A DNA stretch of 64,000 bases from Sphagnum magellanicum (Eukaryota; Streptophyta; Sphagnopsida; Sphagnales; Sphagnaceae): the NCBI GenBank assembly GCA_021904315.1, contig CM038921.1, positions 12,864,146-12,928,145 on the forward strand. Direction: 5' to 3'. The notes beneath the pieces were generated by a model, which ran no database searches, was not told the DNA's origin, and saw nothing but the letters and a program-made list of their open reading frames with translations. Shown piece by piece: positions 1-64,000 of the stretch (positions are counted from its first letter, which is position 1; each line of letters starts with the position of its first letter). A program made the translations under genes and the position numbers.

Positions 1-860
1 TTTTCATTATTTATCTTTTATATTACAGCACTATAATAATTATTGTAATCATTCATATACATATTATATCTAATTATTATTTAAAGTTTTGGCGGAATTA
101 TTTCAATAATTATTATCAAAAGATTTGCATTCACAATGAAAATATTATCTCTATTTTTACAAAATATTGAGTATTATTGTTCATAATGATGAGATAATAA
201 AAGTGAAATAATAATAACAAAGCAAAATAAATTTCCTAGTTTGACTGCTAATTACAATAGTGATTTAACTATAGTTTTATTATATTTATATTTATATTTT
301 TAATTGATAAAATTACTAGTATGGTTGGTATAACTTTTTAACTCATTTATATAATTTTATTACATTATAAAATAAATTTTATTAAAATATTATTTTATAT
401 ACTTTTTGAAATTATTTAAAGTGATTAGTGTAGAATATTTATAAATATAATATTAATGACTATAAGAATTGAAAGAAAAATAACTAAATTAAGTTAGTTA
501 CTAGCTACAATATTATTATTATTATTATTATTATTGTATTACATTAAATATTTATCATTTTAATGTAATAATTACCATAAATTTAATTAAGATTGGAATA
601 TATTATTATTACAATAATTATTATTAATAGACTATTGTAGCTTTTGAAATTATTATATTTAAAATTATCATTATCATGAACTACTTATTATTATAATTCA
701 TAATATTTATAACAAGGAAGATAATTATAATAAATATTAATAAAATACCTAACCCAAGATATTAGTCAAATTTAATAATAATAATAATAATATATAATAA
801 TATATTATTTACAATAATTAATATATACCTAATAGGTAAACTAGGTTAATATAACATAAG
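1..860. other. very AT-rich intergenic DNA with ATT microsatellite
   Basis: No gene is visible. The stretch is dominated by A and T and contains an ATT trinucleotide run near 511-535 and a shorter TAA run near 774-791. Stop codons fill all frames. Confidence 0.7.
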
Positions 861-1074
861 TACTAAGATGTAATTTCAAATAAGTTGTGATTAATTTGGT
901 GATGCTTGCAACCAAAATGTTTAAGACATATTTTGTCTTTCATTCTTGTAATGTGGAGTACATAAATAAGTGCACCTATATTACTCAAAATGTAAATGGT
1001 CTTTAAAGGATGAGCTAATGAAAAAAGTTCAACTTTAAAAGTTAAACCCAAAATAAAAATGGATTTTTTGAAGC

Positions 1075-1255
1075 CTACCTTATTAGTTTAGGCTATGCCT
1101 AACTTACCTACCTCTTTAGCCTATCTATCTACCTAGGAAGGTATTTATCCAATGTAAATCCTACCTATTTATTTAAGTAAGTATCTTACCTAAATAAAAC
1201 CTACCCACCTAGATAAATATATAACATAAGTGGAACCTACATACCTACCTACCTA
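1075..1255. repeat. CTACCTAC-rich degenerate minisatellite patch
   Basis: The stretch is made of imperfect repeats of a 4-8 base unit (CCTA, CTACCTAC, TTACCTA). Similar patches, mostly as TAGG on the plus strand, recur near 17.0-17.1 kb, 18.45-18.8 kb and 22.65-22.76 kb. Each lies near text containing GCCACATGGCA-like words, so the patch is probably part of a dispersed repeat family. Confidence 0.55.
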
Positions 1256-1419
1256 GATATCGATTTAAATTTAATTTGGTCAAATTTAAGTTAATATGCC
1301 ACATGTCAAATTTTGCCATATGTCACAATTTAAAACCATCCAAACATATGAATTGATTGTATTATGTTATTTTTACATTATAAAAAACATATTTTAAAAA
1401 ATTAAAGTTGGGACACATG

Positions 1420-2840
1420 GCATCACATCATTTTTTTTCATTGTTCACCAAAATAATCACATATTAATCATATTCGACAATACATATACAACTAGTCAAA
1501 GGATGAAAGCATATATCATTGACTTGTTTCATTCAAAATGCATTATCATTTTTAGAACCATGGAAATTTTATTTATAATTATCACCTATGACTAAAAATT
1601 ATTTACAAAGACTAGACGCAAATTTCAACTTTTCTTCTAGTGTAGTCCCAAGGCTATGCTTGAAAAATGCAATCAAATTTCAAATGCTCAAAATGCTCAA
1701 AGGAATGAATTTACCCATGACCTTGTGGAATTTATCACCTTTCAAATGTTCAACTGGACCATCCCCATCCTCATTGAATAGGTGTTGAACGAGATACATT
1801 TTGCTAATGGCCAAATCAATTACAAAGTTCTTGGCATTAGGTGTATGCAAAATTTCACCTTGGGCCAATGCCTTGAGCTGTTGTAGGGAACCCCTTTCCA
1901 TGCCAATTGCAACAAGGTGGCCATGGTTGGTGAGGAGTATGGTTGCTTTTGACATGGATTCTTATTTATAATGACATCATACATTCAACATTTATAGTTT
2001 TGCACACAAAATGGGTCAAACACCACAATACTTGCAACAATTGTGCAAATTGGACTTGTAGGGACGAAATTACCTTCTAGTGACAATTGAGCCAAATCAC
2101 CCATCCATGCAACTTCATTGTGAACACATTCGCACACAAAACAAATATCATTTCGACAACACAAGTGCCCCAACCACCAAATGGTATTGAAGCCAAGCCC
2201 AAAACTATTTATAATGTTTGTCATCTTCATTTTGCTCCAAGCATGACCATCAAACCTCCTATCCATTCTTTGTATCTATTTTGAATGCCTAGCTGGGAGT
2301 TGAATCGGGGGAGTTCAAAGTGGACATCTCCATAAAATCTTGTGGGAATGAAATTTTTTCAACTTTGATGTTGAAGTAATTCAAGGACTTCAACTAGGCA
2401 AATGTGTGAGGTATCTAAAGTACAATTATGAAGTAATCCAAAACATTCACCGCACTGAATGGCCTTATAACCAATGGTTCCACCTAGTATTCATTCAATT
2501 TTTATGATGTGGAAAGAATAATGCAAAGGGCACATGAAAACCTTAGATTGGATATACAACACTTGAGTACCAATTTCATCAAAAAAGTTGAACAATCAAT
2601 CACTCGATGTTAAATGAACTCCTTTTTTTTTTAAAACTAGGAGGAATTATGAATTTTATTTGAAATTATTTTTAGAAATACTTATGATATCTAATTACTA
2701 ATTATTAACTGGAAAAAAAGAATATATATACTTTGTGTTTGTGTAAACTTGGATAAGGCTTGCATAGCCTCCAATAATGGTTACACACATGGAAAACTTA
2801 AACAAATCTCTTGATAAGAAAAGAGTTCAAATTTTGCCTT
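1420..2840. other. intergenic, possible decayed coding remnants on minus strand
   Basis: No intact gene is visible. Minus-strand open frames at 1680-1955 (91 codons) and 1985-2266 (93 codons) have protein-like composition but match nothing I recognise. They lie downstream, in the same direction, of the hAT-like fragment at 2850-3140, so they could be more of the same dead element. Confidence 0.3.
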
Positions 2841-2849
2841 TGCAATGTC

Positions 2850-3140
2850 AATGATGGTGTTATCAATAGCCATCTACACAACGTGAGGCTTATATTTAAC
2901 CAAGACCTTATGGATGTCGATAACATAAAGATCCAATGAAACTTGATATTCTTCAAATTTTTATTGCCTTTATTTTCCAAAAATTTAGCAAGTTTGTTGG
3001 CCTCAAGATGTTGCTTGGGATTATGAGCAAAATAGTTATGCATGGAAGCAAGAAGAAATTCAATTTTGAAAATGAAAATCAACCCATTCAAGTCTAGACA
3101 AGTAGGTTGGCATGGTGAGCCTTGCAATGGACACCACTCA
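2850..3140 (-). pseudogene. decayed hAT-type (ZNF862-like) transposase fragment
   Basis: Read on the minus strand, the translation starts VHCKAHHANLLV at about 3130, has in-frame stops, then continues in another frame as IEFLLASMHNYFAHNPKQH, LEANKLAKFLENKGNK and LKNIKFHWIFML. After one more shift it ends VLVKYKPHVV. This order matches the plant zinc-finger-862/KRBA2-like group of hAT-derived proteins: a VHCxAHxxNL motif, then SPKRHLE, then KGxKILxNxKTRWISM. At least two frameshifts and several stops show it is dead. It lacks both the N-terminal zinc finger and the C-terminal dimerisation region, and no terminal inverted repeats were found. The assignment is by recalled family pattern only. 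Confidence 0.5.
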
Positions 3141-3159
3141 CATATGGAATGTGTCTCTA

Positions 3160-5500
3160 CATTAGTTAAGTGATCTCGTCACTATTCATATCATGGAAAA
3201 TTGTAATCCATCTATATCAAAACAAACCAATTTACTAGTGATGTTGGGTTCGCTCAGCCCCCCATACTAAATTAAGCTTTTGATTATCAAGGATGTCAAA
3301 TTATTGGTAGTAGTTCCATCAATCAATCTCTATAGGTTCAATAAAATAAGGAATCACTTCTAATCATTTGTCACATATGCATGCATGTACAACCAACTAT
3401 GGTTGTTAATGGTGGTCAATTCATTGCAAGTTACTAAGATGAATAATGATTTTTGCAAAGCAACCTTTGTGGCATGGATAATAACATCTTGCATTGCTTT
3501 TGCCATATTCCACCTTGTTGAGTTAGCCCATTGTTTCTATGAACAGGTTGTCAACCTTGAAAAAATATAAAAGAAACTTGAAAACCTCAAACTTATTTGT
3601 CAAAAGTCAACTTGCTATAAAATATTCCAAATTGCAACAACCTAAATATATATTTTCTTCCTTTTCTCACATGTCTATTAGAAGGACAAGAATAAAATTG
3701 GTCAACAATAAAACCAGGTTTAACAAAAGTGTGTTTCCACAAACTAGAATGTTTCACTAATATGTTCAATTTTGGCTCTTTAAGCCTCTCCTTGCTTTCA
3801 ACAATAAAACACACTTTGCACCTAACCATTCTCATTTGACACATAAGTTCTGCCCAACAAGAGCAAGTAGCCTAGTGTTCTTGAAAAATTGAATTCAACT
3901 CCCATTCACTACATCTAATTTCAGCTCCTTCAAGATCCATGGCAACAATAAGTTTGAATGAAACTTCTAAGTATTATTTTCCCTTTAATAAACAATAGGG
4001 TGAAAACATCAATAGAACGTTTGGAATTGTGGATATTTCAAATGTCAATGCACCCGCAATGTTGGAATCTACAACATATGCTTTAGTAGTAGAAAATTCA
4101 ATAATAACAGATGATTTAAGGGCAACAATCAATTCAAAAGCAATAACTAACCTAGGAGCAATAGATGACTTAAGAAGAATAGTCAACTCATCAATAGTAG
4201 TTGGCTCAGGAACAAACTTAATTGTAGAGAAACAAAAATCAAAACTTAAAGTTGGTTGGAGGTATTAATGGCACCATTATAGATGCACAAACACAATAAT
4301 GCAAAGAAATGTGATGAGCTTCTCAACTTTTTGATGTCTATTTGGCAAAAAACACACAAGTTTGAAATCTTTAACCAAAACACACAAAATCAAAATAAAT
4401 AGATTTCATAAGGCCTCATCACACAACTTTGATTTGTAGATTAGGGCATTTCTCACATAGAACTCAACACATAAACATCAAATTGATCAACACAACAGTG
4501 CTTATTTGCGTGAAATTGGAAAAAAAAAATTTTTGATTAGGGTTTTCACAAATGTAAGCACTAAAAAACCATCAATGCACAAACATGAAGTTCAACTAGG
4601 GTTTTTTTCACAGACTCAAGTTCAAAATCTAAGATATAACAAACACAAAATGAAAACAAAAAAACTTTACAAACACAAAACCAAAAAAAATATGAACATC
4701 ATAAATAAACAAGAAAGCTTCAAAGAAAGATGCAATGTGCACCTTGAGTCAGACAACTTTGTTGACCTTCAATTTGTCCATTCTACATCACAACACTGCC
4801 AAATGTTGACATGCAAGACCCCCCCCCCCATTTGAACAAAGTACCAAGTTGTGCACACCAAATAAATAAATAAAAACACATAAGCTATAGTAGATAAAAT
4901 GTAAGCAAGTTGATATTGTTCTTTATGTTTGCTAGTGTAGACCCTAATCATTTTGTTTCCTAGTCTAATTTTCTTAGTCCTACATTAATTTACAAGTATA
5001 ACCAAAATTTCATCATACTACAAGATCTATCACAAAAGATGTCTTTTAAATGATTTAGAAATCCTAGCTCTCAATGTTGGTGGTGATGGCATCCTCTTGC
5101 AACAAATTGGAGATGGCAATGGCATCCTCCTGCAATGGAATGGAAAGGCGAAAGATAGTAATAGGCCAGAAAGGAAGTGGCATCCAAGGGTTTGGAGCAA
5201 TTGGTGGAGGTGGTGCAATGAGAAGATCGTAGATCTATTGGATGGCTAGTGGCCCACCCCACACCCTCAATTTTTTACAATTTCAGCCAAAGCTAGAAAT
5301 CAGTAAAGGCTTTCACCATGGCTTTTCTTTTGTTGCCAACATGCAAAAAATTGCCCCAAAAGAAAACATTGGTGTGCACCGTTATTTATTTTCTTTTGAT
5401 TAGTTACAATATATGCATAATTAATGTATAATAATATCCGTGTATTATTTACATATATTCTTCAATCTTTTCCATTGGATGGAAAACATCTCATAAAATG
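3160..5500. other. intergenic, no gene recognised
   Basis: The ORFs here (109 codons at 4506-4835 plus; about 80 codons at 3593-3844 minus and 4029-4268 plus) have biased, low-complexity composition and no recognisable motif. A C9 run lies near 4820. Confidence 0.5.
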
Positions 5501-5559
5501 TGGAAAGAAGGAGGTTGTGAGGTACCTAGCTACCAGTGTTGGGCATGTAGTTTGGCAAG

Positions 5560-5925
5560 TGAGAACCCTGTTTTGGTTTTGACTAATTAAACCAAACCAT
5601 ATTCGAGGCTAGTTTTTGAAACTAGGGTTGGAAACAAAGCTGAGATCTTAGTTCTTTCAAAAACCAAAACTAAATTAGAACTAAGATCCCAATTTTTAAA
5701 GAATCGGAACTAAAATTGAATTTGGGATTTTTGAAAAAAAGAGGATGAGAATTGGGGGACTAATTAAAGGATAATTGATAAGTAACCACCAGTTTTGGTC
5801 TAGGTTACCTAGAACCGGACTGGAACTAGGTTGGATTTTTAAAAATTTGAACTAGAACTGGATTCGAAACCAAATTCCAAGTTCCGTTTTTTCAAGACTA
5901 AAACTAGAACTGAACTAATGTGGAG
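5560..5925. repeat. degenerate GGAACTAGAAC-type internal repeats
   Basis: Variants of a word like GAACTAGAACTGGA/TTCGAAACCAAA recur many times in both orientations over about 360 bases, giving hairpin potential. This is probably an old minisatellite. No coding potential is visible. Confidence 0.4.
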
Positions 5926-8094
5926 CTAACATACCATACCACATGTCCCATTTAGGAAAATAACGTCATAAAAAACATTTAATTAAACACCAAAGCTAGT
6001 TAGGAACATGTGAAGGATAAAAGCCTGGGGAGACTTCTTTCTGGACTATCCTTGTTTTTCCATACGAAATTGGTTGTAAAGAAAGAAATGATGAATAACA
6101 TAAAAGAGTCAATTCCTAAAGAAATGCACACAAGAAGATGTAGCATCCAAAATTGGAAAGGTGTAAAGCTAAGCTGAGTAAGAGTTTATCATCTAGGGTA
6201 AAAGTCTCCACCTTAGGACTTAAACCAGTATTGGCATGTTCTTGATTTTTAGGTTAAATTCTAATGTATCTAGACTAGAGGTTCAGAATTTTGTTGAAAC
6301 TGGCATTGAAATGGGACTAAACAACCAAGCCTTTTAAAAAATCAATTTAGAACTTAAAGCATGCATATTACCTTTAAAATAGGTTTAGGTTCTTTTGGTA
6401 GATAAATACAACTCTTAGAAGGATAAAATAAAAACATGACCTACTTTTTCAACAAATAGGGAAAAATTGCCCATCAACAAACACATACTTATTATTGAAT
6501 ACTTTTCAATATTTTCTTCATTCCTTAATCAAATTGAGTGATTTTTGTGTCATTGGACATGCAAACTGTAGGGCTACTAATGTTCTAGGCATCAAATGTT
6601 CTTTGAGCTACAGAAGTAAAGGAGCAACTCAAAAAACGCAAGAAGAGGATGAATGATAGTTTGCTTAAATGTTTTGAAAAAAATAACTCTTGAACTTTTT
6701 TTGGTTCTAGCCCCATATCTTCCTCAATTTTAGTTTGTTTTGAATGATTAAAAATTTGATAGGTGCATCGACTAAGGCTTTACAAAACTTCTATGTATTT
6801 CATAAACAAAAATACAATGATCCAAGGTTTTAAGCTTGAAATCTTAATTTTTTAAAATTCACCCATCATTAAGCACCTAACCTCCATTTTTGTGGCATTT
6901 GAAACAATAGGTGAAGGGCTACAAATGTTTTTTGAGGTTTAGAAGCAAAGGAACAATGTGTGAGGATTTGATCTGAAAAGAGTTTTTAAGTGTTTGTTCA
7001 TAGGTTATCTATTTTAATTAGCTTTAAATTGTTGTGCATAATTAATACTACACAATCTCCATTTTGGACTCTGTCTACTTATTGAACAAACTAAAGCTCA
7101 CTTTAGTCCAAGGTTCAAATTCCTAAGAACCGATTTGGATTCTTATGAAGCAAATTGAATTTTCAAATTGGGCCTTACCTTGGACCTTAGTTTGCATCTT
7201 GGTTTTCCAAATTATGAGCACTTTGAGTTTTTTTTTTTTTTTTGTTTAAACCAATTGACTTTCCCTCAAATTGGTGCCATGTAATTTTAGCTTCAATTTG
7301 TTACTTTTCAGTTTCAGACCTTCATCTAAAAGCCATGGGTCCAATTCATGGTTCTCAACCAATAGGATTGTTTTATTTCATTGGACCTTGGACCTTCATC
7401 TAAGGTGGCCTTAATATTAAACCAAAAAAATTATGTTTAGTTGTATGATGGAGATGAAATTGAATTTGATTTAAAATTGAATTGGGCTTTAATTTTGTTA
7501 AAAAAAGACAAAAACATTTTTTTTGAAAATTCAAAAAACTTATTTCAAGACTAAATTAAAGATTTCATCAAATTTGAACAAGACTTAAAGTTCCTTTTAA
7601 AATCGAGAACCGAAAACATTGGACTTTACCATACAAAAATCCTATGATAGTGTCCCCCACTTGTAAACTTTACCCATCATAAAATACTACACCAAAGTTA
7701 CCACGAACCTAAACAAGCTTAGATCATTAAGTGTAAAAGGGGATTCGATTCTTACATTTAATCCTTAAGAGTGGGAAGATTTTATTCTTTCATGGGCACG
7801 AAAGACTATAAAAATAGAAACTAAGTCAAAGACACAACGAGAAAACAAATCACAAGAAATGGAAGCTTAAGTCTAATCCAAAACTAAAAACACAAATATG
7901 TAAGACAAGAACACAATATATGCTAGAAGATGATTCAAACATGACAATAACATATGAAAAAATATATATGATAAGAAAACATACCCAAAACTGGTGTTGA
8001 ACATACTAAGGTAATGGGAGGTCCTACCCCTATTTATACCCCATTAGGGACCTAATTCAAAGAAGCATCCAAGCTTTTATGTGTGCATCGATTA

Positions 8095-8345
8095 AAGAAT
8101 ATTCTTAATTAATAGTTGACTAAAACTCAATTAAAATTTAACAAAGGGTTAATTGAAAGTTAATTTGAACTTAATTAGAATTTAATTAAAACTTAACTTA
8201 AAGTTAATTAGGACTTAACTGGGACTTTATTAAGACTTAATTGAAAGTTAATTAAGAAGTAACTAAGAATTAACTAAAAGTGAATTGGGAGTTAATTGAA
8301 AGTTAATTAAAAATGAACTAGGAATTAACTGAAAGTTAACGATGA
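8095..8345. repeat. degenerate AGTTAATTGAA minisatellite
   Basis: About 250 bases consist of imperfect copies of a 10-14 base unit such as ACTTAATTGAA or AGTTAATTAAG, repeated roughly 18-20 times. They are followed by a GATGATGCAAG-type short repeat near 8340-8400. No gene is visible between 5.9 and 9.1 kb. The 76-codon ORF at 8489-8719 has no recognisable feature. Confidence 0.55.
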
Positions 8346-9215
8346 TACAAGTGATGATGCAGGTGACTATGTTGATGCAAGCGATTATGCAAATGACGAA
8401 TGATGGTGGTGTCTGTAACATATTCCTAATTTTAAGTTATAAACATAAAATCTTTCTCACTAAAATCCTCGTTCTTTTAAAAGATTAGGTGCAAAATCCT
8501 TCTTCTTTTCTAAGAAGGATATTCAAATGCAAGATGTTGTCCAAATACACTGAAATTTCATTAGGCAACTCTAGCATCTATAGTTGTATAATCAACTTTA
8601 AAATACACTATGAAATCTTAACTAGTTTTTTATTAATTTTGGTTGAGTTTGGCATTCTATTAACAAAACAACAAGAGATGAAAACAAGGCACTTAGTTTC
8701 ACGTCTTTTTATTGAATGAAACTGGTGGGCATTGGGTATCTTGGAGTTATACTTTAGTACAATGGCAAGTTTGACGTTTCAATGTTGAATATTATTCCAT
8801 TTTAAAGCTTCAATGGTAAAAATGGGATATCTTAAAATATTTGAATTTTTCCTTGACAACATTTTTTGTTGAAAATAATATAATTAGTGTAAGCACTGCA
8901 AGGTGCTACAAAGTGTTTTTTTAAAAAATATCATCAATTTTGTGATGTTGTTGAAGTGACAATCATCCATAAAAATGTCCTTATGTCAGAATAAGCTAAA
9001 TTGTAAAAATATACAAATTGGAACCTTTTGGAAATGTGAATGGATAGAAAAGTTGACACTATAGTCTTACATGTTTGGAATTGGACCATGTACCTTTATG
9101 GTCTAAACTTGGACTGCATGCCACACCCACCTCTTTCAAAATAGGTGTGGATTAATCATATGACCTATGCGGAAGAGCCAACTGTGGACTGCTTATTCAA
9201 CTATAGGTGTAAGCC

Positions 9216-9385
9216 TTTGGACAACATTTGCGGCTTGTCTGGCTTTGAGCTTCCAAGAAAGTTCACCCCTTACTTTCCTTGCTTTTGCATCCAAGCTGGC
9301 TTTAGACAACATTTGTGGCTTCTCTGGCTTTGAGCTTCCAAGAAAGTTCACCCCCATGCTTTTGTATCCAAGTCTTCTCCACATG
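9216..9385. repeat. 85-bp tandem duplication
   Basis: Two adjacent copies of about 85 bases begin at 9216 and 9301. The first roughly 55 bases of each (from ACAACATTTG to AAGTTCACCCC) differ at only a few positions, so the duplication is fairly young. Confidence 0.75.
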
Positions 9386-9589
9386 CTCCTTAAAGCACTT
9401 GGAGAAAATTTGTAATGTATGTGAAGGGCACCTTAAATACATGATTTTCTCTCCTACAAATTGTGAGGGATATTACGCATTCTCCTCAAGGGTGGAAGGA
9501 AATTATGCCTACTTATAGATGTAAGCACCCTGTCACTGTTGAGGAGGAGGCATAAGAACCGTCCCATTCATAAGCCTCGTGTAGGTTTG

Positions 9590-9745
9590 GTTCATGATAC
9601 ATTTTGTATCATGCTTTAAAATATCCCATGGCTGGGGGACATTCCCAAAATGTGGGGCCTGACTCAACCATCGCCTCATCCTAGGTCCCTTATTTTGAGA
9701 ATTCCCCCACCGCGGGGCTTTACCCTACACATACCACTCTCTCAC
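9590..9745 (+). repeat. dispersed repeat, copy A of three
   Basis: The copy contains, in order, GTTCATGATA, AAAATGTGGGGCC, a CTCAACCA-like segment, TTTTGAGAAT and GCGGGGCTTTACCCTACAC. The same ordered segments recur at about 29405-29560 and 43525-43705. No long ORF is present. It may be part of a non-autonomous retroelement or a solo LTR, but its ends are undefined. Confidence 0.5.
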
Positions 9746-9779
9746 ATGTCACCCTCAAAGAACCACTGCCATCCCACCA

Positions 9780-10080
9780 TGTTGGTTGTTTGGCTATTTT
9801 ATGAGGCTAGTGAGTCAGTGACCTATTGAACATCTTCGAATGGCATAAACTAGTGTGAACGCGCTTTGAAATTTGAAACCATAATGACAAGGTGGTAGTT
9901 GAAACCGTACTCTGAAAGGACCACTGCCATCTTCCGGTAGGCAACCGACCATCTGGTTCTTGACATCTTGGTTGTTTGGCTACTTTATGAGGCTAGTGAC
10001 GTAGTGGACATCTTTGAATGCCCTAGGCTGAGGTCAACTCCCTTTGAAATTCGCAACCATATGGAGAAGGTGCTTGATCT
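9780..10080. repeat. diverged direct duplication of about 115 bp
   Basis: The segment 9780-9900 (starting TTGGTTGTTTGGCTATTTTA) is repeated with changes at 9967-10080. The second copy continues as an open plus-strand frame of 112 codons (9968-10306) that reads WLLYEASDVVDIFECPRLRS. The first copy is interrupted. I do not recognise the protein. It may be a remnant of a duplicated gene. Confidence 0.5.
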
Positions 10081-10155
10081 TCTAGATTGGCTGGGCCCAA
10101 ATTATCATCAACCTCCTTTTGACTACATATTGTCAAGGAAAAATGATCCTTACCT

Positions 10156-10480
10156 CATTTTTGTTCAAAATCGTGGAATTTTTTATCAACTGGTTCACCT
10201 GGACTTTCAAGCTGTCGAAATGAAAATCTCAAAATTAATAATTCTTCTGACAAACCTGTGTGAAAGCTGCCAAGCTGCAGTACATAATTTTGTAGGGTGT
10301 CCATAAAGTCTTCATGATCTTCACGGGCAGTGCAGGGAGTGGGTATAGAAGGCAGGCAGTGTATAATGAACATGCCAGGTGTTCATTTTCCTGGAAGGGA
10401 ACTTGGTGAGAGAATGGGGTTATATGAACACAATCAATACAGGTCATGACTTTGTGTTATTGTCGATTGGGTCACAAATA
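10156..10480 (+). repeat. direct repeat, left copy (uninterrupted)
   Basis: This segment of about 325 bases starts at TTTTTGTTCAAAATCG and ends at GATTGGGTCACAAATAA. It is repeated at 10797-11661 upstream of the LysM kinase gene. The right copy carries a 534-bp insertion, so this copy serves as the empty-site reference. Confidence 0.75.
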
Positions 10481-10796
10481 ATGGAGTTGCAAAAAAAAGA
10501 AAGAGGGGATGACACCAGGATTTGCATGTAATTTTCTTCTGTTAGTCTGTAAAACATCAAGCATTCCAACCCATTAGGCATGTGCCTTCAACAGGCGATT
10601 TCTCTGAGGAATTGAACTGAAGAAACTTCACAGCATACTTACCTTTGATGACGACAAAACAATGAGCAGAATTTTGTCTCCTAGTCATTACTGGAACCCA
10701 CTACAGAGGTTCAATGCCAGCGCTGGAGGGGTTCTCTCCTCTTCTTTAACAGGTTTTATAATAGTTGTTAGGGCAAATGCAAACTGGGAATATCCC

Positions 10797-11661
10797 CATT
10801 TTTGTTCAAAATCGATAGAATTTTTTAACTGGTTCGCTTCAACTTTCAAGCTGTCAAAATGAAAATCTCAAAATCTTATATATTAATTCACTACATCCCT
10901 GACAGAGCTCGGGTTTCAGGCCGACTGGGCCCGGCGCTAATCGGAGGGCGGAATGTCCTGTTCCCAGTCTGTGGGCAAAGCTATTGGAGGAAATTAGGTT
11001 ACGACATTCTAGCGCAGAACGGAGACCCGGGATAGCCGACGTCAAGAACGGGGTGCCGGGCCGGGTCCGGTTCGGACTGTGTGTGACGGAGCTCGGCAAC
11101 TTTTGCTCCAGAGAGCACCCACTGAGGGAAGTTATCAGCAGTCACTTTTCGGAAAAGTTTTTGGTATGGTCGTTGCTGATTTTGGGTACTGTAGCTGTGC
11201 AAGATTACAGAACGTCTCTCGTGGTAATAATAGCACCGTGGGTTTTTTTTTTTGCGAATTGTTTTTGTTTTTTGCCAAAATGGCCATCATCTGTAGGAAG
11301 ATGTGGAAAAAGTGGGCAATTATCTTAAGGAAGATTTAGCCAAACCTGGCTTCAAATCCAAACATGAAAGCACAAAGCGTTGGGGGCGGCTGGAGTGGCG
11401 TAGCCACGGGTTACCCACTAGTTATTAATTATTCTCACAAACATGTGTGAAGGCGGCCAAGCTACAGTACATAGTTTCTAGGGTATGAATAAAGTCTTCT
11501 TCACGTGCAGTACAGGGAGTGGGTGTAGAGGGCAGGCAATGTATAATGAACATGCTAGGTATTCATTTTTCTGCTAGGGAACTTGCTGAGAGAATGGGGG
11601 TTATCTGAACGGAATCAAGACAGGTCATGACGTTGTGTTATTGTCGATTGGGTCATAAATA
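10797..11661 (+). repeat. direct repeat, right copy, interrupted
   Basis: The flanking parts 10797-10888 and 11423-11661 align to the left copy at 10156-10480 with moderate divergence. The join of the two parts corresponds to the continuous sequence near 10235-10250 in the left copy. The repeat ends about 345 bases before the LysM kinase open frame and so may contribute to its promoter. Confidence 0.7.
10889..11422. mobile_element. 534-bp GC-rich insertion with 8-bp target duplication
   Basis: Comparison with the empty left copy defines an insertion bounded by TATTAATT at 10881-10888 and 11423-11430. Its first 200 or so bases are strongly GC- and CpG-rich (words such as GGCCCGGCGC, GGGCCGGGTCCGG), unlike all surrounding DNA. 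The 3' part contains a T10-12 run and a GGCTTCAAATCC segment that resembles a pol III B box only loosely. The ends share little terminal inversion, just ACTA-like words. An 8-bp target duplication suits a hAT-type non-autonomous element, but the type is not proven. The overlapping ORFs on both strands have no recognisable product. Confidence 0.55.
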
Positions 11662-11997
11662 AGGAAGCAGGTGCTGCAGTTGGGAGTTGGGAAGTTCAGG
11701 TTGATATGTGACAAAATTGTTGGACTGAAAGTAGTTGGATCTTGCTTGAGGTGAAGAAAGAACATAGTGGTCTCATGGAAGTAGTATTTGGAAAACCATG
11801 TCGAAAGATAGGTCGGTAGTTGGGTGTGGTGAGATTGTTGCAACAGCAAGCTGAAATGGTTCAAAAAATTTGTACATGAGGGTGGAGATTTTCTCAGAAG
11901 CAAAGTTGTTGCAGGTCGTGGGTTGAGAAGGAGTCTGAGAAGGAGTCTGAATGGGTATGTTTTTCTTTGTCAGCTTCAGCAGTGTCATGGGACATAG

Positions 11998-13857
11998 GTC
12001 TCGCTTTTGTTTTTGTTGTTGCTTTTAATGTTGCATGGATCTAACGCCCAACAAGCCTACAACAATGTCAATGGCTACACTTGTGCGGCAGCAGAATCCA
12101 AGGGTTGCACTTCCTATACTTTGTACAGAACGCAGAGCAGCAAAGAAGACCTTACAACTGTGAGCACACTCTTCAACACACCTGCAAGCATAATCGCAGA
12201 GATTAGTTGCTTGAACCTCACCACCAGTTCTTTGCCTGTTGGGACGCCTCTTTACATTCCTCTTGCTTGCAATTGTGTGCAAAATAGCTACCAAGGAAAT
12301 GTGAGTAGAACCTATCAAGCAATTGTCTCTAGGCAACTATCTAGGCAACTAGTCAGTGACAATACATTCTTCCTACTTGCAAATAATACGTATGAGGGTT
12401 TGACCACTTATCGAGCCATAGAAGCTGCAAATCCCACTTTAGTGCCTACTGATCTCCAGATTGGTACCCAGGTTACTATTCCATTGCGGTGCGCATGCCC
12501 TTCAGCCACACAAAATGGAACCAAAATTCTCCTTTCTTTTGTTCTTTTCCCAAATGAGAATTTCAGCATTGTGAGTTCGTATTTTAATGTCTCTCACACA
12601 GATTTAGGAACAGCAAATGAAATTACTGTTAGCACCCCCCTAGAACCTTTTACCACATTGCTTATTCCTCTTGTCAATCTCCCTCCAACTTCAATCAAAT
12701 TTATTTCCCGAAATCCCCCCAGCATATCTTTTCCTTCAAGTAAGCTGAAAAAGAGAAGACTTGTTCTACCAGTATTGATTTCTATTTTTCTTGTTAGTGT
12801 AGGATCATCCCTTGGGGTTCTTTTCTTTAAGAAGAAACTTTGGAGACAACTTCACTTGGTAGATGTTTCAAGGAATATAGCTCAGTATAATTTCAATGAT
12901 CTTGAAGGTTTATCGAAGGGGCCTCACAAGTTTAGTTACAAGGAACTCAAAATTGCAACCAATAGCTTCAATCCACAACATTTGCTTGGGCATGGAGGGT
13001 TTGGAAGTGTATATAAAGGCACATTACGTGATACATGTGTTATGATTGCAGTGAAGAAAATTGATCAGAATTCCAAACAAGGAGGACGTGAATTCTTTGC
13101 TGAAGTTTCCATAATTAGTCGCATCAAACATCGAAACTTGGTGCAACTACAAGGATGGTGTTGTGAACGAGGTCAACTCATGATTGTTTATGATTACATG
13201 CCCAACAAAAGCCTTGACAAGATCTTGTTTCATGACCATGAAGGTAAGATAATAAATTTCACTTGGGATTTTTGCAACAATGTTTTGATTGGAGTGGCAT
13301 CTGCGCTTGTTTACCTTCATGAAGAGTGGGAACAATGTGTGGTTCACCGAGATGTCAAACCTAGCAATGTGATGCTTGACCAAGATTTCAACCCACGCTT
13401 GGGTGATTTTGGCCTTGCTAGACTCATAACACCAACTAAGAATGCACAAACCACGATGTTAGCAGGAACAATTGGTTACATGGCACCAGAGCTTGCCACC
13501 ACTTGTAAGGCCACAACAAATAGTGATGTTTTTAGTTATGGGATTTTGGCATTAGAAGTTGTATCTGGGCGACGTTTCTTTGACACAAAGGTTCCTGAAG
13601 AAGAAATGATCCTCCTAGATTGGGTATGGAAGTGTTATGAAAATGAAGAACTCCTTAAGGTTGTGGATGCCAAACTTATGGTTAACATTCAAGAGGAAGG
13701 AAGCATAAGGATGGCCTTACTCCTTGGTCTTCTATGCACACATCCAGATCCAAATGCAAGACCAACAATGGGGTATGTTCGTCAAGTGTTGGTAGGCAAT
13801 GCTAATCTTCCTACACTTCCCCTCCACAAACCTGTTATTTCATATTCTTCAAAATGA
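11998..13857 (+). CDS. LysM receptor-like kinase with lectin-RLK-type kinase domain
   Basis: A membrane receptor kinase, probably sensing chitin-like or other N-acetylglucosamine glycans. Numbering is from the TTG at 12007 (616 residues). Residues 1-15 are a hydrophobic leucine run resembling a signal peptide ending near SNA/QQ. Residues 20-225 are a LysM-type ectodomain with paired-cysteine spacers CNC (88-90) and CAC (162-164) and about six N-glycosylation sequons. A basic KKRR stop-transfer and a membrane segment lie at about 250-274. The kinase domain is at about 310-595: GHGGFG loop 328-333, Lys350, Glu366, HRD 447-449, DFG 467-469, APE 493-495. All catalytic residues are present, so an active RD kinase is predicted. 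Segments such as YLHEEWEQCVVHRDVKPSN and GTIGYMAPEL are typical of L-type lectin receptor kinases rather than LYK/NFR5 kinases. The reading frame has no intron. An in-frame stop at 11995-11997 precedes the leucine run and the first in-frame ATG is 12028, so the true start is uncertain: an upstream exon joined at the AG of 11996-11997, a non-ATG start, or a shortened protein. Confidence 0.88.
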   Translation, partial: VSLLFLLLLLMLHGSNAQQAYNNVNGYTCAAAESKGCTSYTLYRTQSSKEDLTTVSTLFNTPASIIAEISCLNLTTSSLPVGTPLYIPLACNCVQNSYQGNVSRTYQAIVSRQLSRQLVSDNTFFLLANNTYEGLTTYRAIEAANPTLVPTDLQIGTQVTIPLRCACPSATQNGTKILLSFVLFPNENFSIVSSYFNVSHTDLGTANEITVSTPLEPFTTLLIPLVNLPPTSIKFISRNPPSISFPSSKLKKRRLVLPVLISIFLVSVGSSLGVLFFKKKLWRQLHLVDVSRNIAQYNFNDLEGLSKGPHKFSYKELKIATNSFNPQHLLGHGGFGSVYKGTLRDTCVMIAVKKIDQNSKQGGREFFAEVSIISRIKHRNLVQLQGWCCERGQLMIVYDYMPNKSLDKILFHDHEGKIINFTWDFCNNVLIGVASALVYLHEEWEQCVVHRDVKPSNVMLDQDFNPRLGDFGLARLITPTKNAQTTMLAGTIGYMAPELATTCKATTNSDVFSYGILALEVVSGRRFFDTKVPEEEMILLDWVWKCYENEELLKVVDAKLMVNIQEEGSIRMALLLGLLCTHPDPNARPTMGYVRQVLVGNANLPTLPLHKPVISYSSK

Positions 13858-13907
13858 ACGTGACTATGTTTCCTGATTTGATCAATAGCTTGCAACAAGA
13901 AGGTTCC

Positions 13908-13913
13908 AATAAA
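13908..13913 (+). terminator. AATAAA polyadenylation signal candidate
   Basis: The hexamer AATAAA lies about 50 bases past the stop codon of the LysM kinase gene and is the nearest good match. Plant signals are loose, so this is only a candidate. Confidence 0.35.
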
Positions 13914-15900
13914 TCGTTTGAACTGAATGAATTCTAGAATTAGGAAATGTTCCCATAGTTGATCTCATAACTTAGTTATAAGTTCATTGACATGATTTAT
14001 TTGTAATTATAACATGGTAACTTTGGTTGAATACCAACATAAAACTAGCTTGCAAATTGTTATTCCTTTTAATATGTGGTGTGACAATATCCAAATTTTT
14101 AATTGTTATGAAATTGGTTTATGTATCGGCATGCCCTTTTCACTTATTTGTATTCATTTTGTGCTCATAAATGGTTTATTGATAAAAGGATTGTTTATTG
14201 TTGTTATAAAATTTATGTCATTGGATATCCAAACAACATTTGCAAAAAATCATACGGCTACTTACATTTAATATATATGTTGATAAAAATTACAATATTG
14301 GATTGGTTTGTTTAAAATTGTACAGATTTGTCATAAAAACATCAGTCATATATGGCATCTCTTCATAATTTTTAACAATTGTCTTTATCACATAGCCTAG
14401 CATATTATTTTTCTATTAACTTGTGTTAATTTGCATCTAATGTGAAAAAGGATATTTGAAAGCTTGCTTAGGAAGATTATAAAAACCTTTCTTCCCTTCT
14501 TGTATTTCTCTTTTGTCAAGTTATAATTGATTTTATAATTTGATCTAGTTTATGTTGAAAACTCATGGAAGTTTGTTATAATATTTTATGATTAATCAAA
14601 TCATGATAAATTTCATTCAAGATAATTTGCATATTTTGGGAAGGAATTTGATTTTATTTGATGAAAGATAATAAACATGTGGTTGAAAGAATAATTTTGT
14701 TCAAGATCCTAAACATTTCAAGTTTGTTTGAGTTTGAACCTTTGATGTGTGTTTTCATTTTTAAAGGTTTTTGTTGTCTTGAAAGCTTGTGAGAATTTGA
14801 ACCCCAAACATGGCTTTGAACCAAGCTGAGAAAAGTCATTAAAGTCTAGGTCCTAGAAATAAAAACTAGGAAAGAAATTTGGTCAGTGGTGCATGGGAGA
14901 ATGTTGAATCATAATCATTTGTTGTTGGAATCTATTAATTTGCCTTGTAGAATTTGACCAGCCATGTTATCAAAGCAATAAAATTGGTCATCATAAAGCT
15001 TATAGTGTGGTTTGTTGCTTGTGTATCACCATCAATTTGACTGGAGGAATGACTACATTAACTTTTTGAATTCTACCACTCCTTGTATTGGACTACTTGC
15101 CCAATGCAACTTCACACCTCCAAAGATCTATTACATTTGTATGCACAACCAAGAATAAAACAACATGATAGTGAGGTGAATTTTTGTTGTGAAAAACACA
15201 TTGGAAGCACCTTTAAAATGTGAAGCTTCAATCGAAATAATTAAATAAGATATTTATGTTATGGAAATCTTTTGCAATCTCCATTATTATAACAGCCTAC
15301 TACCATTGCAAATTCATGTGCTACCATTGCCAAGGCTAATTAAAATGTTTATCTCTTTTTTGGTCGAAGTTCATTTGGATTACTTCAAAAAGGGAACCTC
15401 GGATCTGTTTTTACAATAGTGATCAAAAGTTATAAAGCAAAGGATCTCCATTGTAATGTTCAAAGTGTGAGTATGGAGGTGTTGTTTTTTGCCATCACAT
15501 AAGCCAAATTATTCACGATAGAATTTCACACTTGCTTGTTTTTGTTATTTTTGGACTTGTTGGAAGTGTTTTTCAACCATTGATGTAGATTTTTTCTAAA
15601 TGGGTCTAATTACATGGGCTTGCACAATGCACATTTGAAACACTTCGATATTACATTATTTAATTCCAACATATTCACATCTTTCATGTAATTTCATCCA
15701 TAGCCTTTCTTGCATATGTGAATTCAATTATGTACAACCATCAAGCCATACACACACACATAAAATAATCCATTGGGTATGGGGTGAACGTTAAATCCAT
15801 TAATCCATGTTACTTTAGAAATGTTTAATAGTAATGGTTAAATCTAAATGAAGAACATTCTTGCAAAACCTTGGTCCTTGACCTATCAAAGAATAAAACA
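13914..15900. other. AT-rich intergenic DNA, nothing recognised
   Basis: Two short overlapping frames at 14014-14315 are the only open stretches near the receptor gene and look like AT-rich 3' flank. There is no motif, structural RNA or transposon end that I can support. Confidence 0.5.
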
Positions 15901-15909
15901 ATTTGTTGT

Positions 15910-16035
15910 TTAAACTAGGTTTAACCTAAGGTTTGGCTTCTAGGTTAATCTAAGATTTAATCATTAAGTTTAACCTAAGTTTAATTTTGGTTAGCATAAG
16001 TTTAACTTACATTTAGTTTAGGTTAAGCCTTCATT
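15910..16035. repeat. degenerate GGTTTAACCTAAG minisatellite
   Basis: Imperfect repeats of a 10-14 base unit (GGTTTAACCTAAG, AAGTTTAACCTAA) run for about 120 bases. The same unit type forms a longer array at 19080-19445. Confidence 0.55.
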
Positions 16036-16999
16036 AATAGAAAACGCAAATTTTTTGAATGAAAATTTTAATAAAAATAGACCTCATTTAAATAGACATA
16101 AAAAAAACCCCTTGTCATTTCAAACAAGTGAATTTTAATAGGTCCTTTGTGATTGGGTAGTCATTTTAACTATTGGGGCACTAAATTATTTGATTAGTCA
16201 TTTTGACTAATCGAATTAAAATAATTTATTTTTAAAAATAAAATAGTGCTAGGTAGGCAAGTCAAAAAAGGTAGGTAGATAGGTGGTAACCTAACCTAAT
16301 TACCCAACCTAACCAATTCAACTTAACCCCCTAAACATGAACATAAATTGCAAGTATTAAAAATTGAACCCCTTGCCTCCATGATCATAGACCATGTCCT
16401 TAGCAATGGATTACAACTTCATAAGTTGTTAACTTTTGGTAGTTTTTTTATTTGAATAAAATTTTGTTAATTTTTTATTCAAATAGGCTTTTGTAATTAG
16501 ATGATATGGTAATCAAGAAATAATTAAGTAGGTAATTTAGTAGGTAGGAGGTGTATTGGCCATTTAATTACCTATTGACCCAACCTAACACTATGAGAAA
16601 AAAGGTGTTTTGTAATTGGCCTTACAATTCAATTTTTGAATTGCAAAAGACACTTGCAACTCACTATATTTATACGTTGTGAGTGCTAAGAGACAAGTTG
16701 CATGAATTGTAGACTTGCAACTCAATTACAACTTTGTCTAAACAACTCATTTTCAACTACTATGCAACTCCATTACAAGTGCACCCATGATGTCATGCTA
16801 ACATCATTAATTGTCATCTAGATGAAAAAAATTTGAAATAATTTTTTTTTTTTGAAATATTGATCCATCGTCCATTATGATTGTTAATGTTGGTCTGAAA
16901 TTGTAACACATGGCACAATTAAAAAATTGCCACATGGCATATTAATTATATTTTGGAATTTCCTTTATTTATTTATTTATTTTAGTTGTTTAGTAGGTC

Positions 17000-17145
17000 A
17001 TACATAACCATAGGTAGGTAGGTTGGTAAATCTTAAAACCTACATACCTACGTATTTACCTAGGATTTACCTACCTACTTACGTAGGTAGGTAGAAAAAT
17101 AGGATCTATTTACTTACCTAAGTAGGTAAGTAGGTACAAAAGCAC
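17000..17145. repeat. TAGGTAGG-rich patch
   Basis: Imperfect TAGG/CCTA tetranucleotide repeats occur in both orientations, so the single strand can form hairpins. The patch is flanked by GCCACATGGCA and by a TGTGAAAACATAAT-type segment, both also seen around the patch at 22.65 kb. Confidence 0.5.
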
Positions 17146-18454
17146 AAGACTAAGTGAACTAAAAAATAGCCATGAATTTATTTATTTTTATTTTATGTTT
17201 TGCCTTTAGGTTAAATTTTTTTGAGTTCATCCCAAAATGGCATTTATATTTTAATGTGAAAACATAATATAACAAGCCTTCTTTATATATTTTATAAAAT
17301 GAGATTTGAAAATAAAACATATGGGTTAAATCTTTTAGTTGTTCTTTAGTTGCAAATTGAGTTGCAACTATAACATTGAAATGTTCAGATTAGGCCAGAT
17401 CCAAGGGGAAGGTTCCATTGTTTCTGGTGTTCAAACAAAACTTGAATCCCTTTTACTAGCACATCTAATGCACTTAAAGTCATTAAAAACGGAATCAAAT
17501 TGAAAAAATTATAGCCTTCCAAAATAGAGGGTTCAAAAATTCAAAAAAACAAACTGTTGAATGTTACAAAAGCCAATTCTCAAACACCCAAAACATTCTT
17601 CAAATATATTTTTTTGCTATTATATTTCAAAGGTGATTTGTAGAACTTTAGATGGCGCTCATATAGCATTTTAAATCGTAAAAAATGAATAAGAAATAAG
17701 AAAGTTATGAGGTTTGAAAGTAGGGGGTGTCCAAAGAGAAAAAAAAAAAAAAAGGAAAAAAATGTGTTCTGTAAGTTGGAAAACTTATTTCTACTTTTGT
17801 TATTTTTTTAACTACTCCTTTTCCTTTGCACATCAAAGATGATTTCTAGAGCTTGAAGTAGCATTCACATAGCATTTAAAATCACTCAAAATGAAGCATA
17901 TATGATGAAGACATAAATAATTAATGAATATGTATCCTTATTAAATTATAAGTAATTGTATTATAATCATAACATAGTTGAACAATAATAATTTAGTAGT
18001 GGTGCACTAATGGTCATACTAATTGTATCAATAAAATCATAATCAAATCTAGTTGTAAATGTATCCCATAATGGGTGGTGGAAATGTGGACATGTGGCAT
18101 GATTGCATGTATGTACATTATGCACTAATTACAACATAGCTATTGCTTTAGTGGCACATTTACAACAATTCTAAAATAATTGCCACATGCAACTATAATG
18201 TAACTCTTGAAAAAGTCAAACATGGTTGATTACATATGTATGTATGATGTGTATAAACTATTGTATAAAAGACCCATTTTCAACTCACTTTCAACTATAA
18301 TACAACTAATTGTTTTTGATGTGATAATTTATTTATTAATACATTGTATTTCTAAGGGGATAATTGCACAATAGTTGTATATGAATTATTTTTTGAGTTT
18401 TAATTGCATGGTACTATGGTTTTGACGAATGCAATTTTTCATATATAAACTTAA

Positions 18455-18815
18455 CTTACCCACCCACCCACCTACCTAACTGCCATAATAACTAGCTTAA
18501 AATGACCTAGGTACCTAGTATGGTACCTAGGTATATAAATATAGGTAGTAAGTTGGTATCATAATAGGTAAGTAATAAATAATAGGTACTTACATAGGTA
18601 CCATAATAATCAAGTAGGGTAAGTAAGTAAGGTAGGTAGGTAGGTATCATAGCAGCTAAATAAATGTTTACTACCTACTACCTTACTTATAACCTACCAA
18701 ATATGGTGTTTAATTATTTACCTAACCACCATAGTAGGTAAATACATTGGTAGGTACCATAATATATGTATGTAAGTAGGTATCTATTATGGTACCTAAG
18801 TATGTAGGTTAGTAA
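18455..18815. repeat. long TAGGTA/TACCTA degenerate minisatellite
   Basis: About 360 bases are built from GGTAGGTA, TACCTACC, GGTACCTAGG and ATAATAGGTA variants, with repeated CATAATAGGTA spacers. No coding sequence is visible. Confidence 0.6.
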
Positions 18816-19079
18816 GTAAGATGTCATTTTTGTTTGTCCAACTTGATGAAATGTTTTATTTGATCAGAACCCATTAGCCATCTTGACCAAAGATATCATT
18901 TTTTGTTTGATTTGACTAAATGTTCAATTTGCTAAGTAATGAAATGGTTCATCACTAATCAAATTGATTAGTCAATAATTACAATGTCCATTCATATGGT
19001 AGACCTCTAGTTAAAATGGACATTTCACTAATTTTTTAAAAATTCAATTAATCCAATTTTTTTTGAACTATCCAAAATT

Positions 19080-19445
19080 TAGCTAAACATAGGTTTAACC
19101 TTAGAAGTTTAGTTGAACTTAATTTAAGTATAACATTGGTTAACCTAGGTCAACCTAGGCTAGCCTAGGTTAACTTAAATACCTTTAATTAACATAGGGT
19201 CAACCTAGGTTGGCCTAAATTACCTTTAGTCAACCTAGGGTCAACTAAGGTTGGCCTAGGTTAGCTTAAGTATGTTTAATCAACCTAAATCAACTTACCT
19301 AGGCACGCACTTGGTATTCTAGGAACTATACTAGGTTATCTTAAAGAAACCTAGGTTATTTTAAATTAGCCTAGGGAAACCTAGGTTAACTTAAGTTAAG
19401 CCTAAGTTAACTTATGATAAACTTAAGTTAATTTAAGTTAGCCCA
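19080..19445. repeat. AACCTAGGTTAA degenerate palindromic array
   Basis: About 30 imperfect copies of a 10-12 base unit based on AACCTAGGTTAA run over 360 bases. The unit is itself near-palindromic. A shorter related array lies at 15910-16035 and traces occur near 26690-26765. Confidence 0.6.
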
Positions 19446-20700
19446 TGACAATGTTGTTACACTACTAAGAAAACTTGGTCATGTGCCACTACACACTTCC
19501 ATTTAAACCCAATTTTGGTGGAATGGCATTTGTGCCATTCCACTGTGCATACATTATAATGGTTGGCTACATGACACAATGCCACATTTTTCAAATTGTC
19601 TATGTGGAATGGTTTTCATGTCATTGTATTGTACAGTGGAAGTGACATTTACATTATTGCAACAACCATCTTTTTCATTATTTCCTTTGTGGAATTGGAC
19701 TTGTGCCATTCCCCCATATACATTGAAACAATTAATGGATCCATCCATTGCAATGACCCTTTCTTGATCAAGAATACCATTTGTGGAGGGGTAGTGGATC
19801 TGTTCACATTATGTAAATTTAATTTGCACAAATTGTACAAGCAGCTAAATTAAACAAATTAAAAACTAGTATAGTGCTACATGATGTGGACCAACAAGTG
19901 GTTATTTGTTTTGACTAAAACATAATGCTAGCTGATGTGTACTAATAATTGACTAAAAATTGACAAAATGCTAGCTGATGAATATTGATGATTGGATTGT
20001 TTGTTTTGATTAGAAATCGACATTGTATTAGATGACGTGTAATGACAGATGGGTTGTTTGTTTTGACTTCAAATTTACATTGTCATAATTGCCATGGAGT
20101 GATAATACAAATTTTAAAAACTTGTTTGATAATGTTTATTGACGTGTCATGCTTTTTGTCTTTCTTGCTAGTAAATGCATATTGACATGTCATGTCCATT
20201 ATGCTAACTATTTGTCCATTTTGACTATCTATAATTTACATGTGGCATTTACCAAATATCGAATACATTAGCCATATAACATTTGACAAATGTCTAAAAA
20301 GCTAAATTATAATTGGGGTTTAGCACATACCATAAGGTATGTCTACAACCACATATCTATGGATTTTGTTAGGTGAAATGTTATGTGATGTGTGAAATAC
20401 ACATCCTTGGCTTGTAATGTAGCTTAAACACACAACATATGCACATTCAAACATGTCCCAAATGTTGAAATTGCTATTAAATCAATAAATTACAACTAGT
20501 TCTACTAATCAATAGTTTCTTGGAACACTTCACAAATTACAATACCCACAATAAAACACCATACAATTCACTTCCAACACACAACAAATCATATATATAA
20601 TATCATGAAAATATTGTATAACATTTTTTCTCTAGATATCTAAATCAATCTAAATCTACCATAAACATGTATAAATGCAATGGATAATACCATGTCTTCA
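19446..20700. other. intergenic, short diverged repeats
   Basis: Between 19860 and 20220 a segment like GCTAGCTGATGTG-TAATAATTGACTAAAA recurs about four times with variation (near 19880, 19925, 19970 and 20030), suggesting a unit of 50-60 bases. The small frames at 19554-19853 have no recognisable product. Confidence 0.4.
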
Positions 20701-20765
20701 TTCAAAATTGAAAACTTGTATAAAATGTACATACCATGTAATATACATGTGAAAGTCATATACCT

Positions 20766-21053
20766 TCATATATATGCGGTTGTTAGCTTCCAAGGCGAAA
20801 GTCTAATGTATCCTATGGCATCTTCAATAGTCTGCAATGGAACATCTTGACCATCAACATTTGGAAATGGCAAAGAAGCACTAACCATTGTGCTAAAACT
20901 TATTGCAATAGATAAAGTCTCTAATGGCATTGGCATGTTGTGATGAAGTGTAACTCTGCTTCCAAATTTCACAAAAGTCCCCAATCCACTAGACTTCCCG
21001 CCTTGGGTCATGAGGGTGATGGTTTCATTTGTCTTGTATTGCAAAACATACAA
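20766..21053 (-). pseudogene. DUF8039-like fragment of a CACTA-type transposon protein
   Basis: The 95-codon minus-strand frame reads ... TFVKFGSRVTLHHNMPMPL ... LPFPNVDGQDVPLQTIEDAI GYI ... This matches what I recall of the plant DUF8039 domain found in En/Spm (CACTA) proteins: a beta-rich start, a HHxPMP-like turn, then LPxPNxDGxxxxLxxAIGxxxxWP. The frame ends at 20766 and lacks the rest of the transposase. Further minus-strand frames at 21167-21421 and 21653-21847 could be diverged pieces of the same protein, but I could not place them. Confidence 0.42.
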
Positions 21054-22499
21054 AAATAACCAATGTGTTAATGGTAGTAAACAAGTTGAACAAAAAATCT
21101 AGACTATTCAATTTAAACTTGGGGTGTTATGGAACTTGAAGTACTCATTCTCCCATCATTTATTGATCACAATAAACATTTATTGCAACATTGGAAATTA
21201 ATGATGCAAAAACAAAAACCATTGCTAATTTCATGAAAACTAACAATGTTAAATAGAAACAAATTAAATGTAAGGACTTTTACCTTTGGCTGGGCATCTT
21301 GAGCTACTTGAGCATATGCTTGGTCTGTTTGTAACTTTAAAGCTATGTGGGTGCCTTGAAGGCCATGGGTACATCCCCAAGCCATTTGAGTGTTTGACAA
21401 AATTGTTGTCAAAGTAACCATTGTGGTGTGGTTAGCTTTGACAATTTGTGAAACCTACATGTATGTTCAAATGCATATGTCAAAAAGATTAAAAAACACA
21501 TATATTATAAAACGTATCACATCTAGTGACACAAACACAATAACATTAAACAAATGATATAGTGAAGTTTGAGGTTCACTACCATTCACCTATGGGGGAG
21601 GTTGCCACGCATAGGCTTTTACAGCTTTCCAATGTGGGTTATCTTTTGAGATTCACTTCTTTTGCCCATGGAGGTGTGAACCAACATAACCTAAGGTGAT
21701 TGGAGCCTTGGACAGTCCTAGCAAATAAGGCCACAAGCATCCCAATAAGTAGTTTTGATCATTTTTCTCACTATTGAACGGTTGGGGAATAATATAGGAT
21801 GAAGTTGCATTACCGATGCACTTGAATGGGCAATCATCTATTAACAAAGTGTTGTTAATAGATAATGGCCTAAACCTTGGGCTTCTCTCATTGACATCCT
21901 ACTCATGTTTTTTAACACTAACTCTTTATTTGGATTTAATGGATGGCAAATGTGAGTTTGTTCACATTTCTCATTGCCCCACACAAACACAGGTTTAATG
22001 TTTAACCATTTTAATAACAACTCAACCATGGGGAGAAAATTGGGTGTTGTTGTTGATGATTAGAACCCAATGTCAAATCTTGAAGAATGTAAGGTTAAGA
22101 ATTGGTTATAATTCGGTTGTGGGCTCACTAGCTTATTCCCACACTACATGGGAAGTGACAATGGCTTCCAGTCTTTATCATTCTTCAAATGCACAACTTG
22201 ACAAAGCAAGCCATTGACATCTAGGACTATGAGATAACGTACTTTCATTAGAAAAAAAACACATATTTTCAACTAGTTTTTATAATTAAATTTTAGTCGC
22301 AAGCAACATTTGTAATTAAAATCCCCTTAATCACATGCGATATTAATCACAAACGACAAGGGGTATTAGATGAAAAAAAAAATCAACAAATACAAGTTCA
22401 TCCATTGATTCCATTGTATACATATTGTCACATGTGACTAAGATGCAACTATTTTGGCCAATATTAAAGGCAAATGATGTGCAACCATGTGTCGCAATA

Positions 22500-22536
<37 letters not shown>

Positions 22537-22537
22537 T
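22500..22537. repeat. (TTA)n microsatellite
   Basis: About twelve uninterrupted TTA/ATT units. Confidence 0.9.
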
Positions 22538-22654
22538 TGAAATAATCTGGGATGTTTAATTCACATGCTTTGATGATTTATATTATGACATGTGGCCTAA
22601 TATAAATATGCCACATGGCATTTAAAAATGAATTTAATACAAAATATTAACATT

Positions 22655-22760
22655 AGGTTGGTAAGTACCTAAGTAGGTAGGTACATAGGTCAACCTAGGT
22701 GGGTAGGTCAAATTAGGCACCTACTTAACTAGGTAAATAAATAGGTTGGGGAGGTAAATA
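22655..22760. repeat. TAGGTA-rich patch
   Basis: Variants of GTAGGTAGGTA and AACCTAGGTGGG, set in a context resembling that of the 17.0-kb patch: GCCACATGGCAT upstream and TTTAATGTGAAA downstream. This suggests one dispersed family. Confidence 0.5.
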
Positions 22761-22987
22761 GTTTAAAATTGTGCATAATTTTTTTGGTTGTTTTGTGTTC
22801 AACTTTTTGAATGGTTCATCTCATGTACACACATTTTTTAATGTGAAATTGGATGACCACACACGTTGTTTATATAATTATCAAACTAGGAATGGAAAAC
22901 AAACAATATGGGATAGGTTTTAAAGTTGCAACTTCTTCATAAACTAAGTTGCAATTTCAAAACTTTCCTCATGCCTTTTTTTCTTAG

Positions 22988-25900
22988 TTTTTAGATTTTT
23001 AAACAATTCAAGTACATGGCTCATTAGATAATTACATAATCAATTAACTAATAATCATTAAATTTAACATATATTTAAAATATAAATTATACACTACAAA
23101 CATTAAATATTCATTATCAAATATTAAAATAAATAATAATTTCTTAATATTTAACTAATTAACTATCTAGTTACTCACAACTTGTTAATACATAATTCAT
23201 AGAAAAATAAATAACTAAAATATTTTAATATTTTTTTTACTTTTAAATTTTTTGTTGAATTATAGATAATATAATTAACATAAAAATAATATTAATTATC
23301 ATACTAAGAAAATAGCTATTAAAAATATTTATTTTCAAATTAAAAACAATGAATTAATAGAAAAGAAAATCCTACACAAATTATTTATTTTAAAATTAAA
23401 ATTCAATTAATTATTGTAAAAAAATTATTGGTCAAGTAAATGATGTTTTTCTATTGGTAATTAATAACTATAAATACAATAATATGTTGAACATACATTT
23501 TTTTAATAACTATAATAACTATAAAATATTTATCATAAATAAGTAATTACATATATATATATATATCATATATTGTATAATAATTCTTGAAATTATAATC
23601 ATTACAATAATTATTTTAACTACATTATATTTTTCCAAATTTTTAATTCAAAGTTAAAGTTATAAGTTATAGATTGTGAATAATTATGTTCAATTAGAAA
23701 ATAATTATGAAATTATAATATGAAACATGAAGTTCATAGAACTTGAAACATGATTCACATCGAACATTTGTTGAAAACTAAAACAAAAAAACATTTGTGC
23801 CCATGAAAATAACTCAAGCAATTAAAATTACACTATTATGTTTTGAAAGAACAATTAACTACAAGGCATAAATGGTGCATAATGGTTCAACCTACAAGGT
23901 GGATGATGCCATATTAATCCATATAAAGGTTTCATTTCTTTTGTGGTGCACACAACATGTAGTCTTAATTTTCAGATTTTGTATTTTACATGGAAGTTAA
24001 GGTTTGGAAACTTTTTTTGACAAGCACTTTCTTATTTTTTTGTTTGTTTGCTTCCTATTGTGTTCTCCTTCTCACTCCATTTACTTTGTCATATATTAAA
24101 GTATAGTTGTAGCAACTCCAAGGGGGAAAAAATGCAATTTCAATTGGCTTTTAATTTGATTCATTATTCCTTTTCACATGACAATAAGTAGGTTCATACC
24201 CATTGGTTGTTTTTCTAAGTTTTGTAACAATCACAAGTAAAACCCAAAGCCAAATTAAATCTAGTTATGGCATGTCCCATCTTTGTACATGAATCAAACA
24301 CACCATGTGTTTCAATTGTGATATTACAAAAACGTAGTACCATATGCATGCTTGCATACACACATCATAGTTCAACATTTTGGAACTAAATCTATTGTAG
24401 AAACATAACATAGTGTAAGGGGAAGGGGGTGAATATGTGACAAAAAACATGGACATTAATTCACCAAATTGTATGGATTAAATGAAACAAACATCAGAAT
24501 TATTCACAATTGATTAGGTGATCATAATCCCCCCAATTACATATATAATGTGAAATGTAATTTAGGATGAAGTGCCCAAACTCCCTGAATCTTATTGAGG
24601 TGTGACAAACATTTTTTTAGCAAGTATTGCCAATATGTTCACCCACTCCAGAACTTGTTTCAAACCCCATATGAATGCCCATCCCAAGTACAAAACACAT
24701 TTGTGGAAAAGGTTGGCATTTGAATTTGAATGGTAATTATGAATTGGGTCAAAGTGTATTATTTGATGTTTCTTTGACACAAAAAATGAATAATAATGTG
24801 TATCATTGTGGGGAAGATTTATTTTTTCCTCTAGGCCTTTGTATAATGTGCTACACAAGTTTTCATTATCTAACTTGCAATCATTGTTCCAATGTCTCCT
24901 TCCTCCCCCATGTTTAAATTAAAATGTTTAAGCACCCCAATTGTGCACAATGTGGTAACACATTTGTATGCTAGATGGGTGGTTCATTGAAATATGCATA
25001 AACATGAAATTGAAAATTTGACCTTTAATTTCACCACGTTCCTTGAAAAGGGAAAGCCAATCTTCACCTATGGACCAAAGTTGAATCTCTTGCTTGGAAT
25101 CACCATAAAAAAAAGACATAATCACATAGTTCCATTGAATGGATTTTGAAGTCCTTGCATTATGAAAGACAAATCATTGTTAATGAACATGTTTGTACAA
25201 ATTTAGGCCATGAAACCTAAAATGTGTGCACTAAAACATTGATAAAACAAAAACATGGGAATTAAACCATTAAATGTGGGAATTGAAACATGGATAAGAC
25301 AAGAGTATGCAATCAAGAAAATGGTTCCACCAAAAAAAAGTTTCAAAACTAGAAACATAGGTTTGGAAACATGCATGTCATGACACCTTGCATCCAAACA
25401 TATATAAATCCTAGGTTAAAATCATGGATCTAGATGCATGATTTGTAAGACTTAAATATATGAACAACTTGAAACATGGGTTGGAGGAGCTAAAAGTAAC
25501 AACCACAACAAGGGTTTTCAAACTTGAAACATGAATAAAGGATTCACAAACATGAGAATTCAAAATTCTCAAACATGGATATATATGAATCTTGAAACGT
25601 GATGAATGATTTCATGTAAAAACTAGTTAATAAAACCATGCAAAGTTTTGGTCTATGAAAAAAGTACATCAAAGTGAAGTTTAATGCATGCATTATGGAC
25701 AAGGTGCAATCAAATGTACACGAGGAATGTGAATATCAAGATTTAGGACAATTGAGTTTGCAACATGTATCCATGACATGTTGTGTAAAGTAATTGAAAT
25801 ATGGGTCTTAAAATGAATGCGTATCCAAAGTCCAACATTCGTTTGATTGACTTGCAAAAAGGATATGTAGATGTGTAAATAAATTGTGGATGTTGCACCA

Positions 25901-28900
25901 AATATGTTCATAAATGAAATTAATAACCATTACAAACTGATAAAAATTAAAACACACCTATTTTGTTTGCATATGCTATTAAGGTTTGGTCATGCCCCTT
26001 GTTATCTCAAGTTGTTCATAAAGGTTTTTCTTTCTAGATCGTTGTTTGGATAAGCCCATTTATTGGTTGCACCTTCTCCTTTTCCTTCTTCATCTCCTTG
26101 GTTGGTGCCTTGGGTAGCCTTGGATGACATGTCCTTGTAATTCCATTTATCAAATTTTAGGTGGTAATTTTGTAGTTATTTCCAAGGCTACAATAATTTT
26201 TAAATAAATGGTTGTTGTGTGATAGATGCTCGAAATTGATCCACAAAATGTTCATTAAACTCACATTGCAAGCTTATTTGACATTATGCCAAAACACAAC
26301 TTTTAGGACTACATAAATGACTACATTTACAATCATTTATATGCCATTTGTGACCGTACATGATTGCATGATTGTTTAGTCCATAAAGCCATGTCATACA
26401 TGTCAAAAGTTTTATCCATGGTTTTAGTTGCAACCATCATTAAAATGATTATGTCCTTCATAATTATAAATTCATATTTATTGTAGTCAATCATAGAGGA
26501 CATATCCAATAGCTGAGATTTAATTTTTAAAATACAGATTTAGTTTTTTGATTGATTCCTTAGTATCACATGGTAGTCTAGAATACATTCAAAAAGTTGT
26601 TGACCATTTATGGATTGTTGCGCGTGGCAAACTATAACTAGAATTTTTTTTTTTGGCCCAATCATGTGATGTCATGTGGCAATTAAAGCTAACTTAAATA
26701 GGGCTAGGTGAGCCTAGCTTAAATTATTCTAGATTTAACCTAATTAATTTAGCCTAGCTAAGTTTGGTCTTTAGATAACTCACATGAGGTGACTTTATCC
26801 CCAATGTACAGATAACATAGTTTTGAACTTAGGTTACTTCTAAAATCTAGTTTGATTTCTACATTTCAATATTTCAATAATGTGTTTGTATTAAATATAA
26901 ATTGAAAATTTCTCATGCGATTTGTGAATTAATGTTCATATGAGACATTTTTGTGAACATTTTTGCTACATGCTATCTATATGGCACATTAAGGATCCCA
27001 AAAAGAAAGAACAAAAGTAGCACAAGAGTTAGGGATGCCTAACATGCAAAAGAGGATTCTCAAAATGTACTAACTTCTTTGAGGTAATGGCATCAAACTA
27101 CCCAATAAAAAAAGAATGATAATACAAAAAGTTAGGTTCAATGAATGCCTTGAAAGAAAAACGTAACGTTTTTGGTTTATAAATATGGGTATTTTCTTAT
27201 TGTGGTTATATCTTATACATCCACTTTTCATAGAATTTATCATTCACCAAATGGATTTTTTGCTATTCTTGGTATACTTAATGCAAGACTTGATTTGCTT
27301 ATTGTAAAAATTACACCTTATCTTCATTTTAGATTTTGAGGCTCATTTTGCAATTTCATACGAATATCTTTGAAAAAAGGAGGCATCCATTTTAAATACA
27401 TACTTTATTTAGTTTCAAATGTTATGATTCACCTTCATTTTGCTCCAACAAATTCAAAAGAAAATTGAACAATCACCTTATTATTAATTTATTTTGTCTC
27501 TTTCATTTAATGCCTTGGTTAATTTTATCAACATTTTTTATCTCACCTTAAACGACCTATAAGTATGATAGCAAAATAATAGCTCAAATTGCTTAAACAT
27601 AAGTAAAAAAAGGAAAAAAACCTATTAATGTAAGAGAAGGAGGCATATAGGAAAACATGGCAAATGACTTTTTGAAACCCATCCATAGAATTTTTTTTAT
27701 TGCAATTATGAATGTGGGTGCTAGTCCACCCTAACCATTTTGCAGTTAAATATGTTGTTAAGATGGTTATAACAAGCTATGGATTAAGTAATCGACAAAA
27801 GGTTTAATATGAGACATAATCAATTGTCTAAGAATGTTGAACATATTGGTTATACACACCAAAAGGTAAGTTATGGGGTTTAGCCAATTGACAATGTTGA
27901 ATGTGAATTTTTTTATTAGGGAAGTTAAAAAATGTTAGAAGGCACCATGGTATGTGATGTAATTAAGGAAAAAATCCAATGGCATGCTACCACATAAGTG
28001 ATACACTCCTTACAATCAATTGACTATGGGCTTCATTGCTATCATGCTCATTAGGATGAGTAAGAAATGATGGGGGAGGAAAATGTTTGAATCATAAGCA
28101 TAGAAAATAAGACATTCTTTGAGCTTTTGCAACTTTGTTTTGGCAAGTGTGAGTTGATTTGTCCTGACAAAAAATATAGTACAAAGTTTTATTTTGAAAA
28201 CCATGAATTTGAACAAGTATAGAAAGGCCTATTTTTCAACCTTTTGGGATTTGAGGTACTTGTCACATGTGGCCAATAGGTTAAGTGGAAAATATCGAAA
28301 ATTTCAAAAGGTTTGAAAGATAGGCCCTTTTCCTATTTCAAAACCTATTTATCACGTTTTGGTGACAGTCTAGTTGGGTGGGACCTTACAATATATGCAA
28401 GGTCCTAAATTGCCAAAGTAATGACCTTACTCAGTATAACTTGTCCTTCATATACATTTGACAAAATATGACAAGGTTTTAAATCTAGGGTAATGCTTGA
28501 GGCCATGGGCATAACTAGAATAAGACCTTATGTGAGGTGGAACCAAGGAACATTTGATTTTGATAATGCCTATGGATAAGAGCATAACATGGTATAAAAA
28601 TCTATGATTTTTATATTTAAAAACAATTTCTTGTGATACATGGTGGATATCTAGTAGGTACTCATGCCCTATATCACAAGATTTGTTCAAAAAATAACAC
28701 AAGATATTTTGAAAATTGAAGCAATTGTAGGTTTAAACATTTTATTTTTGAATGCCCTATGAGTTCTATTGTTTGATAGGTGCTCATCATGTGCTACCAT
28801 ATTGGCACCAACAACCATCGTTGTTCACACATAAAAACTTAATAACATAATAACCCTCCTAAAAAATGCATAACCTCCAAACCAAAACATGACTCACATA

Positions 28901-29200
28901 CAACAACACAAGAATCCAAGTTCAAAACACAAGATGAAAACCCAAAACACCATGTGCAAAAGAAAACTAGCATAACAAAAAAAAATTGCAAAACAAAATA
29001 AAAAGACTATGTGCTTTGGAATCGAATCATACATCTTGAGATTATATCTCATACACTAAATATTTAAAATCATGTTCATATTGAAACCGATTTCACAATA
29101 ATTTACCTTAGTTTACCTATAATAACTAGGATATAAACATGTAACAGACATAAACTCCTAACACATTCCTCCAAGTACACTATGAATTTTGTTAGAGGTT
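22988..29200. other. 6-kb gene-free AT-rich stretch
   Basis: No frame longer than 95 codons and no recognisable protein motif was found. It includes an (AT)n run at about 23551-23567. Small frames at 24592-24917, 25203-25397, 25693-25911, 28016-28216 and 28448-28702 look fortuitous. Many CATGG and ACATGT words recur near 25.2-25.9 kb without a clear unit. Confidence 0.5.
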
Positions 29201-29236
29201 TTTGTGGATTCATACACAACTCAAAATATTTGTAGT

Positions 29237-29260
29237 GGGTTTAGGGTTTAGGGTTTAGGG
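29237..29260 (+). repeat. interstitial telomere repeat (TTTAGGG)3
   Basis: Three perfect TTTAGGG units preceded by GGG, i.e. 24 bases of plant telomere sequence well inside the window. Confidence 0.9.
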
Positions 29261-29404
29261 CACCTTAAACACATTAATGAATGCCTCCTCAAAAACAAGA
29301 GGCATTGTATGCCTACAAGAAGCCTCTTATGCCTATACAAAGAGTTGTAAGAGACCTCTTGTAGGCAGTAAGGTGCCACTGGCTTCTATTGCCTTGTGAT
29401 CTAC

Positions 29405-29560
29405 ATTTGTTTAGGCTCATGAGTGCTTTATGATGGGTAAGGTGCACATGGAGGACATTCGCAGAATGCTGGGCCGAACTTGGCTATCATCTTTTCGTAG
29501 GACCCTACCCTGGGGCCCTTACCCTACAGAAATTTTGTAGTGTGAAAGCAAGGGAGGGTT
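29405..29560 (+). repeat. dispersed repeat, copy B of three
   Basis: Ordered segments GCTCATGAGTG, GAGGACATTCGCAGAATG, GGGCC...CTTGGCTATCAT, ATCTTTTCGTAGGACCC and CCCTTACCCTACA correspond to copies at about 9590-9745 and 43525-43705. The short 87-codon frame that follows (29617-29880 plus) has no recognisable product. Confidence 0.42.
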
Positions 29561-30162
29561 TGAATGTGTTTAATCACAAATTCTTACACAGACCATGAGC
29601 GCAAACTTGTCTTTATTTGGGAGATCCCAAATTTGGAGTGTGTTTTTTGCAGAGGTGTCATTCTTCTTGCACAATTAACTCAGAGAAAGAGAGCTTTCAG
29701 ATAGTCGTAGCCAAGAGATCGAGAGGTAACACAATGTGCTGCTTGTGTGATGCAATTGAAGCCACATACACCATCCAAGACATCAATCAAACTACATCTA
29801 AAATACTGATTTTGAGAATGAAACTTCCAGCCATAGCCATCAGATTCAAATGGTCAGAACAATTTCGCTACACTGGGTAAAAACCGGAAACCTAATCTAA
29901 ACAATCTCAATCCTGAGCCCTTAGTGATAGTGGACAATTCATGCTTGTAAACCCTTTATGGGGTTTTTCAAGGTGATGTAAAATGTGTAAGTAACAAACA
30001 GATGAAAATATAATCAGGAGCCTCAAAAGAATGCAAGGTTAGCGCTTCAATGCTAGGGGAACATTATGGGGAGTATAAAAGAATGCCAAGGTACAAGGCA
30101 GTGCTTATTTTTGCTAGTAGGCAAGGTTGCTAGTTCTGAAAGAAAGAGGACTTCTGAAACAC

Positions 30163-32644
30163 CTAGAAAAAATAATCTCCTACATCTGCTAGGCCATCTC
30201 CAGCACAGAGTGGTCGGAAGTCGAGGACTTGACTGCTTGGCATCAACCCAAAACCAAATCTGCCACTTGCGTATTGCCAAACCCGGGCCTCATTATCATG
30301 CCTTCCAGGTCCTCCCTGCATAAAATTATTCAGCCTGCAATAATCTAAATTGAGGGTTGCCCGAAGCATCCCCACCACCTCTTCATCAATGTAATCCTGG
30401 GAACCACAATTCAAACACCTGCACTCGATGCCATGTCCACAAGTTGGGCGGTTATGGAACCGGCACTCATAATTCTGCTGCTCTATTTCTGGTAGAGGAG
30501 CTGGGATCATGCAAGAATCTTTTGCAGTCCAGTAAACAGAGCCAGTGCCCATTGTTGCACCAGGAGGGTTGTTGCCCATTTTTCGGCAGATAACCCCACC
30601 TTGATCATCATAGGAGAGCATTACAATGTCCAAACCAGTTGTTCCACTAACAGCCTGTACCCAGAATGTGATCATCATATTCATGTCACGTAAACAGATG
30701 GACTCTTTACAAATTCAGTACTTCAACAGATGACTCTTTCAAGCGGCTAACATCCTTTCAGCTAAACTCTAAAGAGAATCCATTTTTTGTTGGTGTTTTT
30801 TACTTTCGGTACAAAATTTTCAATCAAAATCCTGAAATTGTACCTTCCAAAGGCCTTGGAGAGGACGTGCTGCAGTTGGACAGCAGTGCACAATTTTGAC
30901 AAAGTGCTCAGGCTCACATCGGTGCCTGCCTTGACTGAAAGCACGATCTCGTTCCCGGCGCTGTTGCTTCCGAGCAGCACGGTCACCCCCTGGGCTTGTA
31001 ACTTTCCTTGCCAAAAACTGGTACATTTCATATGGGAAGCTTCCTGGTGGACTCAATCCTGCATCAGAGCTTCCAGAGCTTGCCTCTGAGTTCACTCCTG
31101 GGCTCCCTCCACCTGTGTGGCCAAAGAAGTTCACCAAATTCTCACTGGAACCAAATGAAGCAACAGCTGCTGCCTCCACCAAGGACTTCTTCTTACCCAT
31201 GAATGGATACTGTGTCTGCTGAAGTTGTTCCACCACAATGTGATGACTACCTACAAAATGCATGTCAACTACAACTACGCCTGCGGGCAGCTCTTGCTCC
31301 AAATTCAAGTCTGGTCCCAGCATCTCAAATGGGTTTTTCATCCCTGCCACAATCATAAGCAGGTTTCCCCAGTCAATGAGGTGCAAAAGATGCACCCTGG
31401 CAAAGCAGAAGAGTGGTTTCTTCTTCCTCCTCTTTTGTTTTGAGTTTGTAAATCATTGTCAATGAGGTACAACAGATAGCACTCCAGTGAAGCACAAGAG
31501 TGCTTTCTTCTTCTTTTGTTTGAGTTTGCAGATCATTTGCAGCCTTTGTTGTCAATGAGGTGCAAAAGATATAGCACCCCCAGTGAAGTTGCAGATGAGT
31601 TTGTGAATCTTCATTTACTTCCGTTCAATGCTGCTTTTGCTGTTCAACAATTCAACAAATGTTTCAAGAACCATGGTGCAGCTGTTCTGCATGAAAGGAG
31701 AAAGCTATCAAGAAGGTGAATCGGTTTGTTCATCATCCACATTTTCTTAGCACCAAAAAAATGATTCCACAACTTGCACCCATTCTCTTTTGAGTGTTAG
31801 GTTCAGGGTGCTACAGATCATTAGGGTTTCAACGGTTTCTGAAGGGGGATCGATGCACACACCTGCTGAGAAACCCAGATTGCCAGGGATTTGCAAGGGT
31901 CTGGAGCTTGGTTGGCTTTCTGAAGCTTTTAGGGTTGTTTTCCCATTCACTGGATGCACAAAATGTGCAGAGTCGAGATGCATGAGGCAAACAGGGTTGC
32001 CATCTCTGGACAACCCAATCCACACAAAAGGAAGTTTGCACACCTTGAAAGTGCCTGGAGTTGCAGGCAGGACTCGGAAACCTGTGATGTTGTGTGGGCC
32101 CCAATCGAAGACGACGAGGTTTCCATGGCCTCCGTTCTCCACCCCTCTCCAAAACCCCACCAGGTTCTCGAACCGCGTCAGAAATGTATGCAGGAACTTG
32201 AACGGCACGCTGCCGTTTGTCACCCAGCTCCACACCTGAGTACTGCTCCCCCATCGCCGCTCACACATTGGCAACCAGACCTGATTTCCCGGATCCCAAG
32301 ATTTATCAGATCACAGATCACCAAAAAAAAAAACCCTACAAAAAAAGAGAAGAAAAAGAGAAAAAAAACTTAGGCCTTACTTTGTGATCATCCCGGCAAA
32401 GCTCGCGGAGGCGGTGACTGACACAAGAACAAGTGGAAATCTGTGCGGGAGAAAGAAAAGACAGGATGTGAGATAGGGCATCATCACCCAAGTCGTACAA
32501 GCTCCTCCATTGGTCGCTGTTCTCGCCATCTACTACCTCCTCCCCTTGTTGTTGTTGGTGTTGTTGTTGTTGTTCTTGGATTCCTTTCTCGCGGATTCTC
32601 AGCCCAGTAAAGCTTCTCTCCTCTCCCCACTGCTCACCACCCAT
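30163..32644 (-). CDS. F-box protein like Arabidopsis At3g12350 (557 aa, 4 exons)
   Basis: Predicted SCF ubiquitin-ligase substrate adaptor; the substrate is unknown. My exon model (minus) is 32644-32381, 32280-31863, 31343-30844 and 30654-30163. All junctions are GT-AG, phases are 0, 1, 0, and 1674 coding bases end in a TAG. Residues 22-34 are Gln-rich. The F-box lies at about 48-100 (LGDDALSHILSFLSPAQIS, then VWLPMCERRWG after intron 1). After it come GFWRGVE, VVFDWGPHNITGFRVL, VDMHFVGSHHIVVE, SFPYEMYQFLARKVTSPGG, EPEHFVKI, LQGLWK and RVWQYASGRFGFG, the ordered landmarks I recall from At3g12350-type proteins. A Cys-rich patch (CGHGIECRCLNCGS) lies in the last exon. An earlier in-frame ATG at 32680 would add 12 residues. 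Intron 2 has a good CAG/GTGTGT donor that leaves an unused open tail down to about 31747, which could be a retained-intron form. Confidence 0.85.
31372..31600. repeat. about 90-bp tandem repeat inside F-box intron 2
   Basis: Three units begin GTCAATGAGGT at 31372, 31458 and 31551 (spacings 86 and 93). Each continues with a GCACCC/GCACTCCAGTGAAG-like segment and a CTTCTTCTTCC-TTTTG tract. The array lies next to the 3' splice site of the intron, whose exon starts at 31343. Confidence 0.65.
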
Positions 32645-33437
32645 CTGAAAAGAAAACGAGCAACAAAATCCAAAAACCAAAAGAATTACATAGGTATATC
32701 TTCAAAGCACACAAAAGCCGACAGCAAAGTCCGAGAGGAGGAGCTGCTGCTGCTACTGCCGCTACTTTCAAGGATGATCCACTCACAGGAAGGACTTGTC
32801 ACTTACTTGAACTCAGCAATCGATTCTCGCTTAGGTATTATTATTATTGTCTGCACCAACCAACCAGGCTTCAATCCCAACACAAAAAAAAGCTTGCAGA
32901 CTACGGCAAGCAGCAAAACCCTGGACATGTACAGCACGAAATCCTGCTGCTGCTGCTGCTGCTGCTGCAACGAAGAAATCGCGAGCAAGGAAAGGCAATT
33001 GCGGAGGAGGAGCATGCATGGGCATGCATCGCCACTCCTCCTGCGACCCAGCAACAACAACGTCGCCACTGTTCTGGGAACGTCATCGAGAGCCCATATC
33101 GAACGTAATCAACAGCGAGCAAGCGAATGGTCGAGATCCTTGTTAGCCGGGTCCGGGTTTTTGGGCCGGTTCTGGGTTCGGATCTAAAGAGCCATCTCCA
33201 AAGTATGATGCCATGTTCCATCTCCGAGAAAATGCAAGAGAAAAATAAAATCAAAATTCCGTTACTGGAAAACCCAACTAAATCAAACTACTCATATGGC
33301 TACCAAATGCCCACTACCGTCCAATCAACAATTTCCGTAGAGGATTCTAGCATCCAAAGAAGCCCCAATCATCTCCAGGAACCAAAGGGAAAGGAAAAAA
33401 CTACCAGCAAAAAGAGGGAGAGAACTGAATCCAGGCA
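32645..33437. other. region upstream of the F-box gene with CTG and TTA runs
   Basis: This is the 5' flank of the minus-strand F-box gene. It holds a (CTG)8 run at 32944-32968, (TTA)n near 32837-32849 and a GC-richer block up to about 33185 (GTCCGGGTTTTTGGGCCGG). The 225-codon plus-strand frame at 32510-33187 overlaps F-box exon 1, is full of simple-repeat products (Leu, Cys runs) and is judged non-coding. Confidence 0.45.
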
Positions 33438-33439
33438 TG

Positions 33440-34110
33440 AAATGGAGAGTCAAATGATGTGCCAAAAAGATTGTAGAACTTGATGCCTTTAGGAAGTTTT
33501 GATGTCTGGAGGATTGTTTTTGTTTCAATGCCCCAGTTTAGAATGTCCACATTGAATGGCAGAAGGTATTTCTGAGCCATTGTAGGTGAGCTGCCATAGA
33601 AAACAGAGAGCTCAAAAATAAACTTCACGAATAAATCTACAGTCACCACTAACTTATGCCTCCACCTCAGATTCTAGTCTAAACCCATTCTTGTATTGTG
33701 CAACAAAGGTCTACAATTGCAAACCTAGACACAAAATTTGGGACTCAACTTGCTTTGTAGAACATATTTCAGAGGTCACACATTGCAATTACCCCAATGG
33801 ATTTTTGAGGCTTGTTTGAGACAACGAGAGATTCTATCATCTTAGCTTGAGCAAGCTGGGCTTTTCGTATCAGACATTTCATTGAGAAGACAGTTTGGGA
33901 GATAAATCTTACCTTATTCTCTTCAAAAGCAGTTAACATTATTTCAATGTGGTCCTTGGGCCCATATGCTTCCATCAACATGTTTTCCTTACCATTTTCC
34001 TCTAAACTTTTACGCCAAAGTCTCAGCTCTGGAGGTGTACTCCAGTTGAAGTGAGGCCAAGCCTTCAGCTCATACACTGATGGGCATTCGCCAATTGTAT
34101 CAACAGAAAA
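33440..34110 (-). pseudogene. 3'-truncated LCAT-like phospholipase fragment
   Basis: Two exons of a gene resembling plant LCAT-like lipases (LCAT3/LCAT4 type, which hydrolyse or transfer acyl chains of phospholipids). Exon A ends at 33913 with an excellent AATAAG/GTAAGA donor and reads ECPSVYELKAWPHFNW, PPELRLWRKS and EIMLTAFEENK. Exon B starts at 33571 in the matching phase and reads YLLPFNVDILNWGIETKT, TSKLPKGIKFYNLFGTS and FDSPF, where family members continue FDVCYG. After 33440 the similarity stops with no donor site, and the DNA onward belongs to the F-box 5' region. The catalytic Asp and His region (GDGTVP...) is therefore missing, and no Ser-containing SHSMGG exon was found upstream. 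A possible earlier piece, PGYDCIHG at 34328-34351 with FQGA near 34391-34402, could match the FQGAPGY segment but is out of order. Most likely a dead fragment. Confidence 0.6.
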
Positions 34111-34429
34111 TGAGAACAGGACAAGACTTAAATTGGTATTAATATCAAGCAAGCACATAATACAATTGCCTGCTACAACCAACCAAAGGAAGCAGAAGAC
34201 CTTTCAGTTATCAAGTGTTATAAATCTAGACACAGAAGGGGATCATGAAATTGGCTTTGCTCCATCCTTTTTTCCTAAGGAAATACCTATAGAACATATC
34301 AATGAGATTCCAGAGAAATTTCTGCAACCATGAATGCAGTCATAACCTGGTCTTGAGGGGTACCATGAGCTAATGGAGAAGCGGCCTGCACCTTGAAACA
34401 AATCACTACTTGCAGTAGACTGCCCATCC

Positions 34430-36650
34430 TTAGTTGTCAACCCACAAGCATTCGTAATTGACGTGGGTATCCAAAAGAAGGGGTGAGCTAGATGAAGACA
34501 TATTTCCATGAGCCTAAGCTTGGAGCAGAAGTTGCTGTTGTTGTTGCATTGTCAACATCTGAAATTCTTGGTACTGCTAGGGAGACTGAATGAATGGTTT
34601 CTGTGTAGAAGCCCCAAGCCCTGGCCCCTCCCAATATGCGAAAAACAACTCATCACTATAACATCCATTAAACAACTGACCAGTGTGCAATATTATAAGA
34701 ACAATGCCATTATTAAGAACACTGAAATCTTTTGCCATGCACTTGAGCAACAGATCAATGAATAGAACTCTTCGTGCAAACATCTCACATTTATTTCAAT
34801 GATGAGAATATAACATCTTCATAAGTAGATTGAGAACTAAGATAATATAAATGGAAGGAAACTCACTGTAAGTGGCCACGCCTTTCCACCTTGATTCAAT
34901 CATGTAAAAACTTCAGTTGGTCATCAGCTAACTGAGTGAAGTATATTCTAACGTTCATCATGGTTAAATGTTCATCATTTGATGTTGATTTACAAAAGCT
35001 TCAAATTAAGTCTCAAGTAAGAACATGTGCTGATGGTGTTCACAAAAAATTGAAGCAAAAAGGGCTGATGTTGGTCGTGCTAAAATGGGGATCATTTGAT
35101 GTTGCTTTACAAAAGCATCAAAACAAGTCTCAAGCAAGAACATGAGTTGATGGTGTTCAAGAGGAATTCAAGCAAGAAGGGATGAGATGATGGACAAAGA
35201 GAGCAAGATACACACCTGGGCTATGAATAGTTCGTTTGGAATGGCCTATTCCTGGGAAACCAAACATAGCATAATCTGGAGCTAGAGACCTCTGGCTCAA
35301 TACATTGTTATCCTGAATCACCAAATACAAATGTTCAACATAAAAGCAGTTATGATAGTTTTTAAAACGAAAAACACATCAACTACTACTTTTGTATTGA
35401 AGATAATGTGTTCAAAGTGCACTTGAGACCTTGCTGACATCTGTTGTGGGCGAGACTGGACTTGTTGTAAGGGTGTTGCAATACTAGCTATCCCATGCAA
35501 CAAATATTCCACAGACAAAACAGAGTCAAAACTGTCTGAATTGCATGAAGATTGCATCTATTGTCTAACAAATTGGTGCCCATCACAACCTTCACAGTTC
35601 AAAGTAACATTCTGAGGCCATATTAACCTTTACCACCTTCCTTGAAATTGTCTAAGCTTCCTTCAGAAAACAGGAAGTGAGAAACATGGCCAAAAAAAAT
35701 TCTACTTACAAAGTCAAGGAATCACAATCCCAGTATACCACCCTAGAGAGCTATCCAACCATCACTGATTCTAGGACATCCCCAACCTCAAATCAATTCC
35801 TCATTTGTTGTCAACATTCTCATTGGGATTAACACCATAAACCTTTTAGTTCTGGAAAATGAATTATGCACAGATACATGGCAAAGTGTACATGCTCACA
35901 ACTTTTCCGTCTTAGACAAACTCATCCCAGAACATACGCCTTAGGAGGAATCAAAGCAAGGATGTAGACTAGCAAAGGGTTTTATGATCATTCAAAGTTG
36001 TTTCATAATGTCCTTCACTTACAAACTGTCAACTGTCTTCAGTCTTCATACTTCCCTGGGGATTTGCCCACTGCGATATAATTTTTTCACAGGTTGCCAG
36101 TCAATAACAGTCAATCACAACTGACAACAGACCCAACAAGCACGATTGAGGATCTGCCACCTTGTTTTCAGAATACCATCATGGTTATTTCATCAACTTC
36201 ATCCCTCGGATGCAGATGCTTCACACGTTCTTCATATATTTTGGTTGCCAATTAACATTTGTTGTGGGCTACTGCAAAAGTGCATCTGGACCTAAACCAT
36301 TTGCAGAGCCTGACTGGAAAACATTTGCCAATATGATGATGATGTGCGTTGTGGTATGTTTCCAAGGTTTCCTGGGTTGGACTGATGTCTGGCATGGGCA
36401 ATGAATGGTCTTTCACCATCTTAAACACCAAGCAAAGTAGTTGCATCGACTCAGGTAAACCCACAACTCCAGACTCTTCTTTACACAACATGTGGTGTTA
36501 GAATTGAGCTTAGCCCTTACTTAATCCGAATGTGAGATTGTTCATTTAAGGTGTAGGTCTAAACAGGATTGAAAGGATCCCATTTTCACCAAATCATCAA
36601 ATTCACAACATCTGAGCTTCAAACCTAACTGCACAAACTAGCCTGGGCTA
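34430..36650. other. intergenic or unresolved exons, minus strand
   Basis: Several minus-strand stretches look more protein-like than chance: LSQRSLAPDYAMFGFPGIGH near 35225-35305 and LLHGIASIATPLQQVQSRPQ near 35440-35500. I could not join them in phase or recognise a family. At 34500-34560 the minus strand encodes a Gln, Asn or Thr run depending on frame (CAACAA repeats). They may be remnants of the missing LCAT-like 5' part or of another gene. A near-repeat occurs at about 34965-35055 and 35080-35160 (TCATTTGATGTTG...CAAAAGC). Confidence 0.25.
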
Positions 36651-36670
36651 ATGGCAGTGGCAGAAATAGC

Positions 36671-36920
36671 CTGACTTAGACTCGAATCCACTTAGAACTG
36701 GACTCAATGGGTCTGACTAAATGCACCATCTATGAAGTGGATCTGGTGGGTTTATGTGGACCTTGACCTGGCTTAGACTCGAACCCACTTAGAACTGGGC
36801 TCAATGGGTCTGTGTGTACCTTCTAACAATTGGATCTGGTGGGTTTATGTGGACCTTGATCTGGCTTAGACTTGAACCCACTTAGATTTGGACTCAATGG
36901 GTTGACATGTACCTAGTTGA
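36671..36920. repeat. about 95-bp tandem repeat, 2.7 copies
   Basis: Units start CTGACTTAGACTCGAA (36671), CTGGCTTAGACTCGAA (36768) and CTGGCTTAGACTTGAA (36861). Each carries CCACTTAGA...GGACTCAATGGGT, and the first two carry GGATCTGGTGGGTTTATGTG. Confidence 0.8.
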
Positions 36921-36949
36921 GAAATTGAACCCAAGAGATCTTAATTAAA

Positions 36950-37110
36950 GGCTTTTTTTTATAGGGTTTGGAGTCATAGGGTTAGGTAGGGGCTGAGGTC
37001 CTAGGTTTAGATAGCGAGTTTAGGGCTCTTAGGTTCTAAAGTCCTAGGTTTGAGTTCTAGAGTTTTAACTTCTAGGGTCCTAAGTCCTGAGGTGTTGTTG
37101 GGTGTTGTAG
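36950..37110 (+). repeat. degenerate telomere-like TTTAGGG tract
   Basis: Variants such as TAGGGTTTGGAG, TAGGGTTAGG, GAGTTTAGGGC and CTAGGGTCCTAAG repeat over about 150 bases, resembling the longer tract at 50.6-51.7 kb. Confidence 0.45.
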
Positions 37111-37159
37111 GTCTGGTACTTTGTTCAAGTGTACAATATTTTTGTTTTTACTATACTAA

Positions 37160-37376
37160 AGGTGCATTCACACTTGGTGTTAGGGACTCTTAAGGTTAAG
37201 TACCCTAACACCATGCTAGCAATTTAGGACTTAAACCCTAGTTGCCATGAAAATTATATGCTAAGCTAACATTCACTTAACATTGAGCTATTGCCCAATT
37301 TGACATTGGGTGCCCACCTAGGATGCCACCTAGATTTTCATTTAACACTGACTTAACATCAAGTGTGAATGCACCA
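37160..37376. mobile_element. 217-bp MITE with about 22-bp terminal inverted repeats
   Basis: The left end GGTGCATTCACACTTGGTGT and the inverse complement of the right end GGTGCATTCACACTTGATGT differ at one of 22 positions (37161-37182 and 37354-37375). TAA occurs on both outer sides (37157-37159 and 37377-37379), consistent with a 3-bp TWA target duplication of Tourist/PIF-Harbinger MITEs. There is no coding capacity. Confidence 0.65.
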
Positions 37377-38159
37377 TAATGGGACATTTCTTGGGGCTTG
37401 TAACCAATTGGGGGGGGTATAATCAAAGATGATTCTACTGACTTCCCACATAGAAAGTTGCCTTAATTAAGCCCTTGCTTATGCTTTGGCTCAAAGTACA
37501 CCATATGAAGAAGAATACATGTCTTGCATATGTCTTTCAAACATTGTTTTTTGGTAAGTTGTCTTTTTAGATGTAATTTAAATTAAATTAAATTTGATTT
37601 GAATTTTTGCTAAACAATTTGGTTAATTTTATTTTTTTACATCATTGGTGGAAATATTTTTTTAATTTTGGATTTATGCTTGTTCAACAACTTTGGATTT
37701 TGGTTGCTTTTGGCACATTGGTTAAAACTCAAAACCTTGAAAGGTTGAATCTTGTGTTGTTTATTATACATAGTTAGGCCAATGGCCAAAGCTCATCATG
37801 GCCAAGGCGAATTGACCCCCCCACATTGGGATCATTCATGGTAAAAAATCTCAAAACCCATTAAATTGCTTATAAATATTCTAGCATGTTTAACTATAGA
37901 CTCCCAAAAAAAATAATTTTTAATTCCAAAAAATCCATTTCAACAAACAAAATATTCCCAAATATATTTCAAAAGATGCTTCATTTTTTGCTCACAATTT
38001 TTATTTTTTTCTTTGAGAAAAAAACATTTTTTTGAAAATATAATTTTTTCCAAACCTACTATGGAGTTTGAAGCCCTTCTTTTTTTGCTTTTCAGGAATT
38101 TGCAGTTTGTTTCGCACGCAGAAGCCAAGCGAGCGGAGCTTCCTCCCATCGATCCAGCG

Positions 38160-41100
38160 ATGGAAGGCGTGACCTATTTCAGCGGTTTTCCTGTTGCGCA
38201 TTCTGGTGCAATCAAGCCATCTCTGTGTTCTCGTCGATACCAAAGCCTTGGTGCCGCAAAGCGGAGTAAGGATTTGGATTTTTTGCTTCTTGTTTGTTCG
38301 TCTTCGTCTTCTCCTTCTTCTTCTTCTTCTTCTTCTTCTTCTTTTTCCGACGCAAATCACAGGGATGATGAAGCTTTCTTTTTTGATGATGTGAGGCGGA
38401 AGCAGCAAGATTCGGCGATTTTTTCTTCACTGGCGTTGTCGTATAACCAGAGTTTTCTTCGCAGCAGCAACAGCAGTAAAAAAAGATTTTGTAAAACTCA
38501 GCTTTGTGTTTTTCGTAGTTCTAGAACCGATGGAAACGAGTCATCTAGGGGACGATTTCTTGTTCGGGGTGGTTCTCTTGGTGGCGGCGGCGGCCAAGGG
38601 AGCGAGCTTGACGAAGCAACAGCATCCACATCTTCGGTTTCTGAGCTGATAACCCCGGAGCAAGGCCTGCGGCAAACGGAGTGGCGAGAATTTGTTGAGG
38701 AAGATTGGAAGCAACGAGAGTTGGAAGATTTTGGAGATTCTGCATTAGCACTAAAGAGCAATCCACAAGAAGAGGAGGATCTGAATCAAAGGAAGTGGCA
38801 AGAATTTGAGGATGCTGTTGAAAGACAGGATCTGGGAAGGGCACTCAGAGCTTTAGAAGTGCTGAATAGATTCGAATCTGACACTGCTGAAAGCTCAACA
38901 ACTTTTGTGCAACAAAATGGCACAATTGATGTTCTTGGAAAAAAAGACATAATAGGAGAGCCTTTCTTCTTGCAACAGGTTTTGCAAGAGGAGGAAAAAA
39001 AACCTTCTCCTCAATTCAGGTCTGTCATCATTCCACAAAGAGAGTGTTTGAAGATGCTGGACACATGCCAGAGTGCTTTGGATCTCCAGTTGGTGGGGCA
39101 GGCTTACAATTGGCTTAAGCTCAGAGGATTGCTACCAAGTTTTGGCAAATTTAGAGCACAGGGTAAGCTCTTTCACAAAAACCCTATTATTGGTGTCTTT
39201 GAACCTTTGAAGGGTTTAGGGTTTAGGGTTCCTGTCCTCTTTGTAATTGGCCAATATGTTGATGGCTTGAGCTCCTTCAATCTGAACTGCATGGATCCAA
39301 AGTTTACACAATCACTTTTCAGGGTAATGTAGAAGAAGAAGCCTCTGTCCCACCAAATTCAAGGTCAATGAAGATTTTCAGGTTTTTGCCCACTTGCCTC
39401 CACCCTCAGTCACATGGCATATAGCATACACGATCAGCAGATCTGAAACATGTTGAGAAATTGAAATAGTCAAACCCTTGGGCATCATGGTTGCCAGAAG
39501 TTTGTTTCTCTCATTCCTACAGAAGCCTGAGGCAGGTGGAATATGCACAGTACACAGCATTCTGTTGTTGATTAACATTAGGAAAAGTTGCTTTTGCAGT
39601 GTTTGAAACTTCAGAAGGGGGGAGGGTTGTCACAGCAGCAGATATGCTGGCATCAGCTGGCCTAACAGGTGAATTTTTCTTGGCCATTACTTACCATTCT
39701 TTCAGCAAGTATCCTTCACTCATTTCATGACTTCTTCAACAATCCTTGGTTTTGGTGTTGTGGATGTTCTTCACAGAGTTGGGATTACTTCAGGCTATGC
39801 ATCTCATTTGCGTGGGACTGATACAAACTCATTTGGTTGGGGATAAATGTGTTGGAGGACAAGTGCAGACAAGAATCTTTCACCAAAGAAATGGGGTCTC
39901 TCTGGCAACTCTGCCATCCAGCTAGTGGCAGGAATTGCAGTTTTCTCTTTCTTGGTGAACAACAGCATTGATATAAGGCCATTCACATTTTTAATAGTAG
40001 CACTGGGGCTACTGGATGCAACCTATTTGGGAGGGACCGGACAAGCACAGTTGTTTAGCCTCTGGCCTCCATACAAGCGCCGTGTCCTTGTCCATGAAGC
40101 AGGCCATGTTCTTGTTGGTAGACCTGCTCTCCAAGCTGTATGTATATGTGATTTCAGTTTTTAGTAGAGCCTAGTTTCAGAAGACTTGCCTCAGATTGTA
40201 GGAGTGCTATGCCAGGCGTTAATGTCTCATTCTCTTGGTGTAAGCAGTTGGACTCTGTTCAGAACTTTGCAAACACATAGATGCACAACTAACACACTGG
40301 GGATGGTGGGCTATGTGTACAGCATATTTGTTGGGGTGCCCTGTGAGAAGTGTTGTGTTGGATGCCATGCAGGCCCTCAAATCCGGTATTCAGGGTCAGG
40401 TCTGATCCCCCTAGTTCTTCACCTTCTTAGCCCTTCTCTTTTGAAGAGCAGATAGGCTTTCTTAGCAAACAGACAACTATAGAAAACCACCAAAACTGTC
40501 TGGGATAACTACACATGCCTCTGAGTACCCAATTGTAATATGCAGATAGTAGTACAGGAGATTGTGATGGTTATGTTTCCAGTGTTATCTGCCTAGTGTT
40601 TCCAGTGTTTGAGAATCTGGATCTTATCTTCTCCAACTGCAGCACTAAAGCTCATGAACCTTAAGGCTAAGAAGAGCAATTTTACTTTAGTCTCAGAACC
40701 TCTCACATCTAGTGCACCAAAATTTAACCACAGAAATCAACCCACATAGTAATGTTTGTACACAGCTGCACCAGCAATACTTTGTGACTTGTATCTTCAA
40801 AGATGCTTTTACATGGAAGTGTTTCTGATGGAATCTTCTGTTGGTTTATGGGATTTGGTCAGGCTGGGACCCAGTTTTGGGATGAGAGCTTGGACCGGGA
40901 GCTGCGTCAAGACCGATTAACCGGGGCCACTCTTGACATGTCATTTTCTCTTGAACTTGACAATTTCTGGTCCAGAGCTCTTTGATGCATGCATTGCAGG
41001 CCCAACCTACTTGTTTGTGGACATGTTGAACAGTCCAATTCAGATCATACACTTTCAAGTTGGTACTATACATAAACAAATCTGATTTCAGGCTGTCTCA

Positions 41101-42215
41101 GTGTTTTGTTGGGTGATGGGTGTGCAGGTACTGTATAGTAGTGTTTGCAGGAATTGCAGCAGAAGCATTGGTGTATGGAGATGCTGAAGGAGGTGAAAAT
41201 GATGAAAACCTGTACAAAGCACTTATCTCTCAGCTCCGCCCTCCTTGGGGTCCAGGCAAGGTAGGAAATGTCATCTCTTAAGTAGAAACTTAAACTGTGG
41301 ACAATTCAGAACTTCATCCAACTCTTTATGGCACAGCCCTCAATGCTCTTACCTTGAGTCTTGGTTTGAATGTGCATCCATCTGTACAGGATTCTAAGGT
41401 GAGTACATCCATGATTATGATTTGCCACACAGTAGTTGCACAGAAAGAAAGCATGAAGGAGTGGTGAATGGGCTAGGTGATGGCATGCCTTGGCCCTGGG
41501 CCTTTAATCCAGTGGGAGGCAACTATGCTTCACTATATGGTCTGAAACACCCACGATTCTCTCAAACCAAACAGGAATCATACCATATGACTGGATGCCT
41601 GTTCCTAGCTTTTGTTGACTCAAGGCTTACAATCCTTGTGGTCTAAAGAGTTATGCGACAGACATACTCAGAAGAACCACAGTACACACCACATTATGTA
41701 TTATTGTGGTGTAGATGTCTGCAATCATGTGATGTTTTGCATGATATCCTCTTACAAATGGGTTCTCTCTGATGAATCAAATATCTTTCTAATGCATTGT
41801 AGCTGGCATTTGTTCTCTAAAACATGTCAAGGCTGAGTTTTTACTATCAAGTAGCTCATCAATGGACTAATGCCATTTTTCAGTCCTTTCTGCTTGCAAT
41901 GAGCCCACCTGACTGTTATCATTGCCCTTATGACAGCTACCTGGTAATTTACAGCCTTGGCATGCTTCTAGGAGGCACGGCACTTAAGTGGCAGCATATT
42001 GGGTCTTTCAGTTTCTATCATAATTGCTGACTAACCAACATTTTTTGTGTGTGATGCAGATGTCAAATCAGGCACGGTGGGCAGTTCTGCAGGCTTTTAA
42101 TCTGCTTAAGAAGCATCGGAAGGTACTTGATGCACTAGTCAAGGCACTGGGGGAGAATTTAGCGTTAGGCTCTCTTGTGGAGACCATTGAGACCACAATG
42201 GCAGCTCAAGAATAA
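38160..42215 (+). CDS. VIR3-like: VIRESCENT3-type chloroplast metalloprotease (587 aa, 7 exons)
   Basis: Membrane-bound plastid M41-like (FtsH-related, but without an AAA domain) zinc protease, matching my recollection of Arabidopsis VIR3 (At1g56180) and its paralogue At5g27290; VIR3 affects chloroplast development. Exons: 38160-39162, 39600-39668, 39869-40117, 40323-40399, 40863-40939, 41128-41260, 42060-42215. All junctions are GT-AG and 1764 coding bases end in TAA. Residues 1-60 or so are a Ser-rich transit peptide. Acidic repeats WREFVEEDWKQRELEDFG and KWQEFEDAVERQDLGRALRA follow. Two membrane segments lie at about 372-412 (LVAGIAVFSFLV, FLIVALGLLDATYLGG). The zinc motif HEAGH is at 433-437, then AYLLGCPVRSVVLD, QAGTQFWDE, VVFAGIAAEALVYG and EGGENDENL. 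The first two zinc His and the catalytic Glu are intact; the third ligand was not assigned. An alternative in-frame ATG at 38061 would add 33 residues. The start at 38160 gives a better transit peptide. Confidence 0.87.
38306..38345 (+). repeat. (TTC)n microsatellite encoding poly-Ser in the transit peptide
   Basis: About twelve TTC/TCT units lie in exon 1 of the VIR3-type gene and give the Ser run. A change in repeat number by whole units would only alter the length of the targeting peptide. Confidence 0.85.
39212..39230 (+). repeat. interstitial telomere motif in intron 1
   Basis: AGGGTTTAGGGTTTAGGGTT lies about 50 bases inside the first intron of the VIR3-type gene, giving a telo-box-like element downstream of the donor site. 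Confidence 0.85.
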
Positions 42216-43524
42216 AACTGCACACTTGTGCTGATGATGCCAAGAAGCCTACTGCACCCTTACCTGCTTGGTTCTCATTTGGAGGTTTGGCTTATTCAGG
42301 TGTTGGTTAGCAATTCCACCCTGATATTGTGCAGGAAAGTTCCTTTTGCAATGGTTTGCCCATGTATGCAGGTTGGATGCAGTTTCCTCGATTGCAGAAA
42401 CTGCCAAGCAAAAACTGTGCAGAGTTTGACACTGCAAGCTGGTCCTAACTTGTCCAAGGCACCTGCAACTGTGACTTATGAAGAACTCATCCAATTCTGT
42501 TTCTGTACGAGCTACAGCAGATAGGCATGGGTGTGCACAGTTGCTATTTGTACATCAGGCCACCTGAAAATACCAGGTCTATGGTTCTATTTTTGTGATC
42601 CATTTACACAGGATTTTTTTTGGAACTTTGGAAATACAGATTGGAGTATTTTGAAACTTGCATGAATCCCATCACAGGTGCAATGGTGCTGGTGGGGCTG
42701 GTGAGTGAGTGGTGGATGTCTCTCATATTTTCAGGTATGGCCTGTATTTACTTCCCTCTGATGCAGCCAATTTAATAGGTTGTTTGAGGAATGTTAACGC
42801 TTTGAGGTTACCATTTTGAGGAATGTTAAACCAGGTGTTCATGTGAAACCGTGAGTTCATTTTCTGGGAACTGGACAAAACATTTCCTATTATAACTGCA
42901 TGGAACCACTGTGAAACTGTGAGTTTGCTTCTTGTGAACTTCATGTTTTATTTCCTATTTCAACTGTTGCTGGTTTTGAGCAGAAGAGTTATTATGCAAG
43001 GATCCTGCTTGTTTGATCATGTTGAAGTTTTGAGTCTTTTCTTGAAAGTGTTCACATTTCACTTGCTTTCCACAGGTTTCACATTGCTTGTGAAAATCAT
43101 GGAAAGCAAGAACTGCATTTGACATTTGTAACCACTTTTCCGGTTCTCTTTTGAGGGTTTTATTTGTATTCTTACATTGAATCCATGGTGGTCTGCCAGT
43201 TCCACTGTTAAAGGTGCTATTCATACTGAAAAGTTGAATACAGCACAAATGCCAATGATATACTATGTTTATGATTTTCATTAATGTGAATGAACTATGG
43301 AGACACTTAACTTTGCTGTAAAGCACTCCAAGAAATTTCCTAATTTATTGAGAGGGCACTTTATAAATCTATGCACATTCCTCTCCTAGAAAATAGGAGG
43401 GGTCTTACACCTACTCCTTAAGATTACCCTAGATCCTATGCCTTCATATAGCTGTAAGATCCGTTGCACTCTTAAGAAGTATGTGTAAAAACACTTCACT
43501 TTGTATGCATGTGATCTGTGATCT
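42216..43524. other. 3' flank of the VIR3-type gene, nothing recognised
   Basis: No further exon was found after the stop at 42213-42215. The short frames at 42228-42524 and 42955-43326 have no recognisable product. The region is moderately AT-rich, like a long 3' UTR and spacer. Confidence 0.4.
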
Positions 43525-43705
43525 TTGTATGTTAGGTTCATGATAAACAATCACCTTGTGCTTCGCTATGGGGCAAAAGCTCACTGGTGATGGACGTTTG
43601 TAAAATGTGGGGCTGGGCTCAAACTACCACTTTGTTAGCAACCCCAATTTTGAGTATGTCCCATCCTGCAGCTTTACCCTACATGTGTGCTTGTGGATCC
43701 ATCAG
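43525..43705 (+). repeat. dispersed repeat, copy C of three
   Basis: GTTCATGATA, GTAAAATGTGGGGCTGGGCTC, TTTTGAGTATGTCCCATCC and GCTTTACCCTACATG correspond in order to copies A (9590-9745) and B (29405-29560). It is preceded by a CTCTCCTA-GAAAA-GGAGGGG segment that resembles the flank of copy A. Confidence 0.5.
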
Positions 43706-44025
43706 GCCTCTCACACTTCTAAAAAATTAGGTGTTCATGGTGATCTTGTTGTGATGATCTGATTTGTACAAATTGTTATTTTTTAAGAACCATCGGTTTC
43801 AGTTTTTTGTATGTTGAATATTTTTGAATCAGGAAATCACCAGTTGGGGGTATTTCAAAAGATCTGTAGTCTTCACATTTTCACAAAAGAACCAGTAAAG
43901 AACTGTTGGTTATTAAGGTGGTTATTTGGGAGCCACATTTGAGGTTATGAACCCTAGCAACCACCCAGATAACAGTTGGGGGTATGTTCCTATTTTTGAT
44001 GAGCAGGCAACACTAGTACAGCTTA

Positions 44026-44381
44026 GAGCATCTCGAGCGGTTCACTGGAAAATGGCCTGCACGCCATGTTTTCACATCCAAATGTTGTATTAAAAGTGTT
44101 TCCCTCCCCACCCATGAACTCCACATATCAAACCGAGAAATCATGTAAAGTTCACACGTGGGCCAATTAGTGCAACCAGCCAATAAGTAGCAGGAAGTGT
44201 GTGGGCAGCAAATTCAAACACCCAACTAGCAGCAGTCTTTTTTTTGTTTCCGTGTCTCTTGAAACCCCAGTATTCTGCAACAATATGGTGTTACCCACAC
44301 CCACTTTTACACCACTTTGGTGTATTGCTTCATCCAAAACTGGTGTGCAGGCCATTTTCCAGTGAACTGCTGGAGACGCTC
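44026..44381. mobile_element. 356-bp Tourist-like MITE with TTA target duplication
   Basis: The left end starts GAGCATCTCGAGCGGTTCAC and the inverse complement of the right end starts GAGCGTCTCCAGCAGTTCAC. The match continues through TGGAAAATGGCCTGCAC, giving about 41 paired bases with roughly five mismatches. TTA flanks both sides (44023-44025, 44382-44384). Size, GAGCNTCTC termini and TTA duplication are typical of PIF/Harbinger (Tourist) MITEs. The 75-codon minus frame inside is fortuitous. Confidence 0.85.
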
Positions 44382-44384
44382 TTA

Positions 44385-46762
44385 CACCTTTCAATTCCTA
44401 ATGCTGATGAACTCAATTGCAGCTACCAATTGTTGTTGGATGTCTGGCTTAGGGTTACCCTGTTCCAGGTTTTGAGGCAAGCTCTCACTTTTGGCTCATG
44501 TTAATACTAAAGACCTGCTCCAAATTTTGTATTGCAATTGGAGAGCAAAATCTAAAAACTTTTAACTCTCAAGGTGAAAATTCATTCAACGTGCTTCACA
44601 CACTTATGACAATGTGTTTGAATCAAGAGGTGCCTTGCTTTTTTTCTCGACTCAACCATGCCCAAAACTGGGATTGTAATGTGTATCATTTTTTTGTTGA
44701 ACACAACATCTACAAGCAAGTTCAACAATATAAGATGATCTTGAAAGACTTGAGTTTGAACCTTTTCTAAACCTTTAAAAAATTTCTAATCATGTATGGG
44801 ATCTTTTGATTTTGTCACCCTTGCTAGGGAGTCACTCAACAAGAAAACCTGGTCATTAGTTTCATAGTGTCTCCTCTACCAGTCTCTACATGATTCCATA
44901 AGTTCATTTGAAAGAAAAGCATATCCCATCATCAGTACCTTGTTCACATTTTTGCTCACCCTTTTGCATTGTCACATTTCTGATTCTTAATATGCTTGCC
45001 TCCTGAAATTTTGTGAAGTTTGGGATCAAGGAACATAGCATTTCATCATAGTCAAAACCATAAAATGTACCTTCTACATGGATTGTTTTTCTTTTTTGAA
45101 ATTGATATAAGATGTTAATCCAATGTTAATCCGAAATATTAGTGAAACCAATGACAAACATGTTGGGTTTTGCCTTTGGAAATGCCTTGTCCAAAGGAAC
45201 CCAAACCCAGCTCATCTTTGTATCAGCTGTATCCCTGAATAAATACATCTGGCTGCACATAGTGTGCCAAAGCACATCAATGCCTACTTTTGACAAGAAA
45301 CAAAACAACAATCTCAGCTGCACGAAATGACACAGTTCTCTCTGATGCTCACACTTCAAACCTCCTGCATCCTTAGAACAGGACCCTATCACACAGACCA
45401 AGGCGAAAAAAAGGAGGGAAAGGAATGGGGAATAGACGAGATAAAACCATCAGTGAGTAGTGATTGCCTATTGCAGCTCCTTGGACTGTCTCTGAAGAAG
45501 AGTTGTGTATTAGTGAAGTTTCAAATGCTGTGGCAATTTCATGCATGCTGCATTGACACAACAACCCAGTAAACCCCTTTGGAAATAACCTTGCAAGAGA
45601 CCAGTGCCAACAGGAAAAGTAGTCAAGCACCACATCACCCTCATCTCATTGCAACCAATTTCATCTTGAATGATCTGGTCAAAGTCATTTTCAACTTTTT
45701 TTGCAAGAGTCACTGACCTGCAGTCAAGAACATCTCCAGTGTCAGAATAGCCAAGGTTGCTCAACAGGATGATGGATTGCTCTCATGTCTCCCCCTGATC
45801 CACACCACACCAATATTGTTTGCATCCCTGTTGAGAGCTAAAGTCCCATGGTTTATGCCCTTTGGTTGCACCACAACAGAAAATGGTTTTGCCAAGCTCC
45901 CTCTCCCCCCATATCAGAGACTCTTGTACTTTTTTCTCCTTGTTCATCTCACTGTCTGTGCCCCAGCAACCTCACTTCGCTGCAGTGAAAAATCAAGCCT
46001 GCCTTCAGGTCCTGACATTAAGAACCTCACTTCACCTGCAGTGATGCTGCAGATGTCTGATGGTGGGAGCTCCAACACCAACCATTCCTAAGCAAGCTTG
46101 TGAAGCCAATCAAGCAATGCAATGCCTCTCTCACTGAGGGACCTATAATTCCATTCTGAGATGTAAGGTTTTTTCCTGACACAAATCTGTCACCTTGCTC
46201 ATATTTTGTGTACCTATAGAAAACTTTTCACAAAAGTATTGACTTCTTGTTTGTAACAAATGAAAATCACAACCTTAAACCCCTTTGAATAGGTAACATA
46301 ATAACTTCCTGTCTCTTGTAAACTGCAATACAAAAACCATGCTCATCAAACAATGATCACGTGCAAGCTAACTGCTTCTGTATAAAGTAACACAACAAGA
46401 GCAGCTTATTGATGGCTTCACAAAAAGGAAGAGTTAGAGAAAGATATATTAGACAAGGTACAGGACAAAAGTGGACTCAAAATAAACCTGAGTTTGAAAC
46501 AAGCTGTTCAAAAGCCTGAAACTGAAATCCTCACTGCAAACAAAGAGCTGATTTGTAAAAGTGATACAACACTTTTCACACTACCCCAGGTTATGTTACA
46601 ATTATCAAAACTCCACATTTCCTATGAATCAAAAGTTTCAATCAGTTTGCACCCTTCAGAAGGCGCCATCAAGTTGAGCTGATTGTACATGCTATGACTA
46701 TTACACTTCCTACTGTAACCTATGTATGGTACACACAAAGCCAAACAGTCCAGAAATCAAAC
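44385..46762. other. intergenic; possible unrecognised exon fragments on minus strand
   Basis: On the minus strand, 45900-45840 reads FSVVVQPKGINHGTLALN and 45740-45590 reads DFDQIIQDEIGCNEMRVMWC, followed by LTTFPVGTGLLQGYF. The composition looks like genuine protein, but I recognise no family and could not connect them by phase-consistent splicing. They may be exons of an unrecognised gene or a decayed gene copy. The rest of the stretch shows nothing. Confidence 0.25.
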
Positions 46763-48905
46763 TCAACCAACCCTAAATGAGTCAACAATCTGCTTTAAGT
46801 CTTGAGAGAACTTTTTCCACTGCCGCCCTGCACAGGATCCATCACAATAACTCACCTCAAAATGCTTATAAAACCAATGCCATTATACCTGCCCTAAACA
46901 ACATTGCTTAAACCAAATATCTCTATATCAGCATACACCTGGAGTATGGAAAACAGACTGTATTCTGTACATAAACTCTAGACACTATCATGATTCTGTT
47001 GGATGCTGCCAAAGGTTCATAGCTATGGAATTGATGACTTTGAATCAGGATATAAGGTTTTGCTTTCAATGTTTTGAGATTCACTTGGCTGGAAAATGAG
47101 ATTGTACAGAAAAAGTGTACCAAACAGGGGATTGAAATATACTATGGAAAATTGCAGTAGATACAAATCAATTCAAAGAAGAACTGTTGTGGTTTAGAAT
47201 GTCTGGCTAAAGATGTGCAGTTTACTGTTTTGAAGGTTTTGATTCAGGGTTTAGGATTCATTGTTTTAAGATTGGTTTGTCTGAGAGACCAAGATTAGAC
47301 CAAAAAGAGTGTACTAAAGGAAGATTAACCAACAGGTTGCATACCATTGGCAGAGACACTCATCAAGTAGAGTCGATTGCCAGCAGCTGTAGCTGAAATC
47401 AACATATGTGGGCCATCCAACTCAAACTGATAGTAAGTCCGGCCTCCATAAGTCTTAACATCCATGTCCTTCACCTTTCCTTCCACATTTTGGCCAGTGA
47501 TCTCAGGCCCAAATGCAGTTATCACTTTCTCTGGTGTACCAATGGCTTCAATTGTCGCATTGTCTCCAAGAGCTGTCAAAGGTGTCTTGTCAGAATTGTT
47601 GGTTTAAAACAAGGGAAAACCTTAAAACAAAAAGTGGAAGCTACAAGGACACACCATCAAGTGTTTGAAAGAAATTTGAAACAGTGAAGCCTGCCTCCCT
47701 TGAGGTTGGAGATGAATCCCTTACTGCTGGAGAATCGAAGGACAGGTGCAACAACAACACTGATGTTGCCTTCTTGTGGACTAGAAAACCGAAGATCAAT
47801 TTCCGTGCCTCCAAGATCCGCAATTGATACTGGCACCTGATTGCAATTACCATCATGGTATTGTTGATCAAGACTCACAGTAAGTCTAATGTGCACAATA
47901 CTGCCTGGTCAAATTCAAAGTTATTCTAAAAGGTGTTTCAGATTGTGTGTACATAGTTCTGGAAGCTCACCTCTTCCCAGTCTTGAGGAACTTTGAAGGT
48001 GTAAGGAGTTATAGGACTCCACCCCACTCCATGCCCACCTGACTTTGCATCTGGCCTTCTATATGTCCGGAGCCCTGCACTAGAAATCCTCAAGCCAGTG
48101 AACATTCTTCCCAAAAAAACCACAAACATCTGTATGTAGATTATTGAGGCCCGAGAAATATACAGCATTGTGCATGATTTCAATTGTCATAGCTGTACTG
48201 GTGACTGCCATCATAGTTAAGGTTTGAGCCACCACCACAAAATCAAACATGCATGATGATGAATGTGACAGGACATCTGTAGGATGCACCATTTGCAGAT
48301 ACAGCAGCGTGGCCTCAACACATAGAATGCTTCATTCCCCTTTTGGCATACAAGAAGATGTTGGAATCAGACAAATTCTATTTTCAGATGCTGGAAACTT
48401 TTGAACCAACCGCATATGGATAACACAATTCCTTTCCCTTACCGTTAACATCAGGTGCAGACAATCCAGGTATCCGACCAGCAAGTTGCGTCAACGGCAC
48501 TGCAAAAGCTTCTTCCTGCTGCTGCTCAGAACTCAAACCTAAAGCTACCAATGCAGCAGCCAAACCAAAACCGAGTCTCGACAGTACTCTTCGCCGGCTC
48601 ACAGAGCACGCTTCTTCTTTGTCTCCTCCTCTTCCTCCTCCTTCATCTACTACAACTATGTGGCCATCTTGTGAGGTCGCAACCTGCTGCTGACTGTTGG
48701 TCACAGGAAGCTGCCAACAAACCCTAGAAACCCTAGGGAGACTTCTTAACAACACACAATAAGAATAAGAAGAAGAAGACGAAGCAAGAGAAAAGGAAGA
48801 AGAATATCTTGACAAAACACAAGAAGAAGACCAAGAAGAAGAAGAAGATCTGCTGTGCGGAGTGAGAGGGACAAGAATCGCAGCAACTGCGACAACGGCA
48901 GACAT
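46763..48905 (-). CDS. PPD4-like: PsbP-domain protein 4 (PPD4-like), thylakoid lumen (323 aa, 5 exons)
   Basis: Lumenal PsbP-superfamily protein of unknown biochemical role, associated with the photosynthetic membrane in Arabidopsis (PPD4, At1g77090). Minus-strand exons: 48905-48443, 48074-47971, 47836-47725, 47572-47345, 46827-46763. All are GT-AG with consistent phase; 972 coding bases end in TGA. A Ser-rich transit peptide is followed by a twin-arginine lumen signal: SRRRVLSRLGFGLAAALVAL (RRR at 104-106) and a predicted cut after AFA at 133-135. The mature part is about 188 residues with landmarks LAGRIPGLSAPD, TYRRPDAKSGGHGVGWSPI, VPVSIADLGGTEIDLRF, VVVAPVLRF, TAFGPEITGQNVEGKV, YYQFELDGPH and ISATAAGNRLYLMSV. 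The small last exon (GRQWKKFSQDLKQIVDSFRV) completes the domain. Landmarks match PPD4 closely, so confidence in the family is high. Confidence 0.9.
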
Positions 48906-49215
48906 GGCTGAAAGCGCACACGAGTTCGAATCCCCACCTCCCGAAGCTCTTCTAGCAACAACGCCGGGTTAGCCTCAATTCTCCCTTCTCGTACAAAGGA
49001 AAAAAAAACAAGGTGCGTTATACACAATGGCCCTGCCATTAATTTAATATCAACAATTGAAATTGTATGATAAATTGGTCAAAAACTAGGGTAAATTTTT
49101 TAAAAATAAAATCTATCATCATGTTGTTGTAAAATTAAAATTTGACATGATTTTTTCTTCATTTTTTAACATTATATTAGTTATGTTTACTATTTATTCT
49201 TTACAATTTTATGTC
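48906..49215. promoter_or_regulatory. 5' flank of the PPD4-like gene
   Basis: This upstream region of the minus-strand gene changes from moderately GC-rich near the start to AT-rich beyond 49020. No clear TATA box could be chosen. Confidence 0.3.
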
Positions 49216-49218
49216 CAT

Positions 49219-49340
49219 TTGGGATTAGAGAATCCATTAGACGAAAGGTAGATCATGGAGGACAAATTGTCCTTTGGTATTGGGATTAGAGAGTCCATTA
49301 GATGAAAGGTAGATCATGGAGGACAAATTGTCCTTTGGTA
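49219..49340. repeat. 61-bp tandem duplication
   Basis: Two adjacent 61-base units (starting near 49218 and 49279, GGGATTAGAGARTCCATTAG...CAAATTGTCCTTTGGTA) differ at only two positions, so the duplication is young. The second unit runs into the LINE-like fragment. Confidence 0.85.
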
Positions 49341-49583
49341 TTCGCAGCATGTCACAAACTTGGCCAGGGCGATCGTGTTCGTAGTTTGCATGAGCTCAGC
49401 AAGAATGCTCATGTGAATGAGAAACAAGGCTAAACAAAAGTGTTCCCTAAATTTTTGTGTATTTGGACAAGCAAGGATCAGGTGCTCTTCATCCTCTACC
49501 TTCCCTAAGTTGTAGCCTTGACAAAGCCAAAAGGGATCTCTCACATCAAATGATGACATGCTCCAAAAACTTAATCTAAACAT
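49314..49583 (-). pseudogene. C-terminal fragment of a LINE-type reverse transcriptase ORF
   Basis: The 89-codon minus frame reads DPFWLCQGYNLGKVEDEEHL, ILACPNTQKFREHF and ALAKFVTCCEYQRTICPP. A C-x-x-G ... DEEHLxxxCPNTQKxR arrangement is typical of the zinc-binding C-terminal tail (zf-RVT) of plant non-LTR retrotransposons. The reverse transcriptase core is not present upstream (above 49583). It is a short, 5'-truncated remnant, as is common for LINEs. Confidence 0.5.
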
Positions 49584-49599
49584 TTAAAAAAATTTGTTA

Positions 49600-50590
49600 T
49601 CAAACCACCAAAACCAATAGGAAAATGTGACAACATGATTTTCAATTTTGTTGCGGTGGTGTGTGAAAATGGATTTGCTTCTGCCCAAAGGTTTCGAAAA
49701 ACCAAAAAATAATAATAATTACCCCTATTATACAAGGGTAGCTTCAACACATGTTTGTGAAATAGTTAATTAAATTTGAAGATTCCATGTCAAAAGTAAT
49801 TTATAATTTTTTTTTTCCTGAAATATTTCTCTAGATTGGTTGCCCATTGTCTACACGTGATATGTAAATCTTCCCTTACTTCGGACCAATGTGTTCCCAC
49901 CATGTTCCCTTTAAGTTCCAAATGGGTTCCCTTCAAGTTCCCAATTTGTTCTTTAAGTTTTCAATGTGTTCCCCAACATGTTCCTCATAGCACCTCACTT
50001 TTATCCCATATGCTTTGACAAATGTTGTCCTGCTTCTACCTATATAGGTGGGTCACATGACTTTTCACATAAATTTTCATGTGAAAGTCAAACATTATAA
50101 ACAAATCATAATTAAATTAGAAAATCTTATTAACAAGTAAATCATCAAACTTAATCGTTAAATAATTACATAGGCAATAATTTAACTACATCAATTTACA
50201 TGATTAACAATTGAAATGTCATTGAAAAATCTAGTTAATAATAACAAATGGAGGAATTCAATTTAGTTAATCAAATTATTTGTAAAGGCCCCATTTTCAT
50301 TTCCTTTTTGTCACCTCATCCTTTTATTTCATGTTATCCATAAAATGATTAGATAATGGTCCAAATTAAAAAAACCCATGATGAGATTTTCAAATTAGGC
50401 ACATCAACTTATTTTTTTCCACCCACCACCACCCACCAGTTGCCCACTAAAGCCTATGCTATGGGGGCAAGGTATATGGGCTATTGGTTATGACTAGTGC
50501 TTGTGATTATGGATATTTACATTAAGGTTATGATGGCTAGGGCTATTGGTTATTGGCTATAACCATGGTTATTGCTAGCAATTGTGGCCA
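49600..50590. other. AT-rich intergenic, GTTCCC-type short repeat
   Basis: Between 49890 and 49990 the words GTTCCC and CAAGTTCCC/TTAAGTTCC recur six to seven times, a degenerate short tandem repeat. Nothing else is recognisable. Confidence 0.4.
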
Positions 50591-50599
50591 TTATGTATT

Positions 50600-51740
50600 G
50601 GTTATTTTAGGGTTCACTTTTAGGTTTTAAGGTTGGGTTTTGTAAGATTTAATTTTTAGTGTTTAAGGGTTGAACTTTCATAGGTTAAGTATTAGGGTTT
50701 AAATTTTTAAGGTTTAAGTTTAGGTTTTTTAGGATTTTATTTGAGGGTTAAATTTTTTGGGTTTTGTAGTTATGGTTTAAGTTTGGGCCTTTAAGGTTTG
50801 GCTATAGGGTTTAAGAGTTGATATTTTAAGGTTTAAAGTTTAGGATTTGATTTTTTATGGTTTAATTTTCAATGTTGATGTTTAGGCATTTTAAGGGCTG
50901 ATTTACAGTTAGAAGGGTTAGTTTTAAGGTTAGAGGTTTGAGAGTATAGTTTGATTTTTCAAATTTAAGGTTATTGTTTAAGGTGTTAAGGTTAAAGTGA
51001 TGGTTTGTAACTTTGTGTTAAATATTGGATTTAAAACATCAAGATTTATAATTAAAATTAAAAAACATAACCATGGAGTAATGTTAGTGATGTAAACAAT
51101 ATTAAAAATGTTTTAGATTCATGTGTAAGGTGTATATAAAATGATTAAGTTGAAAATCAGTCCAAAGGGGTGGGTTTAGATGTAAGGTAGGTTAGAACTA
51201 GCATGTAAACTAAGATTCCCACTTGGACTATATGAGGAAAAAATCTTCTTTTTTCTTTCCTTTTGTTTTCATTTCAAGCCTTAAGATTTTAGGGTTTTTA
51301 AATCTGTGTTTTAGTTTTTGAAGTTTGATATTTAGGGTTTAAACTTAAGATCAATGTTTTCATTATTAATAGGATTTAGGGTTAGAGATAAGGCTTTTAT
51401 GTTTGATTTTTAAAATTAAGGAATAGGGTTTAATATTAGGGGTTAGTTTAAGACTTTTAAGTATGATATTTAAAGTTTTAAAGTAGGGTTGATGGTGTTA
51501 GTGGTTAAGGTTAGGGTTTTCAAGTTTGAATTTTTAGGTTTGAGTTGGATTTTTGGAGTTCAAGGATATGGTGTAAGGTTTTGGGGTTAGAGTTAAAAGT
51601 TTCAAGTTTGATTTTAAGGTCTTATGTTAGGGGTTGGGGTTCACATTTTTAGGTTTGATTTTTAAGGTTAGGATTTAAGGTTTAAGTTTAATTATTTAAA
51701 AGTCTATTTAGGGTTAGGTTTCAAGTTTGATTTTTTGTCT
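50600..51740 (+). repeat. about 1.1-kb eroded telomere-like (TTTAGGG-variant) tract
   Basis: Variants of GGTTTAAGG, AGGGTTTA, TTAGGTTTT, TAGGGTTTAA and AAGGTTAG dominate the plus strand at 50600-51000 and 51260-51740, with little of the C-rich counterpart. The G and T bias on one strand and the 7-10 base spacing are what a mutated array of telomere-type repeats would leave. A simple pyrimidine/purine-skewed minisatellite is the alternative. Confidence 0.55.
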
Positions 51741-52520
51741 TGTTGATATAATAGTTGAAGTTTTAGTTATATCAAATAGGTCGTTAAAGTTCATGCTTGA
51801 ACATTATTTTTTCAATTTCATCTTTTACATGAAACACAAGAATGCCATTATGTATGATGCTTTCATCTGAAATTAATCAAAATTTGAATTATGTGATGAT
51901 GCATTGTGGGTGTAATAACACTAATTGGAACCACAAGTGTAACACATGCTTAGTTTTCCACGTTTAGAAATGATAATTTAATTTGGTGTTGAAAGTATAA
52001 GATTTTTTTAATATAATAAAGTTCATATTATATCATTGGAACGTATGAATTAATTTGAAAAATATCCAACATGAATAATTTTTTTTCAAAAACACTCATT
52101 CAACATTGTAATGTGTGCATTTAACATTAAAAGGATTTATAAATAGGCTTCAAAACTTTTGAAAATTACATATATCTTGAAATCTTTTACATAAACTTCA
52201 ACATAATAATATAATTTTTTTTTTATAGTCCTTTAAGTAGGCAGGTGTGGCTCATGTTATCCCATTTGTACCTTTGTTCATTGCATCATGCATTAATCAT
52301 GCATTTGCAAATGAAATTTGATGGTTTACACATGAGGAAAGGGTTACCTTGGGTATGCATTTACATGGGTTTTAAAGGTGTATTGGGTTCATTAATGGCA
52401 TTTTGGTTGAAATCCATAAGCCTTGGTGGAATGAGTCATATTGTACATAATTTAATGAATGAAAAAATATTTATGCAATGAACAACATGGTCATTTTGAA
52501 TCATCATGGGTTTGTCCATT
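51741..52520. other. AT-rich intergenic; 78-codon frame before the Harbinger fragment
   Basis: The frame at 52245-52481 (plus) ends 45 bases before the recognisable transposase piece and might be upstream transposase sequence in decayed form, but no motif is clear. Confidence 0.3.
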
Positions 52521-52526
52521 TACATA

Positions 52527-52960
52527 GACATTGGCTACCTTAGCTCCTACTACCATTTGAACATTCTACAACATTCAAGTGTTTATAGAGACTAGAGTTA
52601 TTACTTTGTCCATGGGGATGAATATTTTGAGTACCTTTTGAAAAATTTAGGTTATATGGGTGAAGAGATGTTTATTAGGTGCAAGATAGGGCAATGGGAA
52701 TTGGCACTAAATGTTAATCATGTTATAATGCAAGCTTACAAGATTGTTTTAGGGTGTGAGCAAAGTGCAACTTAAGTGGGTTGAAGAGAAAGTGAAAGCA
52801 TTTCATGATGATTTTTGATTCAACAAAACCAAAAGATTCAAATGTTTTTTGGAATTGTAATTAATTTCTTGCATAACAAATGCATTGATTTCACATATGA
52901 GATCATTGGTGATGAAAATGTTAAGTTAGTTACACATAATTGGGTTGGGGATTTTTAGTT
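52527..52960 (+). pseudogene. PIF/Harbinger DDE transposase fragment (HARBI1-like)
   Basis: The plus-strand translation with stops and a frameshift reads DIGYLSSYYHLNILQHSSVY, YFVHGDEYFEYLLKNLGYMG, EEMF, then after a shift KVQLKWVEEKVKAF and finally INFLHNKCIDFTYEIIGDEN. This is the order of the DDE_Tnp_4 domain: DIGYPGSxHDxNxLRxS, YLLGDPGYMG, then the VQVEWGIGGLKRKW helix and a C-terminal NFLHR segment. The conserved GDPGY is KNLGY here, so a catalytic Asp is lost. No terminal repeats were located. A related active element would explain the Tourist-like MITEs at 37.2 and 44.0 kb. Confidence 0.65.
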
Positions 52961-55700
52961 ACAAGTTCAAAATTGTTTTAAACTCATCCTTTGTGATGAC
53001 ACTTAACTTTTTAGCAGTTTTCAAGTTATGAACCTTATTCAACCTTGATAGGTGTTTTAGATCTTGGGGGTTGTGGAAAAACAAGATGTCATTGTTTCCA
53101 TGTTTTTAGATTAGCTTTACAATATTTTTGCCTTGGTCATCGACTTATCATTTACAAATGACCTAGAGTTTAAATAAGCATTAGAGTTAGATATAAGAGC
53201 TATAGGTTCATGAAAGTTAGATGATGGGGTTGATGGTTTAAATATAAGTGCCCCATCTATCAAACTTTCATATATCTTTAAGACATTCCTTGTTGCATGC
53301 TCATTTGTGATTTTTAAGTGTTCTAACATTTAATCACATTGTAATGTTGTCGTTTTCGAACCATCTTCATTGCTATTTCTTGTTTTTAACTTTTTCAAGG
53401 TGCTGTGTGGGTGATCCTCTAAAGTTTCTTCCGCAAAAGTTGAATTAGCATAAGCCACTTGGTAATTGATGTTAAATTTGTGTTCACATAGCTACACAAA
53501 TGAGTTGAACCACCTATTTTTTATTCATGTTGTAATTCACAAAATGTAAATGATAAGAAGTTGCCATGGTGTTAAGGTGGAGAGATTTCACAATTTGTTT
53601 AGGTATCTTGTCTTTTTGAAGAATTTTGGTTTTATGCAATGCAACCTAATATTTGGATTATTGAACTTCTTGCACATTTGTTTCCAATTTCGTGCTTGCC
53701 CAAAATTTTGCCATCCTTGGAAACATATGCACAAAACAAAAAGACCATTCATAATAAAACTAAAATAGTCACTGAAAATTAGTGTTTTGGAATAAATCAT
53801 TAGATTTTAATCACAAGAAAAAATCACTGAAAAAGTAGTCACAACTACAAAGGGGTTGTTAGAAATTAGTCATTGGAATGTCACATGTTGTCGTCATTAG
53901 GAAATTGTTAAAATTCAACCACTAAAAAGTTTGCATGAATTTAGTCACAATTTATATAATTAATGTGTCTTTTTTATTTGTGATGTTTTGATATGAAGTA
54001 CATATGATTTACAGTTTAACTAAATCAATGCAATTATTGTGATTTAATTTTGGATAAAGTTATGCGATTTTAATGTAAACTATGGTCAATGGGTTTTAAG
54101 GTTGAAGGTTGCTGAAATTTGTGTTATCTTGGAAATGATTTTTCCATTTTCTTCAAGGATCGATTAAGAACGTTTTCAAGTATTAAGCAAGCCATGAGAT
54201 GGTTAGGGTTTGCAACATCTCATAAATTTTTTGAACAAACATAGAAAGTGATTATGTAAACATTGAAAATGACCACAATGAGATGAAGAATGTTTGCCAA
54301 GTAGTTAGTTTTTTAGAACAACAATTGTAAAAAACTTCTTCCTCTTCATAGATATTGGAGATGATGGGTTTATAGATGATGGGTCTTTGCAGCTAGAATT
54401 AAACTTCAATTGAAAAAAAAAAACATATTTGTTGTTAGATTTTTGGTGGCCTTGCTTTAGATCGTGTTTTGTGCTATTAAATATATTTTGATCAACATTC
54501 TCTAGCTCTTGTGCTCTCTCCAAGATGGAGTTGAACTTGTGAATTTCCAAGCTTTTGTTTTCACCCCACCTTCATACCCTTGGAAACTTGCATTTCTCTC
54601 ATTGCTTTCATGTTTCTTGGACATTTTCCTCTATGCACTTCGCAAAAGAGAATGTTAAATTATCAAAAATACTAATTTTACACCTTGTTGGGGCCTTTTA
54701 TTTTTTGGGTGCCAACTTTGGAGTTATGATTTATGAATTAACCAAACATTGGCTCCCAATGTCATGTTTGTTCAACTTTACAAATAATTTTAATAAAAAC
54801 CAACACATCATCAATATGTTAAATAAACAAATAGATCCTTCACATCCTTTTGCAATAAAAAAAATGCTAACTAAATAAATGTTTTATTTTACTAGTATAA
54901 TGGTCAACTTTGAGAGATCACTCTTTATATGTTTATTGAAATGTGTCATGACGTTCAGTGTCATAAGGGTGTAAATCCATAGTAAACTCTAATGAACAAA
55001 AAAACTCTATTAAACAAAAATATTAAAACCAGTTAAAGGTAGAAACTAATCAACCAAAAAGAGATGTACACACATATATATGCAATGCACAAGAAGAGGT
55101 TGAGATGAAATTCTTATGTATTTAAATTGAAAAGAAAGAAAAAAAATGTAATGTATGTAAACGGTGGCTATGTAATAACCGTTGTGAACATCTAAAAATT
55201 TAGTATGATTATGAAGGAAACTCTCCCTGACAAAGAAATTTTAAAAAACTTGACAAGAGAAGGGAAGAATTTGACCTTTTACATAGTTGTTAACAAAGCT
55301 GAAACCCTAAACAAGCCATAACCCTAAAACACCTAATAACGTATAATAACTTAAAAATGTACATTAATTCTAAAAGTATGATTGGCATGCCCGTAATCGG
55401 TCATCATGTATAAGGCCATGCATACAAGCATGACAAATGCTTGAAATATAAAAAATATTTTCTTTTGATATACTATAAAATAATAAAATATTAATGTTTA
55501 AAAAAATACATGTAAATTATAAGCACCACACACACATATATATATTCAACAACAAATTGTCAAATAATTAAAGTTATGCCAAAATCATTCAGGTACTACT
55601 ATATATATATATATAATGAATTAGCTTTAACCCTATAATTATTTTTGTAAGCCTTATGCAAAAATAAAATAAAATGGAAGTGACCTCCCCAGGAATGAAG
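52961..55700. other. AT-rich intergenic, nothing recognised
   Basis: Small frames at 53117-53329, 53550-53800 and 54305-54878 have no family signature. (TA)n runs occur at 55540-55547 and 55598-55614. A few AAACCCTAA-like words appear near 55300-55325. Confidence 0.45.
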
Positions 55701-55735
55701 TTATATAAGCCAGCTTTGGAGCTATGCATGCTGTG

Positions 55736-55760
55736 ACGCGTGAAAGCAAACGCGTGAAAG
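55736..55760 (+). promoter_or_regulatory. paired ACGCGTGAAAG elements
   Basis: ACGCGTGAAAG occurs twice with 3 bases between copies. The ACGCGT core matches the CGCG element bound by calmodulin-binding CAMTA factors. They lie about 0.7 kb upstream of the small heat-shock gene start; the functional link is inferred. Confidence 0.35.
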
Positions 55761-55851
55761 GCGTTATCGTACGCCATACTTGCCCCCATAACATAACATG
55801 AACATGACGGGAGAATACATTTCCGAACGCATTTCCTCTTGTTCCTCTGCA

Positions 55852-55946
55852 ACGTGGCTGCTGCATGTATGGATAGATCACTCCATTGCGCAAAAACAAC
55901 AAGCCTCCTTTCCTTTGTTTGCTTCCCACTCTCCCAGTTACGTGGC
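55852..55946 (+). promoter_or_regulatory. two ACGTGGC (ABRE/G-box-like) motifs
   Basis: ACGTGGC at 55852-55858 and 55940-55946 fits the core of abscisic-acid response elements bound by bZIP factors. No canonical heat-shock element (alternating GAA/TTC at 2-base spacing) was found by eye in this flank. Confidence 0.35.
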
Positions 55947-56100
55947 CGTCCGGCAGCTTGTGCTACGAGTCGCTAACTTGTGAAGGAAAATGGAAACGTC
56001 GAGATCGGGGTGCGGATGGTGATGGAAATTAAACCGGCCGGTCGATGGATAAATTTGTCGTCGTCTAGTATATGACGATGTATGTATATGACGAGTGTTG

Positions 56101-56127
56101 TTTTTGTTGTTGTTGTTGTTGTTGTTT
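56101..56127 (+). repeat. (TTG)n microsatellite
   Basis: About eight TTG/GTT units in the upstream region of the small heat-shock gene. Confidence 0.85.
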
Positions 56128-56220
56128 TTGCAGCGGTTGATCGGTTTGAGAATCCGTCGATGACGTAATTTCTGTTGTCATGATTTTCAGCTGCCGATTT
56201 CCTTAATTGGCATTTTCACC

Positions 56221-56229
56221 GTATAAATT
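56221..56229 (+). promoter_or_regulatory. TATA-like element for the small heat-shock gene
   Basis: GTATAAATTA lies about 250 bases before the start codon and would give a transcript start near 56250. A second TATATAAGC lies near 55702. A small 5' UTR intron is possible (GTAAGT near 56402 to ACAG at 56457). Confidence 0.35.
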
Positions 56230-56473
56230 AGCATTTGCTGGTTGTTGCTGCGGAGGTTTTTTCAACCGGCTTCAGTGTTGGTAGATTTGTAACAAGTCTT
56301 GGTGCAATTCTTGTTTGGTTTTTTGCTCTGTTGATCTAGATCAAATTGCATGCAGACGTTCTTGATTGATTGAGAGCGGATCGATTTCCATTTGCTTTTT
56401 TGTAAGTTGTGATCTTGTTTTCGGAGCTGCTTTTCTGTGTACGATTGTCGATTACAGGTAGCCAAAAAGGATC

Positions 56474-57764
56474 ATGGAGCTGAGTCCTTTTGTTCATCAT
56501 CATCATCATCATGGCAAGAAGGGAAGAGGAGGAGGAGGAGGAGGAGGAGGAGGAGGAGTCGCCGACTTGTGGGATGTGATCGATCCTTTGGAAATTGCAC
56601 TCACGGTCCTGGAGGAGGACGCTCCCCGTCGTGCGCGGGCTCGTGATAGGCGCGCCATAGCCAATACTAATGTGGACTGGGTGGAAACTCCGGAAGCACA
56701 CATTTTCAAGGTCGATCTGCCAGGTATCTCATTATCATCAGTGCCGATGTTCTGGTTCAGATTTATTGGCGACGTTGCTGCAGTTCGTCGAGCTTTTCGT
56801 GCATGTCGGTGTCCGCGATGAGTCCAAATGGTTGCAGATTAGAGATCTATACTGTACACTGCGACCTGCTTGCCTGTTCTTCTACTGCAGAAAGCTGTCT
56901 TGCCTTTAGGAGATTACAAGGTTCACAATTGCATGAAGATACCAGACTCGCTTAATCTTCTTACATTCTGCATGCCGCCGTAGTACGAGTCACGACGGCT
57001 TTGGCAATATGTGCACACTTTCTTCAAGGCTTTTCGAGACTCTTGTTTAACTAATTTGATAAGCGTCACGTGTTGTATATGAATTTTATGGCAGCTTGAA
57101 CCACAGTACTTTGTTGAAGAAGAAAAAGATGAAGATGAAGATCTCAGAACATGTCTGTTTCATGTGCAAACTCTGGGTGTGCCGAAGCATGCCAGTTTCT
57201 TGCAGCTCTCTATGTGCCAAAGCATGTCTGTTTCAAGCTCTTTTGCACCTGTTTCGTCTCGTTCAATCATTCTTGAGTAGGACTAGTATACGGATCCTCT
57301 GCTTGATCCATTCGTAAAATCCTGCCAAATCCGTTTCTGTCTATCTCAGCATGTCGCGGAACTGCATGCGTCGAGATTGTCTCATGAAAATGTTGCAGTG
57401 TTTTTGCGAGCGTGCATGCCAACGATTTGCTAATGGTACTAACGAACTCTGGGTTCGTGTGGACTGCTTGGCACTTTGGAACTCAGGAGTAGGAAGTAGC
57501 GAGATTGAAGTGACAGTTGAAGACCGAACGCTCAAAATCAGTGGCAATCGCGTCAAAGACGTGGTGAACGAAGGCGATACTTGGCACCTTGCGGAACGCC
57601 CGCGCGGACACTTCGTGCGGCGATTCAAGCTTCCAAAGAATGCGGACGTGGACAGGATCGCAGCAGTGGTTACCGACGGTGTGCTAACAGTCATAGTGCC
57701 GAAAATCGAGCCACGGAGAAGGCAAGAACGTCGACATATTGAGGTTAGAGAGCACGGGGACTAA
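56474..57764 (+). CDS. small heat-shock protein (HSP20/alpha-crystallin), 175 aa, 2 exons
   Basis: An ATP-independent chaperone that binds unfolding proteins; probably cytosolic or nuclear since no organelle signal is seen. Exons 56474-56723 and 57487-57764 (CCAG/GTATCT donor, CTCAG acceptor) join in phase to give DLPGVGSSEIEVTVEDRTLK across the junction. Residues 8-13 are six His and 19-28 ten Gly, encoded by (CAT)n and (GGA)n runs. An N-terminal arm (LWDVIDPLEIAL) follows. The alpha-crystallin domain starts near 65 (VDWVETPEAHIFKVDLPG) and contains RPRGHFVRRFKLP and the consensus GVLTVIVPK. The tail ends with an I-E-V triplet, a plausible I/V-x-I/V oligomer anchor, like class I proteins. 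The intron inside the alpha-crystallin domain is notable because many plant cytosolic class I genes are intronless. Length is normal for the family. Confidence 0.9.
56509..56560 (+). repeat. (CAT)n and (GGA)n coding microsatellites
   Basis: Adjacent trinucleotide runs in exon 1 of the small heat-shock gene encode the His (CAT from about 56495) and Gly (GGA from about 56527) tracts. Confidence 0.8.
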
Positions 57765-58330
57765 GCTGGTGGTGACCTGCAGGAAAGGATCGCCAGCAGC
57801 AAGCACCTTCTAGACTCTTAAGGCGCCTGCTAAGAAGGGAGCCTGGAAGGCAGCAGACGACCCCAGGCCACAGCACACAGCCAGAACCGGCCGCTGCAAC
57901 AATCGTTTTGTGTGGTGAGTATAGCAGTGGTTGCATCTCCATCATCCTACACAATGATCAAGCTGCAGCAGGCAAGTCTACTGGACTTTTGTTTTCAAAT
58001 AGTATTACTGAGCAATTGTGACATATTTTGCAACATAACTCCGGTCCTCCAATGCTTTTGTACAGAACTCTTCTGCAATGAAATGCTTCTTCTATGCAAG
58101 CAATAAAGCATCAGCTTTGAAGGTTTGAAATGATTTGTCAACTTCCTCTTGGAATGGAACTTCTCAGTCTAGCTATGAAATGAATTTATTTTGTCAACAG
58201 TGAGATTTTGCGAAGCCATCAAAAACCTTTTTGACATCAATTTGAAATCCAGATTGATGATCTCTTTCAAGTATCTCCACATTGAGTTTCATTGCACTGT
58301 TTGACCTTTGGGTCTGCCCTGAATGCTCAT
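57765..58330. other. 3' flank of the small heat-shock gene
   Basis: This is likely 3' UTR and spacer. An AATAAA at 58102-58107 is a candidate polyadenylation signal, about 340 bases past the stop. No other gene is recognised. Confidence 0.4.
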
Positions 58331-58336
58331 AGTTTT

Positions 58337-58640
58337 GAATTGTCTATCGATTTGTCATTGTAAACCTCAGTGTCATTCCCACCACCACTTCTAATCTCCA
58401 CTGCCACCTCCTTGAGACCGCCCACTATCATTCCCACCACCACCACCACCACCACCACTGTAACCTCCCCTGGCTCCTCCACCTCCTCCCCATTGGGAAT
58501 TATTATTGAGATGGCCTCCTCTAGTGGCACCACCACTTCCATCTCCAGCAGGTGATGGTGCTGAACCCCCCCTGCTTCCTAGTAGTGTCCTCTCATGCTT
58601 TGTGATAGCTTGACAAGCTAGAACTTGTTTATCACCCACC
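58337..58640 (-). other. glycine-rich open frame, possible exon
   Basis: Minus-strand frame 58639-58391 reads VGDKQVLACQAITKHERTLL, GSRGG and then Gly-rich text (SQWGGGGGARGGYSGGGGGG). Such tails occur in plant RNA-binding and structural glycine-rich proteins, but no RNA-recognition or zinc-knuckle motif is visible next to it. The other minus frame over the same DNA gives poly-Val. It may be the last exon of an unresolved gene or simple (CCACCA)n DNA. Confidence 0.25.
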
Positions 58641-59034
58641 TAGCAACAGTTCGCTATGTTGGCCCACCACAGGAAAGACAGCTGCAAGAAAACAGATACG
58701 AAAACCATGAAATCTAAGCCAGCCAAAAATTCCAGAGGTAGTATGATTTTCTTTCAGCTGCAAATCAGGAACAGAAACAAGAAGCCATTAACACAAGCCC
58801 TAATCTGGTTTGATTACTCCAAAAACAGTATAATTCTCCATGCCAAGAAAATCCAAGCAAGCAAGCAAGCAAGCTCCACACTGAAGTTACACAATCCAAG
58901 CAAAAAATACTCTATGAAGCAACATCATCAAGAATAAGCTGGGCAGGCAAAGTTTTGTTTCCAGTTTCTTCAGCAATAGAGAAAAGGGTGGTGCTGCAGA
59001 GTTGCAATCCAGAGAGATGTATAACAAGGAAGAA

Positions 59035-59424
59035 CTACAAGGCAGCAATAGCAGCCAGCAGCAAAACACAATACAAAGAAACCACAATACAAAGAAATGA
59101 AAAGTTCATTTGTGATAGAAGCTTTGCATGATCCATCATCAACGCTATGATCTTCTTCAGTTGAACCACTGCAACAAACACATGATCCACAGGAGGAGGA
59201 GTCACTGGGTTCTGTAGGAAGAAAATTGCACCCATCTTTCTCTCTATTGTTGCTGTTGTTGCATAAATCCTTGTGAAACCCTTCCCAATTATTCCCATGT
59301 ATGTGGCCTCTTCAAAACCAGGTGAGGCGTGCTCCCTGGCTAGCTTCTTTCCACCCATCTCTTTAGCTTTAGCTTTTTGGAATGGGTATGACAATGTGAC
59401 TTTTGAATTTGACATGAGCAACAT
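59035..59424 (-). other. unrecognised 129-codon open frame
   Basis: The frame reads ... KEMGGKKLAREHASPGFEEA ... GAIFFLQNPVTPPPVDHVFV ... and ends in a hydrophobic stretch (FLCIVVSLYCVLLLAAIAAL) that looks like translated low-complexity DNA. The first 90 codons look protein-like. No family is recognised. It lies in line with the glycine-rich frame downstream on the same strand, so both could be exons of one gene. Confidence 0.25.
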
Positions 59425-59439
59425 GTTGCAAGCAATTTA

Positions 59440-60350
59440 GATCAGCCAGCACAAGGACGTAGGAAAGAGGTAGTTGAGTTTTCTTGAATTAAATTTTGTT
59501 GGTTCTATACAATATTGGCAGTGCCAGGATCATTACAGGTCTCATTTGTGTTTTGGAGCTATAATTGGTTCCTTTCTAGGGACTACTGTGTGCGTGCTTT
59601 TTTCCTCTTGGTATACTTCTACCCAATGCTTCTTGAGTTTTGATGTTTTGTTAGTGAGACTTCACATGTGCAATCTAGAGAGTAAGGACAAGAAGGTTTC
59701 CATGCATCAAACCAGTGATGTAGTGTATCATAGCCCAGACAGTTCCATGCTGAGAGTGTAACTTGGTTCCAAGACTTTGAGGAAATAAAATGGGTAGCAA
59801 AAAATTGTGTCAAAGATGCAGAAAGCCATCAATATCGGAGTCATTTCAGCTTGCGATTTAATCAACTTTGTGCACTGATCAAAATGGGCTTTGATGGCTT
59901 TTGGCAGGACTAGTAGTGTATATATACCACACTCCAAACTCAACTACTTCAACAATCAGAAGAATTTTGGCAGGTATCTGTGGAAGCCAATGAAATTGAG
60001 AATGGTGGAATGCGGGACTCCATTATGTATATGTCTGTCTATCTCATCTCATCTCATCTCAGAACTTCGCATTCATCCCCAATGGCTTTGGTTGCTCCAT
60101 CATGTTTGCTCAAGGATTCAAGAATGCAAGGTCCAGTTAATATTAGTGGTTGTGGTGAGTGTGGAGTGGTTTTTGCTGCTTAAACAGCATTGAGCGTCCA
60201 ACAAAGCTTTGTGCTGGGCTTTCTCTCATCCTAACACTGGCTAATTCCTCGAAGTAGAATGAATACTTATGCATGTCGATCATCCACATGAGCTGCAGAG
60301 TGATCAAAGAGAAGCTGCATTTCCAACAATGCAATTTCTCTTAGCTTCAC
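59440..60350. other. intergenic, CTCAT short repeat
   Basis: No gene is recognised. A (CTCAT)4 run lies at about 60040-60060. Short frames at 59474-59761, 59728-59943 and 59891-60193 show no motif. Confidence 0.4.
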
Positions 60351-60360
60351 CAGCAAACCT

Positions 60361-60381
60361 TAAACCCTAAACCCTAAACCC
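60361..60381 (-). repeat. interstitial telomere repeat (AAACCCT)3
   Basis: Three AAACCCT units, i.e. (TTTAGGG)3 on the minus strand. This is the third near-perfect telomere tract in the window and the only one in this orientation. Confidence 0.9.
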
Positions 60382-60542
60382 AAATTTGGCTATACAACAT
60401 GTGCAATTGAGAATACACCACTACAAAAATGTTGTTTTTTAAAAAACTAAATTTCAATCAAAACAAACATTCAAATCTTGTAAATATTAATTGATGATGA
60501 ATCATAAGTAACATAAATCAGCTAATTATGATTTATATTTAT

Positions 60543-60545
<3 letters not shown>

Positions 60546-60572
<27 letters not shown>
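60546..60572 (+). repeat. (TAA)n microsatellite
   Basis: About nine TAA units. Confidence 0.9.
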
Positions 60573-60575
<3 letters not shown>

Positions 60576-63500
60576 TCTTAAGGATTTATAATCTAAGCTA
60601 AGCCCTTCTAGGCTTGTATGATGGTCTCCCTCCCTTATGTAAGCATGAATAAAATGTTATAATAAAAAATTGCTCACTTTCATGGTGACAAGTCAAGGCA
60701 TTACCCATTCAACCATCACTTCAAGTGATAATAAATAATATTATATAACAAAAAATATAAATATACATTCAACATTCATTTTTAATTTCACAAGTTATAA
60801 AATTATCATAATATAATTTCAAGTGACATATTATATCAAATAGATAATTATAAATACCTACCCACTTAGATTTATGAATCCAAATCTATTTATATTATCA
60901 ATCTACAACCTACTTACTTACATGATTAAGGACCTAAACACCTCTATGACACCTACATGCATAGATGACGTACATTTCTAATACATGTAACATATATAAT
61001 TTGTAATTAGCCACATCATCCATGAAAAGACGAAATTTAGTCACATTATATAACCACATCATGTAAGCTTGACCTAGTCCATGTGTAATGGACATTGTTC
61101 AATTTTTTGAAATTATTAACTTCATCTATGCTCGATAAATTTAACCCATCATTCCCCACCATTTTCCCATTGTTCACCACCTTTCCCTTGAGTCGTTCCC
61201 TAGTGATAGTGCATTGTCCCTCATTATCTCCCACAATTAAGATCATTAGTGTGTCATTCCCTATGGTTGTTGCCTTGATATTCTCTTGTTGTTTTATTGA
61301 GCCAAAGCAAGACATCCACAAACATCCCATGCCTACTTCAACCCAATTTTTCACTCGGGAAGCCCACATCAACACATCCTTCAAGACACCTTTGCAAGGT
61401 AAAGAAGATGAAACCACCATTGGACAGGAATTATTAAGCTAGAACAATCCCAACTGAAAAGATTTTCGGGCATTTGAACACTCTAATTATTTATTCACGA
61501 GTACCAATTTGCAAAAAATCAGCACTCAAAAAATCCTTCTAAATGCTAGTAGAGTTAGTTCTTTACAACACTCATGTACAAGGATCATCATGGTACACTT
61601 AACCCACCACCCTTCTTGGACAAACTACTTCATTTTAAGTGACCACATTGCTACACTTTCTACTTCTCTCTCTCTATTCATGCAAAATTTACAATTAGAA
61701 ATGTGGTAAAGTAGTAGTAGTACTCATGGGATTGCATAATGTTTGTGGAGCATGAGTACATTGGTGATGAGTTATAATCCTCTTATTAGTATATGACTTA
61801 CACTCACCAAATACGGATAGGACACAATAGACCAACGACTACACATAAATGATTAAAGAACACACAATTGGTGTGAGTACATAGCAAAGGCTATGATTGG
61901 TGGTGGGTGGGTGGGTAGATCTTTTGATTGTGTTATGATCTTTGTTTTGGGTTTTTGAGAAAAAATTCAAAGAATTGGTGTGGCTTCAAAGAACAGGAGG
62001 TCATATGAAATTCACTTAGTTTTAAGTGAGTATATTTTACTTCTTTTACATTATACGTAGCAACTTCTTTTCCTTGACATAACATTCAAAAATGTCATCA
62101 ATCCAAAATTGTACATGAAAAATAATAATAATGAGATGTAGTTGTATTTGGGAGTGGGCATGTGAGCAACACTTATTATGGCTGATCCACTTACTATCGA
62201 CTGATTTGCTTATCTGATTGATGCCTTGGTGAGGACATTTGAGAAATTTGCACAATTTGACCAATTGTAAATGTTAGTTAATATCCAAAACTAGGAGTTA
62301 ACTTAGTTCTAAATTACTAAGTATTTTACATTGGTGTGCTACAAGTCACCTCTTTCTGTACATAAGGTGCAAGCTACTTCTGGTTTTAAGGTGTTCTAGA
62401 CCCAATTGAAGGTGTAGCCATTGCCTTAAAGGCATGGCGCAATCAAATGGATTTAGTGATAGACTATAGTCATTTCGAATCCAAGAGTGAAATGTTGTTT
62501 GTATGGGTCAGTGTTTATTTCACACAACAAATAAAACTTGATATATGAAATATTCATTACTGACATGTTTTTGGGGCTTCATATCTAGTTTATAGCCAGA
62601 TTTGGTTAAATCTCTGTAGGGGACGATCGCCTTCTATCTAGGTCTTGGAGCTGCTATATGGTGTTGGCAACCTTCACCAACCTTTTGTTTGTTTTTGGTA
62701 AGTCTTCTTTCCTTCTTCCTTATGTTTGTTGTTTTTGTTTCTTTGATTTACTTGTTTGTTTGTTTGTACTTCATATGTTTATATATGTGTTTTTGTTCTT
62801 GGATTTGTTTTGTGTGTTTATATTTACATTTTTGCATTTTATTTTGTAACACGATGTTTGTTATATGATTGTATGTTTTGTTTATGTGTGTTTTGATATT
62901 AATAAAATTGATTGTGGGTGATGTGTAAGATTTCTAATATCAAATGGTGGTTGAAAGGTGGGACAACTCACTTTTGTGTCACAATGTGAGTTTTTTGCAA
63001 AGTGTCAGGCATTTACATGTGATTAATATGTTATAAAATCAACAATATGTTAAATTTGTGATTAAATTAAAATTTGTAATATGAATAAAAATATTGAAAT
63101 ATATATACACCAAATATTTTAGTAATGGACTTCTGAAGTTAAAAATTGATTTTATGTCTATACTTTTATGTACATCTATTTTTGTGTATGGTTTTTTTTT
63201 GAATATTTTATAAGAGCTCAATGTATGATATATTAAAGAAAAATGAACATAAATACAAATATTTGTTACTAAAACTTTTATCAAAAAAAGTTATGAATTT
63301 TTGAATGGTTTAAAATGGGTTATATTTTCATAAGTCCATATGCTAATCAATTTTGGGTGGATTTCAATTTTTTTCTCTTAATATGGATTCTTTTCAATGC
63401 AATTTCCCATATGACCAATGATGTCATATTAGACTATCATTTTAAAACTATTGTGTGGTCTAGTGGTGTATTTATTGACAATGAACCACCTTACTTGCAA

Positions 63501-64000
63501 CCACCCCCAAATACACAATTATTATTTTCCTTCCATTCATTTTCATATTATAATTGCACGTTGATTTTGCACAATGAAGAAGGGAAAGAAAAATTATAGA
63601 ACTTTGTTTTTTATTTTCAATTTGGATCCAAGCATGATAAAGTGGACCAAAAAGTATGTCCACCCAAGTCCAAATTTTAACTGTGTTAGTTTCTCAACAT
63701 TAACATAAGAATTTTTTTGTAAAAGTCTCATTATCAAAGCCTCCATGCTTCTATTGACTTTTGATGAGTTGAATACAAAATTTGGAAAACTTTAATACAA
63801 TAAACATAAATAACAAGTAGGTATGAAATTAACAAGTTAATATTTTGTTAATTCCTACTTTTATAGTAGACCTTAAATATATTTTGATTCTACTATGAAA
63901 AATTTAAAATTCCACTAGTATATTTAGCATGCCATTGATTTAAAAATAGATTAGACCAAATATTTTTACTTGTTTTACTATACATGTATTAGTAGTACCT
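60573..64000. other. AT-rich intergenic, nothing recognised
   Basis: The longest frames (61046-61420 minus, 124 codons; 61095-61442 plus, 115 codons) overlap each other and have no recognisable motif. A GTTTGTTTGT-type run lies near 62745-62765. The last kilobase is very AT-rich. Confidence 0.5.

Follow-up and report, generated by a model that had tools for sequence, protein, structure and literature searches.

A probably young family of chimeric genes joining an LYR-type LysM ectodomain to an L-LecRK-type kinase in the moss Sphagnum magellanicum

In the genome of Sphagnum magellanicum one open frame carries LysM domains together with a kinase resembling that of the lectin receptors, which raises the question whether two receptor families were joined here into one gene and whether such a gene still works. 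The frame (11998..13857, + strand; 619 codons and a stop, with no usable start codon) lies in the window, the whole stretch of 64,000 nt that was analysed (C15:12864146-12928145).

Domain architecture and descent of the two halves

The frame begins with a signal-peptide-like hydrophobic stretch (11998..12048, +), read from the sequence as VSLLFLLLLLMLHGSNA and having no in-frame ATG upstream. Then follow LysM1 (12106..12276, +; Pfam LysM1_NFP_LYK, 53.9 bits, residues 37-93) with a CNC pair at its end (12268-12276), LysM2 (12346..12486, +; LysM2_NFP, 53.5 bits, residues 117-163), after which comes a CAC pair (12490-12498), and a LysM3-like domain (12529..12672, +; LysM3_LYK4_5, 27.5 bits, residues 178-225), the first two scoring above the Pfam cut-offs and the third slightly below its cut-off of 29.3. 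A membrane segment of 23 residues (12760..12828, +), read by eye and flanked by KKRR and KKK, leads to the kinase (12931..13854, +; Pkinase 165.4 bits, residues 327-592), in which the P-loop GHGGFGSV (12988-13011), AVKK (within 13045-13059), HRDVKPSN (13345-13368), DFGLA (13405-13419) and APEL (13483-13494) are found by motif reading. The frame is unbroken from LysM1 to the end of the kinase. Thus Pfam and motif reading agree with the first-pass annotation, which had described LysM, two CxC pairs, a membrane segment and a kinase in one open frame, and the domain search that it proposed found LysM and Pkinase in the window protein and no Lectin_legB at E up to 10.

This set of domains corresponds to none of the three neighbouring receptor types as a whole. 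The ectodomain has the three extracellular LysM with CxC pairs of the LYR/NFP type (LysM3 being slightly sub-cut-off), while the degenerate LysM-family kinase of the LYRs, which is without glycine loop and DFG, is absent, the corresponding motifs of the chimera being intact. The chimera is also not of the LYK type, defined by an active kinase of the LYK/CERK1 clade and a gene of ten or more exons. Of the L-LecRK features the kinase of that clade is present in the window copy and likewise in the open copy of the family, L029, while the Lectin_legB ectodomain is missing from the window protein and was not found in L029 at E up to 0.001.

Comparison with solved structures placed the ectodomain closest to NFP (7au7, 89.6 bits), which together with the LysM1 and LysM2 scores bears out the earlier reading of the 5' part as LysM. 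For the window kinase BAK1 (216.7 bits), LYK3 (143.2 bits), CERK1 (134.5 bits) and the LysM receptor kinase 8ps7 (104.8 bits) were matched and none of them ranks first; the open copy kinase has the same pattern, with the L-LecRK kinase 6cth at 321.9 bits followed by BAK1 at 224.7 bits. The second kinase exon of the moss LYR L013, used as control, gave the opposite order (8ps7, 222.4 bits; CERK1, 158.3 bits; 6cth, 86.2 bits).

Separate trees, as the first-pass annotation had advised, were built for the two halves, with LYR and LYK labels assigned to the rows in this analysis from sequence and structure matches. The kinase tree included 19 rows (3 chimeras, 9 L-LecRKs, 5 LysM kinases, and 2 others), where the LysM kinases were represented by three partial segments and two exon joins made by eye. 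Support of 100/99 unites the three chimera rows with five of the L-LecRKs, among which they nest, and the five LysM kinases make up a clade of their own at 100/100, so that the kinase stands inside the L-LecRKs and outside the LysM kinases, as its motifs had first suggested; the exact sister of the chimeras among the LecRKs is placed at 83/71 only. The ectodomain tree included 14 rows (five chimeras, seven LYR-type sequences, and two short LYKs of the same genome). Here the five chimeras come together at 99/99 with the LYR-type rows, and the LYR-type side is split from the two LYK rows at 100/100, while the branching order among the LYRs is weak and the program warned of long branches meeting. 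Because the ectodomain and the kinase are placed in different families, the gene arose by domain shuffling, and its anatomy and descent are established by these data.

Lectin_legB was present in all eight fetched close lectin-kinase relatives of the same genome, a subset of the matches listed, whereas the ninth fetched kinase, L039 (36% identity), has a SPARK domain in place of it and stands outside the chimera/L-LecRK group in the tree. At the DNA level positions 117-992 of L029 align with the LYR gene L031 and positions 1039-2194 with the lectin kinase L037. The seam therefore falls within some 47 bases of the linker that precedes the membrane segment, and this segment comes along with the lectin-kinase part; transferred by hand to the window, the seam lies approximately at 12695..12742 (+). 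The kinase of the LYR genes L009 and L013 is divided between two open frames, and at the site of this split the L031 and L032 frames end as well. We read this break as an intron, which the chimera would not have at that position. Among these sequences, the LYR gene at L009:3499-5364 has LysM3 separated from the membrane segment by a long stalk of proline-rich repeats, and a long open frame at L025:5180-6982, judged by eye, resembles a reverse transcriptase.

Family members and the state of their reading frames

The genome searched with the window protein comprises 438,994,042 bases in 31 contigs, 20 of them large (C1-C20, from 36.3 Mb down to 4.72 Mb for C20; C21 has 0.23 Mb). The search gave 73 rows, and 71 of 1505 candidates were scored, hence the locus count is a lower bound. 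At least five loci (9 of the 73 rows) carry both halves: on C15 the window copy (11998..13857, +) and a tandem copy outside the window (C15:12855043-12856856), and on C6 the open copy L029 (C6:20179701-20181548) with two more (C6:20197321-20199166 and C6:20145598-20147440). The other four are 83-94% identical to the window protein, save one fragment of 67%. The stretch 11424..14349 (+) belongs to a duplicated segment that the window has in common with the tandem copy, with 93.5% DNA identity over 2934 aligned bases. Two 12-base tandem duplications in the window copy are absent from that tandem copy: the first (11924-11950) precedes the frame, and the second, at about 12328-12351, gives extra residues between LysM1 and LysM2.

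Both parental gene types have relatives in the same genome. Among the matches listed, LYR genes at C15:12207132 (66%) and C10:8709590 (64%) come nearest for LysM, and for the kinase this place is taken by lectin kinases from C17, C15, and C4, mostly at 64-66%; over the membrane segment and kinase together, the intronless lectin kinases have about 65% identity. One further kinase match (63%; G000:C5:3469774-3470508) has one internal TGA and is reported inside an open frame of 3880 residues.

A functional receptor has a start codon and a signal peptide in the same frame as the rest of the protein. In the window copy an in-frame TAG (11995..11997, +) stands immediately 5' of the signal-peptide codons, where the other four copies have Q, the closest ATG on the 5' side (11987) is in another frame, and the first in-frame ATG (12028) comes only after the signal peptide's hydrophobic core; the frame is thus that of a start-less receptor. 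Compared with L029 it lacks two bases at codon 16, is interrupted by a stop at codon 56 and carries two extra bases at codon 672, besides in-frame indels. These lesions mark it as a probable pseudogene or truncated gene whose start region was lost, and owing to the broken start region it likely has no secreted product, barring an unseen upstream start exon.

Among the five chimera loci found L029 alone is open throughout (699 codons from stop to stop). It has the same domains as the window copy and an in-frame Met about 44 residues upstream of the hydrophobic stretch, with a comparable extension in the LYR L031. More generally the 5' ends of L029, L031, L027, and L009 have in frame about 40-60 residues upstream of the signal peptide, a feature common to LYRs and chimeras, whose translation is hypothetical. 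The remaining three copies are broken, as is the window copy (four of five in all). The copy at C6:20197321 differs from L029 by a 2-base deletion at codon 298, close to the seam, and those at C15:12855043 and C6:20145598 have three stops and a 4-base deletion in common besides one private 1-base deletion apiece. Judged from these common lesions, the duplication between C6 and C15 seems to have involved a copy that was already dead. The kinase motifs are kept in the window copy, L029, and L033.

Selection and competing explanations

The dN/dS of chimera kinases against LecRKs was 0.215-0.261, compared with 0.167-0.267 between LecRKs, and this low ratio may predate the fusion. For the chimera ectodomains it was 0.41-0.49 against L031 and about 0.25 against L032, with 0.175 for L031 versus L032. 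Among the young copies pairwise values were 0.60-1.82 on few changes, including 1.40 between the two C15 copies, which is hard to interpret as one of them is dead, and the pooled kinase changes of the young copies gave no departure from neutral that would indicate purifying selection (24 of 34 nonsynonymous, one-sided p = 0.18). In the ectodomain of L029 20 of 21 lineage-specific changes were nonsynonymous (p = 0.024 without correction, among several tests). L029 and L033 differ there at 24 residues, all of them located in positions 1-154 of a stretch of 211, the LysM3 part being identical. This pattern could be due to diversification, gene conversion or chance, and it carries no weight in the argument.

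These data are quite probably best explained by a small and young chimeric receptor family of the moss, in which an LYR 5' half joined to the membrane segment and kinase of a LecRK was copied and one open copy is left. A serious rival, held at somewhat below even probability, is that the whole family is decaying, i.e., that an accidental fusion was copied with its segment, never had a function or soon lost it, and that the open copy is merely unhit so far. The broken state of four copies, the neutral pattern among the young ones and the apparent duplication of a dead copy alongside the live one are all consistent with it; against it stand the 699 open codons of L029 and the kinase motifs retained in three sequences. 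The synonymous distance from the chimera ectodomain to the nearest LYR (0.48-0.50, versus 0.015-0.058 for the copies compared among themselves) also argues against decay, since the frame would have stayed open for long if the fusion was early. A working receptor from the open C6 gene has, on balance, roughly even chances.

For the window copy itself a function could be rescued if its start were taken from a spliced upstream exon before the signal peptide. The AG of the TAG at 11995-11997, just before the frame, is a possible splice acceptor, and the 619 codons are still open; the frames of L031, L032, and L029, however, continue open through the start region, the 2-base deletion and the stop are absent from the open copy, a 2-base insertion lies near the 3' end, and introns are described as almost absent from the LysM part of such genes (PMC6207691). 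Such an exon is accordingly judged improbable, and a working window copy is given an equally small chance. The fused frame might also be an assembly join of two neighbouring genes, or simply two genes in tandem, and the first-pass annotation had named two separate transcripts as the outcome that would overturn its reading. The two halves lie side by side with the same architecture at five loci on two contigs, and the other four resemble the window protein closely apart from the one fragment, so that tandem genes are very unlikely and an assembly join is hardly credible. The proposal of a separate receptor class made by shuffling holds in one of its parts: the two trees back the shuffling, while the window copy, with its broken start region, is probably not a working member.

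Proposed mechanism and relation to known receptors

In the preferred reading of a young chimeric family, recombination would have put the 5' half of an LYR gene, which encodes the signal peptide and the LysM triplet, in front of the part of an intronless L-LecRK that encodes its membrane segment and kinase; further copies would then have arisen by tandem duplication and by duplication between the contigs C6 and C15. The ligand, location, kinase activity, and pathway of the chimera can be proposed from homology. MpaLYR, the single LYR of Marchantia, binds CO and LCO, and the early response of this plant requires both LYR and LYKa (PMC12184373). By analogy the LYR-type head of the open copy may bind chito-oligosaccharides and may relay the signal to its own lectin-type kinase, independently of a LYK partner kinase, by which a chitin-type input would be wired to an L-LecRK output. 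Alternatively, an LYR head on an active lectin-receptor kinase would add a lectin-kinase output to the chitin response. The fullest version, where the C6 gene is a working one-piece chitin-type receptor of the L-LecRK pathway with a diversifying LysM1-LysM2 region and a fixed LysM3, is tentative and its probability is below even.

Foreign kinases behind LysM heads are known, contrary to the initial statement, which gave known plant LysM receptors either LYK-type or NFR5-type kinases. The LysM-III or LYRIV receptors (MtLYR5, MtLYR6, LjLYS20) have a foreign kinase (PMC6625017, PMC6207691), described as close to the WAK subfamily (PMC6207691), and LysM-III is reported only from rosids (PMC6625017). 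The moss chimera likewise joins a group II (LYR) LysM triplet to the kinase of another RLK family; their kinase is WAK-like, whereas that of the chimera is nested in the L-LecRKs, in a tree containing no WAK or LYRIV sequences, and on this evidence common descent with LYRIV was judged unlikely. Because LysM-III is reported only from rosids and the host of the chimera is a moss, an independent fusion is likely. In grasses a group of CRKs had its kinase exchanged for one of the concanavalin-A-lectin type by chimeric gene formation, with one or two exons (PMC6368629); there too an ectodomain family acquired an L-LecRK-type kinase, but the head is DUF26 and the hosts are grasses, in contrast to the LysM head and the moss host of the chimera.

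Both parental types remain recognizable. With the LYRs (NFP/NFR5, MpaLYR, L031 and L032) the chimera shares three LysM and the CxC pairs, with 64-66% ectodomain identity to L031 and L032; LYR kinases are described as degenerate and of the LysM family (PMC6039847), whereas that of the chimera has glycine loop, HRD, and DFG, and comes from another family. With the L-LecRKs (L030, L037; 6cth) it shares the part from the membrane segment through the kinase, which is about 65% identical to L030 and L037, but the LysM triplet takes the position of the legume-lectin domain. A survey of 350 genomes derives LysM-RLKs from two independent events and describes domain swaps in other families, and the pair of LysM and L-LecRK is unnamed in its available text (PMC10834447), as it is in that of a lectin-domain survey including Sphagnum fallax (PMC6362431). 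Among the matches listed from the open-access literature, seen as titles and beginnings of abstracts, no report of a LysM ectodomain on an L-LecRK kinase was found. Thus the joining of LysM heads to foreign kinases is already known, and the pairing of LYR and L-LecRK in a moss looks new.

Besides the rosid LysM-III and the grass CRKs, this would be a further plant case of kinase swap behind a carbohydrate-sensing head. LYR heads normally pair with LYK, and a natural LYR-LecRK fusion asks if the partner can be bypassed; it also raises the question of which signals the lectin receptor kinases of a bryophyte transmit. Since a single genome contains relatives of either parent along with an open copy and several broken ones, the fusion can be studied directly.

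In the rest of the window no link to the receptor was seen among the neighbouring frames (20 of 85 listed frames scanned with Pfam), and Rfam gave no match in the 64 kb. The second-longest listed open frame (37917-39329, +; 471 codons) has no Pfam match at E up to 0.01. An F-box open frame (32339-32701, -; 35.6 bits) lies in a stretch of raised GC with many overlapping frames, and another open frame (57318-57761, +) encodes an HSP20/alpha-crystallin domain (Pfam, 77.3 bits).
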